Assembly (NCBI RefSeq): GCF_003464085.1
Contig: NZ_QSDR01000010.1
Location: forward strand, 66,350-130,349
From: Clostridium sp. AM58-1XD
GTDB lineage: Bacteria > Bacillota > Clostridia > Lachnospirales > Lachnospiraceae
Direction: 5' to 3'
DNA length: 64,000 bases
The notes beneath the pieces were generated by a model that ran no database searches, was not told the origin of the DNA, and was given only the letters and a program-made list of their open reading frames with translations. A program made the translations under genes and the position numbers. Positions 1 through 64,000 of this stretch are shown in pieces; position 1 is the first letter of the stretch; each line of letters opens with the position of its first letter.

Positions 1-154
1 TAATATAATCACCTATTTCGATATGACACCGGAAGAATTTTTTACGGGGGCGGACGACGAAAGCCCGCGCACAGCCATATGGAAAAAACTTTTGGTATTT
101 GACGAAGAAGATCTGAAAAAAATAGAGTTGTTTATCAACTGGATCCAAAAATAA
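1..154 (+). CDS. C-terminal end of an XRE-type helix-turn-helix regulator (5' partial)
   Basis: The open frame entering the window from the left ends at the TAA at 152-154. The visible 50 residues contain ITYFDMTPEEFF followed by an acidic stretch and an amphipathic tail (LKKIELFINWIQK). In small Xre-family regulators of Clostridia, a Y-F-x-[IM]-T-P-x-[ED]-F-F motif closes the DNA-binding domain just after the recognition helix. The DNA-binding part itself lies outside the window, so the assignment rests on this short motif only. It could instead be the tail of another small HTH protein. Confidence 0.6.
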   Translation, partial: NIITYFDMTPEEFFTGADDESPRTAIWKKLLVFDEEDLKKIELFINWIQK

Positions 155-280
155 TAAAAATCAGGGTCTCCAGGACTCCTGATATCAGGCTGCAGACCAT
201 CGACCTCATTCGGGAAGGGGATGCTGTAAAACTAGAATAAGCCAGTTTTGCAGTACCTCCTTTTTTGTAACGCAAAATAA

Positions 281-303
281 GAAAAAATCCCGCTCGCGGG
301 ATT
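281..303 (-). terminator. Rho-independent terminator, minus strand
   Basis: Arms AATCCCG (286-292) and CGGGATT (297-303) close a 4-base loop. Read on the minus strand, the hairpin is followed by a T-rich run (281-287). It is the last of several hairpins downstream of the ClpP-like gene, so it may end read-through transcripts or a separate small RNA from 303-550. Confidence 0.6.
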
Positions 304-371
304 CTCCGCCTGCAGTGGGTCGCTTCATCGGCATCATTCCTTACCTTCGCAGGATGACCCTGCCCGGAGGG

Positions 372-422
372 CTTTTTAGTTACATCGGATAGTTCGGAGA
401 ACTATCCGATGTAACTAAAAAG
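372..422. repeat. Perfect 23-bp inverted repeat (hairpin)
   Basis: Arms at 372-394 and 400-422 are perfectly complementary (CTTTTTAGTTACATCGGATA...) around the 5-base loop CGGAG. The arm is longer than a normal terminator stem. It directly abuts the terminator at 417-441, sharing its A/T run. The region 155-550 otherwise contains no convincing gene. Confidence 0.85.
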
Positions 423-441
423 CAGGTTCCGAAGAACCTGC
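417..441 (-). terminator. Rho-independent terminator of the ClpP-like gene
   Basis: On the minus strand GCAGGTTC-TTCG-GAACCTGC is followed by TTTTT (421-417): an 8-bp GC-rich stem with a UUCG tetraloop and a U tract, about 110 bases after the stop codon of the ClpP-like gene. A further hairpin, GTTCCAGT/ACTGGAAC (485-492 and 508-515), lies between them. Confidence 0.8.
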
Positions 442-550
442 TCAGACTGGCTAAGAGTCCTTATCAAGCAGCTACAAAATAGAGGTTCCAGTTTTCCCGG
501 CCGCCGTACTGGAACGATATATGGTGTCGGTATCTGAGGCATCGCTAAAA

Positions 551-1366
551 TTACTTTTGCGGCGTCCCCTGTTCATCAATCAGGCCATACAGCTTCTGAA
601 GCGCTTCTTTAATACCTCCGACCTCATTGATCAATCCCTCTTTTACCGTTTCTTCTCCTACGAGAACGGTCCCCAGATCCCTGGTCAGCATTTCCGTATT
701 GTGCATGAGCTGTTTCAGCTTATCATAAGGAATTGTGGAGTGATCCGATACAAAACTCAAAATTCTATCCTGAATCATATCGAAGTACTCATATGTCTGT
801 TCTGCTCCGATCACCATTCCGCTCATACGGACCGGATGAATCATCATCGTTCCTGTAGGCACAATAAAGGAGTAATCTGTACAGACCGCAAGCGGAACGC
901 CGATGGAATGGCTGCCGCCAAGCACGAGTGAAACCGTAGGCATACTTAAGGAAGCAATCATTTCGGCAATAGCAAGGCCGGCATCCACGTCGCCGCCTGA
1001 GGTATTCAGCAGAATCAGAAGTCCTTCAATTTCGTGGTCATCTTCCAGTTCCGCCAGTTTCGGCAGCACATGGTCGTATTTCGTCGCCTTGCTGTTGCTG
1101 GGCAGATTTTCATGGCCTTCGACTTCACCGATAATCGAGAGAAGGTATATTTTCTTTCTGGCGCGGTTGGAATCCAGTACTGCCTGTCCATATTCTTCCA
1201 GCTTGGCGTCCTTCTTCTCGTCCACTTCTCCCTGCTTCTTCTGCTCGTCCAGGTTGTCTGCTGTTCTGCCGTCATCCCTGTCGTTTTTATCGTTTTTGTC
1301 ACAGATTCTGTCGTTTTTATCGCTTCTATCATTTTTATCATTTCCGTGATTCTTTTTATTTCCCAT
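551..1366 (-). CDS. ClpP-family serine protease, TepA-like, with KND-repeat N-terminus
   Basis: A 271-residue protein. Residues from about 75 to the end form a ClpP/TepA-type crotonase-fold peptidase: LLILLNTSGGDVDAG, the nucleophile segment GGSHSIGVP (Ser), MMIHP (His) and a C-terminal GLINEVGGI. TepA-type proteins are ClpP relatives lacking the classical Clp ATPase partner, associated with processing at the membrane. The first 60 residues are unusual: highly charged, repetitive KNDR/DKND units followed by a Glu/Lys-rich stretch. The ATG at 1366 is chosen because AAAGGAG sits just upstream; an in-frame start at 1420 has no ribosome site. Monocistronic, with a terminator at 417-441. Confidence 0.85.
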   Translation of the reverse strand: MGNKKNHGNDKNDRSDKNDRICDKNDKNDRDDGRTADNLDEQKKQGEVDEKKDAKLEEYGQAVLDSNRARKKIYLLSIIGEVEGHENLPSNSKATKYDHVLPKLAELEDDHEIEGLLILLNTSGGDVDAGLAIAEMIASLSMPTVSLVLGGSHSIGVPLAVCTDYSFIVPTGTMMIHPVRMSGMVIGAEQTYEYFDMIQDRILSFVSDHSTIPYDKLKQLMHNTEMLTRDLGTVLVGEETVKEGLINEVGGIKEALQKLYGLIDEQGTPQK

Positions 1367-1390
1367 GGCTCTGCGCTCCTTTATTAACAA

Positions 1391-1410
1391 GATCAAAAAA
1401 CTTTTTGATC
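1391..1410. repeat. 9-bp inverted repeat upstream of the ClpP-like gene
   Basis: GATCAAAAA and TTTTTGATC flank a 2-base centre, 25 bases upstream of the ClpP-like start codon. It could be an operator or a leader hairpin. No clear promoter was identified beside it. Confidence 0.4.
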
Positions 1411-1504
1411 CCAATCTCATAGGATAGGATGTGAAGAATCGCCGCGATTTATTCCTTTATAGCGAAGTATGGCGAAAAGATTCTCACTTTAGGGCCGGAG
1501 AATA

Positions 1505-1528
1505 TGATATAATGACCACAACGTGGTC
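1505..1528 (+). promoter_or_regulatory. Extended -10 promoter overlapped by a palindromic operator (DJ-1/PfpI gene)
   Basis: TGATATAAT (1505-1513) is an extended -10 element (TG-N-TATAAT). No good -35 is visible, as expected for that class. Immediately downstream, GACCAC-AAC-GTGGTC (1514-1528) is a perfect 6-3-6 palindrome covering the expected start of transcription, which would suit a repressor. The regulator is not identified here. Confidence 0.6.
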
Positions 1529-1634
1529 TTTATATCTGCGCATACCGGTTTCTGTGTTCACCGCAGAAATCCGGGCGCTAAATTCCACCGAACTTTTAAA
1601 TTCGAATATCTAAAATATGGAAAAGAGGTCAATT

Positions 1635-2234
1635 ATGAAAAAAACCGTGTTATTTCTAATTCTGGATCAATACGCCGATTGGGAAGCCGCCTATTTATCC
1701 GCACTGCTGGCCGCCCTTGGGCAAGACCGTTTTTCTGCCAAAACCGTTTCCCTTACGACGGACAGCGTCCGGTCCATCGGAGGCTTTACCGTTCTTCCTG
1801 ATTATGATATCCAGTCAGCTCCGAAAGATTTTGAAGGTTTAATTCTCGTAGGCGGAATGTCCTGGAGAAAAGAGGAGGCGCGGCAGGTAGAACCGCTCGT
1901 CCAAGCCGCTCTGGACAGAAAAAAGGTTCTGGCCGGCATCTGCGATGCTTCCGGATTTCTTGGTACCATGGGCGTCTTAAATCATATCCGCCACACGGCC
2001 AACGATCTGAACGACTTAAAGCAATGGGCAAAAGAAGCATATACCGGGGAAGAACACTACGTCATGCAGCCGGCTGTCAGGGACGGCAATATCGTCACAG
2101 CCAACGGTACTGCTCCGCTGGAATTTGCCCGGGAGGTGCTGACCGCACTGGAGGCTGCACCTGAAATCAATATTATGGAATGGTATAATTTCCACAAATA
2201 CGGTTTTTATGAGGCGCCCATGCCGGGAGTGTAA
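1635..2234 (+). CDS. DJ-1/PfpI family protein (class I glutamine-amidotransferase-like)
   Basis: 199 residues with the DJ-1/PfpI fold: N-terminal MKKTVLFLILDQYADWE, a glycine-rich strand (GLILVGGMSW) and the nucleophile elbow AGICDASGF with the conserved Cys. The family includes deglycases, chaperone-like proteins and cysteine hydrolases; the sequence does not say which. The ATG at 1635 follows AGAGGT; an in-frame ATG at 1617 lacks a ribosome site. Monocistronic, preceded by a promoter with a perfect operator palindrome and followed by a strong bidirectional terminator. Confidence 0.85.
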   Translation: MKKTVLFLILDQYADWEAAYLSALLAALGQDRFSAKTVSLTTDSVRSIGGFTVLPDYDIQSAPKDFEGLILVGGMSWRKEEARQVEPLVQAALDRKKVLAGICDASGFLGTMGVLNHIRHTANDLNDLKQWAKEAYTGEEHYVMQPAVRDGNIVTANGTAPLEFAREVLTALEAAPEINIMEWYNFHKYGFYEAPMPGV

Positions 2235-2325
2235 GTGCTTTGTTATATGAACAGCATCGTTGTTTTTGCCACCTTAGATATCAGCAATATAATTCTTATA
2301 AATTTTCCACATAATTATAATACAT

Positions 2326-2402
2326 AAAAAGTGCCTCTGATACCGGTTTTGATTCCTGGCAGCAAGCCAAGTCACCGTCCCGATATCAGGGGCACTATTT
2401 TT
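2326..2402. repeat. Dispersed hairpin element, copy A (bidirectional terminator)
   Basis: AAAAAGTGCCTCTGATACC (from 2326) pairs with GATATCAGGGGCACTATTTTT (to 2402). The loop contains GATTCCTGGCAGCAAGCC followed by AAGTCACC, which resembles the loops of copies at 22.0, 26.4, 31.9 and 43.3 kb. A and T tracts on the two sides fit termination of both convergent transcripts. Confidence 0.8.
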
Positions 2403-2468
2403 GGTTATTTCAAGCAGCGCATTCATATGTAGAGAGGCTCTTGAGAACGATATAAAATTAAAGCATAA

Positions 2469-5400
2469 TTAATATGTCCAGCCTGTTCCCGTGCCGTTCA
2501 GCAGATACTTCTGACGGTTGGCCGGGGTGTTGTCTACGAAGACTAGTTTGGGATAGCTTTTCATATAAGTGTTATAATATCGGTCTAGCGCCTCCAACTC
2601 AGCCTCTGAATCCGGCGCCTGTCCCGGATAAAACGCACCTGTTTCAATTTGAGAGCCATCGAATCTGCAGCGTTCTATATAGTCTCTTCCCCCTCCTCCA
2701 TAGAAGTAAAGTGCCATTTCTTTTCCAGCTGTATTAACCGCTATCTCGCTTCCTTCATGCAAATCCCAAATCTTTCTTATAGAGCCGTCAAACCGGAAGT
2801 AATCCACACAAAGATCAGGCGCTCCCGGATTGTACTGTACGAATAGTTCGTTGATCCCGTCTCCATCGATATCCTGACAGGCAAACTGTATATATTTCTG
2901 CCGTTCGTACTCCCCTACAAGCTCTGTCGGCACATATCCATCCAACAGCTCCGCAAACGCTTTCATCGCTCCCGCGCTCCTTAAAGCAGACGTGTCGAAC
3001 AGCTGTCTCTCGTTTCCGCCGTTCAGATCGCTGACCATGATCGGCGACCACTGAGAAGATGTATCTCTTGTATAGATCTCTCCATCGACTATGGAAAAGC
3101 TGCCTGAATTCTGAATAACAACGCGGTTGCCCCTTCCGTCCAGGTTCATTCCATATAGACTGCTGTCATTTCCCATATAGTAGACGGTATTATTAAATAT
3201 CGTAGGAGTTCCGCCATGGAAAGCCAGTTCTGCATCGCCTGATCCATCAATCCGTATTCTCTTGACAGTACCGCCTTCTGTATAGTAGACCCAGCCTTTA
3301 TAAATGGTAAATGGACTGAAGTCCCATCTGATACCGTCTCGTATGCATTCTCTTTCGCTTCCGTCCAGACGACTTCTCCACAGGGATATCTCATCCCAGC
3401 TTGTATTTATATCAATAGCCTGATAATAAATATAATCTCCTGCTATGGCATAATACTGCATACATTGATTATCAAGACCAACATGAACAGCTTCTCCACC
3501 GGAAACAGGAAGCGCCCTCGCCCATCCAATCGTTTCCGGCGCATTCCAGTAATAGACGAGTCCATCTGCATAGCCCATAAGGAAAAGCGCCGAGTCGTAC
3601 TCTGCCAGCTGCATGGAATCACTTATCATCTCACGTCCCGTACCGTCTGTGTTAATTCTGTATATACCTGCTCCTACCAGCCCATATGCTACATAATAGA
3701 TCTGATTATCTACCAACAGAATATCTTCATCTATCAGCACATCATCACAGATCTTCGTCAAATCACTGCCGTCTTTCCTGCAGTAGTACAGCTTATTTTG
3801 ATCGGCCGCATTTGCAAAGTACAGCCACTCCCCATCAGACTGAATCCAGTCGGCCTTTATCCCTCTCTCGGATATCCTGGCAAGGCGTTTGTCCTCTGTC
3901 CACCAGCTTTTTCCTTCTGCGCTGCCATAGACCTCCTGAACCGGAACAATGCTCTCATTTCTCAGCTCAAATACTTCCCAGATCACACCCCGTTCTTCCG
4001 GCACTCGGAAAGTTTTTACAGGCGCGCCGTTGTGATATACGGTAACGGAAGCTCTGGAATCCGCCATCTTAGAGGAAGTCTGGTCTTTTCCCTGAATATC
4101 CGAATAATTGCTTACGTAATACTTATAGCTCCCTGCCTTAGGCGATGTCAGGGAAATGATTTCGCATGCGTTCCCGCCCTCTCCGTCATAGAGGAACCGG
4201 CCGCCTGATGCATCGCTCCTGTTGATCGTATTGATGCAGTTTCTGTCGCCTCCGGCCGCCTTGTCCGGCGTAAATAAAGAACTGTCCAGGTCGAGAGGTT
4301 CTTCTTCTGCAGAATCCCATGTCAGAACAATCGTCCACTGGCTCCCTCCGCCTGATGCGCTGTTATCTGAGGAATCCGACGCTGATCCGCCACCATTCTC
4401 ACTATCGTCTTTTGCCATGGAGTATACGGACATTTCCTCCTGATCTCCATTTGCGAGAAAGACGGTCCTGGCTGTCATAAATCCTTCTTTTTCAAATACA
4501 GCCGTATAACTTCCGGACGGAAACTCCGCCGTTACGGTTCCGTCTTCCGATATCTCTGCCTGACCGACAGGCTCTCCAAAAATACAGTTCACCCCAGAAT
4601 AGACCGAAACATCTGCTCCGCCAAGGGCCGGGAGCTGTTCTTCCGTCGCGTCTTCCGCAAAAGCCCGCGCCGTCACTTCTTCCTCGCTCTGCGGCTTCAT
4701 CTGGTAGACGTGAAAGGTCACTTTATGCTTTTCCTTCTTTTTGCTGTCCGCTATGAGCACCGTATCTTCCTGGTCCGCTTGCTGCTGTGCCCCCTCAATC
4801 AGCGATGGTTTCATAAGCGACTGAATCCAACCTTTTTTCTGGAATACGAGGAAATATTCTGCTTGAGCGTCGTCTGCCGCCCAGGCGTACCGTCCCTCTT
4901 CATCCGTCATTACCTTTATTTCCGGTTTCTGACCTTCTCCGCTCTCAATGATACCAATTCCGACCTCTACGCCCTCTATCGGCTCTCCGTCTTCATCCGT
5001 CACCCGGCCTGCAACAAGAACGACCGGTTCATTGGCCGTCACAGCGTCAAAGGTATTGTAGGCTTCGTTTAATACCTGCGCTTCCTTTTCATCGTACTGG
5101 CTCTTTCCCCGTCGGAAATCGCCTGATATCCCCACTGGGTATACCATGTGTCTTCCGGGGTCAGAATCCACTGGTTCACGACAGACGGTTCATAAATCCA
5201 GCGCCATTTTACCATCTGATCATTTGTAAAATAATACCGTTCGCCCACTTTATCGATGGACGCGTATGTAGGCGTATAGACCGTATCACTGCGCCGGAAC
5301 ACGAAATTCGGTTTTCCATCCCTGTAATAATAATCGCTCAATTCCAGGCTGCCGTCTTCCATATGCTCGATCGATACGATTTTGTAAATTTCATCCGTTT

Positions 5401-6037
5401 CTGAATCCCTGTATACTTCATATTCGATCGTATTTCCGTTATCGTTTCGTTTCAGCTCGATCCTGGTCATGGCGCATGCAGCGATATGGTTATCATCTTC
5501 CCCGCCTACGTCTTCCAGCCAGTAGAAGAGCGTCTGATCCCACACGGCCGAAAGATCGCGGCCGGCTGGCTGATGGTTCCGCGCGGAAAGATCGACGGTT
5601 CCTCTGTTTTCCGGCTGCAGGTAATTTTCCGCCAGCTCCGCCTTTGCCAGGCTCCATGTCTCTTTTGAATTGTTTTTCAAGTATCTAATGCCAAACAGAA
5701 CCCCCGCAGCCAGGATAATCAACAGGAATATACCTCCAACGGCCATGGGAAGAACTGATTTTTTACCTTTTCTCTTATCCTTATTTACCGTTTTCGTTGC
5801 CTGATTCTCTGAATACGGCTTGCTCATATCCCATCTGCATTCCTGACAAAAGACCGCGTCCGGCAGATTATGGCAGCCGCATCTGGGGCATATTTTTCCT
5901 GCTGGCTCTTCTCCACCTGCCCCTTCATATTCCGCTCCATAATCCTGGATCTGCGCTTCTTCATATCGGTTTCCGCATGCTCCGCAGAATACGGCTTCAT
6001 CCGGCATCTCATGACCACAAAAACTGCATTTTTTCAT
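2469..6037 (-). CDS. Membrane-anchored double zinc-ribbon protein with beta-propeller (frameshifted)
   Basis: Two overlapping frames make sense as one protein of about 1,189 residues. The first frame (6037-5069) has two zinc ribbons (CSFCGHE..FCGACG and CPRCGCH..FCQECRW), a transmembrane segment near residue 100, and a domain also seen in the next gene upstream. The second frame (to 2469) continues with a carboxypeptidase-regulatory-like domain (VLVAGRVTDEDGEPIEGVEVGI), a Ser/Gly linker, a YfaP/DUF2135-like segment, and about seven blade repeats of type YY-x-LYR-x-DG (DUF5050-like propeller). The break is in a CCCC run at 5107-5110; one added base joins SDGG to KSQYDEKEAQ. The second frame has no ribosome site of its own. 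Last gene of its operon; function unknown. Confidence 0.7.
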
Positions 6038-6117
6038 AATTCTTATCCCCCATAGTACCCGTATATTTAAATCTCAATTTCATCTTTCTGTCTATTCCAT
6101 GTGCTGCTTTCACACCG

Positions 6118-7488
6118 TTACTGCACCTGGCCGGCTTCTGATTTTACCTGATCCTCCCATGTATACCAGGAAGAATTGCCCGTATCATTATCGTGTGTCT
6201 GCTTCTGACTGTCGATCCATCGGAACATGGTTCCGCCGCTGAAATAAAAGCGGTTTTCCACTTTTTCCTGAAAATAAAATGCGAAGATTAGATTTCCGTT
6301 TTCATAGTAATACTCTCTGGCCCAGGGGCTGCCGTCCGTTCCTGACGTTACGGAATATTTCATCAATTTTCCGTCTGCAGAACAAAAACGTGTCACTCCG
6401 CTTCTCACGGTCGTCTTCTGATATGTCTGGAATTCGTTCTGTATCTTGGAGTATACGGCGCGTATTCTCTTCACCTCGTCCTCAATCTGACCGGAAGGAA
6501 GGGCGGTCGATGCGACTTCCTGTTCCATCCAGGAATAGAGCGGTTGATCCCATCGTTCCTTATAAGATTCCATTGTGTAGAGAACAGGGCTGGCCGGATT
6601 GTACGTCCAGGTGGTAATCCTCTCCCCTCGATTTACCACGCGGTCGCTGCCGTCTGTCAGACGTTCTTCACATGGAACGGTCACCGTCAGCATTTTTTCA
6701 TCGAAGCTGTATGACGGCTCAAGAAAGTCAACCTCTGTCGCGTCCATTCCGTCTCCAAATCCCGGCCCGTAAATTCTGCCGTCTTTTTCCGCATATCCTA
6801 AGGCTGCATCGGCATCTGTAATTTCAAAGCTCCATCCGTATACCTTCTTCAGAAACGCCTTCATAGCGTCTGCATCGCTGCTGACATATCCCCATCCCTG
6901 GATTCCGTCAATTCCCTGGTTCTCCCATCTGGATTCCGGATACAGAGATTTGTTCTTTCCTTGTGCAGAATGCATTCCTGTATCATAAGCGATATAATTA
7001 TAGGTATCCAGCATCCTTTCATGAGGTACGTTCTGCACAAATACCTCGCCTGACGAATCTGCATTGTAAGGAAGCAGACAGATTCCGTTAAATGTCAGAT
7101 CCCTCATCATTTCCTTCTGCTCTTCGTCCGGAACCTGGATCTGTTCTGCAGAACCGACAGTTCCAGCCGTTTCTGCCGTCCTTAAACTCTCTGTTGATTT
7201 TTCATTTGCCGACGCCTGAATCTCAGTTGAATCTGAACCTCTGTCTGTTTCCTGAGAGACATCATTTACCGCCGCCGGCTGAACTTCCTTTGTTCTCTCT
7301 CCGCCGTCATCCTTCCCCTTTATAAACATGAGCAACACAACGAGTATAATCAGCACGATAATTAAGGTCGTCCCGGCCAGAATCATCGTAATTTTTCCAG
7401 TCTTTTTTCCGTCATCCTGCTTTGCCCCGCAGTATGGACAATGTTTGACTCCCTGCGGTATTTCTCTTTTGCAGTTTTTACATGTCAT
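6118..7488 (-). CDS. Zinc-ribbon membrane protein, paralogue of the downstream protein
   Basis: 456 residues: a zinc ribbon at the very N-terminus (CKNCKREIPQGVKHCPYCG), one transmembrane helix (ITMILAGTTLIIVLIILVVL, about residues 35-58), a Ser/Thr/Glu-rich linker and a large extracytoplasmic domain. Its last 130 residues (EYYYENGNLIFAFYF...RFYFSGGTMFRWID) match the equivalent part of the downstream protein (DYYYRDGKPNFVFRR...RYYFTNDQMVKWRWI), so the two are paralogues. ATG 7488 follows AAGGAG; a TTG at 7506 would lie over that site. Function unknown; the topology implies a cytoplasmic zinc ribbon and an external sensor-like domain. Confidence 0.8.
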   Translation of the reverse strand: MTCKNCKREIPQGVKHCPYCGAKQDDGKKTGKITMILAGTTLIIVLIILVVLLMFIKGKDDGGERTKEVQPAAVNDVSQETDRGSDSTEIQASANEKSTESLRTAETAGTVGSAEQIQVPDEEQKEMMRDLTFNGICLLPYNADSSGEVFVQNVPHERMLDTYNYIAYDTGMHSAQGKNKSLYPESRWENQGIDGIQGWGYVSSDADAMKAFLKKVYGWSFEITDADAALGYAEKDGRIYGPGFGDGMDATEVDFLEPSYSFDEKMLTVTVPCEERLTDGSDRVVNRGERITTWTYNPASPVLYTMESYKERWDQPLYSWMEQEVASTALPSGQIEDEVKRIRAVYSKIQNEFQTYQKTTVRSGVTRFCSADGKLMKYSVTSGTDGSPWAREYYYENGNLIFAFYFQEKVENRFYFSGGTMFRWIDSQKQTHDNDTGNSSWYTWEDQVKSEAGQVQ

Positions 7489-7612
7489 TTCATTTTTCTC
7501 CTTCAATAATCAGACATATCCCTTTCATCCATTCAAAAACTGAGCCGAGAGTGCTGCAAATTAATGAAACGCATCACCCCCGACTCCTTTCTACCTTATA
7601 TCATTTGATTTC

Positions 7613-8650
7613 TTACTGCAATGCCAGATACTGCCCCAGAGCGTATCCCTCGTAGCCGCCATACTGGATCTTCCAGAAACCGTTTGCTTCCCCTGTGGAA
7701 ATTACGGTCACGTATGCCCCCAGAGGAATTTCCGTATATTTGTCCGCCTTCGTATTCGGTGATACGCGCAAGGATATCCATTCTTCACAGTTAACTACCT
7801 TTGCCGACCGATAAGATGCGGCAGCTTTGGAGGCAGGAACGCTGGTACTCAGATAGGAAGCCAGAGCGTATCCCGTATGACCGTTGTAGATGATCTTATA
7901 GAATCCGTTTGTGGAGTTCTCCACAAAGCTGACTGCCGCTCCGTATGGTATGGTTGTAATCCTGTCGGCTCCAGTACTTGGACTCTTGCGAAGTGATATC
8001 CACTCATCGCAATTCGTCACATAATATGTCTTATAAGATGCCGCTGGAGCTGCAGCTTTGCTGTTCGGCTCCGGCTGGGTGGTGCTGAGGTAGGACGCAA
8101 GCCCATATCCCGTATGGCCATTGTAAATAATCTTATAAAATCCGTTGTCTGCTGTTTCCACATAGCTGACAGGAGACCCATAGGGAATCTGAAGAATCGC
8201 AGCCGCCGATGTGTCCGGTTCCGTTCTGAGGGTTATAAATTCGTCACAGTTTGCCACAAAGTATGTAGGATACTGAGTCGTGTTCGGCGTCTCCGGCATC
8301 GTAGTTTCCGGAGCAGTCGTTTCTGGAACTGGCGTCTCGGCCTCGCTTTCCTCAGCCTCCGTTGTAATCGTCTCTGTTTCTTCCGGCTCACTCACGGCTT
8401 CTTTCAGAGTCTCCGACGGCGCGCCCGATTTCATGGTCTTCATCACAAACACGGCCGTAGCGATTATCGCAACAGCTATAATCACTCCGCAGACCGCAAG
8501 AAACGGCTTCATATTTTTTCCGCCTGAGGCGGCCGGCTTTCTGTGTCCGGAAGAATTGTCCTGCTGAGACGAGGGTTTTATATCCGCCCCGCAGTATGGA
8601 CAGAATTTCGTTGTATCTGCTATCTGCTTTCCGCATTTTTTACAAAACAT
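7613..8650 (-). CDS. Zinc-ribbon membrane protein with three SH3b domains
   Basis: 345 residues: zinc ribbon (CKKCGKQIADTTKFCPYCG, residues 3-21), transmembrane helix (about 50-70), an acidic Thr/Glu/Pro-rich linker, then three bacterial SH3 repeats (about 128-195, 210-272, 285-345). Each repeat starts with a NCDE/NCEEW-x-[ST]LR motif and ends in GHTGY-x-L-[AG]-x-YL. Such SH3b domains usually bind peptidoglycan, so the protein probably links a cytoplasmic ribbon to the wall (inference). ATG 8650 has AAAGGAG upstream. Only 23 bases separate it from the preceding gene. Confidence 0.85.
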   Translation of the reverse strand: MFCKKCGKQIADTTKFCPYCGADIKPSSQQDNSSGHRKPAASGGKNMKPFLAVCGVIIAVAIIATAVFVMKTMKSGAPSETLKEAVSEPEETETITTEAEESEAETPVPETTAPETTMPETPNTTQYPTYFVANCDEFITLRTEPDTSAAAILQIPYGSPVSYVETADNGFYKIIYNGHTGYGLASYLSTTQPEPNSKAAAPAASYKTYYVTNCDEWISLRKSPSTGADRITTIPYGAAVSFVENSTNGFYKIIYNGHTGYALASYLSTSVPASKAAASYRSAKVVNCEEWISLRVSPNTKADKYTEIPLGAYVTVISTGEANGFWKIQYGGYEGYALGQYLALQ

Positions 8651-8673
8651 ATCATTTTCTCCTTTAGTTTCGA

Positions 8674-10767
8674 TTACTCGTCAATTCTGCTTCCACAGCT
8701 CATACAGAACATCGAATCACTATCATTGACATATCCGCATGACGGGCATACTCTGCCTTCTTGTGTCTGCCGGACTTGATGGACTTCCTCTTCAAAAGCG
8801 TCTGACGAAGCAGGCCCATCGCCTGCCTTATTCTGGCTGGCCGCTGCCATCTGTTCAGCCATTTCCGGCGTGAGCACTACGGTTCTCAATTCGTCCTGAT
8901 CATATTCCTTCCCCTCATTCTCCTTATAAGCCGGGGCAGACGCCATAGCTTCATTCGATTCCGGCTGTTTTTCCAGTGAAACAGGTGCTTTTTTATCTAA
9001 ATGGACCGCTTCGCTGGAAGACAGCGTTTCCTGCGGCTTTTCATAAGCTGCCTCTTCCACGCCCAGAAGGCTTCCGCAGCCCATGCAGAACTTGGAATCT
9101 CCATCATTTTCCATACCACACTTCCCGCATCTCGTCTTTCCTGTACTGCCGGTATCAGGCAGAACCTGTGCCTGCACGGCTGCCGGTTTGAGGGATGTGC
9201 CGCAGCTCATACAGAATTTATCTCCCGCACGGTACGGACGGCCGCATTTCGGACATGTTCCCTGTATGGCGGCTGTTCCTGACATGCTGTCCTGTTTTTG
9301 GGACATAACAGCGCCTTTTATCTTTTCTTCCCCTTTTGCATAATACTCAGATCCCCGGTTCTTAACGGCACTCAGTGCCCCCTTCGCCTTCTTCTGCGCT
9401 TCTTCAATCTTCTGATTGCGCTCCGCAATTTTTTGTGCCCGAAGCGCCTCTTCCTGTGCCCTTCGTTCCGCTTCTAACCGCTCTGCTTCTTCTCTTGCAG
9501 TTCTTTCCTGTTCCAGGCGTATATCACGTTCATTGACAAGGAATGAGAGATCCAGAAGGCTGAACTCCCTTGCTTTTTCCGCCCCGCAGGCAAGGCAGCT
9601 GTCCGAACCGGCCCCGTTCAGCTGGCCGCATGCACAGAACCAGTACATTCCCCTGTCCTCAGGAAGATAAGGATAATTCACATCCGGAACAGACGCATGC
9701 ATTTGCCTTACAAATTCCTCATTCAGCCCGTCCGGCAGATTCAGCGTATTCTGGGCCTCTACCTGTATAAACGATTCACTGCCTTCATAGCTCCATATTG
9801 TTTCATCCGCATAGACAATGTGGCGGATGACGATGTCGCATCTTCTTGTGGATCTGTCAGGAAGGGATACCGGCGATCCCGTTTCAAAAATCTGTCCTTT
9901 TCCTATGCTCAGGTCGAGATAACAGATATTAGAAAGTTCTCCCAACTTTTCTTTCAGCACGTTATAGTACACAATGTCCAGATAGACCGCTGAAATAGTC
10001 TTTTCCGTCATGTTCTGTATCCCCAGAAACAGGCCGACGTCACCATCCTGGCTCGTATCTGCAATCTGGTACTGGGTAATGACGGCCGGCGCATCCGGCT
10101 GCCACATTTCAGAGGTATTTGATACTCTTATATTTCCCTGACTGATAGGATCTCTGTATTTTGACGTCACAAGGTATCGGTACGCCTGTACGTTTTTCTG
10201 AGCGCCCTGTCCTTTTACCTTATCTCCTACCTTTTTCTTGATGTCGTTTATTCCCCTGGAATTCTGAATTTTTCCAGCAAGGTTACCGGCGCCCTGCTCC
10301 ATTTTCTGAGCGACCGCTGCTACCGCTGACGGCACTTCCGGAGACGGACCGCCCGTAAAATCACCGCCGCCTGGCAGCTGCCCGTTATATGCATCCGCAA
10401 CCCGGTTGAATGACTCGATCCAGAGATAGAACGCTACGAACGGACCAAGGCCACAGAGCAGCGCTCCTACGAGATACCACAGGAGCAGTGTTGACCCTGT
10501 CGTCTGAGTTCTCATATTGTAAGAGGCGGCCGCATCGGCCAGACGGTTGCCCTGCTTATACATCCAGATATAATAGTAAATTCCGCATGTAACGATCGTC
10601 AAAAGCATAACGATCAAAAAATTCGGACTTGGTTTTTCAGGCGATCTGCCTTCGCAGATCCGGTTGGAATCTTCAATAAAGCAAAACCACCAGTAAAGGC
10701 CGTACAACCCACAGGTAATTGCCGACAGTAAAATTAACATCCAGAAATTTCTCTTCTTAACACCCAT
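8674..10767 (-). CDS. DUF4234 membrane protein with four C-terminal zinc ribbons
   Basis: 697 residues. Residues 1-140 are a DUF4234-type membrane domain with repeated TCG-[IL]-Y-x2-Y-W motifs and three to four helices. A soluble domain follows (about 200-370), then a first ribbon (FCACGQ..CLACGA), a Glu/Arg/Ala-rich coiled coil (about 410-480), and three more CxxC-x(n)-CxxC ribbons (CPKCGRP..CMSCG, CGKCGME..CMGCG, CPSCGYV..CMSCG). The last two are separated by an acidic disordered segment. The ribbons are expected to face the cytoplasm. Function unknown; it is the largest ribbon carrier of this operon and a candidate scaffold. Confidence 0.8.
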   Translation of the reverse strand: MGVKKRNFWMLILLSAITCGLYGLYWWFCFIEDSNRICEGRSPEKPSPNFLIVMLLTIVTCGIYYYIWMYKQGNRLADAAASYNMRTQTTGSTLLLWYLVGALLCGLGPFVAFYLWIESFNRVADAYNGQLPGGGDFTGGPSPEVPSAVAAVAQKMEQGAGNLAGKIQNSRGINDIKKKVGDKVKGQGAQKNVQAYRYLVTSKYRDPISQGNIRVSNTSEMWQPDAPAVITQYQIADTSQDGDVGLFLGIQNMTEKTISAVYLDIVYYNVLKEKLGELSNICYLDLSIGKGQIFETGSPVSLPDRSTRRCDIVIRHIVYADETIWSYEGSESFIQVEAQNTLNLPDGLNEEFVRQMHASVPDVNYPYLPEDRGMYWFCACGQLNGAGSDSCLACGAEKAREFSLLDLSFLVNERDIRLEQERTAREEAERLEAERRAQEEALRAQKIAERNQKIEEAQKKAKGALSAVKNRGSEYYAKGEEKIKGAVMSQKQDSMSGTAAIQGTCPKCGRPYRAGDKFCMSCGTSLKPAAVQAQVLPDTGSTGKTRCGKCGMENDGDSKFCMGCGSLLGVEEAAYEKPQETLSSSEAVHLDKKAPVSLEKQPESNEAMASAPAYKENEGKEYDQDELRTVVLTPEMAEQMAAASQNKAGDGPASSDAFEEEVHQVRQTQEGRVCPSCGYVNDSDSMFCMSCGSRIDE

Positions 10768-10833
10768 ACGTTTCCCTTCCCTTATTTCTTAATTTATTTA
10801 TAATAACGGTAACTGTATTGAAGACAGCGCCTG

Positions 10834-12090
10834 TCATTTCATTGCGCTGTCAAAAATCACCGTCCAAACTCCGCTGTTCCTGTTCCAGATTTCCCCAAAC
10901 TGCGCAGGAGGAACGGGGGATGTCTCACGCCCCACTTCGATCGTCAGGCTTGGGATACTTTTCTTCGAAATTGCCCAGTCTTTATATCCGGCTGGATCCA
11001 GCTTCTGATAGTTGGCGTCCAAAGGATATCCCGTAACGGCAGAAACCTGTTTTGCAAACTGCTCCGTGTCATCTTTCAGCTTTCCCGTCTGACCGAAATA
11101 CCAGTAAATAACGCCTCCCTGCGTGTGATAGCTGACCGTCCTGACGAACGGATACGTCTCTGTCAGGCGGATAAGGGCCGCTGCTTCCGGCTCACTGCCT
11201 GGCGCTTCTCCCTTATAATGGTCAGAGGATGGGTGTCCGCTTCCCACATACTGATCCCACAAGGCGTCGAAATTTCTGTTTAAATCAACACCATGGGCGT
11301 TGGCCTTCCAGCGTTTGAAATAATTTCCTGTTCCGGCAGAACCGTCCTTTTTCATAATTACATCGGTTATGTAGCTGCGCGTCTCATCTTTTCTTACAGC
11401 CTCCAGGCCGAACTGACTGATGGATACGCCGTCCGGATTAATCATCGGCACCACATGGACGGCAATCCCGCCCAGATATTTATTCACGGCTTCCTGATCT
11501 TTTAGAAAGCCATCCAGCTGTTTCATCACCAGTTGTGTCGTCATATATTCCCTGGCATGAATGGAACCTGTAATCAGAACATGCCTGTCCGAAGCCGGAT
11601 TTCCAAGAAGCACATGGTAAATCTGCCTGCCGTCCATCGTCTCTCCCAGGCTGTCAACCGTCATTTCCTCATACATGTTCTTCATTTGCTGAAGATCCTG
11701 TTCCATATTTTCGTAAGTATAAACAGCAGGATCAGTTTCGACAATCAGAGGGCCAGCCGCTCCCTGTTCCCCTGAGCCCGAAGTTTCTGAAACCACTTCT
11801 CCCGCCGCAGATTCCGAAGCCGGCTCTGATTCTTTCCGCTCTGATGAATTTGATTCCGAGACACCTGCCTGTGCAAGCCCCTTTTTACTCTCCTCCATAG
11901 ATGATGAAGCAACCGTCTCTTTTATATGCGCATCCGACTGCAGCTGGGCGGTTCTGATATCCTCTTCGGGTTTCCCTTTTCCAGACTCAGAAACTGCAAA
12001 GATACCTGCTCCGGCACACAGTACCAGGGTAATTACGACGGCAGCAATTCCCCAGAAAATAATCATTTTTTCCCGTTTTTTCCTTTTCAT
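10834..12090 (-). CDS. M14-family zinc carboxypeptidase, membrane-anchored
   Basis: 418 residues: an N-terminal Lys-rich stretch and one hydrophobic helix (about 10-32, signal anchor), a Ser/Glu-rich linker, then an M14 metallopeptidase. Visible catalytic elements are GSIHARE (zinc ligands His and Glu), DLNRNFD, SYHTQGG (third zinc ligand His) and LTIEVG (catalytic Glu). Related enzymes trim peptidoglycan stem peptides (gamma-D-Glu-diamino acid peptidases), which fits an external wall-facing role; the substrate is inferred. ATG 12090 follows AAAGGAT. First gene after a perfect consensus promoter, and probable head of the zinc-ribbon operon. Confidence 0.88.
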   Translation of the reverse strand: MKRKKREKMIIFWGIAAVVITLVLCAGAGIFAVSESGKGKPEEDIRTAQLQSDAHIKETVASSSMEESKKGLAQAGVSESNSSERKESEPASESAAGEVVSETSGSGEQGAAGPLIVETDPAVYTYENMEQDLQQMKNMYEEMTVDSLGETMDGRQIYHVLLGNPASDRHVLITGSIHAREYMTTQLVMKQLDGFLKDQEAVNKYLGGIAVHVVPMINPDGVSISQFGLEAVRKDETRSYITDVIMKKDGSAGTGNYFKRWKANAHGVDLNRNFDALWDQYVGSGHPSSDHYKGEAPGSEPEAAALIRLTETYPFVRTVSYHTQGGVIYWYFGQTGKLKDDTEQFAKQVSAVTGYPLDANYQKLDPAGYKDWAISKKSIPSLTIEVGRETSPVPPAQFGEIWNRNSGVWTVIFDSAMK

Positions 12091-12136
12091 TTTCCTATCC
12101 TTTTTCTAAATTTTCTGTCTATTTATCCTTTGGTTA

Positions 12137-12165
12137 ATTATACCGTCCGCACCAGTTATTGTCAA
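12137..12165 (-). promoter_or_regulatory. Consensus sigma-A promoter of the M14/zinc-ribbon operon
   Basis: On the minus strand TTGACA (12165-12160), a 17-base spacer and TATAAT (12142-12137): all twelve bases match consensus. It lies 47 bases upstream of the M14 start codon and has no strong competitor down to 2.4 kb. Confidence 0.9.
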
Positions 12166-12369
12166 CGAAATCGGGCAGCTGTGATCCCCCTTATTCCGTT
12201 TTGTATCTCCAAAAAAACAAAAGACCCCCATACCTGCCGGCCATTACTTTTCCCGTTTGTGCCTTCGCTCCAAAAAACGGATGTACAGTGGCTTCCTGAT
12301 CTGCCCGGTAAAGGAAGATATATGCTCTCGTTATGGCAATTTTCGATTGCGGCCTTGTTTCCATGACAG

Positions 12370-12447
12370 AAAAAGGCACAGCTTCGGCCATCTGATTCTG
12401 TATCAGTGGATCAACCACTTCATAAAATCAAATGCCAAACTGTGCCC
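12370..12447 (-). terminator. Terminator of the ribose operon
   Basis: On the minus strand GGCACAG (12446-12440) pairs with CTGTGCC (12381-12375), followed by TTTTT-C. The loop contains a further hairpin AGTGG/CCACT (12406-12420). It starts about 30 bases after the rbsB stop. The remaining stretch to the M14 promoter (12166-12369) shows only a weak ORF, not called. Confidence 0.7.
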
Positions 12448-12474
12448 GTTCTGCTGTAATCAGCCGGCGCTTTT

Positions 12475-13385
12475 CTATTTAATCAATTCTACTTCTACAG
12501 GAATCGATTTGTCTACCGTCTCTCCTGCCATCAGTTTTAATGCTGTTTCTACTGCTGTTTCTCCCATTTTATCAGGTTTCTGTGCCACAGTAGCCGCCAT
12601 TTTCCCGTCCTTAACAGCTTTTTGAGCATCGTCGGTAGCGTCAAATCCAACGATTTTAATATTCTTTCCGGAAGCAGCCACCGCTTCGGCAGCGCCAGAG
12701 CCATCTCGTCATTATGTGCAAAAACGCCTTTTATGGAACCGTCAGACTGAAGAATATTTTCCATAACGGACATGCCTTCCGCACGGTTGAAATTGGCCGT
12801 CTGACTGGCCGCTACATCCAGCTTTTCATCTGCCACCTGGTGGAATCCTTCACCACGGTCAATGGTCGCAGAAGCGCCCGGTACGCCCTGAAGTTCAGCT
12901 ACCTTTGCCCCTTCTCCGATCAATTCAGCCAGATATTCTGTGGCCATATTGGCTCCTGCCACATTATCGGAAGCAATCTGGCAGTCCACCTCTACACCAT
13001 TGACACCACGGTCAACGGAAATGACCTTTATTCCCTGTGCGACCGCACTTTGAACGGCTGGAGCCACCGCATCGGAATCTACCGGATTGACAATCAGCAC
13101 ACCCACATTTCTGGAGACGAGGTCTTCAATATCGCTCGTCTGTTTTGCCGCATCGTCTCCTGCGTCGACGACGATCAGCTGTACATTCTCTTCTCCGGCC
13201 TTTTCTTTTGCGCCTTCCGTCAGCGTTACAAAAAACGGGTTGTTCAGAGTGGAGACGGAAAATCCGATGGCCGTACCTCCCGATCTCTCTTTCGCGTTGT
13301 CTTCTCCGTCAATCGTAATTGCGTTACATCCGGTTACACTGATCATCATCAGCCCTGATAATAATAATGCCGCAAATCTTTTCAT
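12475..13385 (-). CDS. rbsB: Ribose ABC transporter substrate-binding lipoprotein RbsB (frameshifted)
   Basis: A sugar-binding lipoprotein of about 303 residues: signal peptide and lipobox SVTGC near residue 20, IGFSVSTLNNPFF, VDRGVNGVEV, GVFAHNDEMAL. The frame breaks after NDEMALA near 12694. In the second frame the protein continues AAEAVAASGKNIKIVGFDATDDAQKAVKDG to the end VEVELIK at 12475. Restoring one G (CTGGGCGCT) gives the normal family motif NDEMALGA. Last gene of the ribose operon; captures sugar outside the membrane for RbsA/RbsC. Either a sequencing indel or a recent inactivation. Confidence 0.9.
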
Positions 13386-13412
13386 TTTTTAACCTCCTTA
13401 TTTTCCTGATAA

Positions 13413-14354
13413 TTAGCGCTTCCTGTCCGAAAGAACGGCGATGAGAATTACAATACCTTTGATGACGTCCTGATAGTAAGACGACACGCCCAGAATATTC
13501 AGTCCGTTATTTAAAACTGCAATAATCAGTACGCCGATAAATGTGCCGTAAATCTTTCCTCTGCCTCCGCTCATACTGGTTCCGCCGAGAGCTACCGCCG
13601 CAATGGCATCCAGTTCATATCCGTCTCCAAGAGTCGGCTGTGCAGAGCCCAGTCTGGATAACAGGATCAGGCCGGAAAGAGCCGCCATTGTGCCCGAAAT
13701 GGCATAGGCTATAATTTTCGTCTTATGTATATTGACACCGGCCAGACTGGCGGATTTCCAGTTACTTCCTGTGGCATATACCCTGCGTCCGAACGTGGTC
13801 TTATTCAGCAGGAAGAAGAACAGAAGGAACAGGAGAACCAGCAGAATAACCGGGATCGGAATTCCATAGAATTTCCCTTTTCCAACTACCTTCAGGATGA
13901 AACTGTCTCCCAGGTTGGAAATCGGTTTTCCGTTCGTATAGATCATAGTCAGGCCGCGGTAAACGGTCATTGTGATCAGCGTTGCGATAAATGGCTGGAG
14001 GCGTCCTTTCGTCACCATGACTCCGCTGACAATTCCAAGACCGCAGCCGATCAGAAGAGCCAGAACCATTGCCAGTCCGGCCGGAACACCTGACGTGATC
14101 ATACCTGCGCAGAATGCTGTGCTCAGAGCCAGCACAGAACCAACTGAAAGGTCTATGGCGTCGGTCAGAATAACGAACGTCATTCCAAAGGCTATGAGGC
14201 CGTTGATGGAAGACTGGCGAAGCAGCGACAAAAAGTTGGAACCCGTGCGGAATTCCGGGCTGACGATGCTGATTCCTGCAATCAGCAGTACGAGCGCGAT
14301 TAATGCTCCAAAATCCTGTGCATAATTAACAGCTTTATTTTTATTCCCATTCAT
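13413..14354 (-). CDS. rbsC: Ribose ABC transporter permease RbsC
   Basis: 313 residues, very hydrophobic, about eight to ten membrane helices. It has the family signatures AIDLSVGSVLAL, the GVFYATGSN-like GRRVYATGSNWKSASLAGVN, and DAIAAVALGGTSMSGGRG, and the C-terminal GIVILIAVLSDRKR. Forms the membrane channel of the ribose importer. Its ATG overlaps the rbsA stop in a TAATG junction, so the two are translationally coupled. Confidence 0.95.
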   Translation of the reverse strand: MNGNKNKAVNYAQDFGALIALVLLIAGISIVSPEFRTGSNFLSLLRQSSINGLIAFGMTFVILTDAIDLSVGSVLALSTAFCAGMITSGVPAGLAMVLALLIGCGLGIVSGVMVTKGRLQPFIATLITMTVYRGLTMIYTNGKPISNLGDSFILKVVGKGKFYGIPIPVILLVLLFLLFFFLLNKTTFGRRVYATGSNWKSASLAGVNIHKTKIIAYAISGTMAALSGLILLSRLGSAQPTLGDGYELDAIAAVALGGTSMSGGRGKIYGTFIGVLIIAVLNNGLNILGVSSYYQDVIKGIVILIAVLSDRKR

Positions 14355-15844
14355 TATAAAGTACCTCCCGTAGCTAATGTCATAATCTTCTCCTGATCAG
14401 CCTCACTGCGGCTGATGATTCCTCTGACCATACCTTCTCTTACTACCATAATCCGGTCACTCATTCCCAGCACCTCCGGCAGTTCGGAGGATACCATGAC
14501 AACCGCTACCCCCTGTTCCGCCAGCTTGTTGATAATGCTGTATATTTCCTTTTTTGCACCGATATCCACACCTCTCGTCGGTTCATCCAGAATCAGTATT
14601 TTCGGGTCCGTATAAATCCATTTGGCAAATACAACTTTCTGCTGGTTTCCTCCGCTCAGATTCAGGCATTCGTGGAATGGACCGAAGCACTTGATGTGAA
14701 GCTCTTCGATTGCCTGCCTGACAAGGCTGCTTTCCTTTTCCCTGCTGATTACAATGCCGCCTTTTCCTGAAATGCGGTTCAGATTGGCCAGAGAAATATT
14801 CTTTTCGATACTCTCTTCCAGAAGCAGCCCTTCCGTCTTTCTATCCTCCGTGATAAATCCAATGCCCTGGCGGATTGCCTCTTCCGGTTTCCGTATAACT
14901 GCTTTCTTTCCGTTTATATGGATTTCTCCCTTTTCATATGGAAGATTTCCAAAGATCGCCTGCATGATTTCCGTTCTTCCGGCCCCCATCAGGCCGGACA
15001 CGCCCAGCACTTCTCCTGCCCGGACGGAAAAGCTCACATTCTGGAAAACGCCGTCCTTTGTCAGACCTTCCACACGGAGCACCACATCCCCAACGGAACA
15101 GTTTCTGGACGGATACCGTTCCCCGATTTCACGTCCGATCATCATCTTTACAATTTCATTCATATTTGTCTTCGGAATTTCTTTTGTACCGATATACGTG
15201 CCGTCTCTCAGGACGGAAATCCTGTCGCACAGCTCGAATATCTCCTCCATACGGTGAGAGATGTAGACGATGGAAACGCCTTTTTTTCTGAGGGAACGGA
15301 TCACCTCAAACAGCACTTTTGTTTCACTCTGCGTAAGCGCAGCCGTCGGCTCATCCATGATGATGACCTTTGCATCCACCATCAATGCCTTACAGATTTC
15401 AATCATCTGCTGCTGCCCCACGGAAAGCTCTGACATCACCTGATCCGTTGGAATTTTAACTCCAAGGCGCTCGAGCGTTTCTTCCGCCTTTGCCCTCATG
15501 GCCTTTCTGTCACAGACTCCAAAGCGTTTTGTAATCTCTTTTCCCAGAAAGAGGTTTTCTTCTACCGTAAGATCAAACAGTACGTTCAGTTCCTGCTGAA
15601 TAAATACAATTCCTGCCCTCTCCGCTTCCTGTGCGTTTTTGTATACGACTTCCCGTCCATCCACCAGGACCGTTCCTTTATCCCGCGTATAAACGCCGGT
15701 CAGTATTTTCATAAGGGTGGATTTCCCTGCCCCGTTTTCTCCCATCAGCGCATGGACTTCCCCGTCATCCAGAATAAATCCGGCATCCTTTAAGACCTGA
15801 TTCTGTCCAAAGGATTTATCAATCCCCTTCATTTCAATTTTCAT
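14354..15844 (-). CDS. rbsA: Ribose ABC transporter ATPase RbsA
   Basis: 496 residues, the usual RbsA length, with two fused ABC domains. The first has an intact Walker [10 protein letters not shown], signature LSVGQQQM and Walker [12 protein letters not shown]. The second has a degenerate Walker A (GLMGAGRTE), signature LSGGNQQK and Walker [13 protein letters not shown], as is normal for this family. ATG 15844 follows GGAGGGAAG; upstream in-frame codons run into the rbsD gene. Fourth structural gene of the operon. Confidence 0.95.
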
Positions 15845-15870
15845 TTTGCTTCCCTCCAGACGTTCTTCCT

Positions 15871-16284
15871 TTAAAAGATACAGCCAGACTGCAGGATAAT
15901 ATTTGCATACGGCGTAGTTTCCCCTGTTCTGATCACGGCTTTGCATGAACCTGTCATTGCTTTCAGCCGGCTATGAGGCACGAAAACGACCTCTGTTTTG
16001 AAACCGGTTTCACATTCGGCAAAAAGATGGTTGATTTCTCTTAATATATGAGGATTCGATTCCCTGATCTCTTCCGCAAGTATAACCTTTTCAACTTTCA
16101 TATCGTCTGAAACCGCTTTCAAGACTTCCATAAAAGAAGGAACTCCATATGTCACGGCCAGATCGATTCTCTCTGTTCCATCCGGTATGGGCAGTCCGCA
16201 GTCTCCCACCGCCAGAGTATCCGTATGGCCCATATAAGACAGCACTCTCGATATTTCTCCATTCAGCATACCATGTTTTTTCAT
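15871..16284 (-). CDS. rbsD: D-ribose pyranase RbsD
   Basis: 137 residues. Begins [34 protein letters not shown] with the catalytic His of GHTD and ends in [13 protein letters not shown], both characteristic of RbsD. It interconverts pyranose and furanose ribose so that RbsK can use the sugar. Ribosome site AAGGAGG. A perfect palindrome TGAAACCGGTTTCA (15999-16012) lies within the coding sequence. Confidence 0.95.
15999..16012. promoter_or_regulatory. Intragenic LacI-type palindrome in rbsD
   Basis: TGAAACCGGTTTCA is a perfect 14-bp palindrome of the LacI/GalR operator type, nearly identical to the RbsR operator at 18276-18289. It could be an auxiliary operator or roadblock; its position within codons makes chance possible. 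Confidence 0.4.
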
Positions 16285-16299
16285 TACCGATCCTCCTTA

Positions 16300-17201
16300 T
16301 TATTTTCTGCCTTCCGCACATTCCATCGCATCCATGACCTGCCGGCGTGTAGGCATTCCGCCCTGGGCACCGAATCTCTCGGTGGACAGACTGGCCGCCG
16401 TATTAGCGAACAAAAGTGCTTCTTCAATCGGCCTTCCTTCCCCGATTTCCACGGTAAACGCGCCGTTTAACGTATCTCCTGCTCCCGTCGTATCAACGAC
16501 CATTGCTTTTCTGGCCGGTACATTCAGCACTTTTCCGGATTTCAAGCCTACGGAAACGCCTCTGGATCCCTGAGTAATCACCAGTTTTTCCGGATAAGCC
16601 TTTAAAAGTTCTTCCGTCGTTCTGTCTTTTCCAAAAAGGATGACGGCTTCATGTTCATTCGGCGTCAGATAACTCACTTTTTCAATGATCTCCTGTTTTA
16701 CCGGTCGTGCCGGTCCCGGATTCAGGACTGCCTTTACTCCGTGGCTGTGGCAGAGCTCGATCACATATTCCACCGTGTCCTGAGGTATTTCATGCTGCAG
16801 AAGTACGATTTCGCAGGAAAGCAGCTCATCCCTGATGCTGTCTATATATTCTCTGTCCACCTGATCGTTTGCTCCAGCTACGACGATGATCGTATTGTCG
16901 TTGTCTCCGACCGTAATCAATGCCAGTCCTGTGCTCACACCCTGCACCGTTTTGACATGGCATGAATCCACTCCCATATCCTGAGGTTTTTGAGGAGCGC
17001 TTTTCCTGCGTCGTCGCTGCCAACACATCCAAACATTTTTACATCTGCCCCCAGCTTTGCCATGGCAACCGCCTGGTTAGCGCCTTTTCCACCTGGTATG
17101 CAGCGGATTTCTTCCCCCTTTAATGTTTCTCCTTTTAAAGGGATTCTCTCTGCAGTTACCGTCATATCCATATTGATGCTTCCCACTACTGCAATTTTCA
17201 T
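16300..17201 (-). CDS. rbsK: Ribokinase RbsK (frameshifted)
   Basis: Two frames join to a PfkB-type kinase of about 300 residues. The first frame gives MKIAVVGSINMDMTV, GGKGANQAVAMAKLG and GKALLKNL; the second, from DMGVDSCHVKTVQGVSTGLA, gives NPGPARP, LTPNEHE, and the anion hole with catalytic Asp DTTGAGDTLNGAF. The break is near 16980, where adding one base to the CCTGAGG/CCTCAGG stretch restores frame. Phosphorylates ribose to ribose-5-phosphate in the cytoplasm. Ribosome site GGAGGTCAAT before ATG 17201. Confidence 0.92.
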
Positions 17202-17215
17202 ATTGACCTCCTTTA

Positions 17216-18219
17216 TTATGATTTATTTTCTCCATCTGAAGTCTGTTTCGTCGTGCCCCGTTTTATAAGCTCCACTCCAAATGTAGTTTTCCTGTTAACT
17301 TCCATGCCTGATACGTAATCAGTCAGAATCTGCACCGCTGTCTGGCCCATCTTCGCGATCGGCTGTGCGATCGTCGTAATCTCCGGCGTAAACAGGCTGC
17401 TCAACATGATGTTATCAAATCCGATCACCTGAACATCGTCCGGAACTCTGATTCCTTCCTTATGAAGAATTTTGTACACAGATATGGCTACCATATCATT
17501 TGCCGCGATGATTCCGTCTGTTTCCGGAAAACGCCGCAGGATTTCTCCCGTCTTTTCCAGCCCGGATTCATAACTGTATTCACATTCAATCCACTTTGGT
17601 TCCAGCCCTCTCTCTCTGCACACATCCAGATATCCCTGGTGGCGCTGACGGGCACTGGAAAGCCTCTTAGGCCCACTCATCTGCACGATATTTCTACAGC
17701 CGCAGCTCAGCAGATATTCAACTGCCATCCGGCCTCCCTGATAGTGGTCGGACTGAATGCTGGCGATCTCTTCTCCACGTTCAATCTGACGGTCAATCAT
17801 TACGATCGGAATCCGGCATTTGTCGATTTCTTCCCTTATTTCCTCTCTGTTTGTCATGAGAATCGCACCGTCTGCATTCATGCGCTCCAGCAGGTTCAAA
17901 TTTCGCTTTTCTTTCTCCACATCGTTATTGGAATTGCATAAAGTCAGCCTGTATCCCCTTCTGTCACACTCCTCTTCAATCGCTCCCGCCAGTTCATTAA
18001 AAAATGGATTCACAATATCGGGAACGAGTATTCCAATAATCTTTGAAGATTTTTTAAAGAGTGACCGGGCTACTTCATTCGGTCTGAAACCGGTTTCAAC
18101 TATTGCCTTTTCTACCCGCTGTTTCTTTTCATCATCCACTCTGGCCGTTCCATTCATAACCCTGGAAACCGTGGAAGGGGAAACACCAGCTATTCTGCTA
18201 CGTCCCTGATACTCGCCAT
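17216..18219 (-). CDS. rbsR: LacI-family ribose repressor RbsR (frameshifted near the start)
   Basis: About 334 residues: HTH (AGVSPSTVSRVMNGTARV), hinge, and a periplasmic-binding-like effector domain (IIGILVPDIVNPFF...GFDNIMLSSLFTPEITT). In the frame that runs to the stop the N-terminus reads MVIIYGEYQGRSRIAGVS, which is not LacI-like. Starting at ATG 18219 in the neighbouring frame gives MASIRDVA, and one added base near 18197 joins it to RIAGVSPSTV, the canonical form. So a one-base loss is likely. First gene of the operon; expected to respond to ribose. A perfect operator-like palindrome lies inside it (18085-18098). Confidence 0.9.
18085..18098. promoter_or_regulatory. Intragenic LacI-type palindrome in rbsR
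   Basis: TGAAACCGGTTTCA, perfect 14-bp palindrome inside the rbsR coding region, identical to that in rbsD. It may act as a downstream auxiliary operator for repression by looping. Confidence 0.4.
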
Positions 18220-18275
18220 ATATAATCACCATCCTGTCTAATCAATTCTGTCTAATGGTTGTAACTATCTCCTTA

Positions 18276-18329
18276 TGAAACCCGTTTCAAATCTGTTTTC
18301 ATTATATATTTTAACATTTTAAAAGTCAA
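18276..18329 (-). promoter_or_regulatory. Promoter and RbsR operator of the ribose operon
   Basis: On the minus strand TTGACT (18329-18324), 17 bases, TATAAT (18306-18301), then the operator TGAAAC-GG-GTTTCA (18289-18276) at about the transcription start. A LacI-type repressor bound there would block initiation. From here to the isocitrate dehydrogenase gene (18330-18559) nothing but that gene's terminator is seen. Confidence 0.85.
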
Positions 18330-18511
18330 CATCGATCTCCTGTTTTTATTTTTTTCGGTATTCTTTACAATTTCACCTGCTTTTTACGAGAGATATTCCT
18401 AGCTTTTATATGCAAAACTCCCAATCATATATCCTGCATGTATTGCAGGTCCGCATGGAAACCGTTACGAAGCAGCGTATGAAACCGGGATGAAAAACAA
18501 TCCTGTAAATC

Positions 18512-18557
18512 ACAAAAGGGACCGGGAATTGTTGCATGCTGCAGCAATCCCCGGTCC
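18512..18557 (-). terminator. Terminator of the isocitrate dehydrogenase operon
   Basis: GGACCGGGAATTG (from 18519) pairs with CAATCCCCGGTCC (to 18557). On the minus strand it is followed by CTTTTGTG. It begins directly after the stop codon of the dehydrogenase. Confidence 0.8.
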
Positions 18558-18559
18558 GG

Positions 18560-19729
18560 TCATCCCTCTATCATATGTTTTAATTTTTCAAGCAGGTAAT
18601 CGCCGTACTCTTTTCCGGTATTGCCCTCCTTTGTTCCCGTTACGATGACTGCGCCTTCTCTGTCACACGCCTCCATTGCCTCTGCCAGCCTGTCTGCCTG
18701 ACCGGCCATGCCTATATGGCGGAGAAGCATTTCTTCTGCCTTTAGTATGCTTGACGGATTGGCGTATGCTCCCAATCCTTCTTCGATCATTCTGGGAGCG
18801 CTTCCGTGAATCGCCTCAAACATTCCATAACGGTTTCCTGTGTTTGCACTTCCTGCCGTACCGACTCCGCCCTGAATCTGAGCTGCTTCATCTGTTATAA
18901 TATCTCCGTACAGATTCGGCATTAAAAACACCTGGAAGTTCTTCTGCATATCGGGATTAATCAGATTGGCGCAGATAATATCCACATACCAGTCCGTCAT
19001 CGTAACTTCCGGGTAATCTTCAGCCACTTCACGGCAGATCGTAAGGAATTTCCCGTCTGTTTTCTTCATGATATTGGCCTTTGTGATTACTGCGACCTGT
19101 TTCTTACCATTATTTCTGGCGAATTCAAACGCTGCTTTGGCAATTCTTCTTGTTCCGGCGTCTGTAATCACCTTGAAGTCAAACGCCAGTTTTCCGGGAA
19201 TTTCAAATCCTCTGCTTCCAAGAGCGTATTCACCCTCCGTATTTTCACGGAAGAACGTCCAGTCAATCCCTTTTTCGGGAACTTTAACCGGACGGATATT
19301 GGCAAAGAGATCCAGTTCTCTCCTCAGCGTGACATTCGCGCTCTCCAGGTTTTTCACACCGCCGCCTGCCTGCGGCGTCGTTGTCGGCCCCTTTAATATG
19401 ACGTGGCATTCTTTCAGCTGGCTCAGCACCTCTTTTGGAATCGTCTCCCCGCTGGCAAGTCTGTTTTCCAAAGTCAGACCGTCAATTCTTCTGATCTCTA
19501 CTTTTCCTGCAGCGATCTCCTTTTCCAAAAGGAACCTCAACGTTTTCTCCGCCTCTTCAAAAATGATTGGGCCTATCCCATCGCCGGGACACGTCCCTAT
19601 GATGATCGGGCTGATGGAATTAAAATCAAGGGCCTGTTCTTCCCGTTCCAGGCGTTCTGCACGTTCCATCTGTTCTGAAACTAATTGTTTAAACTGTTCT
19701 GCGGCTTCTTCCAGATACTTCATCTCCAT
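18560..19729 (-). CDS. Isocitrate/isopropylmalate dehydrogenase family protein (probable isocitrate dehydrogenase)
   Basis: 389 residues of the decarboxylating dehydrogenase family: PGDGIGPIIFEEAE, the substrate loop ESANVTLRRELDLFANIRPVK, FRENTEGEYALGSRG, a Lys/Asp pair (TKANIMKKTDG; MPNLYGDIITDEAAQIQGG) and EAIHGSAPRMIEEG. The N-terminal 40 residues are an extra Glu-rich helix. Being in an operon with an Re-citrate-synthase-like enzyme and a regulator favours isocitrate over isopropylmalate (inference). It would make 2-oxoglutarate for glutamate synthesis. Third gene of the operon. Confidence 0.85.
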   Translation of the reverse strand: MEMKYLEEAAEQFKQLVSEQMERAERLEREEQALDFNSISPIIIGTCPGDGIGPIIFEEAEKTLRFLLEKEIAAGKVEIRRIDGLTLENRLASGETIPKEVLSQLKECHVILKGPTTTPQAGGGVKNLESANVTLRRELDLFANIRPVKVPEKGIDWTFFRENTEGEYALGSRGFEIPGKLAFDFKVITDAGTRRIAKAAFEFARNNGKKQVAVITKANIMKKTDGKFLTICREVAEDYPEVTMTDWYVDIICANLINPDMQKNFQVFLMPNLYGDIITDEAAQIQGGVGTAGSANTGNRYGMFEAIHGSAPRMIEEGLGAYANPSSILKAEEMLLRHIGMAGQADRLAEAMEACDREGAVIVTGTKEGNTGKEYGDYLLEKLKHMIEG

Positions 19730-19749
19730 TAAACTTCTTTCCCCTTATC

Positions 19750-20456
19750 TTATTCCTGTGGTTTATTTGTCTTTTCTGTTTTTTCTTTTTCCCTGGTGTG
19801 AACGTCCAGCCTGTGCAGTGTACTCTGTTTTGCATTCTCCACATGGCGGATCGTAAGCTCCTCTGCCAGGTCTCCGTTTCGTTCGAGAATTGCTTTATAT
19901 ATCTCCCTGTGTTCCTTAATCGCCAGTCTGGCCCGTTCCATATCAGTCACAGACAGCTCCTGTATCTCGTAATCCTGTGATGCAGCGTCTTCAGCACTTC
20001 GTAGAGCAGTCGTTTTCCGGAAAATTCATAAACCATCTCATGAAAGCGGGAATCGAATGCCTCCTGCTCCTCAGGATCGTTTTTCTCCACATAAAATTCC
20101 TGCAGGTCCAGCACTTCTTTCATATCCTTCAACTGCTCTTGCGTTATTGCTTTAGCCGCCTCTTTCGCAGCCAAACCTTCCAGGCGTATTCTCATATCAT
20201 AAATAACTTCCAGGTCGTCTTTCGTAATTCCAAGGATAACGGCCCCCCTGTTGGGGCGTATTTCTACCAAATTTTCCTGCTCAAGGCGCTGGAGCGCCTC
20301 TCTGATTGGAGTCCTGCTGACTCCCAGTGTCTTTGAAAGCTTGAGTTCTGTAATCACATCTCCAGGCTTTATTTTCCCCTGAAGAATTTCTTCCTCCAGC
20401 ACCATGAAAACCTGTTCGGCCAGCGGCGCTCCCTTCTCCTGTATCACTTTCTCCAT
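19750..20456 (-). CDS. GntR/FCD-family regulator of the citrate operon (frameshifted)
   Basis: About 235 residues: a winged helix (PGDVITELKLSKTLGVSRTPIREALQRLEQENLVEIRPNRGAVI) and an FCD ligand-binding domain (YDMRIRLEGLAAKEA, RFHEMVYEFSGKR, then AIKEHREIYKAILERNGDLAEE). The frame stops early after HHRITRYRSCL. In the next frame the protein continues ELSVTDMERARLAIKEH; adding one base in the CC at 19959-19960 joins them. It lies 8 bases downstream of the synthase gene and probably binds the TTGTATACAA palindrome at the operon promoter. Confidence 0.88.
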
Positions 20457-20464
20457 TTCAGCTC

Positions 20465-21843
20465 CTAAAAGAAGGGTTTGAATCTGCCAGGCGCTATCTT
20501 CTGCAGCTGTTCATCCAGTTCTGCATCACTGACAGCCGTCTGACGTCCTTCGTTATATTGTTCGTCCACCCACTCTTTCAGCTTCACGGCGGCTTCGTCT
20601 TCCTTATTCACCGCGTCCTTCGGTGAAAGCTCATAGTAATTATTGATCCAATATACGATTCCTGCCACGCCCGACGTATTGCTGATCGCTACTTCCGGCG
20701 CTCTCCCAAGAAGGCGGGATGTGTCGAAGATGTTGTAGATTTCCTCATCCTTCATCAGGCCGTCCGCATGAATTCCCGCCCGTGTGACATTGAAATTCCT
20801 TCCAACAAACGGCGTCATCGCTGGAATCTTGTATCCGATTTCCCTCTGATAATACCTGGCTATTTCTGTAATTACGGTCGGTTCCATTCCATCGAGAGAA
20901 CCTCTTAAAGAAGCATATTCAAATACCATCGCCTCCAGAGGAATATTCCCTGTTCTCTCGCCGATTCCAAGAAGGGAACAGTTAACTGCAGACGCACCAT
21001 ACAGCCATGCACAGGAAGCATTTGAAACTGCCTTATAGAAATCATTGTGTCCATGCCATTCCAGCTGTTCACTCTTCACATCTGAATAATGCTGAAGTCC
21101 ATAAATGATTCCCGGCACGCTCCTTGGAAGAGCCACGCCTGTATACGGAATCCCATAGCCCATGGTATCACATGCCCTGATCTTGACTGGAATTCCGGCC
21201 TGTCTCGACTTATCCATCAGCGCGTTGACAAATGGTACGACAAAACCGTAAAAATCTGCTCTAGTGATATCTTCCAGATGGCATCTGGGGACGATTCCTG
21301 CTGCAAAAGCGTCGTCCACCGTTGACAGATATTCATCCATCGCCTGCTTTCTGGTAAGCCTTCTCTTCTTAAAAATATGATAGTCGGAACAGCTCATCAA
21401 AATGCCTGTTTCCTTGATCCCCAAATCCTTTACCATCTGGAAATCCTTTTTATTCGCCCGGATCCATGTGGTGATCTCCGGGAACTTAAGGCCGAGGTCC
21501 ATACACTCCAGAAGAGCTTCCTTATCTTTTCTGTCATATACAAAAAACTCAGTCTGGCGGATAATTCCGTTGGGACCGGACAGCCGTGACATCATTTTAT
21601 AGAGGTCTACCATCTGTTTCTTCGTATAAGGAACTCTGGACTGCTGCCCGTCACGGAACGTAGTATCTGTCATCCAGATGTGCTCCGGCATACCGATCGG
21701 ACACTGGCGGAAGTTAAAGGAGACCTCGGGACTTCATCATAAGGAAAGAATTCACGGTACAGATGCGGTTCTGATATGTTCTGGAGGGAATAACGGTAAG
21801 GGTCCTGTTCCAGTAAGTTACTGTTCTTTGAAATAACCAGCAT
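20465..21843 (-). CDS. Re-citrate synthase / homocitrate-synthase-like enzyme (frameshifted)
   Basis: About 459 residues of the DRE-TIM metallolyase family: WMTDTTFRDGQQSR (DRE-TIM motif), EWHGHNDFYKA (metal-binding His), LGIGERTGN and a C-terminal helical part. The true N-terminus (MLVISKNSNLLEQDPYRYSL...EFFPYDEVP) is in another frame; adding one base to the GGG at 21728-21730 joins it to EVSFNFRQCPIGMPEH. Clostridia lacking a Si-citrate synthase use this family as Re-citrate synthase. With dehydrogenase and aconitase nearby that is the best guess; homocitrate or isopropylmalate synthesis is not excluded. Confidence 0.82.
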
Positions 21844-21929
21844 TGGTAAACACTCCTGTTCTCTTTTATTTTTTATGTCATGACTGCTGGATAATCCGGT
21901 TTTAAAAACCAGAGCGCAGCGCAAGTGCC

Positions 21930-21970
21930 ATACTTGTATACAAGTATACATTCACTTTTAAAATTGTCAA
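21930..21970 (-). promoter_or_regulatory. Promoter and GntR operator of the citrate operon
   Basis: On the minus strand TTGACA (21970-21965), 16 bases, TATACT (21948-21943). The perfect 18-bp palindrome ATACTTGTATACAAGTAT (21930-21947) covers the -10. TTGTATACAA-type palindromes are typical of FCD-GntR repressors, so autorepression by the operon's own GntR protein is likely. Confidence 0.85.
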
Positions 21971-21995
21971 GCATTTTTTTCAAATAAAAGAATTA

Positions 21996-22052
21996 CCCCG
22001 CTGCCAGATTCCGTTCTATGGCGGCAGCCAAGTCCTTCCTCTGATAGCGGGG
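21996..22052 (-). repeat. Dispersed hairpin element, copy B
   Basis: CCCCGCTGCCAGA (21996-22008) pairs with TCTGATAGCGGGG (22040-22052) with two mismatches. The loop ATTCCGTTCTATGGCGGCAG then CCAAGTCC matches the loop of the other copies. On the minus strand a T-rich run follows, so it ends the histidine kinase transcript. Confidence 0.8.
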
Positions 22053-22065
22053 CATATATGTATCG

Positions 22066-24486
22066 TCATATCGGTCCGTCGTACAAATACCGTTCTAAAA
22101 TTCTGTTCATCCGCTCGATGTCCAGCGGTTTAGCCAGGTGGTCATTCATCCCGGCTTCCTTTGCTGCACGCACATCTTCTTCCAATGCATTGGCAGTCAT
22201 TGCTACGATAGGAATTCTGCACGCATCCGGCCGGCTCTGGGCCCGTATAGTACGGACAGCTTCCAAACCGTTCATCACAGGCATCTGCATATCCATAAAA
22301 ATAAGATCATAAAATCCCATGGGAAACGTCAGAAATGCCTGGACAGCCTCCTGTCCGTTCTGCGCCACATCGACAACGGCTCCTGTCTGGCCAAGAAGTT
22401 CTGCTGCGATCTCCTGATTGAGCAGATTATCTTCTACCAGAAGCAGGCGTTTCCCCTCGAATGATCTCACTCTGCGTTCAGCAAAGCTCGCCGGCTTTCT
22501 GCTATTCTGGTTCAGAACGTATTTCTTTACTGCACAAACCAGACTGGATTTCAGAAGGGGCTTTACAATGCAACCGCTGACACCTGCTTTTGCAGCGGCC
22601 TCCTCATACTCCGTCCAGTCATACGCCGACAGCAGAATAATAGGCACGTCCGGCCCCACCAGGGTACGGATCGCTTTCGCCGTTTCAATTCCATTCATTT
22701 CCGGCATCTTCAAATCGATAATTATGGCTATGAATTCCTCTCCTGTTCCGTGAGCCTTAGTCACCCTGCTTACCGCTTCTTTTCCTGACGTTACCCACCG
22801 GCCGTCCAGTCCGATTTCGTCCAGCCTTTCACAAACCGTTTCGCATGTAACCGGATCATCGTCTACAACCAGGACCGGCAGCCTTTCCGGCAGAAAGAAC
22901 TCCGTATTCTCTTCATCCCGGTACTGCAGGCTCAGGCTGATGGTAAATGTCGACCCTTTTCCGTACGTACTCTCTGCCTTGATGTCTCCATCCATCATAC
23001 GCACGATATTACGGCTGATCGCCATTCCCAGACCGGTTCCCTGTATTCCGCGAATATCCGGATCTTCCGCCCGTTCGAAGGGCATAAAAAGTTTTTCCAT
23101 AAACTCAGGCTTCATACCATAGCCATTGTCCCGGCATATGAATTCATATCTGCCGTATCCTTTCGTCTTATGAGGCAGTTCCCGAATATCAAACTGAATT
23201 CTTCCATAATCAGGAGTGTACTTGACTGCATTGGAAAGGATATTAAGAAATACCTGCTGGAGATGCTGGAGATCCCCGACGATATATTCATGTTCCAAGT
23301 CAAATGCATGTACATCAAAGGTATGGTGTTTTGCCTCTATGGAAGGCTGGATAATTGTGATAATATCATGGATCATCCCGCCCATACTGAATTCTTCCTC
23401 CGTCAGAGCCACTCTCCCGCTCTCAATTCTGGACATGTCCAGCACCTCGTTAATCAGACCGAGCAGAAGTCTGGATGAGACATTGATTTTTTCCAGGCAG
23501 TCCATAACACGCTCCTGATTGTCAATATGAGAAGCAGCAATCGCCGTCATACCTATAATGGCATTCATCGGCGTACGGATGTCATGACTCATACGCGATA
23601 AAAATTCCGACTTTGCCCTGTTGGCCTCTTCCGCCGCTTCCAGAGCATTGTGAAGCAGTTCCGACCGCTCTTCCAGCTGCTTCTGCAGAAGCCTCTGTTC
23701 TGTCAAGTCCGTTATATCAATGTAAATAACAAGATAAACCGGATTGTCGTCCTGCCAGCTGATACAGTCCGCATTAATCTGAAGCCATACATCTCTCCCG
23801 TCCTGATCCTTTGCCTGCAAAGTAAAATGGACAGGATTTCCCCTGCGCATCGCCAGAAAGTTCCGGTCATACGCCATTCGATTACTTTCCGAATAATAAT
23901 TAGACAGGCCATAGGAAAGTTCCTGGCCTTTTGTGCAGCCAAAAAACTTTATAAATTTATCATTTGCGCTGAGAAAAACAAAGTTGTCCACATCGATGCG
24001 GAACCTGGCTGCAAAGCCGGGAAGATTATCATATGTTATCGTCCGCTCCCTCCGCACTTCTACTACATCCGTAATATCCGTAAACACCGTATACACAACA
24101 GGATATCCGTCGACGAATTCATTGGTAAACGTGCCCACAAGACGGGTCCATGCTGTAGTGCCGCCCTTTTGGGGCATTTCGCATATACATTCATATCCGG
24201 GACGCCCTTCGGCAAGTGCCTTCTCTACCTCTTCTCTGATTCTCTGAAAACGATCAGGCATATGTTTATAGAATTCATCCGCGTGATTGTGAAACAGCGC
24301 TTCATATTCGTCTTTCGGATACTTGATTATTTCATAATAAAAATCGTTCGCCCATATCATGGTAAAATGTTCATCAAGCAGGTGTTTGCTGACACTTACT
24401 TTTAGCGAACTCATCAGGGCATTATATTCGTCAAATTGTTTTCCGCCAGCCGCCATTTCCTCACTCTTTTCCTTCTCCTTCTGCAT
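22066..24486 (-). CDS. Soluble hybrid histidine kinase with two PAS and two receiver domains
   Basis: 806 residues, no membrane segment. Two PAS-like domains (about 30-145 and 150-265), HisKA with phospho-acceptor His in SRMSHDIRTPMNAI (about residue 301), HATPase (QQVFLNILSNAVKYTP, DNGYGM, GTGLGMAIS), then two receiver domains with phospho-acceptor Asp in IIIDLKMPEMNG and IFMDMQMPVMNG. It has no output domain. ATG 24486 is preferred, since AGAGGAAAGG precedes it; the GTG at 24507 overlaps that site. A cytoplasmic signal is inferred. Confidence 0.9.
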   Translation of the reverse strand: MQKEKEKSEEMAAGGKQFDEYNALMSSLKVSVSKHLLDEHFTMIWANDFYYEIIKYPKDEYEALFHNHADEFYKHMPDRFQRIREEVEKALAEGRPGYECICEMPQKGGTTAWTRLVGTFTNEFVDGYPVVYTVFTDITDVVEVRRERTITYDNLPGFAARFRIDVDNFVFLSANDKFIKFFGCTKGQELSYGLSNYYSESNRMAYDRNFLAMRRGNPVHFTLQAKDQDGRDVWLQINADCISWQDDNPVYLVIYIDITDLTEQRLLQKQLEERSELLHNALEAAEEANRAKSEFLSRMSHDIRTPMNAIIGMTAIAASHIDNQERVMDCLEKINVSSRLLLGLINEVLDMSRIESGRVALTEEEFSMGGMIHDIITIIQPSIEAKHHTFDVHAFDLEHEYIVGDLQHLQQVFLNILSNAVKYTPDYGRIQFDIRELPHKTKGYGRYEFICRDNGYGMKPEFMEKLFMPFERAEDPDIRGIQGTGLGMAISRNIVRMMDGDIKAESTYGKGSTFTISLSLQYRDEENTEFFLPERLPVLVVDDDPVTCETVCERLDEIGLDGRWVTSGKEAVSRVTKAHGTGEEFIAIIIDLKMPEMNGIETAKAIRTLVGPDVPIILLSAYDWTEYEEAAAKAGVSGCIVKPLLKSSLVCAVKKYVLNQNSRKPASFAERRVRSFEGKRLLLVEDNLLNQEIAAELLGQTGAVVDVAQNGQEAVQAFLTFPMGFYDLIFMDMQMPVMNGLEAVRTIRAQSRPDACRIPIVAMTANALEEDVRAAKEAGMNDHLAKPLDIERMNRILERYLYDGPI

Positions 24487-24594
24487 GTTTCCCTTTCCTC
24501 TTTTCACAAAGCAGTCTTTGCTGATTCTCTGTACTGATTACAGAGACATTTTCTCATACAGTCTTTATCTTAATATCACATATGTACTGTTATC

Positions 24595-24623
24595 ATATTA
24601 TCACATGATGATAAATTTGTCTA
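24595..24623 (-). promoter_or_regulatory. Possible promoter of the hybrid histidine kinase
   Basis: On the minus strand TAGACA, 17 bases, TAATAT. An inverted repeat TTATCA/TGATAA (about 24598-24614) lies in the spacer. Moderate match only. The rest of 24487-24848 holds this site and the regulator's leader. Confidence 0.4.
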
Positions 24624-24711
24624 TGCGCCGGATTTGAGGACACTTCACGTCCAATGTTTCTTTCCTTTCTGCCCCATCTGCAACCCGGGAATGGCATTTC
24701 TGTCGATTTTA

Positions 24712-24720
24712 TGGTATAAT
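24712..24720 (+). promoter_or_regulatory. Extended -10 promoter of the tandem GntR-like gene
   Basis: TGGTATAAT matches the extended -10 consensus TG-N-TATAAT; the -35 is weak. It is followed by a leader of about 120 bases before the start codon, with a small CCTGC/GCAGG hairpin near 24759-24769. Confidence 0.6.
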
Positions 24721-24848
24721 GTCCGCAAAGTAGGAATACCCGGCAGGTAATTGAATCCTGCAGCAGGTAAAACCGGCTCCCTTAACGAAAAGTTATACGA
24801 GTTCGGCGAACACGGTATCCTAATGGAAATTGTTTTGGAGGTGGATAA

Positions 24849-26474
24849 ATGGAGAAAAAGAATCTCTATTTTTCAATGTATGGTTTTCTGCTGGCACGCA
24901 TTCATTTTAAATATTATCCCGAAGGGGAGTATCTCCCATCCATTCATAAGCTCAGCGAACTGTTCGGCGTATCTACGATGACAGTACGCGGTGCGCTCAA
25001 GCTTCTGGAGCAGGATGGATATATCTCAGGGGCCAAAAATAAACGGTCCGTTATTCTTTCTCAATCCGAAGATTCTCATAGGGAACTGCCGAATGAGATC
25101 ATAGTACAGGAGGCCGTCCTAGAGGACCTGTATAAGAGCCTGGAAATCATTTTTCCGAATGCAGTTTATTATAGTCTTTCTTTATGCAGTGAGGAGGATA
25201 TTCTGATGCAGCAGCAGATTCTGGACAAGCCTGCCTATGCATGGGATGAACCGACCGTTCATTTTCTGGCACAGCTTATTAAACGTCTGCACAATTCCCT
25301 GCTGATGGACTTATATTACGACGCTATGCTGTTTTCTTACCCGTCTTATCTGGCCTCACTTGCCAAAGACCAGACCAGGTGGCAGAACGTCTACCATATG
25401 CTTCACGATAAGCTTCATAACATGCTGCGAATGCAGGAGGAAGGCGAGACAGACGCTCTGCGTAATCTTATCGAACAGGTATATCAGAATTTCAATCCAT
25501 ATTCTGTTTCTGTCGATAAAGATACCGTTCATGACAGACCTTATCGTTGGGGAAAGCCGCATGTCTGCTTTTCTGTTGCAAGCGAACTGATCCGCAGAAT
25601 TTATCTTGAAAATTACCCGGCCGGAACCTTTCTCCCTTCTGCGCGAAAACTTGCAGAAGAATTTTCCATCCCGATCATTACGGTGCGCAGGGCAATTGTT
25701 CTGCTCAATAACCTGGGTGTCACCGAATCCATAAATGGAAAGGGAACCCGATCACTCCTGCCGGAGGAAGGTGTAAAACAGGTCAAATGGAGCGATCCGA
25801 TCGTCAGGAAAAATATCATGTCCTATCTGGAGTCCCTTCATGTCCTGGCTCTCACATGCCGTTCCATGGCCGCGGCCTGCTTTTCTCTGATCAGCAAAAA
25901 CGAGCGCCAACGGATGAAGGCAGAAATCATTATGGCTGTAAATGGAAATCATTATGGAGTTATCAACTACATATGCACGAATGCCTTAATTTTAGCTTCC
26001 GACAGAGCTGCGCTGAAGACCATATACGACCAGCTCTTCAGCCTCCTGATATGGGGATATCCGTTCTCCACTCTGGAGCCATATCTTCAGATGGACGATT
26101 ACGCCAATCGGCTGATTCAAAGCCTGGATGACGGAGATTCTTCCCTATTTGAAGATACTCTGGAACAACTTATCACTAAAATATTTCTTTCATCAAGAGA
26201 AAAAGCTGTTTCTGTAGGCATTGAGGAAGCCCGTGTACTGACGCTGCCCTTCTGTGAAACGCAATCAGTTCCAATCTTCTGTAAAAAAATCGAAATTAAC
26301 GATCATAAAAAGAGGGTGTTGCAAAAGTCGAATCCGCATTGCCGCCGATACCAGATTCCGTTCCAGGCAGTGGCCAAGTCACTCCATCTGGTATCGGCGG
26401 CAATGCTCTATTCCTTTTTGCAACATCCTCTTTTACCTTTTCTATTCCTGTTATATGATATTTGCCTTTTCTAA
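24849..26474 (+). CDS. Tandem-duplicated GntR-like regulator
   Basis: 541 residues with two GntR-type winged helices in one chain. The first is at about 20-65 (YYPEGEYLPSIHKLSELFGVSTMTVRGALKLLEQDGYI) and the second at about 255-300 (NYPAGTFLPSARKLAEEFSIPIITVRRAIVLLNNLGV). Each is followed by a helical domain of about 180 residues without an obvious cofactor motif, so the gene looks like an internal duplication of a GntR unit. Ribosome site GGAGGTGGATAA. The last 55 codons (after NDHKKR) run through a dispersed hairpin element, so the native C-terminus is probably shorter. No neighbour clearly identifies its target. Confidence 0.8.
   Translation: MEKKNLYFSMYGFLLARIHFKYYPEGEYLPSIHKLSELFGVSTMTVRGALKLLEQDGYISGAKNKRSVILSQSEDSHRELPNEIIVQEAVLEDLYKSLEIIFPNAVYYSLSLCSEEDILMQQQILDKPAYAWDEPTVHFLAQLIKRLHNSLLMDLYYDAMLFSYPSYLASLAKDQTRWQNVYHMLHDKLHNMLRMQEEGETDALRNLIEQVYQNFNPYSVSVDKDTVHDRPYRWGKPHVCFSVASELIRRIYLENYPAGTFLPSARKLAEEFSIPIITVRRAIVLLNNLGVTESINGKGTRSLLPEEGVKQVKWSDPIVRKNIMSYLESLHVLALTCRSMAAACFSLISKNERQRMKAEIIMAVNGNHYGVINYICTNALILASDRAALKTIYDQLFSLLIWGYPFSTLEPYLQMDDYANRLIQSLDDGDSSLFEDTLEQLITKIFLSSREKAVSVGIEEARVLTLPFCETQSVPIFCKKIEINDHKKRVLQKSNPHCRRYQIPFQAVAKSLHLVSAAMLYSFLQHPLLPFLFLLYDICLF
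26308..26435. repeat. Dispersed hairpin element, copy C (two nested stems)
   Basis: Outer stem: GAGGGTGTTGCAAAA (from 26312) with TTTTTGCAACATCCTCTTTT (to 26434). Inner stem: GCATTGCCGCCGATACCAGA (from 26336) with TCTGGTATCGGCGGCAATGC (to 26406). Conserved loop ATTCCGTTCCAGGCAGTGGC then CAAGTCAC. Lies at the junction of two convergent genes, inside the last codons of the plus-strand one. Confidence 0.9.
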
Positions 26475-28069
26475 TCGATCATATTTCTGATCGTTTTCGG
26501 CTTTCTGTAGTTCCACGTAGAAATCTTAATACCGCTTCTTCGGCTGGCTGCATGAACAATCTGGCCGTTTCCTATATACATCGCTACGTGGTTTACAACT
26601 CCACGGCTGTTTGTATAGAAAATCAAATCTCCCGGCCTCATATTCTTGGATGAAACTTCTTTTCCCATCTTCGCCTGAGAACCGGAGTAATGCGGAAGCG
26701 AAATTCCGAAATGTCCCAATACCTGCATAGTAAATCCGGAACAGTCTACACCCTTTGTAAGGCTTGTACCGCCCCATACATATGGATTTCCGACAAACTG
26801 AAGCGCATAGTTGACAATCTGTGCCCTTCTGGATGCTTCTTTATTCGCCTTCTCTTCCAGCGGTGAGAATTTGATCGCTTCATTCAGAGCGTACCGTACT
26901 TCTACGTTATTGTCTCTGGTCGAAATGAACGCCTCATCACTGTCTTCTGTATCCAGCTCGATCTGCACCCAGCCGTCCAGCTGTGCCAGAACCGGGTACC
27001 GCTCTTCCTTGGATATTTGGGTCCATGCCTTGCTGTCCGTATTGGGCTCTGTACGGACGTTTAATTTATCCGTACGCACTACGGCCATCAGGGACGCCGA
27101 CTGCAGCGCAAGATCTCTGGCTTCCTGTCCCACAGCCGTATACTGCGGGTCTGCCGTCACATAGCCTGTAATATTGCCTGATTTAATCTTGTACCATCCG
27201 TCCAGCGTTTCCAGAATCTCTCCTGCCGCCCTGCTTGGGAACTTTCCGATCACATTCTCATTTCCCTTATCTTCCGGTGAACTTCTGACATTCAGATAGT
27301 TGTCTACCTTGGAAATGACGATATTGTCATACTGATTCACGGCCATAGCCTTCAGATCCATCTTCCTGGCTTCATTCAGACACATTTTCACTTCCACATA
27401 ATCGGCAGAAAGATAACCAGTATCAATCTTCACCCAGCCTTCCTGCTGTTCCAGCACCTCGTATCTCTCATTAATCAAAGCCTGTCCTACCACATTGGCC
27501 GCATCGATCACCGGCTCCTGACGGATATTCAGTTTGTCAGCAGTCACAATCGCTCTCTCTTTGATATTCTCTTTTGCCAGAGCCTTGGCCTCGTCTCCAG
27601 TCAGCACGTACTGGCTGCTTACATATCCTTCAAACCCTCCGGAGGATATCTTATACCATCCCTCCAGGGTCTCCAGAATATCAAAGCCGCTGCCTCCCAT
27701 CAGTTTTCCGATAATCTTGCCGTTTGCTTCTGCGGTTTCCCTGATATTCAGATAACCGGATACCTGCGCCACGCCCAGGTTACCGTAGGAATCAATTACC
27801 TGTTGGATCTCTTCTTCCTGTTTCTGTCTGGCCAGTTCTTCCTCTGAAAGAGTCGGCTCCTCTCCCTGTGACGGCTGCTGCTGTTCTTCTCCCTGCCGGT
27901 TTTCCGCCTCGCCGGAAGCAGGCTTGTTCCATGTCTTTCCGATAATAACGGCCAGAAGGATTACAATGACTGCCACTCCTGCGATCAGGAGGTACTTCTC
28001 GTATTTTCCACGATTTCTGCGCCTCCTGGCTTTATTTATGCTCGTTCTGTAATCTATTTTTCCAGGCAT
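26471..28069 (-). CDS. Membrane-anchored NlpC/P60 endopeptidase with four SH3b domains
   Basis: 532 residues: Lys/Arg-rich N-terminus, one transmembrane helix (about 25-48), Gln/Glu-rich linker, four SH3b repeats each with a [YK]LN-[IV]-R motif and L-[ED]-GW-[YV]-KI, then an NlpC/P60 domain with catalytic Cys in VDCSGFT, His in NHVAMYIGNG and a third polar residue in HAASRRSG. Such enzymes cut D-Glu-diamino-acid links in peptidoglycan. ATG 28069 follows GGAGACGAGAAG, and the gene begins directly after the aconitase stop, so the two are co-transcribed. Its stop overlaps the convergent regulator. Confidence 0.92.
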   Translation of the reverse strand: MPGKIDYRTSINKARRRRNRGKYEKYLLIAGVAVIVILLAVIIGKTWNKPASGEAENRQGEEQQQPSQGEEPTLSEEELARQKQEEEIQQVIDSYGNLGVAQVSGYLNIRETAEANGKIIGKLMGGSGFDILETLEGWYKISSGGFEGYVSSQYVLTGDEAKALAKENIKERAIVTADKLNIRQEPVIDAANVVGQALINERYEVLEQQEGWVKIDTGYLSADYVEVKMCLNEARKMDLKAMAVNQYDNIVISKVDNYLNVRSSPEDKGNENVIGKFPSRAAGEILETLDGWYKIKSGNITGYVTADPQYTAVGQEARDLALQSASLMAVVRTDKLNVRTEPNTDSKAWTQISKEERYPVLAQLDGWVQIELDTEDSDEAFISTRDNNVEVRYALNEAIKFSPLEEKANKEASRRAQIVNYALQFVGNPYVWGGTSLTKGVDCSGFTMQVLGHFGISLPHYSGSQAKMGKEVSSKNMRPGDLIFYTNSRGVVNHVAMYIGNGQIVHAASRRSGIKISTWNYRKPKTIRNMID

Positions 28070-28084
28070 TCTTCTCGTCTCCAA

Positions 28085-30412
28085 TTAGTCCTTATTCATG
28101 CGGTCCCTGTTGTAATTAATCAGGCAGCCTGCCTTTACGATCTCACGTTCTTCCGGAGTCATATCTGCAATGCTCAAAGTAATCTCTGTTACCGTGCTGC
28201 CGATCACGTAAGCTGATATACGGCTCATATCGCCGTCAAGAATCTTTCTGATTCCAGGGACATAGATGTAAGCGCCCACCTCGAATTCAGGCGTTTCTTC
28301 CATAAGAAACGGAATCATGCCCCAGTTCATTACGTTGGAGCGGTATCTCTTTGTCGCATACTCCAGAGCAATATTGGCAAGGCCTCCGATCACTCTCTGA
28401 CAGCTGGCGGCCTGTTCTCTGGCAGAGCCGTCTCCCGGCCTTACTGCATAGATCACGCTGCCGATTTCCGTATTGAACGCCGTAGCCTCTTCGCTCCCTG
28501 ATATCGTACGTATCCTGTCAAAGATGTCATTCAGTTCCGGACACTCTGCCGCAGGATCTTTGCCGGCTGCACGCGCCTTCTCCAGCTTATCTACATCCTT
28601 TGTACGGCCAACGTATGCCGGATCCCTTCTGGAAAGTGTAAATTCAGCAAGTCCCAGCGGATTGGAACGGTAAGCGGAAGTCTCTCCCGATGGGATCAGC
28701 TCGTCTGTTGTCGTTACAGGATCCATGATCTTGGAGCAGACTTTCAAAAGAATGTTGTCTGCCAGCGCGCTCATCTGAGGCCAGTCCTTAATGTTCGGAC
28801 CGTATACGAGTTCTTTCGCCTTATCACCCTTGCCGAATCCCTGATAGACTCTGTTTTCATAAACAGTTCCGTCGAAATGATATGCCGGAATCTCATAAGC
28901 TTCTGCAATCTCTTCTGCTGATGTGAGAACGCCGCCGTTAGCTGCTGTAGCTGCAATCGAACGCGCATCCATAAGTGCAACCGATGCAATCTGACCGTTT
29001 CCAGGTTTGGAGCCTTCACGGTTCGGGAAGTTTCTCGTCGTATGGCGTACGGAAAGCCCCTTATTTGACGGAGTATCGCCTGCACCGAAGCATGGACCGC
29101 AGAATGCACTTCTTACAGTTGCGCCTGCTACCATAAGGTCTGCGATTACGCCTTTATTTACCAGGTCGATAAATACAGCCTGAGAAGACGGATATACGGA
29201 AAGCGCAAATTCATCACAACCGCAGGACCTGCCTTTGAGGATGTGGGCCGCTTCCATGATATTCGTATAAGTACCGCCTGCACAGCCGGCAATTACGCCC
29301 TGCTCTACCTGCAGCCTGCCATTTACAATCTTGTCCGTTAAGGTGAACTGGATCGCCGGATTATCGATCGTCTTTGCCGCTTCTGTCTCTACCTTTCTCA
29401 GAATATCGGAAAGGTTGCTGTTCAGTTCATCGATCTCATATGTGTTGCTCGGATGGAACGGAAGGGCGATCATCGGCTTCACCGTGCTCAGATCTACATA
29501 GACCATTCCATCATAGTATGCCACTTCTGCCGGATTCAGCTCTTTATAGTCCCCGCCGCGGCCATGAAGCGTCAGATATTCCTTTGTATCCTCATCTGTT
29601 CTCCAGATGGATGTCAGGCAAGTCGTTTCCGTCGTCATGACGTCTACACCGTTTCTGTAGTCTGTCGTCATGGATGCAACACCAGGTCCTACAAATTCCA
29701 TTACCTTATTCTTTACATAGCCGTTCTTATATACGGCGCCGATAATAGCAAGTGCAATGTCCTGCGGTCCTACATAAGGAGCCGGACGGCCTGTCAGGTA
29801 TACGCCGACTACATCCGGATAAGAAATGTCATAGGTATCACGAAGCAGCTGTTTTACCAGTTCTCCACCGCCTTCACCAACGGCCATGGTGCCGAGAGCT
29901 CCGTATCTCGTATGGCTGTCGGAGCCAAGGATCATCTTTCCGCAGCCGGCCATCATTTCACGCATATACTGATGAATAACGCCAATGTGAGGAGGAACAA
30001 AGATTCCGCCGTATTTCTTACAGGCAGAAAGGCCGAACAGATGGTCATCTTCATTGATCGTTCCGCCTACCGCACAGAGCGTATTGTGACAGTTCGTCAG
30101 CACATATGGAATCGGGAACTCTTCCATTCCGGAAGCCTTTGCGGTCTGAACGATTCCCACATATGTAATGTCATGGGATGTCATTGCGTCAAATCGAATC
30201 TTTAACTTGTCCATGTTTTCGGATGTATTGTGTTCCTCTAATATGGAATAGGCCATTGTACCCTTTTTAGCTGCTTCCTTGTATGAACATTCCGTGCCGT
30301 CAGCTTCAACGGCCGGCATGCTTCCCTCGGCTGCTCTTCTCACAGCCTCCTCTTCTGTAACGATCTCAGTTCCATTCAGCAGATATACTCCGCCGTCATA
30401 TAATTTCACCAT
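28085..30412 (-). CDS. Aconitate hydratase
   Basis: 775 residues of the aconitase family. Features: [36 protein letters not shown], iron-sulfur Cys in GCAGGTYTN and [39 protein letters not shown], and a C-terminal swivelling domain ([10 protein letters not shown]). Converts citrate to isocitrate, so with the citrate operon at 18.5-21.8 kb it completes the route to 2-oxoglutarate. ATG 30412 follows AGGAGGATGG; the ORF extends upstream over the preceding gene but has no other start with a ribosome site. Confidence 0.92.
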
Positions 30413-30458
30413 TGGTCCATCCTCCTGTTTTTCTTTTCTTATCCTTTGTAAAACCGGG

Positions 30459-31094
30459 TCAGATCTCATACCCTCTGATTCTGATATAACATTTTACAAG
30501 CTCAGCCAGCTGGTCCAGATCGATCTTTGTCGTGTTGATCGGAAGATCGTAGTTCGTCATGTCTTCCCAGTCCAGGCCCGTGAAATACTTATGATATCCC
30601 TTTCTTTCCCGGTCAATCTTCCTGATTCTCTTCTGGGCCTCTTCGCTGTCCACTCCGTCCACTTCCATTACACGGCGGATCCGCGTCGGCATATCGGCAT
30701 AGACGAACAGCTTAATCACATCCATTCCAGCAGACTCCAGAACATAATCTGCACATCTTCCAGCAATAATACATGATTCTTCTTTCGCCAGGTCACGTAT
30801 TACCGAAGACTGGAAACGGAACAGATTGTCCGGGGATGTGATGTCAAACTTCGTGGACGGTGCCGACAGACTGTCCTTCAGGCCTCCCACAATCTTATAG
30901 AGCAGGTTATTCCCGGCCTTTTCATCTGCAAGGCGGAAATACTGTTCACCAATAGCGCTGACTTCGGAAGTCATCTTCAGAATCTCCTCATCGTAAAAAT
31001 GGATTCCCAATTCCTTTGCAAGCCGTTCACCTGTCATACGGCCGCCGCTTCCGTACTGTCTTCCTATCGTTATTACCAAGTTCTTTTCACTCAT
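30459..31094 (-). CDS. Cytidylate-kinase-like protein
   Basis: 211 residues: [23 protein letters not shown] is a modified P-loop (GRQYGSGGR), followed by [24 protein letters not shown] and [16 protein letters not shown], the lid typical of the cytidylate kinase-like family common in Clostridia. The family's true substrate is uncertain. It begins the operon with aconitase and the NlpC/P60 hydrolase, 46 bases upstream of the aconitase start. Ribosome site GGGGAGG. Confidence 0.88.
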
Positions 31095-31133
31095 GGCTTA
31101 CGCCTCCCCATCATAATTTGGTATCCGCGTTTC

Positions 31134-31198
31134 GCAGATATAATATCCACTTTGATCCACTTTGCGGATATTATATCATATTTTTTATATCAGGTAAA
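31134..31198 (-). promoter_or_regulatory. Promoter with palindromic and tandem operator-like repeats
   Basis: On the minus strand TTTACC (31198-31193), 17 bases, TATAAT (31175-31170). Downstream, GGATATTATATC and its reverse flank two tandem copies of ATCCACTTTG (31145-31154, 31155-31164, plus strand). The same arrangement with one copy is seen at the thiolase promoter (61.87 kb). A/T-rich DNA with no gene fills 31199-31278. Confidence 0.7.
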
Positions 31199-31425
31199 TT
31201 ATTTTTCAAATTCGTTACAAAGTTTAACAAACTTTTATGTTTTTTTTATAAAACAATTTATATTTTCTGGAATAACAATTGACAAAAACTACCTTTATTT
31301 ATTAGGATAAATATAACAAACACTTAGCGAGGTCTTTTCGAGCTTAGTGCGGATTATCGCACCTGGCAAGATCTTACACGAGCTCAGTACAATCTGTATA
31401 CCACACGACAAGAGAGGAGATTTCA

Positions 31426-31851
31426 ATGAAACCATCCGATTCCAAAGTACACAAGGCTCAGTTAATGATTGCCGCTGCATCCAACTGGTTTGAAATACTG
31501 GTTGCCGCAATCGTTATCATCGCAATTCTCATTTCCCTTATCCATGTTCCTGACAAAATCACCTTCCTTTACCAGGAAGGCGGTTTCAACGAATTTTTGA
31601 TATCGATCTTTGATATTGTCATCGGAATTGAGCTGCTGAAGATGTTCTGCCGCCACAACCTGGATTCCGTTGTTGAGGTAATGATCTTCACCGTTTCCAG
31701 GGAAATGATTATTGAGCACATGCCCATCCTGGACACGCTGATCGGCATAGCCGCGATTGCCCTGCTGTTCGTGATCAGAAAATTCCTGTTCGTCTCCGCT
31801 TTGGATAAGCAGGATCCTCCTATAAACTCCAAACCGGACGACAGAGGCTGA
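31426..31851 (+). CDS. PsiE-like small membrane protein
   Basis: 141 residues with four hydrophobic segments (about 22-42, 60-78, 80-100 and 112-135) in the order seen in phosphate-starvation-inducible PsiE-type proteins, including FDIVIGIELLKMF and EVMIFTVSREMIIEHM. Function unknown. Ribosome site AGAGGAG. Upstream, TTGACA (31279-31284) may belong to its promoter, but no good -10 at correct spacing was seen. Imperfect repeats GAGCTTAGTGC and GAGCTCAGTAC precede the gene. Confidence 0.75.
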   Translation: MKPSDSKVHKAQLMIAAASNWFEILVAAIVIIAILISLIHVPDKITFLYQEGGFNEFLISIFDIVIGIELLKMFCRHNLDSVVEVMIFTVSREMIIEHMPILDTLIGIAAIALLFVIRKFLFVSALDKQDPPINSKPDDRG

Positions 31852-31901
31852 CATTGGCATCGGAATACATAATGTCCTGATGCCGCTGCAGCTGGGTCCG
31901 A

Positions 31902-32031
31902 AATGAAACGGATTCTGCAAATTTAAAACCACACATTGCCCCGATATCAGATCTCGTCACCTGGCCGCTGCTCTGGAACGTGATCTGGTATCGGGGCAAT
32001 TCTATATCCTTTTTGCAGCTCTGATTTCATC
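31902..32031. repeat. Dispersed hairpin element, copy D (inverted orientation, two nested stems)
   Basis: Outer stem: ATGAAACGGATTCTGCAAA (from 31903) with TTTTTGCAGCTCTGATTTCAT (to 32030). Inner stem: ATTGCCCCGATATCAGATC (31935-31953) with GATCTGGTATCGGGGCAAT (31982-32000). Read on the minus strand the loop is ACGTTCCAGAGCAGCGGCC then AGGTGAC, the same family as copies A-C and E. Between convergent genes. Confidence 0.85.
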
Positions 32032-32038
32032 ATTATTT

Positions 32039-33031
32039 TTACAGTACATCCCTGTAAAGGCGCAGTACGTTTTTGCAGAAAACCGCCTCGATTTCCCGTT
32101 CCGTAAAGCCGGCTTTCCTCATCTCATGTTCCAGCAGAGGGAGTTTATCGGGACCGTCGATTTCCAACTGCCCATCGATTCCGTCGAAATCTGATCCAAG
32201 GCCTATACATTCGATTCCACCGATATTTTTTATATACTTCATATGACGGATCATATCAGAAATCCTGCTTTTTTCCTCCTCTTTTTCCTTCCAGTCACGA
32301 AGGAAGGCACTGTAATAATTAATTCCCATGACCCCGCCACGATCAGAAAGTGCTTTTATCATCTCATCGGTAAGATTTCGCGGATGAGAGGCAAGCGCTC
32401 TTGCATTGGAATGGCTGGCCACGAATGGTTTCTTCGTATGCCGAAACACATCCCATATACCGGCGTCCGACAAATGTGAAATATCGGGAATCATACCAAT
32501 TCGCTCCATTTCCTCCACAATCACAATCCCTTTGTCCGTCAGCCCCCGCTCCGTATCCGGCACGTATCTGCCCGCCTGGGGCCCTTCTGTTATCTTTCGG
32601 TTTGGAAAGCCCAGACAGTTTTCGAAGTTCCATGTGAGCGTCATCATCCTGGCGCCCATCCTGTACAAATCCCTGAGCAGGAACACCTCTCCTTCACAGG
32701 CGGCTCCTTCTTCAATTGTCAGCAACGCTGATATCTTTCCCTGTCTGCGGTTCTTTTCGATGTCATCAAAAGACGTTGCAACTCCGATTCTGTCCGCAAA
32801 CAATTCCATCTCCTGGTAAAAGACATCGATCAGCTCCATACAGAAGCGGAACGGCTGTTTTTCCCTTCCCAGATGGACGAACATTCCAAAGTTCTGTACG
32901 AGATAATCCCCCTTTTCCAGTCGTTCCAGATTGATCTGAAGAGGACTGTCCAAAAGGGAAATATTTCCACCGTTTTTATGGTCTTTCTGTATTTCCAGTA
33001 TAGTATCGCAATGCATATCTGCAACTTTCAT
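32039..33031 (-). CDS. Membrane-dipeptidase (M19) family protein
   Basis: 330 residues: MKVADMHCDTILE (zinc-binding His-x-Asp), LTIEEGAAC (bridging Glu), ISHLSDAG and SHSNARALASHPRNLTDEM (metal His), IGLGSDFDGIDG (Asp) and a C-terminal VFCKNVLRLYRDV. Renal-dipeptidase-type enzymes hydrolyse dipeptides, often with a D-residue. ATG 33031 is preceded by AGGAGG; the ORF continues upstream without another good start. Monocistronic. Confidence 0.92.
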   Translation of the reverse strand: MKVADMHCDTILEIQKDHKNGGNISLLDSPLQINLERLEKGDYLVQNFGMFVHLGREKQPFRFCMELIDVFYQEMELFADRIGVATSFDDIEKNRRQGKISALLTIEEGAACEGEVFLLRDLYRMGARMMTLTWNFENCLGFPNRKITEGPQAGRYVPDTERGLTDKGIVIVEEMERIGMIPDISHLSDAGIWDVFRHTKKPFVASHSNARALASHPRNLTDEMIKALSDRGGVMGINYYSAFLRDWKEKEEEKSRISDMIRHMKYIKNIGGIECIGLGSDFDGIDGQLEIDGPDKLPLLEHEMRKAGFTEREIEAVFCKNVLRLYRDVL

Positions 33032-33114
33032 CCGTTCCTCCTGTTTTACATTCACCGCTTTTTGTATCGCTCGTAATACCAGCGGATTCCTGTGCACTTT
33101 ATGCTCCTGGTACC

Positions 33115-33144
33115 ATTATATTGAACGTTTACCGGAAAATGCAA
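33115..33144 (-). promoter_or_regulatory. Promoter of the dipeptidase gene
   Basis: On the minus strand TTGCAT (33144-33139), 18 bases, TATAAT (33120-33115). Confidence 0.7.
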
Positions 33145-33147
33145 GCA

Positions 33148-34326
33148 TTATTCGCTTCTTAACGCATCGATAGGATTCAGCTTTGCAGCTCTGTTCGCCG
33201 GCATATATCCGAAAATCAGTCCGATTCCGACCGAAACGCTGAAAGAGATCAGCACCGCCGCAAAAGTAGGAGGTGAGGAAATTCCCATCGCCTTGCCAAC
33301 TGCTATACTCGCCGCAGAACCCAGAATAATTCCCATAATCCCTCCTATGGAACTGGTCACGGCGGCTTCTATGACAAACTGCTGTAGAATCGTACGTTTT
33401 TTGGCCCCCAATGATTTTCTGATTCCGATTTCCCTCGTACGTTCCGTTACGGATACAAGCATGATATTCATTACGCCTACTCCTGCCACGAGAAGGGAGA
33501 TACCTGCGATTCCTCCCAGCATGGCCGACATCATGGCGATCTGCTCATTCAGCTGATCCAGCATTTCACTGTTGGCATTTACCTTGTAAAGGTCTTCATT
33601 TTTAAACTGTTCATATAAAAATGACTCCAGAAGCGTCCTGCACTCTGTCGTATTTTCCACATCCTTCGTTGTAAAAATGTAGCTGCTGACGCTGCCGTTT
33701 CTGGAAAATTTCATCGCCGTTGTATAGGGAATCCATACGAAATCATCTGTTCCGCCTTCTTTCAGGCTCTCTTTATCCTGACGTTCCACCACGCCAACCA
33801 CTTTAAAAGCAGAACCTCCCACTTTCAGCGTCTGCCCCACGGCTTTCTCAGGCCCGCCGTAGAGCTCATTTGACACATAGTATCCGATGACGCAGACCTT
33901 CTGTCTCGTCTCCAGGTCCGAATACTGAATGTTTCTCCCCGTTTCCAGATCGTAATCCTTGATCGCCAGATAGTCCTCACTGTATCCGCCGACGCTGGTG
34001 GAATCCATACTGTCGCTGCCGCTTTTTATAGTCGTAGAAATGCCGACCACCGGCGTCATCTGACCGAATTCATCCAGGTGTTCTTCATAAAAATCATATG
34101 TATCCTCCACATCCAGAGAACGAGACGGGATATTCACGACGCTTACGGATATCTGATTGACTCCCATACTAGCAAAACTCTCCACGACAGAAGACATATA
34201 TCCGTTTACAAGGCTTACCAGGATGATTACGGAGGCGACACCGATGATGATTCCCAGCATGGTCAGAAATGACCGCATTTTATTTCCCCATATACTTTTT
34301 AAAGCCATTTTAAACGATTGCAGCAT
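33148..34326 (-). CDS. MacB-type ABC transporter permease (first system)
   Basis: About 392 residues: an N-terminal transmembrane helix in MALKSIWGNKMRSFLTMLGIIIGVASVI, a large extracytoplasmic domain (about 45-260), and three C-terminal helices with SVTERTREIGIRKSLGAKKR between the first two, ending NPIDALRSE. This is the MacB/FtsX-like architecture of exporters that act by mechanotransmission. The start is uncertain: ATG 34326, ATG 34338 and TTG 34347 are in frame, all overlapping the ATPase gene, so translation is probably coupled. Last gene of the SLH-MacA-ATPase-permease operon. Confidence 0.9.
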   Translation of the reverse strand: MLQSFKMALKSIWGNKMRSFLTMLGIIIGVASVIILVSLVNGYMSSVVESFASMGVNQISVSVVNIPSRSLDVEDTYDFYEEHLDEFGQMTPVVGISTTIKSGSDSMDSTSVGGYSEDYLAIKDYDLETGRNIQYSDLETRQKVCVIGYYVSNELYGGPEKAVGQTLKVGGSAFKVVGVVERQDKESLKEGGTDDFVWIPYTTAMKFSRNGSVSSYIFTTKDVENTTECRTLLESFLYEQFKNEDLYKVNANSEMLDQLNEQIAMMSAMLGGIAGISLLVAGVGVMNIMLVSVTERTREIGIRKSLGAKKRTILQQFVIEAAVTSSIGGIMGIILGSAASIAVGKAMGISSPPTFAAVLISFSVSVGIGLIFGYMPANRAAKLNPIDALRSE

Positions 34327-35017
34327 AATCCTCCACATCCCCGTCAAAATTTATTTTTCCATCGTGAATTCTCACAACACGGTTCGCTTCCACTGCGATT
34401 CCGTTGTCATGGGTGATCATAACGATCGTATTCCCCTCTTCATTCAGCTGCTTCAAAAAATCCAGCACATCCCGGCTCGTTCTGGAATCCAGAGCGCCTG
34501 TCGGTTCGTCTGCCAGAATCAGAGAAGGGCTTCCCGCCAGTGCTCTCGCTATGGAAACTCTTTGCTGCTGCCCGCCGGACAGCTGATTCGGCATGTTTTT
34601 CCACTTTTCTTCGAGTCCGACGCGTTTCAGGGACTCCATGGCCCGCTCTTTTCTTTCTTCCGCTCCCAGTCCTGCATAAAGCAGGGGAAGCTCTACGTTT
34701 TCCAGGAGGTTCAGTTTTGGAAGCAGGTTGTACTGCTGAAAAATAAAACCGATCATTTTATTGCGGATTTCCGCCAGTTCGTCATCGCTCATGTCGCTTA
34801 CATCTTCACCGCCCAGATAATAAGAACCGCTTGTCGGCACATCCAGGGCACCGATGATATTCATCAGGGTGGATTTTCCGCTTCCTGACTTGCCTACGAT
34901 CGCTACGAATTCTCCACGGCAGATCGTCAGGGTAATTCCGTCATTTGCCCGGACCTGTTCATCGCCCATGTGATAAATCTTGTCTATATTTTTCAGTTCA
35001 ATTAATGGTTCCGCCAT
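34310..35017 (-). CDS. MacB-type ABC transporter ATPase (first system)
   Basis: 235 residues with all ABC motifs: Walker A GKSGSGKST, Q-loop FIFQQYN, signature LSGGQQQR, Walker [13 protein letters not shown] and H-loop VMITHD. This is the LolD/MacB ATPase class. ATG 35017 follows AAAGGCTGATT; the ORF extends upstream but those codons overlap the MacA tail. Confidence 0.93.
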   Translation of the reverse strand: MAEPLIELKNIDKIYHMGDEQVRANDGITLTICRGEFVAIVGKSGSGKSTLMNIIGALDVPTSGSYYLGGEDVSDMSDDELAEIRNKMIGFIFQQYNLLPKLNLLENVELPLLYAGLGAEERKERAMESLKRVGLEEKWKNMPNQLSGGQQQRVSIARALAGSPSLILADEPTGALDSRTSRDVLDFLKQLNEEGNTIVMITHDNGIAVEANRVVRIHDGKINFDGDVEDYAAIV

Positions 35018-35075
35018 AATCAGCCTTTCCTTCCCGATCTGTTCTGTGCACACATTCCTGTCCCGGTCAGCTTCC

Positions 35076-36808
35076 TTAACGCTGCCTGCTTCCGCTTCCA
35101 CTGCCTGACTGGCGGCCGCTCCCTCTGTTACCACTGCCGTCCGGCGCGCCGCCTTCAGCCGGAAAGCCTCCCATACCTCCGCTTTGGATCATAAACGTGC
35201 TCGTAGATGAATTTTTGCTGGACTGGTTTATGTAAATTTCATCCCCCTCAGAAAGGCCGCTTTTAATTTCCACATAAGAGTCATTCGTAAGGCCGGTTTC
35301 CACTACCGCCGCCCGGAATCCGGCCGGTACACCTTCTGCCTGCGTTCCTTCCACGGAAGCAGAATCCCTGACATAGACGCGGTTGCCCCGCATGAGTGCG
35401 TCTACCGGTATAGCCAGTACGTCGTTTGCCTCTTCCAGAACGATTGTTCCGTCTACGTTCATTCCGGGAAGCAGTCCGCCGGTCTCATCCAGAGTTACTG
35501 TGACCGGGTAATTCGTGACACCGTTAGAATAGGAACCTTCCAGACTGACATTCGTTACCGTACCTGTAAAGCTCTGATCTTCAAAGGCGTCTGCTTTAAT
35601 ATTCACTTTCTGCCCCACTTTCACGTTCCGAATATCCAGTTCGTCGATGGACATCTCAAAGGTCAGGCTGGACAAGTCGTAAATAATCGCCAGTGTCGTA
35701 TCCGACGATCCTGAGTTCCTGCTGATTTTCTCTCCCACTTTCACATTCTTTGCGATTACCTGGCCGGAAATAGGAGCCGTAATTGTATAGTTATCGTAAG
35801 AATCCTGTGTTGTCTCCAGTTTGTTCTCTGCGGATTCCACCTGTTCTTCGGCCTTATCCATGCTGGTTTTATAGGAACGCATCATCTTGTCTGCAGAATT
35901 GGAAGTCATCTGGAAGAGAGCCGTCCCTTTATTTACATAGTCACCTTCTGAAATGAGAAGCGTCTGAATTTCCACATCCGAAGACAGGTCTTCTGCTGTC
36001 ATTGTCGTTTCCGTCGTCGGTTCAAAACTGCCTTCCTCACTGCATGTCAAATCTCCATATGTAACCGTCGCACTGTGACTGATGGTGAGCCCTCCCGGAT
36101 TTTCCACCTCCACATATACATAACGGACTACCCGGCCTCCCGTCATCGTCTCATCCATGTTGGCAACTGATTTCACCGTTCCCATAAGCACCTCACCTGT
36201 ATCCGTAAGTGTACGGTCACCTGTGCCCCGGCAGGAACCGCCGCCGCTTCCTCAGCCAGAAAAGGAACCTTCAGCTTCATGATTTTATCATTGTAAATGT
36301 CTGCAATTTTCGTCTGAGCACTCACTTTGTCTCCGTCTTTGATATAAAGCGTTTTTATATATCCTGTTTCTGTTGACTTGTATGTATTGCCGCTGAATTT
36401 GCTCACGGCCTCCTGATAATCCTCCACCGCCGTATTATAATCCTCCTTGGCCCTCTCCAGAGAGTTGCCGGAAGATTTCAGTTCTGATTCTATGGAAGAA
36501 TTGTCAATCGTATAGAGCACCTGACCTTTTTCGACTTCATCTCCTTCTTCAAAATCAGCCGTCAGCACCTCGCCTTCTACCAGGGACGTGATATTGTAGG
36601 AATCTTTTGCCGCCAAACTGCCGGAGGCTGAAAGTTCGGAGGCAATGTCTCTTTTTTCAACCTTTGCCGTATTCTGCACCACTGCTTCTGCCCCTGTTTT
36701 TTTGGACTTTCTGCTGAAAACCAGCAACGCAAGAGCAGCCGCAAAAATCAGGGCGAGAATCAAAATATGTTTTCTGGTCAGTTTTCTTTTCCTGCTTTTT
36801 TTCGCCAT
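35076..36808 (-). CDS. MacA/HlyD-like membrane fusion protein (frameshifted)
   Basis: About 577 residues, longer than typical MacA. N-terminal membrane helix, then a first lipoyl-like half (SLVEGEVLTADFEEGDEVEKGQVLYTIDN), a coiled coil, a second lipoyl-type unit (ETTMTAEDLSSDVEIQTLLISEGDYVNKGTALFQM; APISGQVIAKNVKVGEKI), beta-barrel domains and a Gly/Ser-rich tail. The frame breaks near 36203: VTVHLRIQ in one frame, DTGEVLMGTVKSV in the other, joined by adding one base. Links the MacB-type exporter to the cell envelope. Confidence 0.87.
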
Positions 36809-36849
36809 AATGGAAACTCCTTAATACATCATTTTTATGAAGAATGGTC

Positions 36850-37947
36850 TTAATCCTCTATTATGTAGTCCAGAATTTTTCTGGTTACGCTGTCGTCGTC
36901 ACCTTCCCCTGATTTGCTGTAAATAACCGTGATCATATCACCGATTTCCACGGTTCCGTATACGGAAAATGCGAACTGCATTTCGGAATTATCAATCTGG
37001 TATTCTGTATCATCATTCAGTTCGATTGCACTCGGTGTCATAACATCTGTGGATTTGTAGTAAATATGGGTCACTTCGCCTCTTGCCATGCAGCGGTCGG
37101 AGTCATCGCTGTCATTTGGCGTATATCCCCAAATCGTCTTACTGGCCGAGTTATAATATATGACGAGATAGCTGTCTGCTGCACTGTAAAGTGACTTGGC
37201 GCTGCTGGGATCCCCATTCAGATATACGTTGGCGTCTTCCATCTTAAAGGGAACTGCCCTGTCCAGCTCATTTTCACTAGTAATCAGTTTCGGTCCCTGG
37301 AGCGTTACGTCTGCCATGGCCAGCGGGCTGATTTCCCCGTCAGATGCCAGTTCGCATCCAAGCACCGATCCATAAATGCCGTTTCCAGATTTTGGTTTTG
37401 CCTTCAAAAGATTGTAAAACAGATTGATGCAGTCCCCTTTTGTCATCGGATCGCCGGCTGACAGGCCAATTTCTTCTTTTAGATCCAGATATTCAAATTT
37501 AGCCATTCTGGCTCCTATCTGATCCCCTTTAAAGTCTTCATTGGTGTATCCCAGAAGAGTAAGTGCGGCCTTTGCTCCTTCCTGAAGTGTCACATACTGG
37601 TCCGGTCGGAAAACGCCTCCCAGATAGCCGTTCATCCACTCATTTTGCACGGCTACGCGCACAAAAGAAGCATATTGATTGTCCTTCTTTACATCTGAAA
37701 ACACGGAAACCGAACTGTTTTCACCCACAATTTCCCTGTATTCAGAAGCTTTTACGAGCATTTCAGCAAATTCTGCCCTGGTCACATACTGATCGGCATT
37801 ATTTACTGTCATAATTCCCGACAGGCTGATTACTTTTTTTCTGAAATCAAAATTTGTAGCGGCCTCTGCGGACATCACAGGCTCCGGCACTGCTGTGATT
37901 ACCGCAGTCACCATGGCCATCATTCCTGCCTGCCATCTCTTATCCAT
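36850..37947 (-). CDS. S-layer-homology-domain secreted protein
   Basis: 365 residues: a signal peptide (about 1-29, ending SAEAA), SLH-like repeats (VNNADQYVTRAEFAEMLVKASEYR; FSDVKKDNQYASFVRVAVQNEWMNGYLGGVFRPDQYVTLQEGAKAALTLLGY; MTKGDCINLFYNLL) and a C-terminal beta-rich domain without known match. SLH domains bind secondary wall polymers. It ends 41 bases before the MacA start, so it probably heads that operon. Ribosome site AAGGAG. Confidence 0.85.
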   Translation of the reverse strand: MDKRWQAGMMAMVTAVITAVPEPVMSAEAATNFDFRKKVISLSGIMTVNNADQYVTRAEFAEMLVKASEYREIVGENSSVSVFSDVKKDNQYASFVRVAVQNEWMNGYLGGVFRPDQYVTLQEGAKAALTLLGYTNEDFKGDQIGARMAKFEYLDLKEEIGLSAGDPMTKGDCINLFYNLLKAKPKSGNGIYGSVLGCELASDGEISPLAMADVTLQGPKLITSENELDRAVPFKMEDANVYLNGDPSSAKSLYSAADSYLVIYYNSASKTIWGYTPNDSDDSDRCMARGEVTHIYYKSTDVMTPSAIELNDDTEYQIDNSEMQFAFSVYGTVEIGDMITVIYSKSGEGDDDSVTRKILDYIIED

Positions 37948-38070
37948 AAACAGACTCCTTCCATATCATACTTTTTCCCACTTTTCTTTGAATTTAATTC
38001 ACTTTATCAATAAATTGTGTTCATTTTGTGATTAAAAAGTGGAAATTCAGCGTTCAAAAAGGGGGGATGC

Positions 38071-38126
38071 AAAAACGAGACTGTTTCTTCTCCTGCCATG
38101 CGTCAGAGATGAAACAGCCTCGTTAA
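38071..38126 (-). terminator. Terminator of the cls-patatin operon
   Basis: AACGAGACTGTTTC (38074-38087) pairs with GAAACAGCCTCGTT (38111-38124). On the minus strand it is followed by TTTTTGC. It lies 28 bases beyond the patatin stop. Confidence 0.85.
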
Positions 38127-38154
38127 GCTTTATATATTATTTCGGATTTCTCCG

Positions 38155-39014
38155 TCATTCTTTAAGTTCCAGATATTGCTTCAGCGCCTCCAGATGGTTG
38201 GCTCCCACTTTCCGTCCCTCCTGGTACAGTTCCTCCAGTTTTTTGAAATCCCGCTCTACTCGTGACACTCTTACAGGACAATCTGGACGGATGATAAAAA
38301 TACGGCCTTCCGCCTCAAGCCGCGATAGCTCTTCCTGCATCCGGTTATAGCGGTCCGGTACGTCGTACAAGGATTTTCTCAAGTTGGGAAGGGGCGCGAA
38401 ATAGTGTTCATATGCTCTCTTTGTCAACGGTTTCACCGGTTTTTTTCTGTAGCCTTCATTCCTTGTCAATACCACCACAACCTTTTCATATCCCAGATCC
38501 ATTGCCCTTCTGTAGGCAATCGGCATGGATATTCCGCCGTCTAAATATTTTCTTCCATCCACTCTGATCATCCGCGACAGCACAGGCATGCTGGCGGACG
38601 CCTGTACGGCCGTCATAATGTCCGGGCATACGCCCTTTTCAAAGTATTCCGGTCTGCCCGTCCTGCACCTGGTAGCAACCGCTTCAAATCTCTGTTCCGA
38701 TCGCTGAACGTTTCAAAATCGAATGGAATCAGTGTACTGCTCAATTCTCCGAACAGAAACTCAAAGTTAAAAATCTGTCTGTTCTTAACCAGATTATGCA
38801 GACTGATATATCTTTTATCTCTGAGGTATCTTTTATTTATTTCATACATTCTTCCCTTCTGTTTTGCCACGTAGTTGATACCGCACATAGAACCGGCGGA
38901 CACGCCGTTTACATAGGATAGTTCAATCTCATTTTCCATCAGCACATCCAGTACGCCTGCCGTAAACAGGCAGCGCAGAGATCCGCCTTCTAATACGAGT
39001 GCTCCTTCTGTCAT
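38155..39014 (-). CDS. Patatin-like phospholipase (frameshifted)
   Basis: About 286 residues. Oxyanion loop LEGGSLRCLFTAG, nucleophile elbow GVSAG (Gly-x-Ser-x-Gly) and catalytic Asp in YLDGGIS. The frame breaks near 38697: FETFSDRNRDLKRLL in one frame, EQRFEAVATRCRTGRPEYFEKGVCPDIMTAVQASASMP in the next; one base added to the CC at 38697-38698 restores SDREQRFEAV. A lipid acyl hydrolase is expected. It follows cardiolipin synthase by about 25 bases, so the two may act on the same membrane lipids. ATG 39014 has AAAGGAG at good spacing; 39020 is too close. Confidence 0.88.
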
Positions 39015-39039
39015 ACACACATCTCCTTTATTAAACGCT

Positions 39040-40590
39040 TTACATCAGGGGGGCAAACAGCCTCAGTACGCTGCCGGCTATTTTTTTGTAAACAGGGTAC
39101 CGGCGGCAGTCTTCCAGAGTAATCTCCTGACACTTTTTCAGCGTATTCTGATAATCGTCTTCGACCTGCCCGACTGCCGTGTTGCGGTACAGATACGCAG
39201 CACATTCAAAATGCAGATACAGACTCCTGTAGTCCATGTTAATGGTGCCTACAACTGCTTTCTCATCATCGCTTACGTATACCTTGGCATGGACAAATCC
39301 CGGCGTAAATTCAAAAATCCGGACGCCTGCATCCAGCAGCTCCCAGTAATAGGAACGCGCCAGCAGATATGCATATTTTTTGTCCGGTATGTGAGGCATG
39401 ATAATAATCGTCTCAATTCCTCTTTTCGCTGCGTATGTGAGCGCCGTTACCATATCATTATCCAGAATCAGATACGGAGTCATAATATGCACGTATTTCT
39501 TCGCCTGATACAGAATGTCCAGATAAACATGCTCTCCAACCGTTTCATGATCAAGTGGGCTGTCTCCATAAGGCATCACATATCCGCTGCCGGACGGAAC
39601 GATGTCCCTGTATTCCTCTCTGGACGGAATGTACCTGTCATAAATCTCTTTCTGCTTTTCCGTAATATTCCACAACTGGAGAAACATCATGGTAAAACTC
39701 TTGACCGCATCCCCTTTCACCATCACGGCTACATCCTTCCAGTAACCAAATCTTTTCTTCTCATTGATATACTCATCTGCCAGATTTATTCCTCCTGTAA
39801 ATGCAGTATGGCCGTCGATCACCGTGATCTTTCTGTGGTCCCTGTTGTTCTGGTAAGTGGAAAGGGCCGGTTTTACAGGAGCAAACATCTTGCATCGTAT
39901 TCCTTTTTTCTCCAATTCATCCGGATAATGATATGGAAGCAGGGTCAGCCAGCACATTCCGTCATACATAACGCGTACTTCCACGCCTTCCTTTGCTTTT
40001 TCTTCCAGGATATCGAGAATCGAGTTCCACATCATACCACGTTCTACTATAAAGTATTCCATAAAAATGAATTTTTCAGCCGCTTTCAGCTGTTTTTTCA
40101 TTTCTTCAAACATTTCTTCCCCAGACGGGAAGTATTCTGCATGGGTATTCTGATAAATGGGGTATCCGCCGTATTCGTTCATATAGTGGGCAAGACTCCC
40201 GATTCTGCCGCTTTCCTGCTTTAAGTTATGTTTCACGTTCTCGTCCTGCAGCAGATAAACTTTTGTTTCCTCCAGTATATGTTTCAGCCTTCCTGCAATC
40301 AGCCTGGTTCCAACTTCCAACTCCACAAATACAAAAAACAGCGTGCCGAAAATAGGAAATGTCAAAATCGGGATAATCCAGGCCAGCTTGTAATTTGGCT
40401 CTTCTTTCTTGTTCAGGATATAGATGACTACAAGGACCGTTAATCCCGTAAATCCTCCATATACATAGATAATGTATTCACTCAGCCACTGAAAACAGCC
40501 GAATAAAATCGCCAGCTGAATCAGCACGAACAGGACTACAAAAGTCGTCCGTCCAAATATAATCCTCAAAAGGCTTCTCAGACGCTTCAT
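39040..40590 (-). CDS. cls: Cardiolipin synthase
   Basis: 516 residues, normal for Cls. Two N-terminal membrane helices (about 10-30, 35-55), a basic linker, then two phospholipase-D HKD motifs: HRKITVIDGHTAFTGGIN (about 240) and HAKVYVSDDEKAVVGTINMD (about 420). Makes cardiolipin from two phosphatidylglycerol molecules at the membrane. Ribosome site AAAGGAG. Confidence 0.95.
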   Translation of the reverse strand: MKRLRSLLRIIFGRTTFVVLFVLIQLAILFGCFQWLSEYIIYVYGGFTGLTVLVVIYILNKKEEPNYKLAWIIPILTFPIFGTLFFVFVELEVGTRLIAGRLKHILEETKVYLLQDENVKHNLKQESGRIGSLAHYMNEYGGYPIYQNTHAEYFPSGEEMFEEMKKQLKAAEKFIFMEYFIVERGMMWNSILDILEEKAKEGVEVRVMYDGMCWLTLLPYHYPDELEKKGIRCKMFAPVKPALSTYQNNRDHRKITVIDGHTAFTGGINLADEYINEKKRFGYWKDVAVMVKGDAVKSFTMMFLQLWNITEKQKEIYDRYIPSREEYRDIVPSGSGYVMPYGDSPLDHETVGEHVYLDILYQAKKYVHIMTPYLILDNDMVTALTYAAKRGIETIIIMPHIPDKKYAYLLARSYYWELLDAGVRIFEFTPGFVHAKVYVSDDEKAVVGTINMDYRSLYLHFECAAYLYRNTAVGQVEDDYQNTLKKCQEITLEDCRRYPVYKKIAGSVLRLFAPLM

Positions 40591-40703
40591 CCGTCTCTAC
40601 TCCTTTCCAAAAGGCATTCAGCCCTATGATAAAACAGAGGATGGCCAGGAGCTGAACGCCCCTCTTACCATCCCCTCATTGTGACTCATCTCTTCGCCGG
40701 AAC

Positions 40704-41983
40704 TCAGTCGTCCAGCGCCTGTCTCAAATCTTCAATAATGTCGTCCACATTTTCGATGCCCACACTCAGACGGATTAAGGACGGATCAACACCTGCCTCA
40801 ATCAGCTGTTCGTTGCTTAACTGCCTGTGGGTATGGCTTGCAGGATGAAGAACAGAAGTTCTCGCATCTGCTACATGGGTTACGATTGCCGCCAGCTTCA
40901 GCTTATCCATAAATACTCCCGCTGCCGATCTTCCGCCCTTCAGTCCGAAGGAAATTACGCCGCAGGTGCCGTTCGGCATGTATTTTTTCGCCAGGTCGAA
41001 ATATCTATCACCCTCTAATCCCGGGTAATTCACCCACGCCACATCTTCTCTGCTCTTTAAATACTGAGCTACCTTTAATGCGTTTTCACAGTGTCGCGGC
41101 ATTCTCAGGTGAAGTGTCTCCAGACCGATATTTAAGAGGAACGCATTCTGAGGCGCCTGAATCGATCCCAGGTCTCTCATCAGCTGAGCTGTTGCTTTCA
41201 TTATGTATGCGGCCTTTCCAAACTTCTCCGTATAAACGATGCCGTGATAGGATCATCCGGAGTCGTAAGGCCAGGGAACTTATCCGCATGGGCCGTCCAA
41301 TCAAAATTTCCGCTGTCAACGACGCAGCCGCCAACCGTCAGGGCGTGGCCGTCCATATATTTCGTTGTGGAATGGGTAATGATATCCGCTCCCCACTCGA
41401 ACGGCCGGCAGTTAATCGGCGTTGCGAACGTATTGTCTACAATCAGCGGTACGCCGTGCTCATGAGCCAGCGCAGCAAATTTTTCTATATCCAGCACAGA
41501 CAGGGCCGGATTCGCGATCGTCTCTGCAAAAACTGCCTTTGTATTCTCGCGGAATGCTTTGGAAATTTCATCATCAGGAGCGTCCTGATCCACCAGTGTA
41601 ACTTCGATTCCAAAACGCTTGATTGTAACGGTAAAGAGGTTAAAGGTTCCTCCATATATAGAAGAGGAACAAACGATATGATCGCCTTCGCTGCAGATAT
41701 TCAGAACTGCAAAAAGGTTGGCCGCCTGTCCGGAAGAAGTCAGCATTGCCGCCGTTCCTCCCTCCAGCTCACAGATTTTTGCTGCGACAGCATCGTTGGT
41801 GGGATTCGCCAGCCTCGTATAGAAATAGCCGCTTTCTTCCAAATCAAAAAGGCGGCCCATCTGGTCACTTGTCTCGTATTTGAATGTGGTACTCTGATAA
41901 ATCGGGAGCACTCTCGGCTCTCCATTCTTAGGCTGCCAGCCCCCCTGAATACACACTGTCTCTGCAGAACGTGTCTTACTCAT
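40704..41983 (-). CDS. metY: O-acetylhomoserine sulfhydrylase (frameshifted)
   Basis: Joined, about 426 residues, the family's normal length. First frame: CIQGGWQPKNGEPRVLPIYQSTTF, SSGQAANL, NTFATP, and the PLP lysine in STTKYMDGH. It ends wrongly at DDPITASFIRRS. The next frame continues DDP-YHGIVYTEKFGKAAYIMKATAQLMRDLG and the C-terminal SNEQLIEAGVDPSLIRLSVGIENVDDI. Adding one C at 41250-41251 restores frame. Makes homocysteine from O-acetylhomoserine and sulfide. No riboswitch was recognised upstream. Confidence 0.93.
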
Positions 41984-42050
41984 ATGTTTATCCTCCTATA
42001 GTAATTCTTATAGCTTCCAATTCTAACACACATCCTGCATGAAAATCAAG

Positions 42051-42079
42051 TTGAATGCCAGGGAAATTTAAGATATAAT
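42051..42079 (+). promoter_or_regulatory. Promoter of the DUF362 gene
   Basis: TTGAAT (42051-42056), 17 bases, TATAAT (42074-42079). It lies about 95 bases upstream of the start codon in the divergent region with the sulfhydrylase. Confidence 0.8.
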
Positions 42080-42174
42080 GACTGCAGAGCGGCTGTCATG
42101 TAATGGCTGCAGGAATGCATTACATCTGTGCATGCAGGTTTATGCCGCGCAGAGTAATTTTTAAGGAGGACATC

Positions 42175-43284
42175 ATGAGCAAGTCAAAGGTATTTTTTAC
42201 GAATTTCAGAACCTCTCCCACTGAGAATCAGCTTCAGAAACTGGCACGTCTTGTAAAGAAAGCCGGAATGCTGGAGAACATCGATTTTAATAATCGCTAC
42301 ACGGCCATTAAAATCCATTTCGGCGAACCTGGAAACCTGGCATTTCTTCGCCCCAACTATTCGAAAGTAATCGTGGATTTAATCCGGGAAGCGGGAGGCA
42401 AAGCATTTCTGACAGACTGCAATACCCTTTATGTGGGCGGACGAAAAAACGCACTGGATCATCTGGACGCTGCATATGAGAACGGTTACAGCCCATTTTC
42501 CACCGGCTGCCACGTTCTGATTGCCGATGGCCTGAAGGGAACGGATGAGATGCTGGTGCCTGTAGAGAACGGAGAATATGTAAAAGAGGCCAAAATCGGC
42601 CGCGCTATTATGGACGCCGATATCTTTATCTCCCTGACGCATTTCAAGGGCCACGAGCTGACTGGCTTCGGCGGCGCGTTAAAGAATATCGGTATGGGCT
42701 GCGGTTCGCGTGCCGGCAAGATGGAAATGCACAGCGCAGGCAAACCGCGTGTACATAGATCGAAATGTGTCGGCTGCGGTTTCTGCCAGAAAAACTGCGC
42801 TCACAGCGCAATTACAATTACGGATAGAAAAGCTTCCATCGATCACAGCAAGTGTGTCGGCTGCGGACGCTGTATCGGCGCCTGTCCAGTGGATGCCGTA
42901 CTGGCCGGAAATGATGAATCCAACGATATTCTGAATAAGAAAATCGCTGAGTACAGCTGGGCCGTTCTTCACAACCGCCCTCATTTCCATATCAGCCTCG
43001 TTGTAGACGTCTCTCCTTACTGCGACTGTCACAGTGAAAATGATGTTCCGATTGTACCCGATGTCGGTATGTTCGCTTCCTTTGATCCTGTCGCCCTCGA
43101 TATGGCATGCGCGGATGCGGTCAACAGACAGTCTGCCATTTCCGGAAGCATCATGGATGAAAGGGAACACGTTCATCACGATCATTTTACAGACGTGCAT
43201 CCTGAAACGAACTGGGAAGTCTGTATCGACCATTCTGAAAAGCTCGGACTCGGAAGCAGGGAATACGAACTGATCACCATATGA
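42175..43284 (+). CDS. DUF362 protein with two [4Fe-4S] ferredoxin motifs
   Basis: 369 residues. DUF362 domain split around a ferredoxin insert: KIHFGEPGN, LTDCNTLYVGGRKNA, LTHFKGHELTGFGGALKNIGMGCGSRAGK; two CxxCxxCxxxC clusters at about 195-240 (CVGCGFCQKNC, CVGCGRCIGAC); then PDVGMFASFDPVALD. Probably a cytoplasmic electron-transfer protein; the exact redox partner is unknown. ATG 42175 follows AAGGAGG. Followed by a dispersed hairpin element. Confidence 0.92.
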   Translation: MSKSKVFFTNFRTSPTENQLQKLARLVKKAGMLENIDFNNRYTAIKIHFGEPGNLAFLRPNYSKVIVDLIREAGGKAFLTDCNTLYVGGRKNALDHLDAAYENGYSPFSTGCHVLIADGLKGTDEMLVPVENGEYVKEAKIGRAIMDADIFISLTHFKGHELTGFGGALKNIGMGCGSRAGKMEMHSAGKPRVHRSKCVGCGFCQKNCAHSAITITDRKASIDHSKCVGCGRCIGACPVDAVLAGNDESNDILNKKIAEYSWAVLHNRPHFHISLVVDVSPYCDCHSENDVPIVPDVGMFASFDPVALDMACADAVNRQSAISGSIMDEREHVHHDHFTDVHPETNWEVCIDHSEKLGLGSREYELITI

Positions 43285-43286
43285 TT

Positions 43287-43426
43287 AAAAAGCGATAATG
43301 GGCTGCGTGAAATAAGTTGACAGAGGCCCGCTGATACCAGAATCCTTTCCGATGCGGTGGCAAGTCACTTCACCTGGTATCAGCGGGCCTCTGCTTTTCT
43401 TTTTTCGCAGCACCCTGACCGTTTTT
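43287..43426. repeat. Dispersed hairpin element, copy E (two nested stems)
   Basis: Inner stem: CAGAGGCCCGCTGATACC (43321-43338) with GGTATCAGCGGGCCTCTG (43376-43393), perfect 18 bp. Outer arms AAAAAGCGATAATGGGCTGCG (from 43287) and CGCAGCACCCTGACCGTTTTT (to 43425). Loop AGAATCCTTTCCGATGCGG then TGGCAAGTCAC. Acts as terminator for the convergent genes; the minus-strand stop is at 43432. Confidence 0.9.
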
Positions 43427-43431
43427 TATAA

Positions 43432-45504
43432 TTATTGTTTCGCGCTGTTAAGTACGCCTTGTTCTCCGTCTCCTTCCATAATGGGAATTGTCTCAGGTTC
43501 ACGGATTTTTTCCGTCCACCTGCCCTCCTTGATCCTGTCGGCTTTCATTTCCGCCTCTCCCAGAGGCACTTTATCTTTTCCCGTCTGCCAGACGGATATG
43601 TCTCCTATCTCCAGTTTCTCCAGCTTTTTCCCGGATATCTCCTTTACAAGAATCAGTTCCGGCCATACATACATGGTCTCTTCCGCTTTTCCGCTGAGAT
43701 ACACTTTCGAATACTGGTTAAAACCGCTTCCATAGATAAGCAGCGTGTCGTCGTTCCGTACTGCTGCGTCGACTATGACCGGGCGTATGCCCATTTCCAG
43801 TTCAGTCGCACGAAAAGGCAGTTCCCCGCCATATATCTCATGATCTCCATAGAGCATATCGTACTGAAGGGCTTTCATATCCTCCTGGTACTTCTTTCTG
43901 ATTTTCTGTCTGGCAATCCTCAAGCGTTCCGTCCGCAGGAGGCTTCCCTGTATGCCGATAGCCAGATCTCTCTCCATCCATGCCTGATGAAACCGTATCA
44001 TAGTCCCCTCATGGATTCCCAGCATATCCAGAACATGCGCGCCCAGCTGGTAAGCTTCTACATTCTTTTTAATATTTTCCAATCCCAGATTGTTCCACAT
44101 CACATACTGGGTCTGGTACAGTGAACCGCCTGCCATCTCACTGGCATCCCATGAAAATCCCGGAAGATGATCCCCGTACATGATTACTACGGACGGTTCG
44201 CTTCTGGCATTCATCGTGCGGATCAGCTCCCGGATAAAATCGTCCATCTCTTTAATCTGGCTGCAGTAATATTCAAAATCAGGATACGCTCCATGACCCT
44301 GAACGGAAATCGTATAGATGAAATCAGGACCTTTTGTGGAATCCAGCGTATCTGTGATTTCTCCGGTAAGAATTTTATCCCTGCACCAGCCAATGGGATT
44401 CTTTTCGATGTTGTACATATATTCAATCGGTGTAAACGTATCAAAACCCAACTGGGAAAACACCTTATTTCTGTCATAGAAGGTCGCTTCATTATTGTGA
44501 ATTGCATGTGTGGCATATCCAAGCCTGGACAGATCAAAGGGGATACTCTCACAGGCGGTTTTTCTGAGAACGGTCTTATAAGGGTATTCTCCCGGCCCGA
44601 AGAAATCCAGATTCATTCCGGTAATACATTCAAATTCTGTATTCGCCGTTCCTGCCCCCACCGAAGGGACTTTCAGATAGCCGGAAGGATAGTTTCTTCT
44701 GAGATACTGGAAAAAGGGTACGACATTTTCCTTAACCGGGCTTTCCGACCATAAGGACGGATCGAAAAAAGACTCCAGCTGGATCATCACAATGTTAGGG
44801 AGTTCTTCCTCTGAAAGAGTATATGTATGAGCAGGAATCATCTCTTTTTCGATCTGTTTCATCGTCTCCTCGTCATACTCCCTGGGTTTTGATATGCCCG
44901 TATTGACAAGCGAATTGGCAAATCCATAAGGAAATCCATATTCCTTGAATGCCTGTCCGATATTTCCGAAATGGACCGCCACAATTCCCGATTCAATGCA
45001 GTATTTCGTATATCCCATTCCGCCGGCTGCAGTCACTGCACAGATCAGAACGGCGGTCAAATAAGGGGTTCCCTTCTCTTCAGCTGGGGCCTTCTTCCAT
45101 AAAAATGCAAGCAGAACTCCGGCTCCGGCCAGTCCGGCCAACGCGAGTATGATCTCCGGCCAGCTCATATATGTAGTCAGCATACCCATCGCATACTTTA
45201 CAAGTCTGAAATCAGCCGCTGTAAAGGGCGTCGTTCGAAAGGCGAGAAGAACCCCGTTGACAACACCTGCAAACAGCCAGATCACAGCCGCCAGGATAAA
45301 CAGAAACCATTTTCTCCTTGTCAGAAATACTGGCAGAAACAGAATCATGATAATTGCGGTATTCAAAAGGAAAACCTGAGGATTTCCTACTATATACTTC
45401 CATGTCCCGGCAAACGATTTTCTTCCCAGGACTTCAATCACACTGTTTACGGCAAATGACGCCAGAATAATTTTCAGATACCAGTTCCACCAGCATCGTT
45501 TCAT
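43432..45504 (-). CDS. LTA-synthase-family sulfatase-like membrane enzyme
   Basis: 690 residues. Five N-terminal membrane helices (to about 165), then an extracytoplasmic sulfatase-fold domain: NIVMIQLESFFDP, the presumed nucleophile region VPSVGAGTANTEFECITG (Thr), HNNEATFYDRNKVFSQLGFD, VQGHGAYPDF, MYGDHLPG. A C-terminal extension of about 130 residues resembles a beta-sandwich. The family transfers glycerol phosphate or related groups to wall polymers. Divergent from a DUF368 carrier, so both may serve envelope synthesis. Ribosome site GGGGAGG. Confidence 0.9.
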   Translation of the reverse strand: MKRCWWNWYLKIILASFAVNSVIEVLGRKSFAGTWKYIVGNPQVFLLNTAIIMILFLPVFLTRRKWFLFILAAVIWLFAGVVNGVLLAFRTTPFTAADFRLVKYAMGMLTTYMSWPEIILALAGLAGAGVLLAFLWKKAPAEEKGTPYLTAVLICAVTAAGGMGYTKYCIESGIVAVHFGNIGQAFKEYGFPYGFANSLVNTGISKPREYDEETMKQIEKEMIPAHTYTLSEEELPNIVMIQLESFFDPSLWSESPVKENVVPFFQYLRRNYPSGYLKVPSVGAGTANTEFECITGMNLDFFGPGEYPYKTVLRKTACESIPFDLSRLGYATHAIHNNEATFYDRNKVFSQLGFDTFTPIEYMYNIEKNPIGWCRDKILTGEITDTLDSTKGPDFIYTISVQGHGAYPDFEYYCSQIKEMDDFIRELIRTMNARSEPSVVIMYGDHLPGFSWDASEMAGGSLYQTQYVMWNNLGLENIKKNVEAYQLGAHVLDMLGIHEGTMIRFHQAWMERDLAIGIQGSLLRTERLRIARQKIRKKYQEDMKALQYDMLYGDHEIYGGELPFRATELEMGIRPVIVDAAVRNDDTLLIYGSGFNQYSKVYLSGKAEETMYVWPELILVKEISGKKLEKLEIGDISVWQTGKDKVPLGEAEMKADRIKEGRWTEKIREPETIPIMEGDGEQGVLNSAKQ

Positions 45505-45650
45505 TTATTTCCTCCCCGCCCTTGGCGCAGGCACTCGTTCAGACTGCTGACTTAATATGCTTCGTTTTTACCTTCCGGTTCAATCGCAACGGTTCGGATC
45601 TTTCGGGGAATCGATAAGTACTGTCCGAACAATTACGTAAAATCGGCTTT

Positions 45651-45679
45651 AGTCTACCATATCCGTTCCCTTTTTTCAA
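45651..45679 (-). promoter_or_regulatory. Probable promoter of the LTA-synthase-like gene
   Basis: On the minus strand TTGAAA (45679-45674), 17 bases, TAGACT (45656-45651). An inverted repeat GTTCGGA/TCCGAAC (45592-45598, 45624-45630) lies downstream of it, in the untranslated leader. Confidence 0.55.
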
Positions 45680-45713
45680 CGGTTTTATAACACCTTTATA
45701 ACCCTTTCTCCGC

Positions 45714-45742
45714 TTGACATCTGTTCCTTCCGCCCATATAAT
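45714..45742 (+). promoter_or_regulatory. Consensus promoter of the DUF368 gene
   Basis: TTGACA (45714-45719), 17 bases, TATAAT (45737-45742), a full match to the housekeeping consensus, 51 bases upstream of the start codon. Confidence 0.9.
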
Positions 45743-45792
45743 TATCCCTGAGGTTTACGAATAACGATTAACTATGAAATGAGGACTGTTTT

Positions 45793-46677
45793 ATGACATT
45801 TATTTTCGACATTATCAAAGGGATGTTTATCGGCATCGCCAATGTCATTCCAGGCGTAAGCGGTGGAACGATGGCACTCTCTCTTGGTATTTATGACAAA
45901 TTGATCGGCTCTGTGTCCGGCCTCTTTAAAGATTTCAAGAAGAGCGTACTGACCCTTCTGCCAATTGTAATCGGCTGCTTTATCGGGCTCGTAGGCTTTA
46001 CGTTTGCCATCGAATATCTGTTGAGCCAGCACACCTTCGTCACCTGTATGACTTTTGTCGGATTGATTTTAGGCGGCATTCCCGTACTTTTGCGCTCCCT
46101 GAAAAACAAGATGAGGGAAACCTCTTCTTCCATCGGAATTTCCGGCGCTCTCGCCTTTCTGATCCTCTTCGTCGTAGCGGTAGGACTTCCCCTTCTCCAG
46201 TCGGATAAGGAGATGATGACATCGCTGTCCGCAGCTCCCGGCACTATGATCCTTCTGTTTTTTATCGGAATCATAGCTTCCGCAACCATGGTTGTTCCAG
46301 GCGTAAGCGGTTCCATGGTTCTTATGATTTTAGGGTACTATTATGGAATTATCGATTCCGTCAAAACCTTTATGGAAGGACTAAAAGCCTTTGATATGGC
46401 AGTTCTCATTGACCGCGGGCTTGTCCTGTTCCCTTTCGGCATTGGCGTTCTGCTTGGAATTTTCCTGATTGCCAAGCTGATTACCTTCCTGTTTGAAACA
46501 TATGGGGTACAGACGTACTGCGCCATATTCGGCCTGATTCTGGCTTCCCCTTTCGCGATCTTCTACAATACGGGGTTGTTCAGTCAGCTCTCCTCTCTGG
46601 GATTGATGACCGTACTCCTCGGAATCATTCTTGCAGCAGCGGGCGGTTTTATCACCTACATTATGGGTGAGCGGTAG
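45793..46677 (+). CDS. DUF368 (PopT-type) membrane carrier
   Basis: 294 residues, about eight to nine helices, with the duplicated family motif NVIPGVSGGTMAL (about 18-30) and MVVPGVSGSMVLM (about 165-177). DUF368 proteins have been identified as undecaprenyl-phosphate translocases (PopT) that return the lipid carrier to the cytoplasmic face during envelope synthesis. Divergent from an LTA-synthase-family gene. Start supported by GAGGACTG and a consensus promoter. Followed by a multi-hairpin terminator (46707-46800). Confidence 0.92.
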   Translation: MTFIFDIIKGMFIGIANVIPGVSGGTMALSLGIYDKLIGSVSGLFKDFKKSVLTLLPIVIGCFIGLVGFTFAIEYLLSQHTFVTCMTFVGLILGGIPVLLRSLKNKMRETSSSIGISGALAFLILFVVAVGLPLLQSDKEMMTSLSAAPGTMILLFFIGIIASATMVVPGVSGSMVLMILGYYYGIIDSVKTFMEGLKAFDMAVLIDRGLVLFPFGIGVLLGIFLIAKLITFLFETYGVQTYCAIFGLILASPFAIFYNTGLFSQLSSLGLMTVLLGIILAAAGGFITYIMGER

Positions 46678-46706
46678 CCTTTAGCCTGCGGTGGTCCGGT
46701 TCATAG

Positions 46707-46800
46707 CAGAGAATTCATACCGCAAGGCTCATGCCCGCTTGCAGTTATGAGTCTCTGCGTTTTTATTACATAGAAAAGTCAACCTATGTAACAAAAACGC
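46707..46800. terminator. Bidirectional terminator between DUF368 and TetR genes
   Basis: Two hairpins: GCAGAG-x-ATTCATA (from 46707) with TTATGAGTCTCTGC (to 46758), and GCGTTTTTATTACATAG (46757-46773) with CTATGTAACAAAAACGC (46784-46800). A/T tracts in the second stem fit termination in either direction. Flanking GGTCC/GGACC segments (46693-46698, 46807-46812) suggest a branched fold. Confidence 0.7.
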
Positions 46801-46835
46801 TCTGCGAGGACCGCCCTGAACCAATCCGCTTTCTT

Positions 46836-47354
46836 CTATTTTCTGTATTCAGATTTTATAATTTCAAACACCTCCTCCGGACTCAGGACACAGCCGCCTT
46901 TCAGCCATCTTTTAATGACAGCCGTTATGCCGGCCCTGAAAAACTCCATGTGGTACTCGATATTTTCAAGATCATAGTATTTTTCAGCAAGGGCTTTGTC
47001 GTAATTCGTGATCTGAACATTCAGGTCAAAATTCAATTTAAAATAGGTGTTATAAAAAAGCTGATTTTCTCTTATATGATAAAAAAGTTTTAAAAAATCA
47101 TTGGAATTATATCCGTTCGCCTCTTCGTCTGCATACAACGTCTGAAAGTCTTCCATCATTTTCATTTCCAGCTTCTCCACCAAATCGTATACATCGATAT
47201 AATTGGCATAAAATGTGGAGCGATTTAACTGTGCCAATTTACACAGGTCCGTCACCGTGATTTCATCCACATTCTTTGTCTGAAGCAGCTGAATAAATGC
47301 CCGTTCTATTTTTTGTATGGAGGTTCTTCTCCTCTGATTATTCTTCGTATTCAT
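46836..47354 (-). CDS. TetR/AcrR-family regulator
   Basis: 172 residues. N-terminal TetR HTH (IQKIERAFIQLLQTKNVDEITVTDLCKLAQLNRSTFYANYIDVYDLVEKL) and a helical ligand domain of the TetR_C_7-like kind (FFRAGITAVIKRWLKGGCVLSPEEVFEII). It probably represses the divergent small operon and itself via the CAACA-N2-TGTTG palindromes. Ribosome site GGGAGG. Confidence 0.92.
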   Translation of the reverse strand: MNTKNNQRRRTSIQKIERAFIQLLQTKNVDEITVTDLCKLAQLNRSTFYANYIDVYDLVEKLEMKMMEDFQTLYADEEANGYNSNDFLKLFYHIRENQLFYNTYFKLNFDLNVQITNYDKALAEKYYDLENIEYHMEFFRAGITAVIKRWLKGGCVLSPEEVFEIIKSEYRK

Positions 47355-47378
47355 TCTTTTGTTTCCTCCCTATTATTC

Positions 47379-47458
47379 CAACAAATGTTGCTTTATTGAT
47401 GATTGAATTTCATGTCTGATCTAATTATACTAAAAGAGAACAAATCCAACAAGTGTTG
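47379..47458. promoter_or_regulatory. Divergent promoters with two TetR operators
   Basis: Operators CAACA-AA-TGTTG (47379-47390) and CAACA-AG-TGTTG (47447-47458) flank a plus promoter TTGAAT-17-TATACT (47403-47431). On the minus strand TTGTTG-17-TATAAT overlaps the second operator. The arrangement supports autoregulation by the TetR protein. Confidence 0.85.
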
Positions 47459-47476
47459 AAATAATAGGAGGAATTT

Positions 47477-47701
47477 ATGGCTAAATCAAAACTGATTCTT
47501 GCAAACAAAAAAATTGCCAGGATGGTGACAGACAACTTTCAAAAAATTGAAGACTGCGCAGTCGGCACTTTCCAAAAAATTGAAGACCAATTCATAGACC
47601 AGTATCTGACGTGCGGTAATGAATCCGCTGAAGACGCAAAAGAACGGCTGCGTAAAGAAAAATGGGATAAAAAGCAGATAAAAGGAGGATATAAACGATG
47701 A
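47477..47701 (+). CDS. Small FQKIED-repeat protein
   Basis: 74 residues, soluble and highly charged, with a short internal repeat (NFQKIEDCAVG, TFQKIEDQFID) and an acidic-basic tail (AEDAKERLRKEKWDKK). Similar [YF]KKIED-type small proteins occur in Clostridia with unknown role. Ribosome site AGGAGG. It overlaps the next gene by four bases (ATGA), so they are co-translated. Confidence 0.8.
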   Translation: MAKSKLILANKKIARMVTDNFQKIEDCAVGTFQKIEDQFIDQYLTCGNESAEDAKERLRKEKWDKKQIKGGYKR

Positions 47702-48066
47702 AAAAAAGTCATTTTACTGCGTTAATTTTAGGTACGACCGGTGTCCTTTTTCTGGGCGTGGGAATGTGTATGTCTATGCTTCCGGAATGGAATCTCTTTC
47801 GAGAAGGAATTGCCGCCGGCTGTTTCGGACTGTTCCTGCTTTTGATTATGGCTCTCGTTTACCGGCGGATGGAACATAAGACGCCGGTGCATATCACATT
47901 TAAAACCGTAATGGCAGTGCTATTGGGTATTGCAGGCGTACTTATATTAGGAGCTGGTATGTGTTTTACCATGGTGTTCAATCAGATGCTGCTGGGCATT
48001 GCCGCCGGAATCTCTGGAATTCTGTTGTTGTTCTGTCTAATTCCTTTATGTGTCGGTCTGAAATAG
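47698..48066 (+). CDS. Four-helix small membrane protein
   Basis: 122 residues with two similar halves, each a pair of membrane helices: ALILGTTGVLFLGVGMCMSM...FREGIAAGCFGLFLLLIM and VMAVLLGIAGVLILGAGMCFTMVF...LLGIAAGISGILLLFCL. The halves share LG-x-GMC-x-[ST]M and GIAAG, indicating internal duplication. Function unknown; under control of the divergent TetR regulator. Confidence 0.8.
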   Translation: MKKSHFTALILGTTGVLFLGVGMCMSMLPEWNLFREGIAAGCFGLFLLLIMALVYRRMEHKTPVHITFKTVMAVLLGIAGVLILGAGMCFTMVFNQMLLGIAAGISGILLLFCLIPLCVGLK

Positions 48067-48093
48067 CAGATATCTAAAATTACTTAGGGAGGC

Positions 48094-48229
48094 CATGAAA
48101 CGATAAAGGGTGCTGCAAGAGCAAATCAGACATCCCAGTCAGCCTGATTTTGATCAGAGGCCCAGCCAGGTCATAAAATCCGGCCCGGCCTCTTTGTTTG
48201 CTTTTGCATCACCCTTATCGTTGTTTCGC
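48094..48229. repeat. Diverged dispersed hairpin element, copy F
   Basis: Outer stem: GAAACGATAAAGGGTGCTGC (from 48097) with GCATCACCCTTATCGTTGTTTC (to 48228). Inner GATTTTGA/TAAAATC with a loop CAGAGGCCCAGCCAGGTCA resembling the loops of copies A-E. Sits between convergent genes. Confidence 0.65.
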
Positions 48230-48278
48230 TCATCTCCCGTTGTCTCACTCTAAGCAGCAGTAAACCACAGAATTTCAT

Positions 48279-49244
48279 CTAGTCGTAATAATCCTCTGCT
48301 GTCTTTATCGCTTCGGTTGTCTCATTGTAGGAAAGCAGCTCCACATATTTTTCCGGCAAATCATTCAGTTTGATGATAAACTGCTGCCGTTCATACTCTC
48401 TCTCATCGTCTGCATCATCAGTTATCACTTCTGCATCTACTGTCAATTCTCTGTTAAAATTAAACTCATTGTAGGACAAGTATTCCGTGGAAATCAGAAC
48501 CGGAGCCAGTTCTTCAATTTCTTCTCTTTTAAATATTTTTGCCTCTTCTCCTGATATCCAGATTCCATTTTTATAATAGGAACGCCTGTCATTAAGAATC
48601 ATTTCCTCTACTGCTTCCGTATCGATATAGTCTGACAGACGGCTGTCTTCTTCAGCCAGAAGAGCGATTACATCTGTGAAACATTCATAGACCGGATATC
48701 GTTCCTTATTGCCGTAAGACCGGTAATAATAGTTGGTTCCTCCGTTCCTTTTATAGCTTTCTTCCCAATCGAGCATGGCCTTTTTATCCTCTGTGAGGAA
48801 TCGAATTGTACCGATTGGGCAGAGATCTGTGATCTGCTCCTGGCTCATTCCTCTCAAAGCTTCCTGATATGCTTCCAGAAGTTCTCCCATTTTCTCTCCG
48901 TCAATCTTAACCACGTCTCCATGTTTCTCCAGCTGAACTTCAACAACATCTTCTTTCTGAAGCGCCAGCAGCGGGTATGCACCTTCCTTATATTCCTGTC
49001 CTTTGAAAATGCTTCTGATATCCTCTTCTACCACTGCCTTATTGACCCTGTAATACCGGTGCACAGTTCTGCCGTTTTTCATATTGTACTGAAAAGCTAC
49101 ATTTATGTATGTCGTTCCCTTTTCCTGCCACGGTCTGCGGCTCCATAGAGAGCTTCCCCCCATTTCCGACTTTTTTCTTGCCTCTGTAAGGTCTACTCCG
49201 TTCTGCGCAATCCTCAGAACTGTCGGAATATCGGTCAGCTTCAT
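48279..49244 (-). CDS. C-terminal part of the ABC transporter permease (DUF6449-like), possibly split by a frameshift
   Basis: 321 residues of soluble sequence: LTDIPTVLRIAQNGVDLTEARKK, TTYINVAFQYNMKNGRTVHRYYRVN, ending KLNDLPEKYVELLSYNETTEAIKT. This looks like the soluble C-terminal domain that in related Clostridia is part of the same polypeptide as the permease. It overlaps the upstream frame by four bases (ATGA) and lacks a good ribosome site. One extra base (AAA to AAAA or GAGAA to GAGGAA) near 49243 would give a single 751-residue protein. Real translational coupling of two genes is the alternative. Confidence 0.7.
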   Translation of the reverse strand: MKLTDIPTVLRIAQNGVDLTEARKKSEMGGSSLWSRRPWQEKGTTYINVAFQYNMKNGRTVHRYYRVNKAVVEEDIRSIFKGQEYKEGAYPLLALQKEDVVEVQLEKHGDVVKIDGEKMGELLEAYQEALRGMSQEQITDLCPIGTIRFLTEDKKAMLDWEESYKRNGGTNYYYRSYGNKERYPVYECFTDVIALLAEEDSRLSDYIDTEAVEEMILNDRRSYYKNGIWISGEEAKIFKREEIEELAPVLISTEYLSYNEFNFNRELTVDAEVITDDADDEREYERQQFIIKLNDLPEKYVELLSYNETTEAIKTAEDYYD

Positions 49245-50533
49245 TTCTCTGACAGATGGTCGTCCCTCGATTCAGACTCCCACATAAACGGCCGGCCCGG
49301 AAACTGCTCAACTCCAAGCCACTGATTCAGAATCAGCTCTTCATAGTCTTCTTCCGGTTTATGAAACGGTGCAAGTTCTCCATAGTCCAGCCAGTCATCC
49401 AGATCGGATATGCTGACAGCAGCGGAAGCCACCTGGCTTTCCTTTGGAATGTACCTGTCGAACCCGACCAGATCATATCGGAATACACAGAGTACAATCA
49501 GAGAAACCACAAAACAGCCGATCATCTGCTTATAATGAGAAAACAGCTTCTTAAAATCAAAATTGTAAATAATCTCGATTACACAGTGAGCGATCAGACA
49601 GCCGGTAATCAGCCCGAACACGGCCCATCCGATATTTCCTCTCATTCCCCAGAAAAACAGTGCGCCGCCCAGAGCGCTCAGCATTACGATCAGAATGCGG
49701 ATGATCGGTTTGCTTATGGAAAATGCCATTGCCTTTCCTGCTGCTTCCGAAGGCCTTTTTCTGTAAAGCAAAAGAGCAATAACCGACAAAATCAGTCCTG
49801 CCGCCAGGTGGGACGCAAAAAATGTCCATGTTGGCGTTCCTCCTATGCAGTAATTGATAAATGGAGAAACATTTCCTACATGTTCGATAAACTGGCCGCT
49901 GTCATAATAGGAATAAAACCACGTAGAAAAATATCCTTCGGTCAACAGGAGAACCATCGGTCCATAAAAGAAAAATACACCAGTTCCCAGCAGACCTACG
50001 ATCAGATTGCCCGTCATGACGACAGCAATTACTACCGTGGCATAAATCATCAGGTAATATGTCATAAAATAGGCCCATCCCTTAAACGCTTCTCCGAAGA
50101 TTGCCGGCGATACCCCCTGGGTAACGGCTACCGCAGCGCTGATCATCACGTTGATAAAATAAGGAGCCGCTACGATCAGAATACCGTTTAAATAATTGAC
50201 TGCAAAAATCTTTTCCCTTTTAATCGGGATACTGTGGTAAAAATCCACCTTTTTCTTGGAATCCAGGTAAGAGAATCCTGATACGCCGCATACAATAGCC
50301 AGCACTACTATGATAAATGCCACCCAAAGGTTTTGCTTAGACACAAAGGTGAGCATAATCCTGGAAAATGACCTCAGCCATTCGATTCTGTCCTGAGAAT
50401 ATCTCGTACCGGCCACAAATACCGTCGCTACCGGAAAGGAGAAGAAAAACAGAAGGGTTACGAGAGCCACTGCCCACAGACGCCGCTTTGTATCTTCTAT
50501 CATGAATTTAGAGAACCAGTTTTTTAACGTCAT
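49241..50533 (-). CDS. ABC transporter permease of the GntR-linked operon
   Basis: 430 residues with about eight membrane helices. It begins TLKNWFSKFMIEDTKRRLWAVALVTLLFFFSFPVA and has SKKKVDFYHSIPIKREKIF after the second helix, a sequence typical of YtrC/YtrD-like permeases in Firmicutes. It ends in a soluble stretch that continues in the next frame. ATG 50533 follows GGAGGTGGTCGG. Exports an unknown substrate, possibly in the cell-envelope response. Confidence 0.85.
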   Translation of the reverse strand: MTLKNWFSKFMIEDTKRRLWAVALVTLLFFFSFPVATVFVAGTRYSQDRIEWLRSFSRIMLTFVSKQNLWVAFIIVVLAIVCGVSGFSYLDSKKKVDFYHSIPIKREKIFAVNYLNGILIVAAPYFINVMISAAVAVTQGVSPAIFGEAFKGWAYFMTYYLMIYATVVIAVVMTGNLIVGLLGTGVFFFYGPMVLLLTEGYFSTWFYSYYDSGQFIEHVGNVSPFINYCIGGTPTWTFFASHLAAGLILSVIALLLYRKRPSEAAGKAMAFSISKPIIRILIVMLSALGGALFFWGMRGNIGWAVFGLITGCLIAHCVIEIIYNFDFKKLFSHYKQMIGCFVVSLIVLCVFRYDLVGFDRYIPKESQVASAAVSISDLDDWLDYGELAPFHKPEEDYEELILNQWLGVEQFPGRPFMWESESRDDHLSEK

Positions 50534-51407
50534 AGCCGACCACCTCCGTTTCGCTGATAAATATTTCTTCAAGAGATAATGGAATCAGTTCGAAAAAGAC
50601 TGGCCGGTACGATTCCATTATTTTTTCGATCTCTTCTCGTTTTCCCCTGACTGTCAGGGTAATAAGCCGTCCCCTCTTCTCCAGCTTCATCCTGTCGAAA
50701 GCGACCAGATCCTCTGCCTCCATGCCGGGCTGAAGTACGCACTGAATTTTATGTATATTCATTTTCATGTCATCCAGATCCTTTGACAGAAGAATTCCGC
50801 CTTTATGGAGGAGTCCGACATGATCGCAGATATCTTCCAGCTCCCTCAGGTTATGAGATGCAATAATCGGCGTCATCCCACGCTCAGCCATGTCATTGGC
50901 AAACAGGCTCTTTACTGTCTGGCGCATAACAGGATCCAGTCCGTCAAATGTCTCATCGCAGAACAGGTAATCCGTTCCGGCACAGATTCCCAGTATGACG
51001 GAAAGCTGTTTTTTCATTCCCTTGGAAAACGTGTTTACTTTTCTTCTCTTATTCAGCTCAAAGCTTTCAAGCAGGTGGTAAAACCTCTTTTCATCGAATT
51101 TCGGATATGCCTTCCGGTAGAAGCGCATCATGTCCTCTGGCGACGCATTGCTCAAAAAAAACTGATCATCGGAAATATAGAAAAAGCGGGACTTAACCGC
51201 CTCATTTTCATAAACAGAAACGCCGTCGATCATAATACTTCCCTCATCCGGTTTCAATACGCCGCATGCCATTCTCAGGAATGTGCTCTTTCCCGCCCCA
51301 TTCGTTCCGATCAGCCCAAAAACGCTGCCATCCTTGATCTGTGCGTTCAGATGATCCACTGCCGTAATATCATCAAATCTCTTTGTCAGATTGATTGCCT
51401 CTATCAT
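50508..51407 (-). CDS. YtrB-like ABC transporter ATPase
   Basis: 299 residues: Walker A GTNGAGKST, signature TFSKGMKKQLSV (degenerate LSGGQ, as usual in this subfamily), Walker B YLFCDETFDGLDP and H-loop IIASHNLREL. The C-terminal extension of about 90 residues is a regulatory or dimerisation region. Starts 35 bases inside the end of the GntR gene, so coupled. Ribosome site AAGGAGGG. Confidence 0.92.
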   Translation of the reverse strand: MIEAINLTKRFDDITAVDHLNAQIKDGSVFGLIGTNGAGKSTFLRMACGVLKPDEGSIMIDGVSVYENEAVKSRFFYISDDQFFLSNASPEDMMRFYRKAYPKFDEKRFYHLLESFELNKRRKVNTFSKGMKKQLSVILGICAGTDYLFCDETFDGLDPVMRQTVKSLFANDMAERGMTPIIASHNLRELEDICDHVGLLHKGGILLSKDLDDMKMNIHKIQCVLQPGMEAEDLVAFDRMKLEKRGRLITLTVRGKREEIEKIMESYRPVFFELIPLSLEEIFISETEVVGYDVKKLVL

Positions 51408-51780
51408 TCATATTCCCTCCTTTTTCATAGGCTCCTTTTGCATCCAGCAGAAATTCTTCTCTGGATATCCCGCTGATTCTGGCCTGTCTGGCCGCTTCAT
51501 TCAGCTGTTTTCTCACATCCTCCCGCCTTACATCCACCAATTTTCCAATATCAGCCACAAAACTTCCCTTTCCTTTTACAGAATAGATGTATCCCTGGCG
51601 TTCCAGCTCTGCATATGCGCGCTGTACGGTATTCGGATTAATGGATAAATCGGCCGCAACCGACCGGACCGACGGGAGCTTCTCGTCTGATTCCAACACT
51701 TTCAGCATCATAAGCTCCTGCAATTTCTCAACGATCTGTTCATAAATGGGACGTCTGTCTCGAAAGTCTAATATGATCAT
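51373..51780 (-). CDS. GntR-family (YtrA-like) regulator
   Basis: 135 residues: winged helix IYEQIVEKLQELMMLKVLESDEKLPSVRSVAADLSINPNTVQRAYAELERQGYIYSVKGKGSFVAD followed by a short helical tail. YtrA-type repressors lack a ligand domain and control adjacent ABC transporters responding to envelope stress. ATG 51780 follows AGGAGGAGG. A perfect operator TGTATTA-N7-TAATACA abuts its own -10 and the same palindrome precedes the MacAB operon (55842-55862). Confidence 0.93.
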   Translation of the reverse strand: MIILDFRDRRPIYEQIVEKLQELMMLKVLESDEKLPSVRSVAADLSINPNTVQRAYAELERQGYIYSVKGKGSFVADIGKLVDVRREDVRKQLNEAARQARISGISREEFLLDAKGAYEKGGNMNDRGNQSDKEI

Positions 51781-51799
51781 TCGCCTCCTCCTTTCTGAC

Positions 51800-51849
51800 T
51801 GTATTAATTCTCTTAATACAATTATAGTCCACGATCCCCTATTATACAA
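51800..51849 (-). promoter_or_regulatory. Promoter and operator of the GntR-ABC operon
   Basis: On the minus strand TTGTAT (51849-51844), 17 bases, TATAAT (51826-51821), directly followed by the operator TGTATTA-N7-TAATACA (51820-51800). The symmetric arms extend to 8 bp here. Confidence 0.9.
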
Positions 51850-51875
51850 TTACTTATTTCTTAACATTTTCTGAA

Positions 51876-52358
51876 TCATTCATCTGTCATCACAAATGAC
51901 CGGCTGTCTCTGGCTCTCATCGTTGCCAGTATGCCGTCCAGGTGATCGTACTCATGCTGAAGCAGCTCTGCCAGATCTCCTTCCAGCTCCATGCTGTATT
52001 CCTTCCAATCCAGGTCTCTGTAATGAATACGGCATCGCCCGTACCGTTCTACCCATACGCGAAGGCCCGGGAAGGACATGCAGTCGTCCAGCACCTCCAT
52101 TTTTTCCATATCCGGGAATTCCAGCACAGGATTGATAAACAGCACAGGTTGTCCCGTATTCATATAAAGTACACGTTTTCTTACGCCGATCTGAGGAGCG
52201 GCTATCGCCCTTCCGGCGTGATGAACACGCCGATATTCCATCATCGTATCGTGAAGGTCCTGCTGAAGGACCTTCATCTGCTCCGTTTCTTCCTGTTTTA
52301 CTTCTTTACTGACTTCATACAGCCGGGGATCGCCCAGCAGGCATATTTTTTTAATCAT
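51876..52358 (-). CDS. def: Peptide deformylase
   Basis: 160 residues with the three metal motifs, in variant form: GRAIAAPQIG (motif 1, normally GxGLAAPQ), DDCMSFPG (motif 2, normally EGCLS, Cys retained) and LLQHEYDHLDG (motif 3, HExxH). Removes formyl from nascent proteins. The Gly-Cys-Leu-Ser to Asp-Cys-Met-Ser change is seen in some secondary deformylases, so it may be a paralogue. ATG 52358 follows GGGGAG; the ORF extends upstream without a better site. Confidence 0.92.
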   Translation of the reverse strand: MIKKICLLGDPRLYEVSKEVKQEETEQMKVLQQDLHDTMMEYRRVHHAGRAIAAPQIGVRKRVLYMNTGQPVLFINPVLEFPDMEKMEVLDDCMSFPGLRVWVERYGRCRIHYRDLDWKEYSMELEGDLAELLQHEYDHLDGILATMRARDSRSFVMTDE

Positions 52359-52437
52359 ATGGATCTCCCCTTTATCTTCTGTCAAATTCATCTTCCGCCA
52401 AATTTATTATCAATCAAATGCCAAGTGTACCGAATGC

Positions 52438-53649
52438 TTATTCGTACCGCAGTGCATCGATCGGGTCCGCCTTAGCCGCCTTGGAAGCCGGATACAGTCC
52501 AAAAAAGATTCCGACCACAGCAGAAAATGTCACTGCTACGATAATAACACTTGGTTTGATTACGACCGCCATGCCGAGGACAGCTCCTCCTGCAGATACA
52601 AGTCCGACTCCGATCAATATTCCAATGATACCGCCGCAGGCGGAAAGAATCGCCGACTCCGTCAAAAACTGGATCAGTACATCCCGCGTTCTTGCCCCAA
52701 GAGCCTTTCTGATACCAATTTCTCTCGTTCTCTCCGTAACAGACACAAGCATAATATTCATAATTCCAATGCCTCCAACCAGAAGAGAAATCGCTGCAAT
52801 ACCGCCTACCGCAATGGAAAGGCCTCCCATCATCGTATCGACACTGGTCATTTCTTCCATGGCCGTATACATATACATGTCTTCCGGTTCTCTCCCATGC
52901 ATTTTGGCCACGTATGCTTTAAACTGGGTGAAAAATTCATCCAGATTCACATCGTCCTCTGCATATACATGAAGGTTGTAAAAGTAATCGTTCGGCCATG
53001 TAAGAATGGTATATGGAATAAATGCAGCGCCCTTATCTGAGGTTTTTCCCATCATCAGCGCCTGAAATGCATTGAGGTTTTTTCTGTAGACACCTACAAC
53101 GGTATAGTCTTCTGTAGAACCGTAAATCGTGGTGCGGAAGGTCTTTCCCACTGCATTTTCTACACCGAACAGCATCATAGCACTGTCCGTGTCCATCACC
53201 ACATTTTTTTTCCGTCCTAAAATATCACCTTCATTCAAATATCGTCCGTATACAATATTAACAGGCTGCACATTCTGATAGTCGTAATCAATTCCCTGAA
53301 AATCAAAACTTACCTTTGTACGCTTATATGAGGCCTCGTTACTTGTAAATGCATTGCTGTCAATATATGCGATCTCATCGGAAAAAGCCTGTCTTGCCCG
53401 CTCCATCTCATCCAATGTAAAATAGTCGCTCTGCCTCACGTCGTCCACCCAGTATCCGATGGAAATATACGCCTGTGTAATTCCCACATCCTTATATAGA
53501 TCTGCAAACAGGCTTCTCATCGTGTCGCCGATGGATACGATGGAAATTACGGAACCTATACCTATGATGATTCCAAGCATGGTAAGAACAGACCGCATTT
53601 TATTGGCCCGGATCGCCGCAAAAGCCATCATCATATTTTCAATCAGCAT
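52438..53649 (-). CDS. MacB-type ABC transporter permease (second system)
   Basis: 403 residues, MacB architecture: N-terminal helix in MMAFAAIRANKMRSVLTMLGIIIGIGSVI, large outer domain, three C-terminal helices with SVTERTREIGIRKALGART and DPIDALRYE at the end. Paralogous to the gene at 33.1 kb. ATG 53649 follows AGGAGGAG. Overlaps the ATPase gene by 11 bases. Confidence 0.92.
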   Translation of the reverse strand: MLIENMMMAFAAIRANKMRSVLTMLGIIIGIGSVISIVSIGDTMRSLFADLYKDVGITQAYISIGYWVDDVRQSDYFTLDEMERARQAFSDEIAYIDSNAFTSNEASYKRTKVSFDFQGIDYDYQNVQPVNIVYGRYLNEGDILGRKKNVVMDTDSAMMLFGVENAVGKTFRTTIYGSTEDYTVVGVYRKNLNAFQALMMGKTSDKGAAFIPYTILTWPNDYFYNLHVYAEDDVNLDEFFTQFKAYVAKMHGREPEDMYMYTAMEEMTSVDTMMGGLSIAVGGIAAISLLVGGIGIMNIMLVSVTERTREIGIRKALGARTRDVLIQFLTESAILSACGGIIGILIGVGLVSAGGAVLGMAVVIKPSVIIVAVTFSAVVGIFFGLYPASKAAKADPIDALRYE

Positions 53650-54430
53650 GGTCTGTCTCCTCCTTAGGCTGGTGATCATTCATTTTATCGCTCAAAATTT
53701 TTCCGTCTCCAAAGCGGATGATCCTGTCGGCGAAGGCAGCGATATCTTCTTCATGCGTTACCACTACGACCGTCGCCCCTTCTCTGTGAAGCTGTTCAAA
53801 TAGCTCCATAATTTCAATTGAAGAAGCAGTATCCAGGTTTCCTGTAGGCTCATCTGCCAGTATCAGCGGCGGTTCATTCGCCAGAGCCCTGGCAATGGCA
53901 ACTCTCTGGCGCTGGCCTCCGGACAGCTCATTTGGCATATGATCTTTTCTCTCCCCCAGTCCGACGCGTTCCAGAAGTTCCTGGGCTCTTTCGATTCTCT
54001 TTGACTTATTTAAGCGGGCATATGTCATTGGAAGTTCTACATTTTTTAACGCAGAGGTTCTGGATATCAGATTAAAGGACTGAAACACAAATCCGATCTT
54101 TTTATTTCTTATTTCCGATAGCTGGTCCGGCGTCAAATTTGCCGTATCCTGTCCGTCCAGGTAGTAATGGCCCATCGTCGGCCGGTCCAGACAGCCCAGA
54201 ATATTCATCAAAGTCGATTTTCCGGAACCGGAATGTCCCATAATCGCCACAAATTCGCCTCGTTCTATCGTAAGGTTTATTTTCTTTAATCCTAGAACGC
54301 GAATAGCTCCCGTATCATAAACCTTGACTAGATTTTCCAGCTGAAGGAGCGGACCGTCCCATACAGGATTTTCGCTTTTCTTCTTCCTTCCAAATGCCAG
54401 ACGGCCTTTCATATCCTTAATTTTTATCAT
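53639..54430 (-). CDS. MacB-type ABC transporter ATPase (second system)
   Basis: 263 residues: Walker [11 protein letters not shown]-loop FVFQSFN, signature LSGGQRQR, Walker [14 protein letters not shown]-loop VVVTHE. The N-terminal 25 residues ([20 protein letters not shown]) are a basic extension. Ribosome site AGGAGG, eight bases after the MacA stop. Confidence 0.93.
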
Positions 54431-54438
54431 ACGGCCTC

Positions 54439-55818
54439 CTACTTCTGCGGAAGAATTGTCACTGCCATTCCATCCGTGATCTGAGGACCTGCATTGGTGA
54501 TCACCTGCATTCCCTCGGTCAGTTCAGCACCCTCAGCCGGAATTACTTCTACGTTGACGTCCCCGTCCACTCCTAAGGTGACCGGTATCAGTCTCGCATT
54601 CCCGTTCTCAACCACGCCTATGCTGGCAGTTGTCCCGTCGTCGATCAGAGCTGTTACCGGCACGACAAAGGCATCCTGGGATTCACGGATCAGAATTTCC
54701 GCCTTTGCCGTAATTCCTGCAATCAGCTTTATGTCTTTCCCATCGATTCTGATTGTAATTGGAATTACCCGCTCTGTTGATCCTCCGCCTTTTTCTTCTC
54801 CTGTCGGGGATATCTTGATTACTTCTCCTTCTACGGTTTTACCATTTAAAATATCCGCACTGATCACGGCTTTCTGACCTACCTGTACCTTTCCGATCGA
54901 GTATTCGCTGACCTTAATTTCCATCTCCAGCTGATCCAGATTCTCGATACTGAAAATAGGTTTGTCATCTTCTACTTTATCGGCAAACTGTCCGACCTTT
55001 GAGTTGACCCTGACTACCGTTCCGTCTATAGTGCTTTTAATTTCTGCATTTTCCAGCTCTTCCTTCTTCTTTTCCAGTTCATAAGCCGCATTTTCAATCT
55101 GAAGTTCGTAGGACGGGTCGGCAGCGCCGCGGCCGTTTACGACCGTATACCCTTCCATCAGACGCTTTGCATCCTTTAATGCATTCGCAGCCTGTTCCAT
55201 TTCCACCTGAGTGATTCCTCCGCTGGCAAATAGCATGCTGCTTCTGTTATAATCCGCCTGCGCTTTCTGAAAGTCCTGTACTGCCTTTTCATAGCCCAAG
55301 GCTTCGCTTTTATCTTTTTCCCGTTTATTAACAACGGCCAGGTCATATGCATTCTGTGCAATCTCCACTTCACGTTTCAGATCGGTGTTGTCAACTACTG
55401 CCAGAATATCTCCCTTTTTCACCGTATCTCCCTCTTTTACATTCATAGCCGTAATCTCAGCATGAATATTCGAAACGACATCGACGCTGTCTGTTCCCGA
55501 AACAGGACCGTTGACTGTCAGCTTCTCCTGGATCGGCTGCCTGGCCAGATCCATAACGGTAACTACAGGACCTGTGTCTTTTTTACTCTGCCCACCGCAT
55601 TTTGACAGCAAAAACAGAGCACATGCAAGGATAATCAAGATTGTGACTACTTTTCGCCTGCGGCTGAAGCCTTTCCATTTTTCTCTAAAAGGAGTTCCGG
55701 ATCTCTTCTTTTTTCTCTTTTTCTTACCTCCGTCCTCCTCGTTATCACTTTCCATTATTTCCTGAATCTTCTCATCAATCTTTTCAGATTCAGTCTTTTC
55801 CAATCTCTCCTCGTTCAT
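54439..55818 (-). CDS. MacA/HlyD-like membrane fusion protein (second system)
   Basis: 459 residues, intact. A cytoplasmic acidic-then-basic N-terminus (about 1-50; KKKRKKKRSG), one membrane helix (about 57-75), lipoyl halves (EITAMNVKEGDTVKKGDILAVVDN; STIDGTVVRVNSKVGQFADKVEDDKPIFSI) around a coiled coil, then beta-barrel domains with FVVPVTALIDD. First gene of the exporter operon, directly under the GntR-type operator. Ribosome site GGAGG. Confidence 0.92.
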   Translation of the reverse strand: MNEERLEKTESEKIDEKIQEIMESDNEEDGGKKKRKKKRSGTPFREKWKGFSRRRKVVTILIILACALFLLSKCGGQSKKDTGPVVTVMDLARQPIQEKLTVNGPVSGTDSVDVVSNIHAEITAMNVKEGDTVKKGDILAVVDNTDLKREVEIAQNAYDLAVVNKREKDKSEALGYEKAVQDFQKAQADYNRSSMLFASGGITQVEMEQAANALKDAKRLMEGYTVVNGRGAADPSYELQIENAAYELEKKKEELENAEIKSTIDGTVVRVNSKVGQFADKVEDDKPIFSIENLDQLEMEIKVSEYSIGKVQVGQKAVISADILNGKTVEGEVIKISPTGEEKGGGSTERVIPITIRIDGKDIKLIAGITAKAEILIRESQDAFVVPVTALIDDGTTASIGVVENGNARLIPVTLGVDGDVNVEVIPAEGAELTEGMQVITNAGPQITDGMAVTILPQK

Positions 55819-55841
55819 TCAATCCTCCTGCCGTTATAATG

Positions 55842-55891
55842 TGTATTATTTGGACTAATACAGTTATATCACATATTCTCCCCAAATACAA
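55842..55891 (-). promoter_or_regulatory. Promoter and GntR operator of the second MacAB operon
   Basis: On the minus strand TTGTAT (55891-55886), 17 bases, TATAAC (55868-55863), directly followed by TGTATTA-N7-TAATACA (55862-55842). Same -35, spacing and abutting operator as the GntR-ABC operon 4 kb away. The rest of the gap to the hemerythrin gene (55892-56288) contains one hairpin, TGCAGGA/TCCTGCA (55917-55952), and no convincing gene. Confidence 0.88.
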
Positions 55892-56288
55892 GATATCTCC
55901 TGTGGCATATGTAAAATGCAGGACGGTCTGCCTCATCGCAGCCAATCCTGCATCTTTATGCAATTCCATCATTTTATTTCTTCATCTTGGCTCATTTCTG
56001 TCCGAATTCATTCCTGCTCACTTTTATCTGATTCTCTGCTGTTCTCATTCTCCACTGTTCTCACCGCCAGGTATACCTGTCAGATCGACATTGCGCTTTA
56101 CCTTTACAGCATATGTATCTGCCAATACCTTTCCCCCTTTGCTTATACAATTGTCTTTATTATATCACTCTCCTCCTTTGTATTTCTTACTTTTTTCTTG
56201 CATTTTTCCGTTAATTTCCAAAATAACTTATTTTTCATCCACTTTCTGTTAAATTTTATGAACGATTTGTTAAATTTCATATACTGGG

Positions 56289-56317
56289 TTGACCTGACCA
56301 ACGCAGTATATTATTAT
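56289..56317 (+). promoter_or_regulatory. Promoter of the hemerythrin gene
   Basis: TTGACC (56289-56294), 17 bases, TATTAT (56312-56317), about 100 bases upstream of the start codon. Confidence 0.65.
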
Positions 56318-56420
56318 TTATTACACAGGATGGAATTTACGATTCCGTATCCGCTTTTTATATGCTGCCATGCAGCTGATTACGTATGAATATATAAGAC
56401 AAAAAAGGAGGACAATTATT

Positions 56421-56843
56421 ATGCGTGCAGTATTTGATGATTCCTTATTGACGGGAAATAAAATGATTGATGCACAGCACAAAGAGCTGATCGATAAGAT
56501 CAACAGCCTGCTGATAAGCTGTGAGAATAAAAATGACAAGCAGGGCGCTGTAAACATGCTGAATTACCTTGCTGACTATGTAGACTTCCACTTTGCTGAG
56601 GAGGAACAGCTACAGAAAGAAATGGAGTATCCGGGTATTCGCGAACACAAGATAAAACACAGGGAACTCCGCCTTGTTGTGGAAGACCTTCATGCCATGC
56701 TGGAGGAAGAAGAAGGTCCTTCTGAGCGCTTTGTGGAACAGGTTCAAAAGAATGTCGTCGATTGGCTTTACTACCATATCAAAACCTTTGACCGTTCTGT
56801 TGCCGAATATAAATTCTTGAAAGATAATACAGAAAGGATCTGA
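56421..56843 (+). CDS. Bacteriohemerythrin
   Basis: 140 residues, a four-helix diiron oxygen-binding protein. Ligand motifs are in the expected order: DAQHKELI (His), DFHFAEEE (His/Glu), REHKIKHRELR (His pair) and WLYYHIKTFDRSVAEY (His, Asp). Binds oxygen or acts as an oxygen sensor/scavenger in anaerobes. Ribosome site AAGGAGG. Followed 31 bases later by the NUDIX gene, likely co-transcribed. Confidence 0.93.
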   Translation: MRAVFDDSLLTGNKMIDAQHKELIDKINSLLISCENKNDKQGAVNMLNYLADYVDFHFAEEEQLQKEMEYPGIREHKIKHRELRLVVEDLHAMLEEEEGPSERFVEQVQKNVVDWLYYHIKTFDRSVAEYKFLKDNTERI

Positions 56844-56873
56844 CCCGGGAACTGGGCCGCCGGCAGGAAATTC

Positions 56874-57479
56874 ATGATATCTGATTCATATGTTTTTATA
56901 AACAGAGAGGAATTTCGTTTTTCTTCCGTTATAATACCGATCATAGAGACCGATCATATTCAACAGATTCTTTTTGAAGTGCGTGAAAGCCATCTCCCTC
57001 AGCCTGGAGAAATCTGCTTTCCCGGAGGACGCATAGAAGCCGGTGAGTCCCCCAGGAAAGCGGCTGTTCGAGAGACCATGGAGGAACTTATGATCCGGAG
57101 GGAACAGATCAACGACATTTGTCCTCTCGGGCTTTTGTATACTCCCTCTGGTATGGTCATTCATGCCTTCACGGCAACGCTTTCCAATTACGAATGGACA
57201 TTTTCAAAAAACGAGGTGGCGGAAGTATTCTCCGTTCCTCTCGATTTTCTGATTCATACAGTCCCGGAAGTCTATTCTGCAGATATCACTGTACGGCCGG
57301 ATCCGGATTTCCCATTTGATCGCATTCCAGGAGGGAATGAATATTCCTGGCGGACGGGCAAGTATCCGATCTACTTTTATCAGTATAAAAACAGGACAAT
57401 ATGGGGGATGACAGCGAAAATATTAAGAGAATACATGATACGGCGAAAAGACAGCGAACCGCATTCTAAATATAGCTGA
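56874..57479 (+). CDS. NUDIX hydrolase, CoA-pyrophosphatase-like
   Basis: 201 residues with the NUDIX box in FPGGRIEAGESPRKAAVRETMEEL; the usual Gly near the box's end is Leu/Met. Upstream ESHLPQPGEICFPGG is the extra motif of the CoA-diphosphatase (YeaB/NUDT7) group. Probably cleaves CoA or related nucleotides. Ribosome site AGGAAA. Its stop codon is inside a strong terminator hairpin. Confidence 0.85.
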   Translation: MISDSYVFINREEFRFSSVIIPIIETDHIQQILFEVRESHLPQPGEICFPGGRIEAGESPRKAAVRETMEELMIRREQINDICPLGLLYTPSGMVIHAFTATLSNYEWTFSKNEVAEVFSVPLDFLIHTVPEVYSADITVRPDPDFPFDRIPGGNEYSWRTGKYPIYFYQYKNRTIWGMTAKILREYMIRRKDSEPHSKYS

Positions 57480-57535
57480 ACGAAGACGAGGTGCTGCGAT
57501 TTTTTCCATTCTGCAGCACCTCGTCTTCGTTCTTC
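57478..57535. terminator. Bidirectional terminator with 20-bp perfect stem
   Basis: GAACGAAGACGAGGTGCTGC (57478-57497) and GCAGCACCTCGTCTTCGTTC (57513-57532), loop of 15 bases with T6. Between convergent genes. The GGTGCTGC core also appears in the outer stems of the dispersed hairpin elements. Confidence 0.9.
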
Positions 57536-57550
57536 GTTCTCTTATTTTTC

Positions 57551-60255
57551 TTATTTCTGCCTTTTCTTATTTCTGCCTTCTGTTTCTGTATGGTGTTCTT
57601 CTTTCAATGCCTCGACAATATTTTTGTCTGCATGCCTGAGCAGATAATTGCGTCCCGGTTTTGGAAGCCTTTCCCGTTCCTCTGCAAGCTGTCCGTTAAT
57701 CCGCTCAATCTCTTCTTTAAGATCCGTTGCCGAAAGCAGCATACAGCCCTGTCCCCGTATAATCAACTGTTCCAATCCGTCTGATGTTGCCACAGTTACG
57801 TGATATTTCTTTCCCATTTCATGCGCCAGCTTTTCAATATACTGGTCCGCCGTCTCTGCTTCTTTCGTGTATACAACATGGATATTGTGATAGTCCAGTG
57901 CCTCTCCAGTATTTCCGGTTACCTTATAGGCATCGAAAACAACGATGAGCGTGCATTTTTTATACCCCTGGTAGTTGCAGAGAATATCCATCAATTTATG
58001 CCTTGCCCCATCAATGGTTGCCTTCGCCAGTTCCCGCAGCTCTTCCCATGCAAAAATAATGTTATAGCCGTCTACAAGGAGATACTCTTCCACTTTTTCC
58101 TGCGGTCCTGCACTTCTCTGTGCTCCGTAAGTAACAGTCCTTGGACCGTTCTGCGATGTCGTTTTCCGCTTGCTCTCCCCGTAAGTGCGGATAAAAATCT
58201 CCTCCAGTTCTTTATCATCAATCCCTGATGAGGCATACGCAGGAGGCAGCGCTGCCGCGGGCCTATTTTCCAATACGTTTATTTCACGTTCAAGGTATGT
58301 TCCCGCCTCTGAATTCACAGTCTTTTTCTGATCCAAAAGACAGCCTATATGCATGTGATTTTTCACTTCATTCCATGGAACGAGATAGCCGGCGCCATGA
58401 GAACAGAATACTGAGCCGGTCGGATAATCCAAGTCCGTTTCCGGATCATATCCGATAGACTCAATCACCTCCTGTTCATTATGGCACGGTTCATATCCTT
58501 CCACCGAACAGGTAAAGCGGCCTCTTCCCTTCGTATAAGAGACTATCTCTTTCTGATAATCACGCATGTTGATTACAGGCGCGCTTCCTTCCAGCACCGT
58601 CATTTCCCCCTCCGGCTGCGGCGGGTCAAACCGTCCCTGCATCCGTTCAATATCTGCCATAGCTCGTCCAACAGATTCTGAAGGAATTTCCAAGCGAAAT
58701 TTATAATACGGTTCCAACAGCCGACAGGACGTTCCATAAGTCCCTGGCGGACAGCCCGGTACGTAGCCTGGCGGAAGTCTCCGCCCTCCGTATGTTTGAT
58801 ATGGGCTCTCCCGGAAACCAGAGTTATCTTCATATCTGTAATTTCGGCTCCTGTTAAAACTCCCTTATGACGCCGCTCCTCCAAATGGGTCAGAACAAGG
58901 CGCTGCCAGTTTCGATCCAGCATATCTTCACTGCAGCGCGCTTCAAACTGCAGTCCGCTTCCCTGCTCTCCCGGTTCCAGAAGAAGATGTACCTCAGCAT
59001 AATGACGCAGTGGTTCAAAGTGGCCGACTCCCTCTACCGGTTCCAGAATCGTTTCTTTATACACGATATTTCCAGTTCCAAACTCTACGGATACCCCAAA
59101 CCGCTCCTGGACCAGACTTTTCAAAATTTCTATCTGAACTTCACCCATTACCTGAGCCTGTATCTCTCCGAGAGTCTCATTCCAGACGATATGCAGCTGC
59201 GGTTCTTCTTCCTCCAACTGCCTTAAATTTTTCAACATGACCGAAACATCATATCCCGCAGGCAGGATCACCTGATACGTCAAAACAGGCTCGAGAACAG
59301 GTAACTCCGATTCCTCTTCCATTCCGATTCCCTGCCCTGCACAGGTAGTAAGAGGCCCAGTTACTGCACAGACGGTTCCTGCCTCCGCTTCGCTGACCGC
59401 CTCAAATTTGGCTCCGGAATAAATCCTGATCTGGTTTACCTTTTCTTCCTCACGGCCCGCCAGCATATCTCTCACTCTCAACGTTCCGCCAGTGATCTTT
59501 AAATGAGTCATGCGGCTGCCCTGTTCATCTCTGGAAATTTTAAATACCTTTGCGCCAAAACGATTCGAATAATCCGGGCATTCCGTGTAGTTCTCCATTC
59601 CTGCCAGAAATCCCTCCACTCCCTGGAGCTTCAATGCCGAACCAAAGTAGCAGGGGAATACGTTCCGTTTTCTTATTAGTTTTCTGATATCAGGAACTTC
59701 CACCGTACCACTTTCCAGGTAGGATTCCAGAGTATGATCTTCGCAAACAGCTATATTTTCCATAAGCTCTTCCTGATCAGCTCCAAAATCCACACAGTTT
59801 CCATCCAGGCGGCTTTTTACATCTTCCAATAAAGCGCCTTTATCCGTACCGTTCTGATCCATTTTATTGATGAACAGAAAGACAGGGATTCTGTATTTTT
59901 TCAGCAGGCGCCATAGCGTCTCTGTATGTCCCTGTACGCCATCCGCACCGCTGATTACAAGTATGGCATAATCCAGAATCTGGAGTGTCCGCTCCATTTC
60001 AGCTGAAAAATCCACATGGCCCGGTGTGTCCATCAGCGTGACAGACGTATCCCCAAGGGTAAAAACAGCCTGCTTGGAAAATATAGTGATTCCCCGGGCG
60101 CGTTCCAGTTCATACGTATCCAGGAACGCATCCCTGTTATCCACTCGTCCCAGCTTCCGGATGCTTCCAGTCAGATACAGAATACTTTCTGAAAGCGTTG
60201 TCTTTCCTGCATCTACATGGGCTAATATTCCAATTACTAATTTTTTCATCTTCAT
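57551..60255 (-). CDS. TetM/EF-G-like translation GTPase fused to a Rae1/YacP-like NYN nuclease domain (frameshifted)
   Basis: About 901 residues. The first 500 or so form an EF-G/TetM-type GTPase: AHVDAGKTT (G1), GITIF (G2), DTPGHVDF (G3), NKMD (G4), GSAL (G5), then EF-G domains 2-4 (EVQIEILKSLVQERFGVSV; YKETILEPVEGVGHFEPL). The frame breaks near 58727: RPVGCWNRI against CRLLEPYYKFRLEIPSESVGRAMADIE; one added C joins them. The GTPase part ends with SYTKGRGRFTCSVEGYEP; after a low-complexity linker comes a NYN (PIN-like) domain (about 720-865): YLLVDGYNIIFAW, LIVVFDAYK, DQYIEKLAHE, VATSDGLEQL. Rae1/YacP NYN proteins cut mRNA in the ribosomal A site. Confidence 0.88.
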
Positions 60256-60308
60256 TTCCTAACTGTACTGCTGTTATAGTTCTGGTCCTCTATATTTCTA
60301 ACATCCCT

Positions 60309-60337
60309 ATTATAGCGAACATTCTGCTATTTGTCAT
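60309..60337 (-). promoter_or_regulatory. Promoter of the GTPase-NYN gene
   Basis: On the minus strand ATGACA (60337-60332), 17 bases, TATAAT (60314-60309), about 54 bases upstream of the start codon. Confidence 0.75.
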
Positions 60338-60391
60338 CAGCAATCATATGTTGTATATAAACCTCTGCTCCCCTCACTCGTTCCGCCCGAA

Positions 60392-60440
60392 TGCAAACAG
60401 AGCAGCGTTTCCTGGGCCGTTAATGCCGGAAACGCTGCTC
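60392..60440 (-). terminator. Terminator of the thiolase gene
   Basis: GAGCAGCGTTTCC (60400-60412) pairs with GGAAACGCTGCTC (60428-60440), 13 bp perfect. On the minus strand it is followed by TGTTTGC. It begins 33 bases after the thiolase stop. Confidence 0.75.
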
Positions 60441-60472
60441 CGCTATGGATTTTTTATATGTTATTGTATATC

Positions 60473-61654
60473 TCAGTCTCTCTTTACAACAGCTGCACAG
60501 CCCATGCCGCCGCCTACGCAAAGAGTTGCAAGACCTGTTTTAGCATCCCTCTTCTGCATTTCGTAAAGAAGGGTGACCAGGATCCGGCAGCCGGAGCAGC
60601 CTACAGGATGTCCGAGTGCAATCGCTCCGCCGTTTACGTTTAACTTATCCAGGTCAAATCCCAGGTCATGGCCTACCGCAACGGACTGTGCTGCAAATGC
60701 TTCATTCGCTTCGATCAAATCAAAATCACCGATTTCCATTCCTGTTTTCGCCATAACTTTTTTGGTTGCAGCTACTGGTCCGATGCCCATAATTGACGGT
60801 TCAACGCCAGCCAGTTCACCGCTTACCCATGTCGCCATAGGTGTCACACCCAGCTCTTTCGCTTTTTCTTCGCTCATAACAATAATAGCCGCAGCACCAT
60901 CATTAATACCTGAGGAGTTTGCTGCTGTTACAATTCCATCCTTTTTGAATGCCGGACGCAGTTTGGAAATTCCTTCTGCTGTAACGCCTGGACGCGGGCC
61001 TTCATCTGTATCAAAAATAACGGTTTCCTTTTTCTTCTTGATTTCGACCGGAACAATTTCATCCTTGAATCTGCCTGCTTCAATTGCTGCACATGCTTTC
61101 TGCTGACTGTTTGCAGCGAATTCATCCAGCTGTTCTCTCGTCAGTCCCCACTGCTCACAGATATTCTCCGCTGTGATTCCCATATGGTATCCGCCGAATG
61201 CATCGGTCAGAGCGTCACGGATCATGGAATCCTCCAGAGCAGCATTTCCGAGACGATATCCGTATCTTCCCTGCTGCACGAGATACGGAGCCTTTGACAT
61301 ATTTTCAACGCCGCCTGCAATTATGATATCTGCATCCCCACTTGCAATCAGCTTTGCAGCCAGATTTACGCAGTGAAGTCCGGAACCGCACAGTACATTG
61401 ACCGTCGTAGCCGGCACCTCTACAGGAAGTCCTGCATGAATAGCTGCCTGTCTTGCTACGTTCTGGCCCTGTCCTGCCTGGATTACGCAGCCCATATATA
61501 CTTCATCAATCTGATCCGGCTTCACACCGGCTCTCTTCATAGCCTCTTTCAAAACAATTGTTCCTAGCTCTGCAGCCGGAACATTGCTTAACGCGCCGCC
61601 CATCACACCAATTGCTGTTCTACACGCACCTGCCAATACAACTTTTCTTCCCAT
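60473..61654 (-). CDS. Acetyl-CoA acetyltransferase (thiolase)
   Basis: 393 residues, normal thiolase length. Active-site Cys in [24 protein letters not shown], His in [17 protein letters not shown], second Cys in LCVGGGMG. Condenses two acetyl-CoA to acetoacetyl-CoA, first step of butyrate formation. ATG 61654 follows AGAGGTATTGG. Monocistronic here; other butyrate genes are not in the window. Confidence 0.95.
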
Positions 61655-61857
61655 TGTTCCAATACCTCTCTTTCCTTTTTCGTGAACTATATGTAATTGG
61701 AAATTTGTGCGCTTTTTTGCGCACACGGCAGAGTTTCACTATCGTTTCTGTGTTGCCTGCCTGTTGTGCATATTATATCATGACTGCTGTGCGGCCATAT
61801 TCCTCCAGCAGAACTTCGCCCTCGAATTTCTGTGGCAAACGCTGAAAACAGTATATG

Positions 61858-61911
61858 ATGATATAACGTCCACTTTGAGAACATTATATCATATTGATAT
61901 TTTTTTCTCAA
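61858..61911 (-). promoter_or_regulatory. Promoter and inverted repeat of the thiolase gene
   Basis: On the minus strand TTGAGA (61911-61906), 17 bases, TATAAT (61888-61883) with an extended TG. Downstream, GATATAA (from 61860) and TTATATC (to 61890) form an inverted repeat around GTCCACTTTG (61868-61877, plus strand), the arrangement also seen at 31.15 kb. Confidence 0.8.
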
Positions 61912-62002
61912 TCTTTATTTTGGATATTTGTTAAACTTCAGGTCTTGCTCCTGGTTCGTCTCAGTTTAATTTGTCTGTGTCTGATTGCAATATACAAACC
62001 GG

Positions 62003-62031
62003 TTGATAAAATATGCCGTCCGTCGTATACT
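62003..62031 (+). promoter_or_regulatory. Promoter of the radical SAM gene
   Basis: TTGATA (62003-62008), 17 bases, TATACT (62026-62031), 26 bases upstream of the start codon. Confidence 0.75.
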
Positions 62032-62056
62032 GAACCTGATAAAGGAGCGACTACAT

Positions 62057-63400
62057 ATGATAATTAAGCTGATACAGCCCAAAATGACACTGCGCCCTAT
62101 GGATACCGGTCTGAAAATCCGCATGTCTCCTCCTCTGGGCCTCCTGACAATCGCAGCCATGTTTGAGCACGACCATACAATCATCATCGAAAATGAAAAT
62201 GTGGAGAAGATCGACTATGAGAGCCCTGTCGATCTTGTAGGTATCTCCATTACCGTGGATATGCTGGACCGGGCTATTTTGATTGCCGAAAAATTCCGCA
62301 AACGCAATATCCCGGTCGTTGCCGGCGGTATTCACGTTACTGCCGTTCCTGAAGATGTATCCCCATTCTTTGATGCAGTCAGCGTAGGACTTGCTGAGAA
62401 AACATGGCCTTCCATTATAGCTGATATGCAAAAAGGTACTCTTAAAAAGGTATACCGCTGCGGCGATCCCATCAGGTCGAAGGATATCGTTCCGCCGGCT
62501 TACCATTTACTTGATAAACGAAAATACCTCTATACCAATATTATCAGTACCAGCAGAGGCTGCCCTTTTCAGTGTGACTTCTGTTACAACAGCTGCGAAG
62601 CCTGTAAAGATGTATATGTCAATCGTCCTGTCGCCCATGTGCTTGAAGACATCAAGGCTATCGGCCGCCGCCATATCATGTTTATCGACGACAATTTAAT
62701 CGGAAATCCTCAGTGGACCCTGGAGCTTGTCAAAGCCCTAAAGCCCCTGCATATCAAATGGAACGCCGCCGTATCCGCAAATATTGTGCAAATGCCAAAG
62801 CTTCTGGATGAAATGCGTGAGTCTGGCTGTCAAAGTCTGTTTATCGGATTTGAAAGCATAAATGACAGCTCTCTGACCGGAGTACACAAGGTTCAGAATC
62901 ACGTGAACCAGTTTGACCAGCTGGTTCACGAGCTCCACCGCAGGGGTATTATGATCAATGCCAGTTTCGTTTTCGGCCTTGACAGCGACGATCCGCAAAC
63001 CTTTCAGAATACGCTCCAGTGGATCATTTCCCACAAGATTGAAACTGTCACATCCCATATTCTGACTCCGTATCCAGGTACGGCTCTGTATGAACGTATG
63101 GCTTCTGACGGCCGAATTACTACCTTCGATTACTCGCTTTACAATACGGCCAATGTTGTTTTCTCTCCTGCAAATATGACGCCGGAGGAACTGTTTCTGG
63201 GATATAAGAAAATTTATAAGGACATCTATTCCTGGAAAAACATATTCCGCCGTATGCCGAGGGCCAAATCTCAATGGCTCCCATACCTGATGTTCAATAT
63301 TTTCTACCGTAAATACGGCCGATTCACGGACTGGCTCTGCCGCCATATCACATATGAGCGGATTGGGCGGATATCAGAAAAGGTATCTTACTGGATATAA
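62057..63400 (+). CDS. B12-binding-domain radical SAM protein
   Basis: 447 residues. N-terminal cobalamin-binding-like Rossmann domain (SPPLGLLTIAAMF, VDLVGISITVDMLDRAI, VVAGGIHVTAVPED), then a radical SAM core with the iron-sulfur motif CPFQCDFC (CxxxCxxC, about 180-190) and an Elp3/MiaB-like half (FGLDSDDPQTFQNTLQW, LTPYPGTALYERM). BchE/phosphonate-methylase-like group; substrate unknown. ATG 62057 follows AAAGGAG. Monocistronic, ending in a strong terminator. Confidence 0.92.
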   Translation: MIIKLIQPKMTLRPMDTGLKIRMSPPLGLLTIAAMFEHDHTIIIENENVEKIDYESPVDLVGISITVDMLDRAILIAEKFRKRNIPVVAGGIHVTAVPEDVSPFFDAVSVGLAEKTWPSIIADMQKGTLKKVYRCGDPIRSKDIVPPAYHLLDKRKYLYTNIISTSRGCPFQCDFCYNSCEACKDVYVNRPVAHVLEDIKAIGRRHIMFIDDNLIGNPQWTLELVKALKPLHIKWNAAVSANIVQMPKLLDEMRESGCQSLFIGFESINDSSLTGVHKVQNHVNQFDQLVHELHRRGIMINASFVFGLDSDDPQTFQNTLQWIISHKIETVTSHILTPYPGTALYERMASDGRITTFDYSLYNTANVVFSPANMTPEELFLGYKKIYKDIYSWKNIFRRMPRAKSQWLPYLMFNIFYRKYGRFTDWLCRHITYERIGRISEKVSYWI

Positions 63401-63489
63401 CAAGAACGGCGGTATATGGAAATATTATTGGATTTTGCTGATTATGATCCATAATATAACGTTTTCAGAGTTGTAAAACTCGTAGCTCC

Positions 63490-63545
63490 AAAGCCCCTTT
63501 CTATAAAAATTACTATGTGGTAATTTTTATGGAAAGGGGCTTTCT
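63490..63545 (+). terminator. Terminator of the radical SAM gene
   Basis: AAAGCCCCTTTCTATAAAAATTAC (63490-63513) pairs with its near-perfect complement (63520-63543), a 24-bp stem with one G-T pair, followed by CTTAATTTCTTG. Between this and the CRISPR array (63546-63670) no gene is seen. Confidence 0.85.
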
Positions 63546-63670
63546 TAATTTCTTGTTTGTTGACTTTTCTAGAATATAATAATACAAATGAGCGAGAAAT
63601 GGATGTGTCAGATATTGTCTTTTGAAAATGTCAGCTTACATATCTGGACAAAACAAAATTTCAGGAGCAC

Positions 63671-64000
63671 TTTTAATCCATTTATTACCTTCGCAGGTGG
63701 TGACCGTATACCGGGCCCACATTCCCTACGGTATTGTCATTTCAATCCACACCACCTTCGCAGATGGTGACGAACAAACAAGCGGGTTACATTTTGCCGG
63801 TATGAGATTTCAATCCACACCACCTTCGCAGGTGGTGACATTATTTGCTGATCTTGGTATTGCTTTGATTTTATTTCAATCCACACCACCTTCGCAGGTG
63901 GTGACAGAAGGTCGTGATCGACTTATCAACTCCGGAATGGATTTCAATCCACACCACCTTCGCAGGTGGTGACGGCACGACGAGCTAAAAGCCAAATACG
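63671..64000 (-). CRISPR. CRISPR array, type I-C-like repeat (trailer end; continues past the window)
   Basis: Four near-identical 33-base repeats at 63739-63771, 63807-63839, 63873-63905 and 63941-63973 (ATTTCAATCCACACCACC then TTCGCAGGTGGTGAC), one with a single G-to-A change at 63763, plus a degenerate one at 63671-63704. Spacers are 34, 35, 33 and 35 bases; a fifth starts at 63974. On the minus strand the repeat ends GTGTGGATTGAAAT, as in type I-C arrays. The degenerate repeat at the left is the leader-distal end, so the leader and cas genes should lie to the right, outside the window. Confidence 0.95.

What the first reader, a model, noticed from the sequence alone, without database searches (positions are those of the whole stretch)
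57551..60255. Ribosome-protection-type GTPase fused to an A-site-ribonuclease-type NYN domain
Seen: EF-G/TetM G1-G5 motifs and domains 2-4, followed on the same strand by a NYN domain with LLVDGYN and acidic residues. Restoring one C joins both frames into about 901 residues. Established: Rae1/YacP NYN proteins cleave mRNA in the ribosomal A site; TetM-type GTPases bind that same site. Inference: one chain could deliver a nuclease to stalled ribosomes and then act as GTPase to release them, a rescue or quality-control factor rather than tetracycline resistance.
Basis: partly seen in the sequence, partly recalled or inferred. Interest (0 to 1): 0.82.

Follow-up and report, generated by a model that had tools for sequence, protein, structure and literature searches.

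The report
Ribosome GTPase carrying an mRNA cutter
Many gut clostridia carry a ribosome-type GTPase joined to an enzyme that probably cuts messenger RNA inside stalled ribosomes; in their genomes it seems to take the place of the free-standing cutter, and the copy in this window is broken in two reading frames.

Summary
On the - strand there are two overlapping frames: a GTPase with EF-G/TetM-type domains G to IV (58600-60255), then domain V plus a YacP/Rae1-type NYN nuclease (57551-58717). In this window the gene is broken near 58.7 kb. Intact one-chain relatives are common: 116 of the 120 listed homologue clusters carry both parts. The architecture is in print (Atkinson 2015: ten Clostridiales "Tet" proteins with a YacP-like NYN domain), so the fusion itself is not new.

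Added here: (1) the GTPase forms its own clade apart from tetracycline-protection proteins and EF-G, with domain IV tip HxKHTxGGDFR (127 of 128 fused, 22 of 22 unfused) where seven over-cut-off protection proteins have SPxSTP; (2) four NYN aspartates are kept in 128 of 128 fused chains; (3) of 391 sampled genomes of the class, 128 have the fusion, 108 a free YacP, one both (35 expected if independent); (4) free YacP lies beside rlmB in 26 of 31 genomes, the fusion in 0 of 30, all keeping rlmB.

Best reading: a Rae1-type A-site endonuclease on its own ribosome-binding GTPase, replacing free Rae1; not tetracycline resistance. No biochemistry exists.

The parts
58600..60255 (-). First piece of the broken gene: 551-aa ORF with EF-G/TetM-like domains G, II, III, IV; its last ~40 residues have no counterpart in relatives
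59587..60240 (-). GTPase domain (PF00009)
   Evidence: E 2e-49; G motifs and switch-II His conserved in relatives
59344..59556 (-). EF-G domain II (PF22042)
59077..59292 (-). EF-G domain III (PF14492)
58735..59070 (-). EF-G domain IV (PF03764)
58771..58803 (-). Domain IV tip loop HIKHTEGGDFR, the subfamily signature; over-cut-off tetracycline-protection proteins have SPxSTP here
57551..58717 (-). Second piece of the broken gene: 388-aa ORF with domain V, linker and NYN nuclease
58475..58717 (-). EF-G domain V (PF00679)
58373..58417 (-). Extension after domain V (GSVFCSHGAGYLVPW), seen in the fused and unfused members shown, not in the protection proteins and EF-G shown
58166..58219 (-). Conserved segment in the otherwise variable linker (DDKELEEIFIRTYGESKR); not aligned in unfused members
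   Evidence: linker residues 660-731 of a relative's model mostly below pLDDT 50
57599..58081 (-). YacP/Rae1-type NYN nuclease domain (PF05991); aspartates 216, 262, 291, 313 of the piece match the four conserved ones
57478..57532 (.). Perfect 20-nt inverted repeat between the convergent ends of this gene and the Nudix gene; likely a shared terminator (inference)

Best explanation
In intact relatives this is a Rae1-type, ribosome-dependent mRNA endonuclease built onto its own ribosome-binding translational GTPase. The EF-G-shaped half would bind the factor site of ribosomes with an empty or blocked A site and probe it with a domain IV tip unlike those of EF-G or TetM. It would then hydrolyse GTP and leave the site, and the NYN domain, held by a flexible linker of about 90 residues, would enter the A site and cut the mRNA there. 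Since domain IV and Rae1 would use the same site, they should act one after the other. In clostridia with the fusion it takes the place of free-standing Rae1. Shown here by sequence: domains, conserved active sites, separate clade, near mutual exclusion with free YacP, loss of the rlmB-yacP neighbourhood. Known for B. subtilis Rae1: A-site endonuclease. Inferred: ribosome binding, order of events, target mRNAs. In this window the gene is broken, so this copy may not work.
For: 116 of the 120 listed homologue clusters are single chains with NYN (7980 scored, 120 listed). NYN matches B. subtilis YacP structures 5MQ8/5MQ9 at E about 1e-24. All four aspartates (D742, D788, D817, D839 of P0002) are kept in 128 of 128 fused and 40 of 40 free NYN rows. 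The tested GTPase-motif positions are kept in 126 or more of 128 fused rows, the switch-II His in 127. Of 391 genomes, 248 have YacP over cut-off: 128 fused (one of these also free), 108 free, 13 of intermediate length; 35 with both expected under independence, 1 seen, Fisher p 3e-21, kinship not controlled. Free YacP lies within 300 bp of rlmB in 26 of 31 genomes, the fusion in 0 of 30, with an rlmB match in all 61. In B. subtilis yacO (rlmB) and rae1 are adjacent and co-transcribed, and Rae1 acts as an A-site endoribonuclease (PMC6613710, passages). The model of intact P0002 has pLDDT 86 and aligns with EF-G, EF-2 and TetM structures over residues 1 to 605-628.
Against: No experiment. Rae1 is known from B. 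subtilis, which to my recollection has no such GTPase (not tested here). 7 of the 22 genomes with an unfused GTPase relative have no YacP match, so the two activities are not strictly tied. Three actinobacterial members inside the fused GTPase clade lack the NYN, so the GTPase can apparently act without it. One genome has both the fusion and free YacP. The mutual exclusion may be mostly one old event inherited by a clade. In one of the 30 fused genomes (G237) the fusion is only 4.7 kb from rlmB. The placing of NYN relative to the GTPase is not predicted (low-confidence linker, pTM 0.67).
Confidence: 0.6

Rival explanations
1. A tetracycline (or other A-site drug) ribosome-protection protein in which the NYN RNase adds a new way of resistance, as Atkinson suggested in 2015.
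For: Nearest solved relatives by sequence are TetO and TetM (E 6e-76 and 6e-75); some sources name members as tetracycline resistance proteins (P0043, P0110); suggested in PMC4342817 (passages).
Against: Score 362 bits for the first piece against the curated 775-bit cut-off; in the listed rows no fused chain passes it (highest 451.8 bits). Separate clade, 100/100. Tip HxKHT, not SPxSTP, in 128 of 128 fused rows. The fusion is in 128 of 391 genomes, and 7 of the 23 genomes with a protection protein over cut-off also carry the fusion.
Confidence: 0.12
2. The NYN part cuts tRNA or rRNA (maturation or damage control) rather than mRNA, with the GTPase as a subunit-assembly or quality-control factor.
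For: NYN domains were proposed for rRNA/tRNA maturation (cited in PMC4342817); free YacP sits beside rlmB, an rRNA methylase gene.
Against: The one tested close relative met in these calls, Rae1, is described as an A-site endonuclease acting on mRNA (PMC6613710, PMC10100781; passages).
Confidence: 0.15
3. A convenience fusion: two independent ribosome factors (a trGTPase of unknown role and Rae1) sharing one chain, with no coupling of their steps.
For: Unfused GTPases exist with and without YacP (15 and 7 of 22 genomes); three actinobacterial members have no NYN; free NYNs of the fused type occur in some Lachnospiraceae.
Against: The fusion is kept in 128 of 391 genomes, with both active sites conserved and a linker segment conserved in the fused rows.
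Confidence: 0.13

Closest known systems
Clostridial Tet proteins with a YacP-like NYN domain (Atkinson 2015, PMC4342817)
   Same: Same architecture: EF-G/Tet-like GTPase with a YacP-like NYN domain
   Different: There classed as Tet, from ten species, as a possible resistance mechanism; here a separate clade with its own tip loop, standing in for free Rae1. The window copy is broken.
Rae1/YacP of Bacillus subtilis (PDB 5MQ8, 5MQ9)
   Same: NYN domain, alignment E about 1e-24, the same four aspartates
   Different: Rae1 is a free protein (181 residues in the PDB chain) encoded beside rlmB; here the domain is C-terminal to a translational GTPase and away from rlmB
TetM/TetO ribosomal protection proteins
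   Same: Five EF-G-like domains, translational GTPase motifs
   Different: Different domain IV tip (HxKHT, not SPxSTP), extra SVFC extension, below the family score cut-off, separate clade
EF-G
   Different: First piece 247 bits against cut-off 659; tip differs from the HDVDSSE-type tip of the nine EF-G rows
Unfused members of the same GTPase clade (for example in Neobacillus cucumis and Intestinibacter bartlettii)
   Same: 44-50% identity to P0002 over the GTPase half, same tip, same extension after domain V
   Different: No linker segment or NYN; 15 of 22 such sampled genomes carry a free YacP

Membership tests
Tetracycline ribosomal protection proteins (TetM/TetO) | Score over the curated NF012153 cut-off (775 bits) | tested here: not met
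   362.5 bits (first piece) and 52.7 (second piece); highest listed fused relative 451.8 bits
Tetracycline ribosomal protection proteins (TetM/TetO) | Domain IV tip loop of the SPxSTP type | tested here: not met
   window piece HIKHTEGGDFR; HxKHT in 128 of 128 fused rows; SPxSTP in 7 of 7 over-cut-off protection proteins, 4 further distant rows differ. That the tip loops meet the drug is stated in PMC4342817
Tetracycline ribosomal protection proteins (TetM/TetO) | Confers tetracycline resistance | not testable with these tools
   needs a susceptibility test
Rae1/YacP endoribonucleases | NYN_YacP domain over Pfam cut-off | tested here: met
   175.6 bits against 24.6
Rae1/YacP endoribonucleases | Conserved acidic active-site residues | tested here: met
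   four aspartates in 128 of 128 fused and 40 of 40 free NYN rows; present in the window piece
Rae1/YacP endoribonucleases | Gene next to rlmB | tested here: not met
   0 of 30 fused genomes against 26 of 31 with free YacP; the window gene's two neighbours are a thiolase and a Nudix gene
Rae1/YacP endoribonucleases | Ribosome-dependent cleavage in the A site | not testable with these tools
   needs biochemistry
EF-G | Score over TIGR00484 cut-off (659.4 bits) | tested here: not met
   247.2 bits (first piece)
Fused Tet-like GTPase plus YacP-like NYN (Atkinson 2015) | Both domains in one uninterrupted chain | tested here: not met
   two frames in this window; met in 116 of 120 listed homologue clusters

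The most novel reading that the evidence does not exclude
A GTP-driven ribosome nuclease: a separate clade of translational GTPases, neither EF-G nor tetracycline protection, whose cycle delivers a tethered Rae1 nuclease to the A site of paused ribosomes. It would have displaced free Rae1 across a large part of the gut Clostridia, making mRNA cleavage on the ribosome a GTPase-controlled step.
Probability: 0.45. Interest if true: 0.8.

Novelty: new variant of a known kind. Interest (0 to 1): 0.52.

Why it matters
Some of these genes are named tetracycline resistance proteins in databases (P0043, P0110), which may inflate counts of resistance genes in gut bacteria (inference). If the reading is right they are a ribosome quality-control or mRNA-decay factor in about a third of the sampled genomes (128 of 391). 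They would also tie together two things studied apart: GTPases that visit the A site, and A-site mRNA cleavage. The replacement pattern makes the link directly testable.

Tried and rejected
Programmed frameshift: rejected as a shared mechanism, because the four short entries among the 120 listed leave the family's sequence at four different places (about residues 506, 544, 630 and 498 of P0002, the first and last judged by eye).

Conserved neighbourhood of the fused gene: none found beyond the gene itself. Across 15 fused and 24 unfused loci the next most widespread cluster reached 3 fused and 6 unfused loci.

Strict partnership of unfused GTPase and free YacP: 15 of 22 against 92 of 241 other non-fused genomes, odds ratio 3.5, p 0.011 without control for kinship. 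I treat this as weak. The 22 were picked by me from the listed rows (156 genomes match; eight had no listed row). Left out: G239 and G146 (frames at contig ends), G343 (fragment), G162 (36% identity, taken as outside the clade), and G356 and G067. In the last two the GTPase frame and the NYN frame lie close together on one contig as two frames, so they look like further broken fusions.

Single origin of the fused NYN: with all 88 rows (13 of them repeats of other rows), holding the fused NYNs together was rejected (p-AU 0.0185). After I dropped two short free entries (P0190, P0197, possibly fragments, not proven) and two long-branch fused rows (L012, L013), removed the repeats, added some further free NYNs and thinned the rest to leave 61 rows, it was not (p-AU 0.40).

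First structure model, from 20 rows: poor, pLDDT 55; replaced by one from 110 rows. The VIA list spans model residues 1-625 only, so it says nothing on the NYN.

Tally details: fused means an open frame of 780 aa or more, free 230 aa or less. G239 is counted as free but is more likely a fusion cut by contig ends. The 13 intermediate lengths were not examined one by one. One weak match (G263, E 7e-4) is below the cut-off and not counted. Second, weak matches in G151, G216 and G257 are below the cut-off too.

Not in print: searches listed no paper that I recognised as a functional test of such a fusion; I read passages of six papers only. The library holds open-licence papers only. Leroy 2017 and Condon 2018 on Rae1 were not readable and were seen only as references.

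Full report
What is in the window. On the - strand, ORF 58600-60255 (551 aa) and the overlapping ORF 57551-58717 (388 aa) lie in two frames. Searched apart, the first has GTP_EFTU, EF-G_D2, EFG_III and EFG_IV; the second has EFG_C and NYN_YacP. Against the intact database relative P0002 the pieces align one after the other (81% and 69% identity), with the break at the domain IV/V border near 58.7 kb. No genome is held for the window, so a mutation and a sequence error cannot be told apart. Three other short entries among the 120 listed homologues end elsewhere, so one shared programmed frameshift is unlikely. Two of the surveyed genomes (G356, G067) also show the two halves in two frames on one contig.

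The family. Of 7980 scored homologues 120 are listed; 116 are single chains of 880-965 aa with the NYN domain. Sources name them variously: translation factor GTPase family protein, NYN domain-containing protein, small GTP-binding protein, TetM/TetW/TetO/TetS family tetracycline resistance protein. The architecture is already in print: Atkinson 2015 (PMC4342817; passages read) reported that Tet proteins of ten Clostridiales species had gained a YacP-like NYN domain, and suggested a new resistance mechanism.

The GTPase is not a tetracycline-protection protein. The first piece scores 362 bits against the 775-bit cut-off of the curated family, and 247 against 659 for EF-G. In a 62-row tree the 19 fused chains and 22 unfused relatives form one clade (100/100), apart from protection proteins and EF-G. 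The domain IV tip reads HxKHTxGGDFR in 127 of 128 fused rows (the last has SQ for GG) and in 22 of 22 unfused rows. Seven over-cut-off protection proteins have SPxSTP[AS]DFR, four more distant rows of that group (L022, L162, L163, L165) have other tips, and the nine EF-G rows have tips of the HDVDSSE type (TetO). The fused and unfused members shown also share an extension after domain V (SVFC or SIFC), which is not seen in the protection-protein and EF-G rows shown.

The nuclease half looks active. NYN matches the solved B. subtilis YacP/Rae1 at E about 1e-24. The four aspartates are all kept in 128 of 128 fused and 40 of 40 free NYN rows. In another NYN enzyme conserved aspartates form the probable active site, and changing one abolished cleavage (PMC11346440, passages). 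The GTPase-motif positions tested are kept in at least 126 of 128 fused rows.

The fusion replaces free YacP. The tool drew 391 genomes of the class of G001, a Lachnospiraceae record and hence Clostridia; it names no groups and gives no completeness. 248 have a YacP match over cut-off. By frame length 127 have a fused gene only, 107 a free one only, 1 both, and 13 intermediate lengths not examined one by one. If independent, 35 would have both. Kinship is not controlled, so much of this may be one old event inherited by a clade. Gene place agrees: free YacP lies within 300 bp of rlmB in 26 of 31 genomes (the other five: two on another contig, three 1.9 to 12.7 kb away), whereas the fusion does in 0 of 30 (nearest 4.7 kb, G237); all 61 have an rlmB match. 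The 31 and 30 were picked by me from the upper part of the list, G345 included with the free ones. In G345, the one genome with both, the free copy is the one beside rlmB. In B. subtilis, yacO (rlmB) and rae1 are adjacent and co-transcribed, and Rae1 acts as an A-site endonuclease (PMC6613710, passages; see also PMC10100781, passages).

Evolution. In the NYN tree all fused NYNs fall in one clade (100/100) together with 13 free NYNs, 11 of them of the Lacrimispora/Enterocloster type. A single origin of the fused NYNs is rejected with all rows (p 0.0185) but not after I dropped four rows and changed the set of free ones (p 0.40). Of 22 genomes with an unfused GTPase, 15 have a free YacP and 7 have none, a weak enrichment (p 0.011, kinship not controlled).

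Mechanism. Rae1 and the domain IV tip would both use the A site, so they should act in turn. Most likely the GTPase half docks on a ribosome with a free or blocked A site and leaves the site after GTP hydrolysis, and the tethered NYN then cuts the mRNA. The linker of about 90 residues is long enough for this (inference). I put 0.6 on the Rae1-type reading as a whole.

Verdict. The fusion is real in relatives and was reported in 2015. What is added here is that the GTPase is a separate clade with its own tip and that the fusion stands in for free Rae1. The window copy itself is broken. Eight literature searches listed no paper that I recognised as a functional test.

Noticed in passing
57478-57532: Perfect 20-nt inverted repeat between the convergent ends of the NYN frame and the Nudix gene, likely a two-way terminator.
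   Followed up: partly
56370-56843 (+): Bacteriohemerythrin gene close to a Nudix (CoA pyrophosphatase-like) gene at 56874-57479.
   Followed up: no
52438-55818 (-): Three-gene MacA/MacB-like export set: HlyD-type adaptor, ABC ATPase, MacB/FtsX permease.
   Followed up: no
61985-63400 (+): B12-binding radical SAM protein with a DUF4070 match.
   Followed up: no
L011, L014, L016: Bifidobacterium and Collinsella members fall inside the fused GTPase clade but have no NYN, suggesting transfer and loss.
   Followed up: partly
L161 with L118 (genome G258); L160 with L174 (genome G277): Two genomes pair an unfused GTPase with a free NYN of the fused type; these may show a stage before or after the fusion.
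   Followed up: partly
L156, L157 (genome G137): Two unfused GTPase paralogues in one genome.
   Followed up: no
genomes G356 and G067: GTPase frame and NYN frame close together on one contig but in two frames, as in the window.
   Followed up: partly
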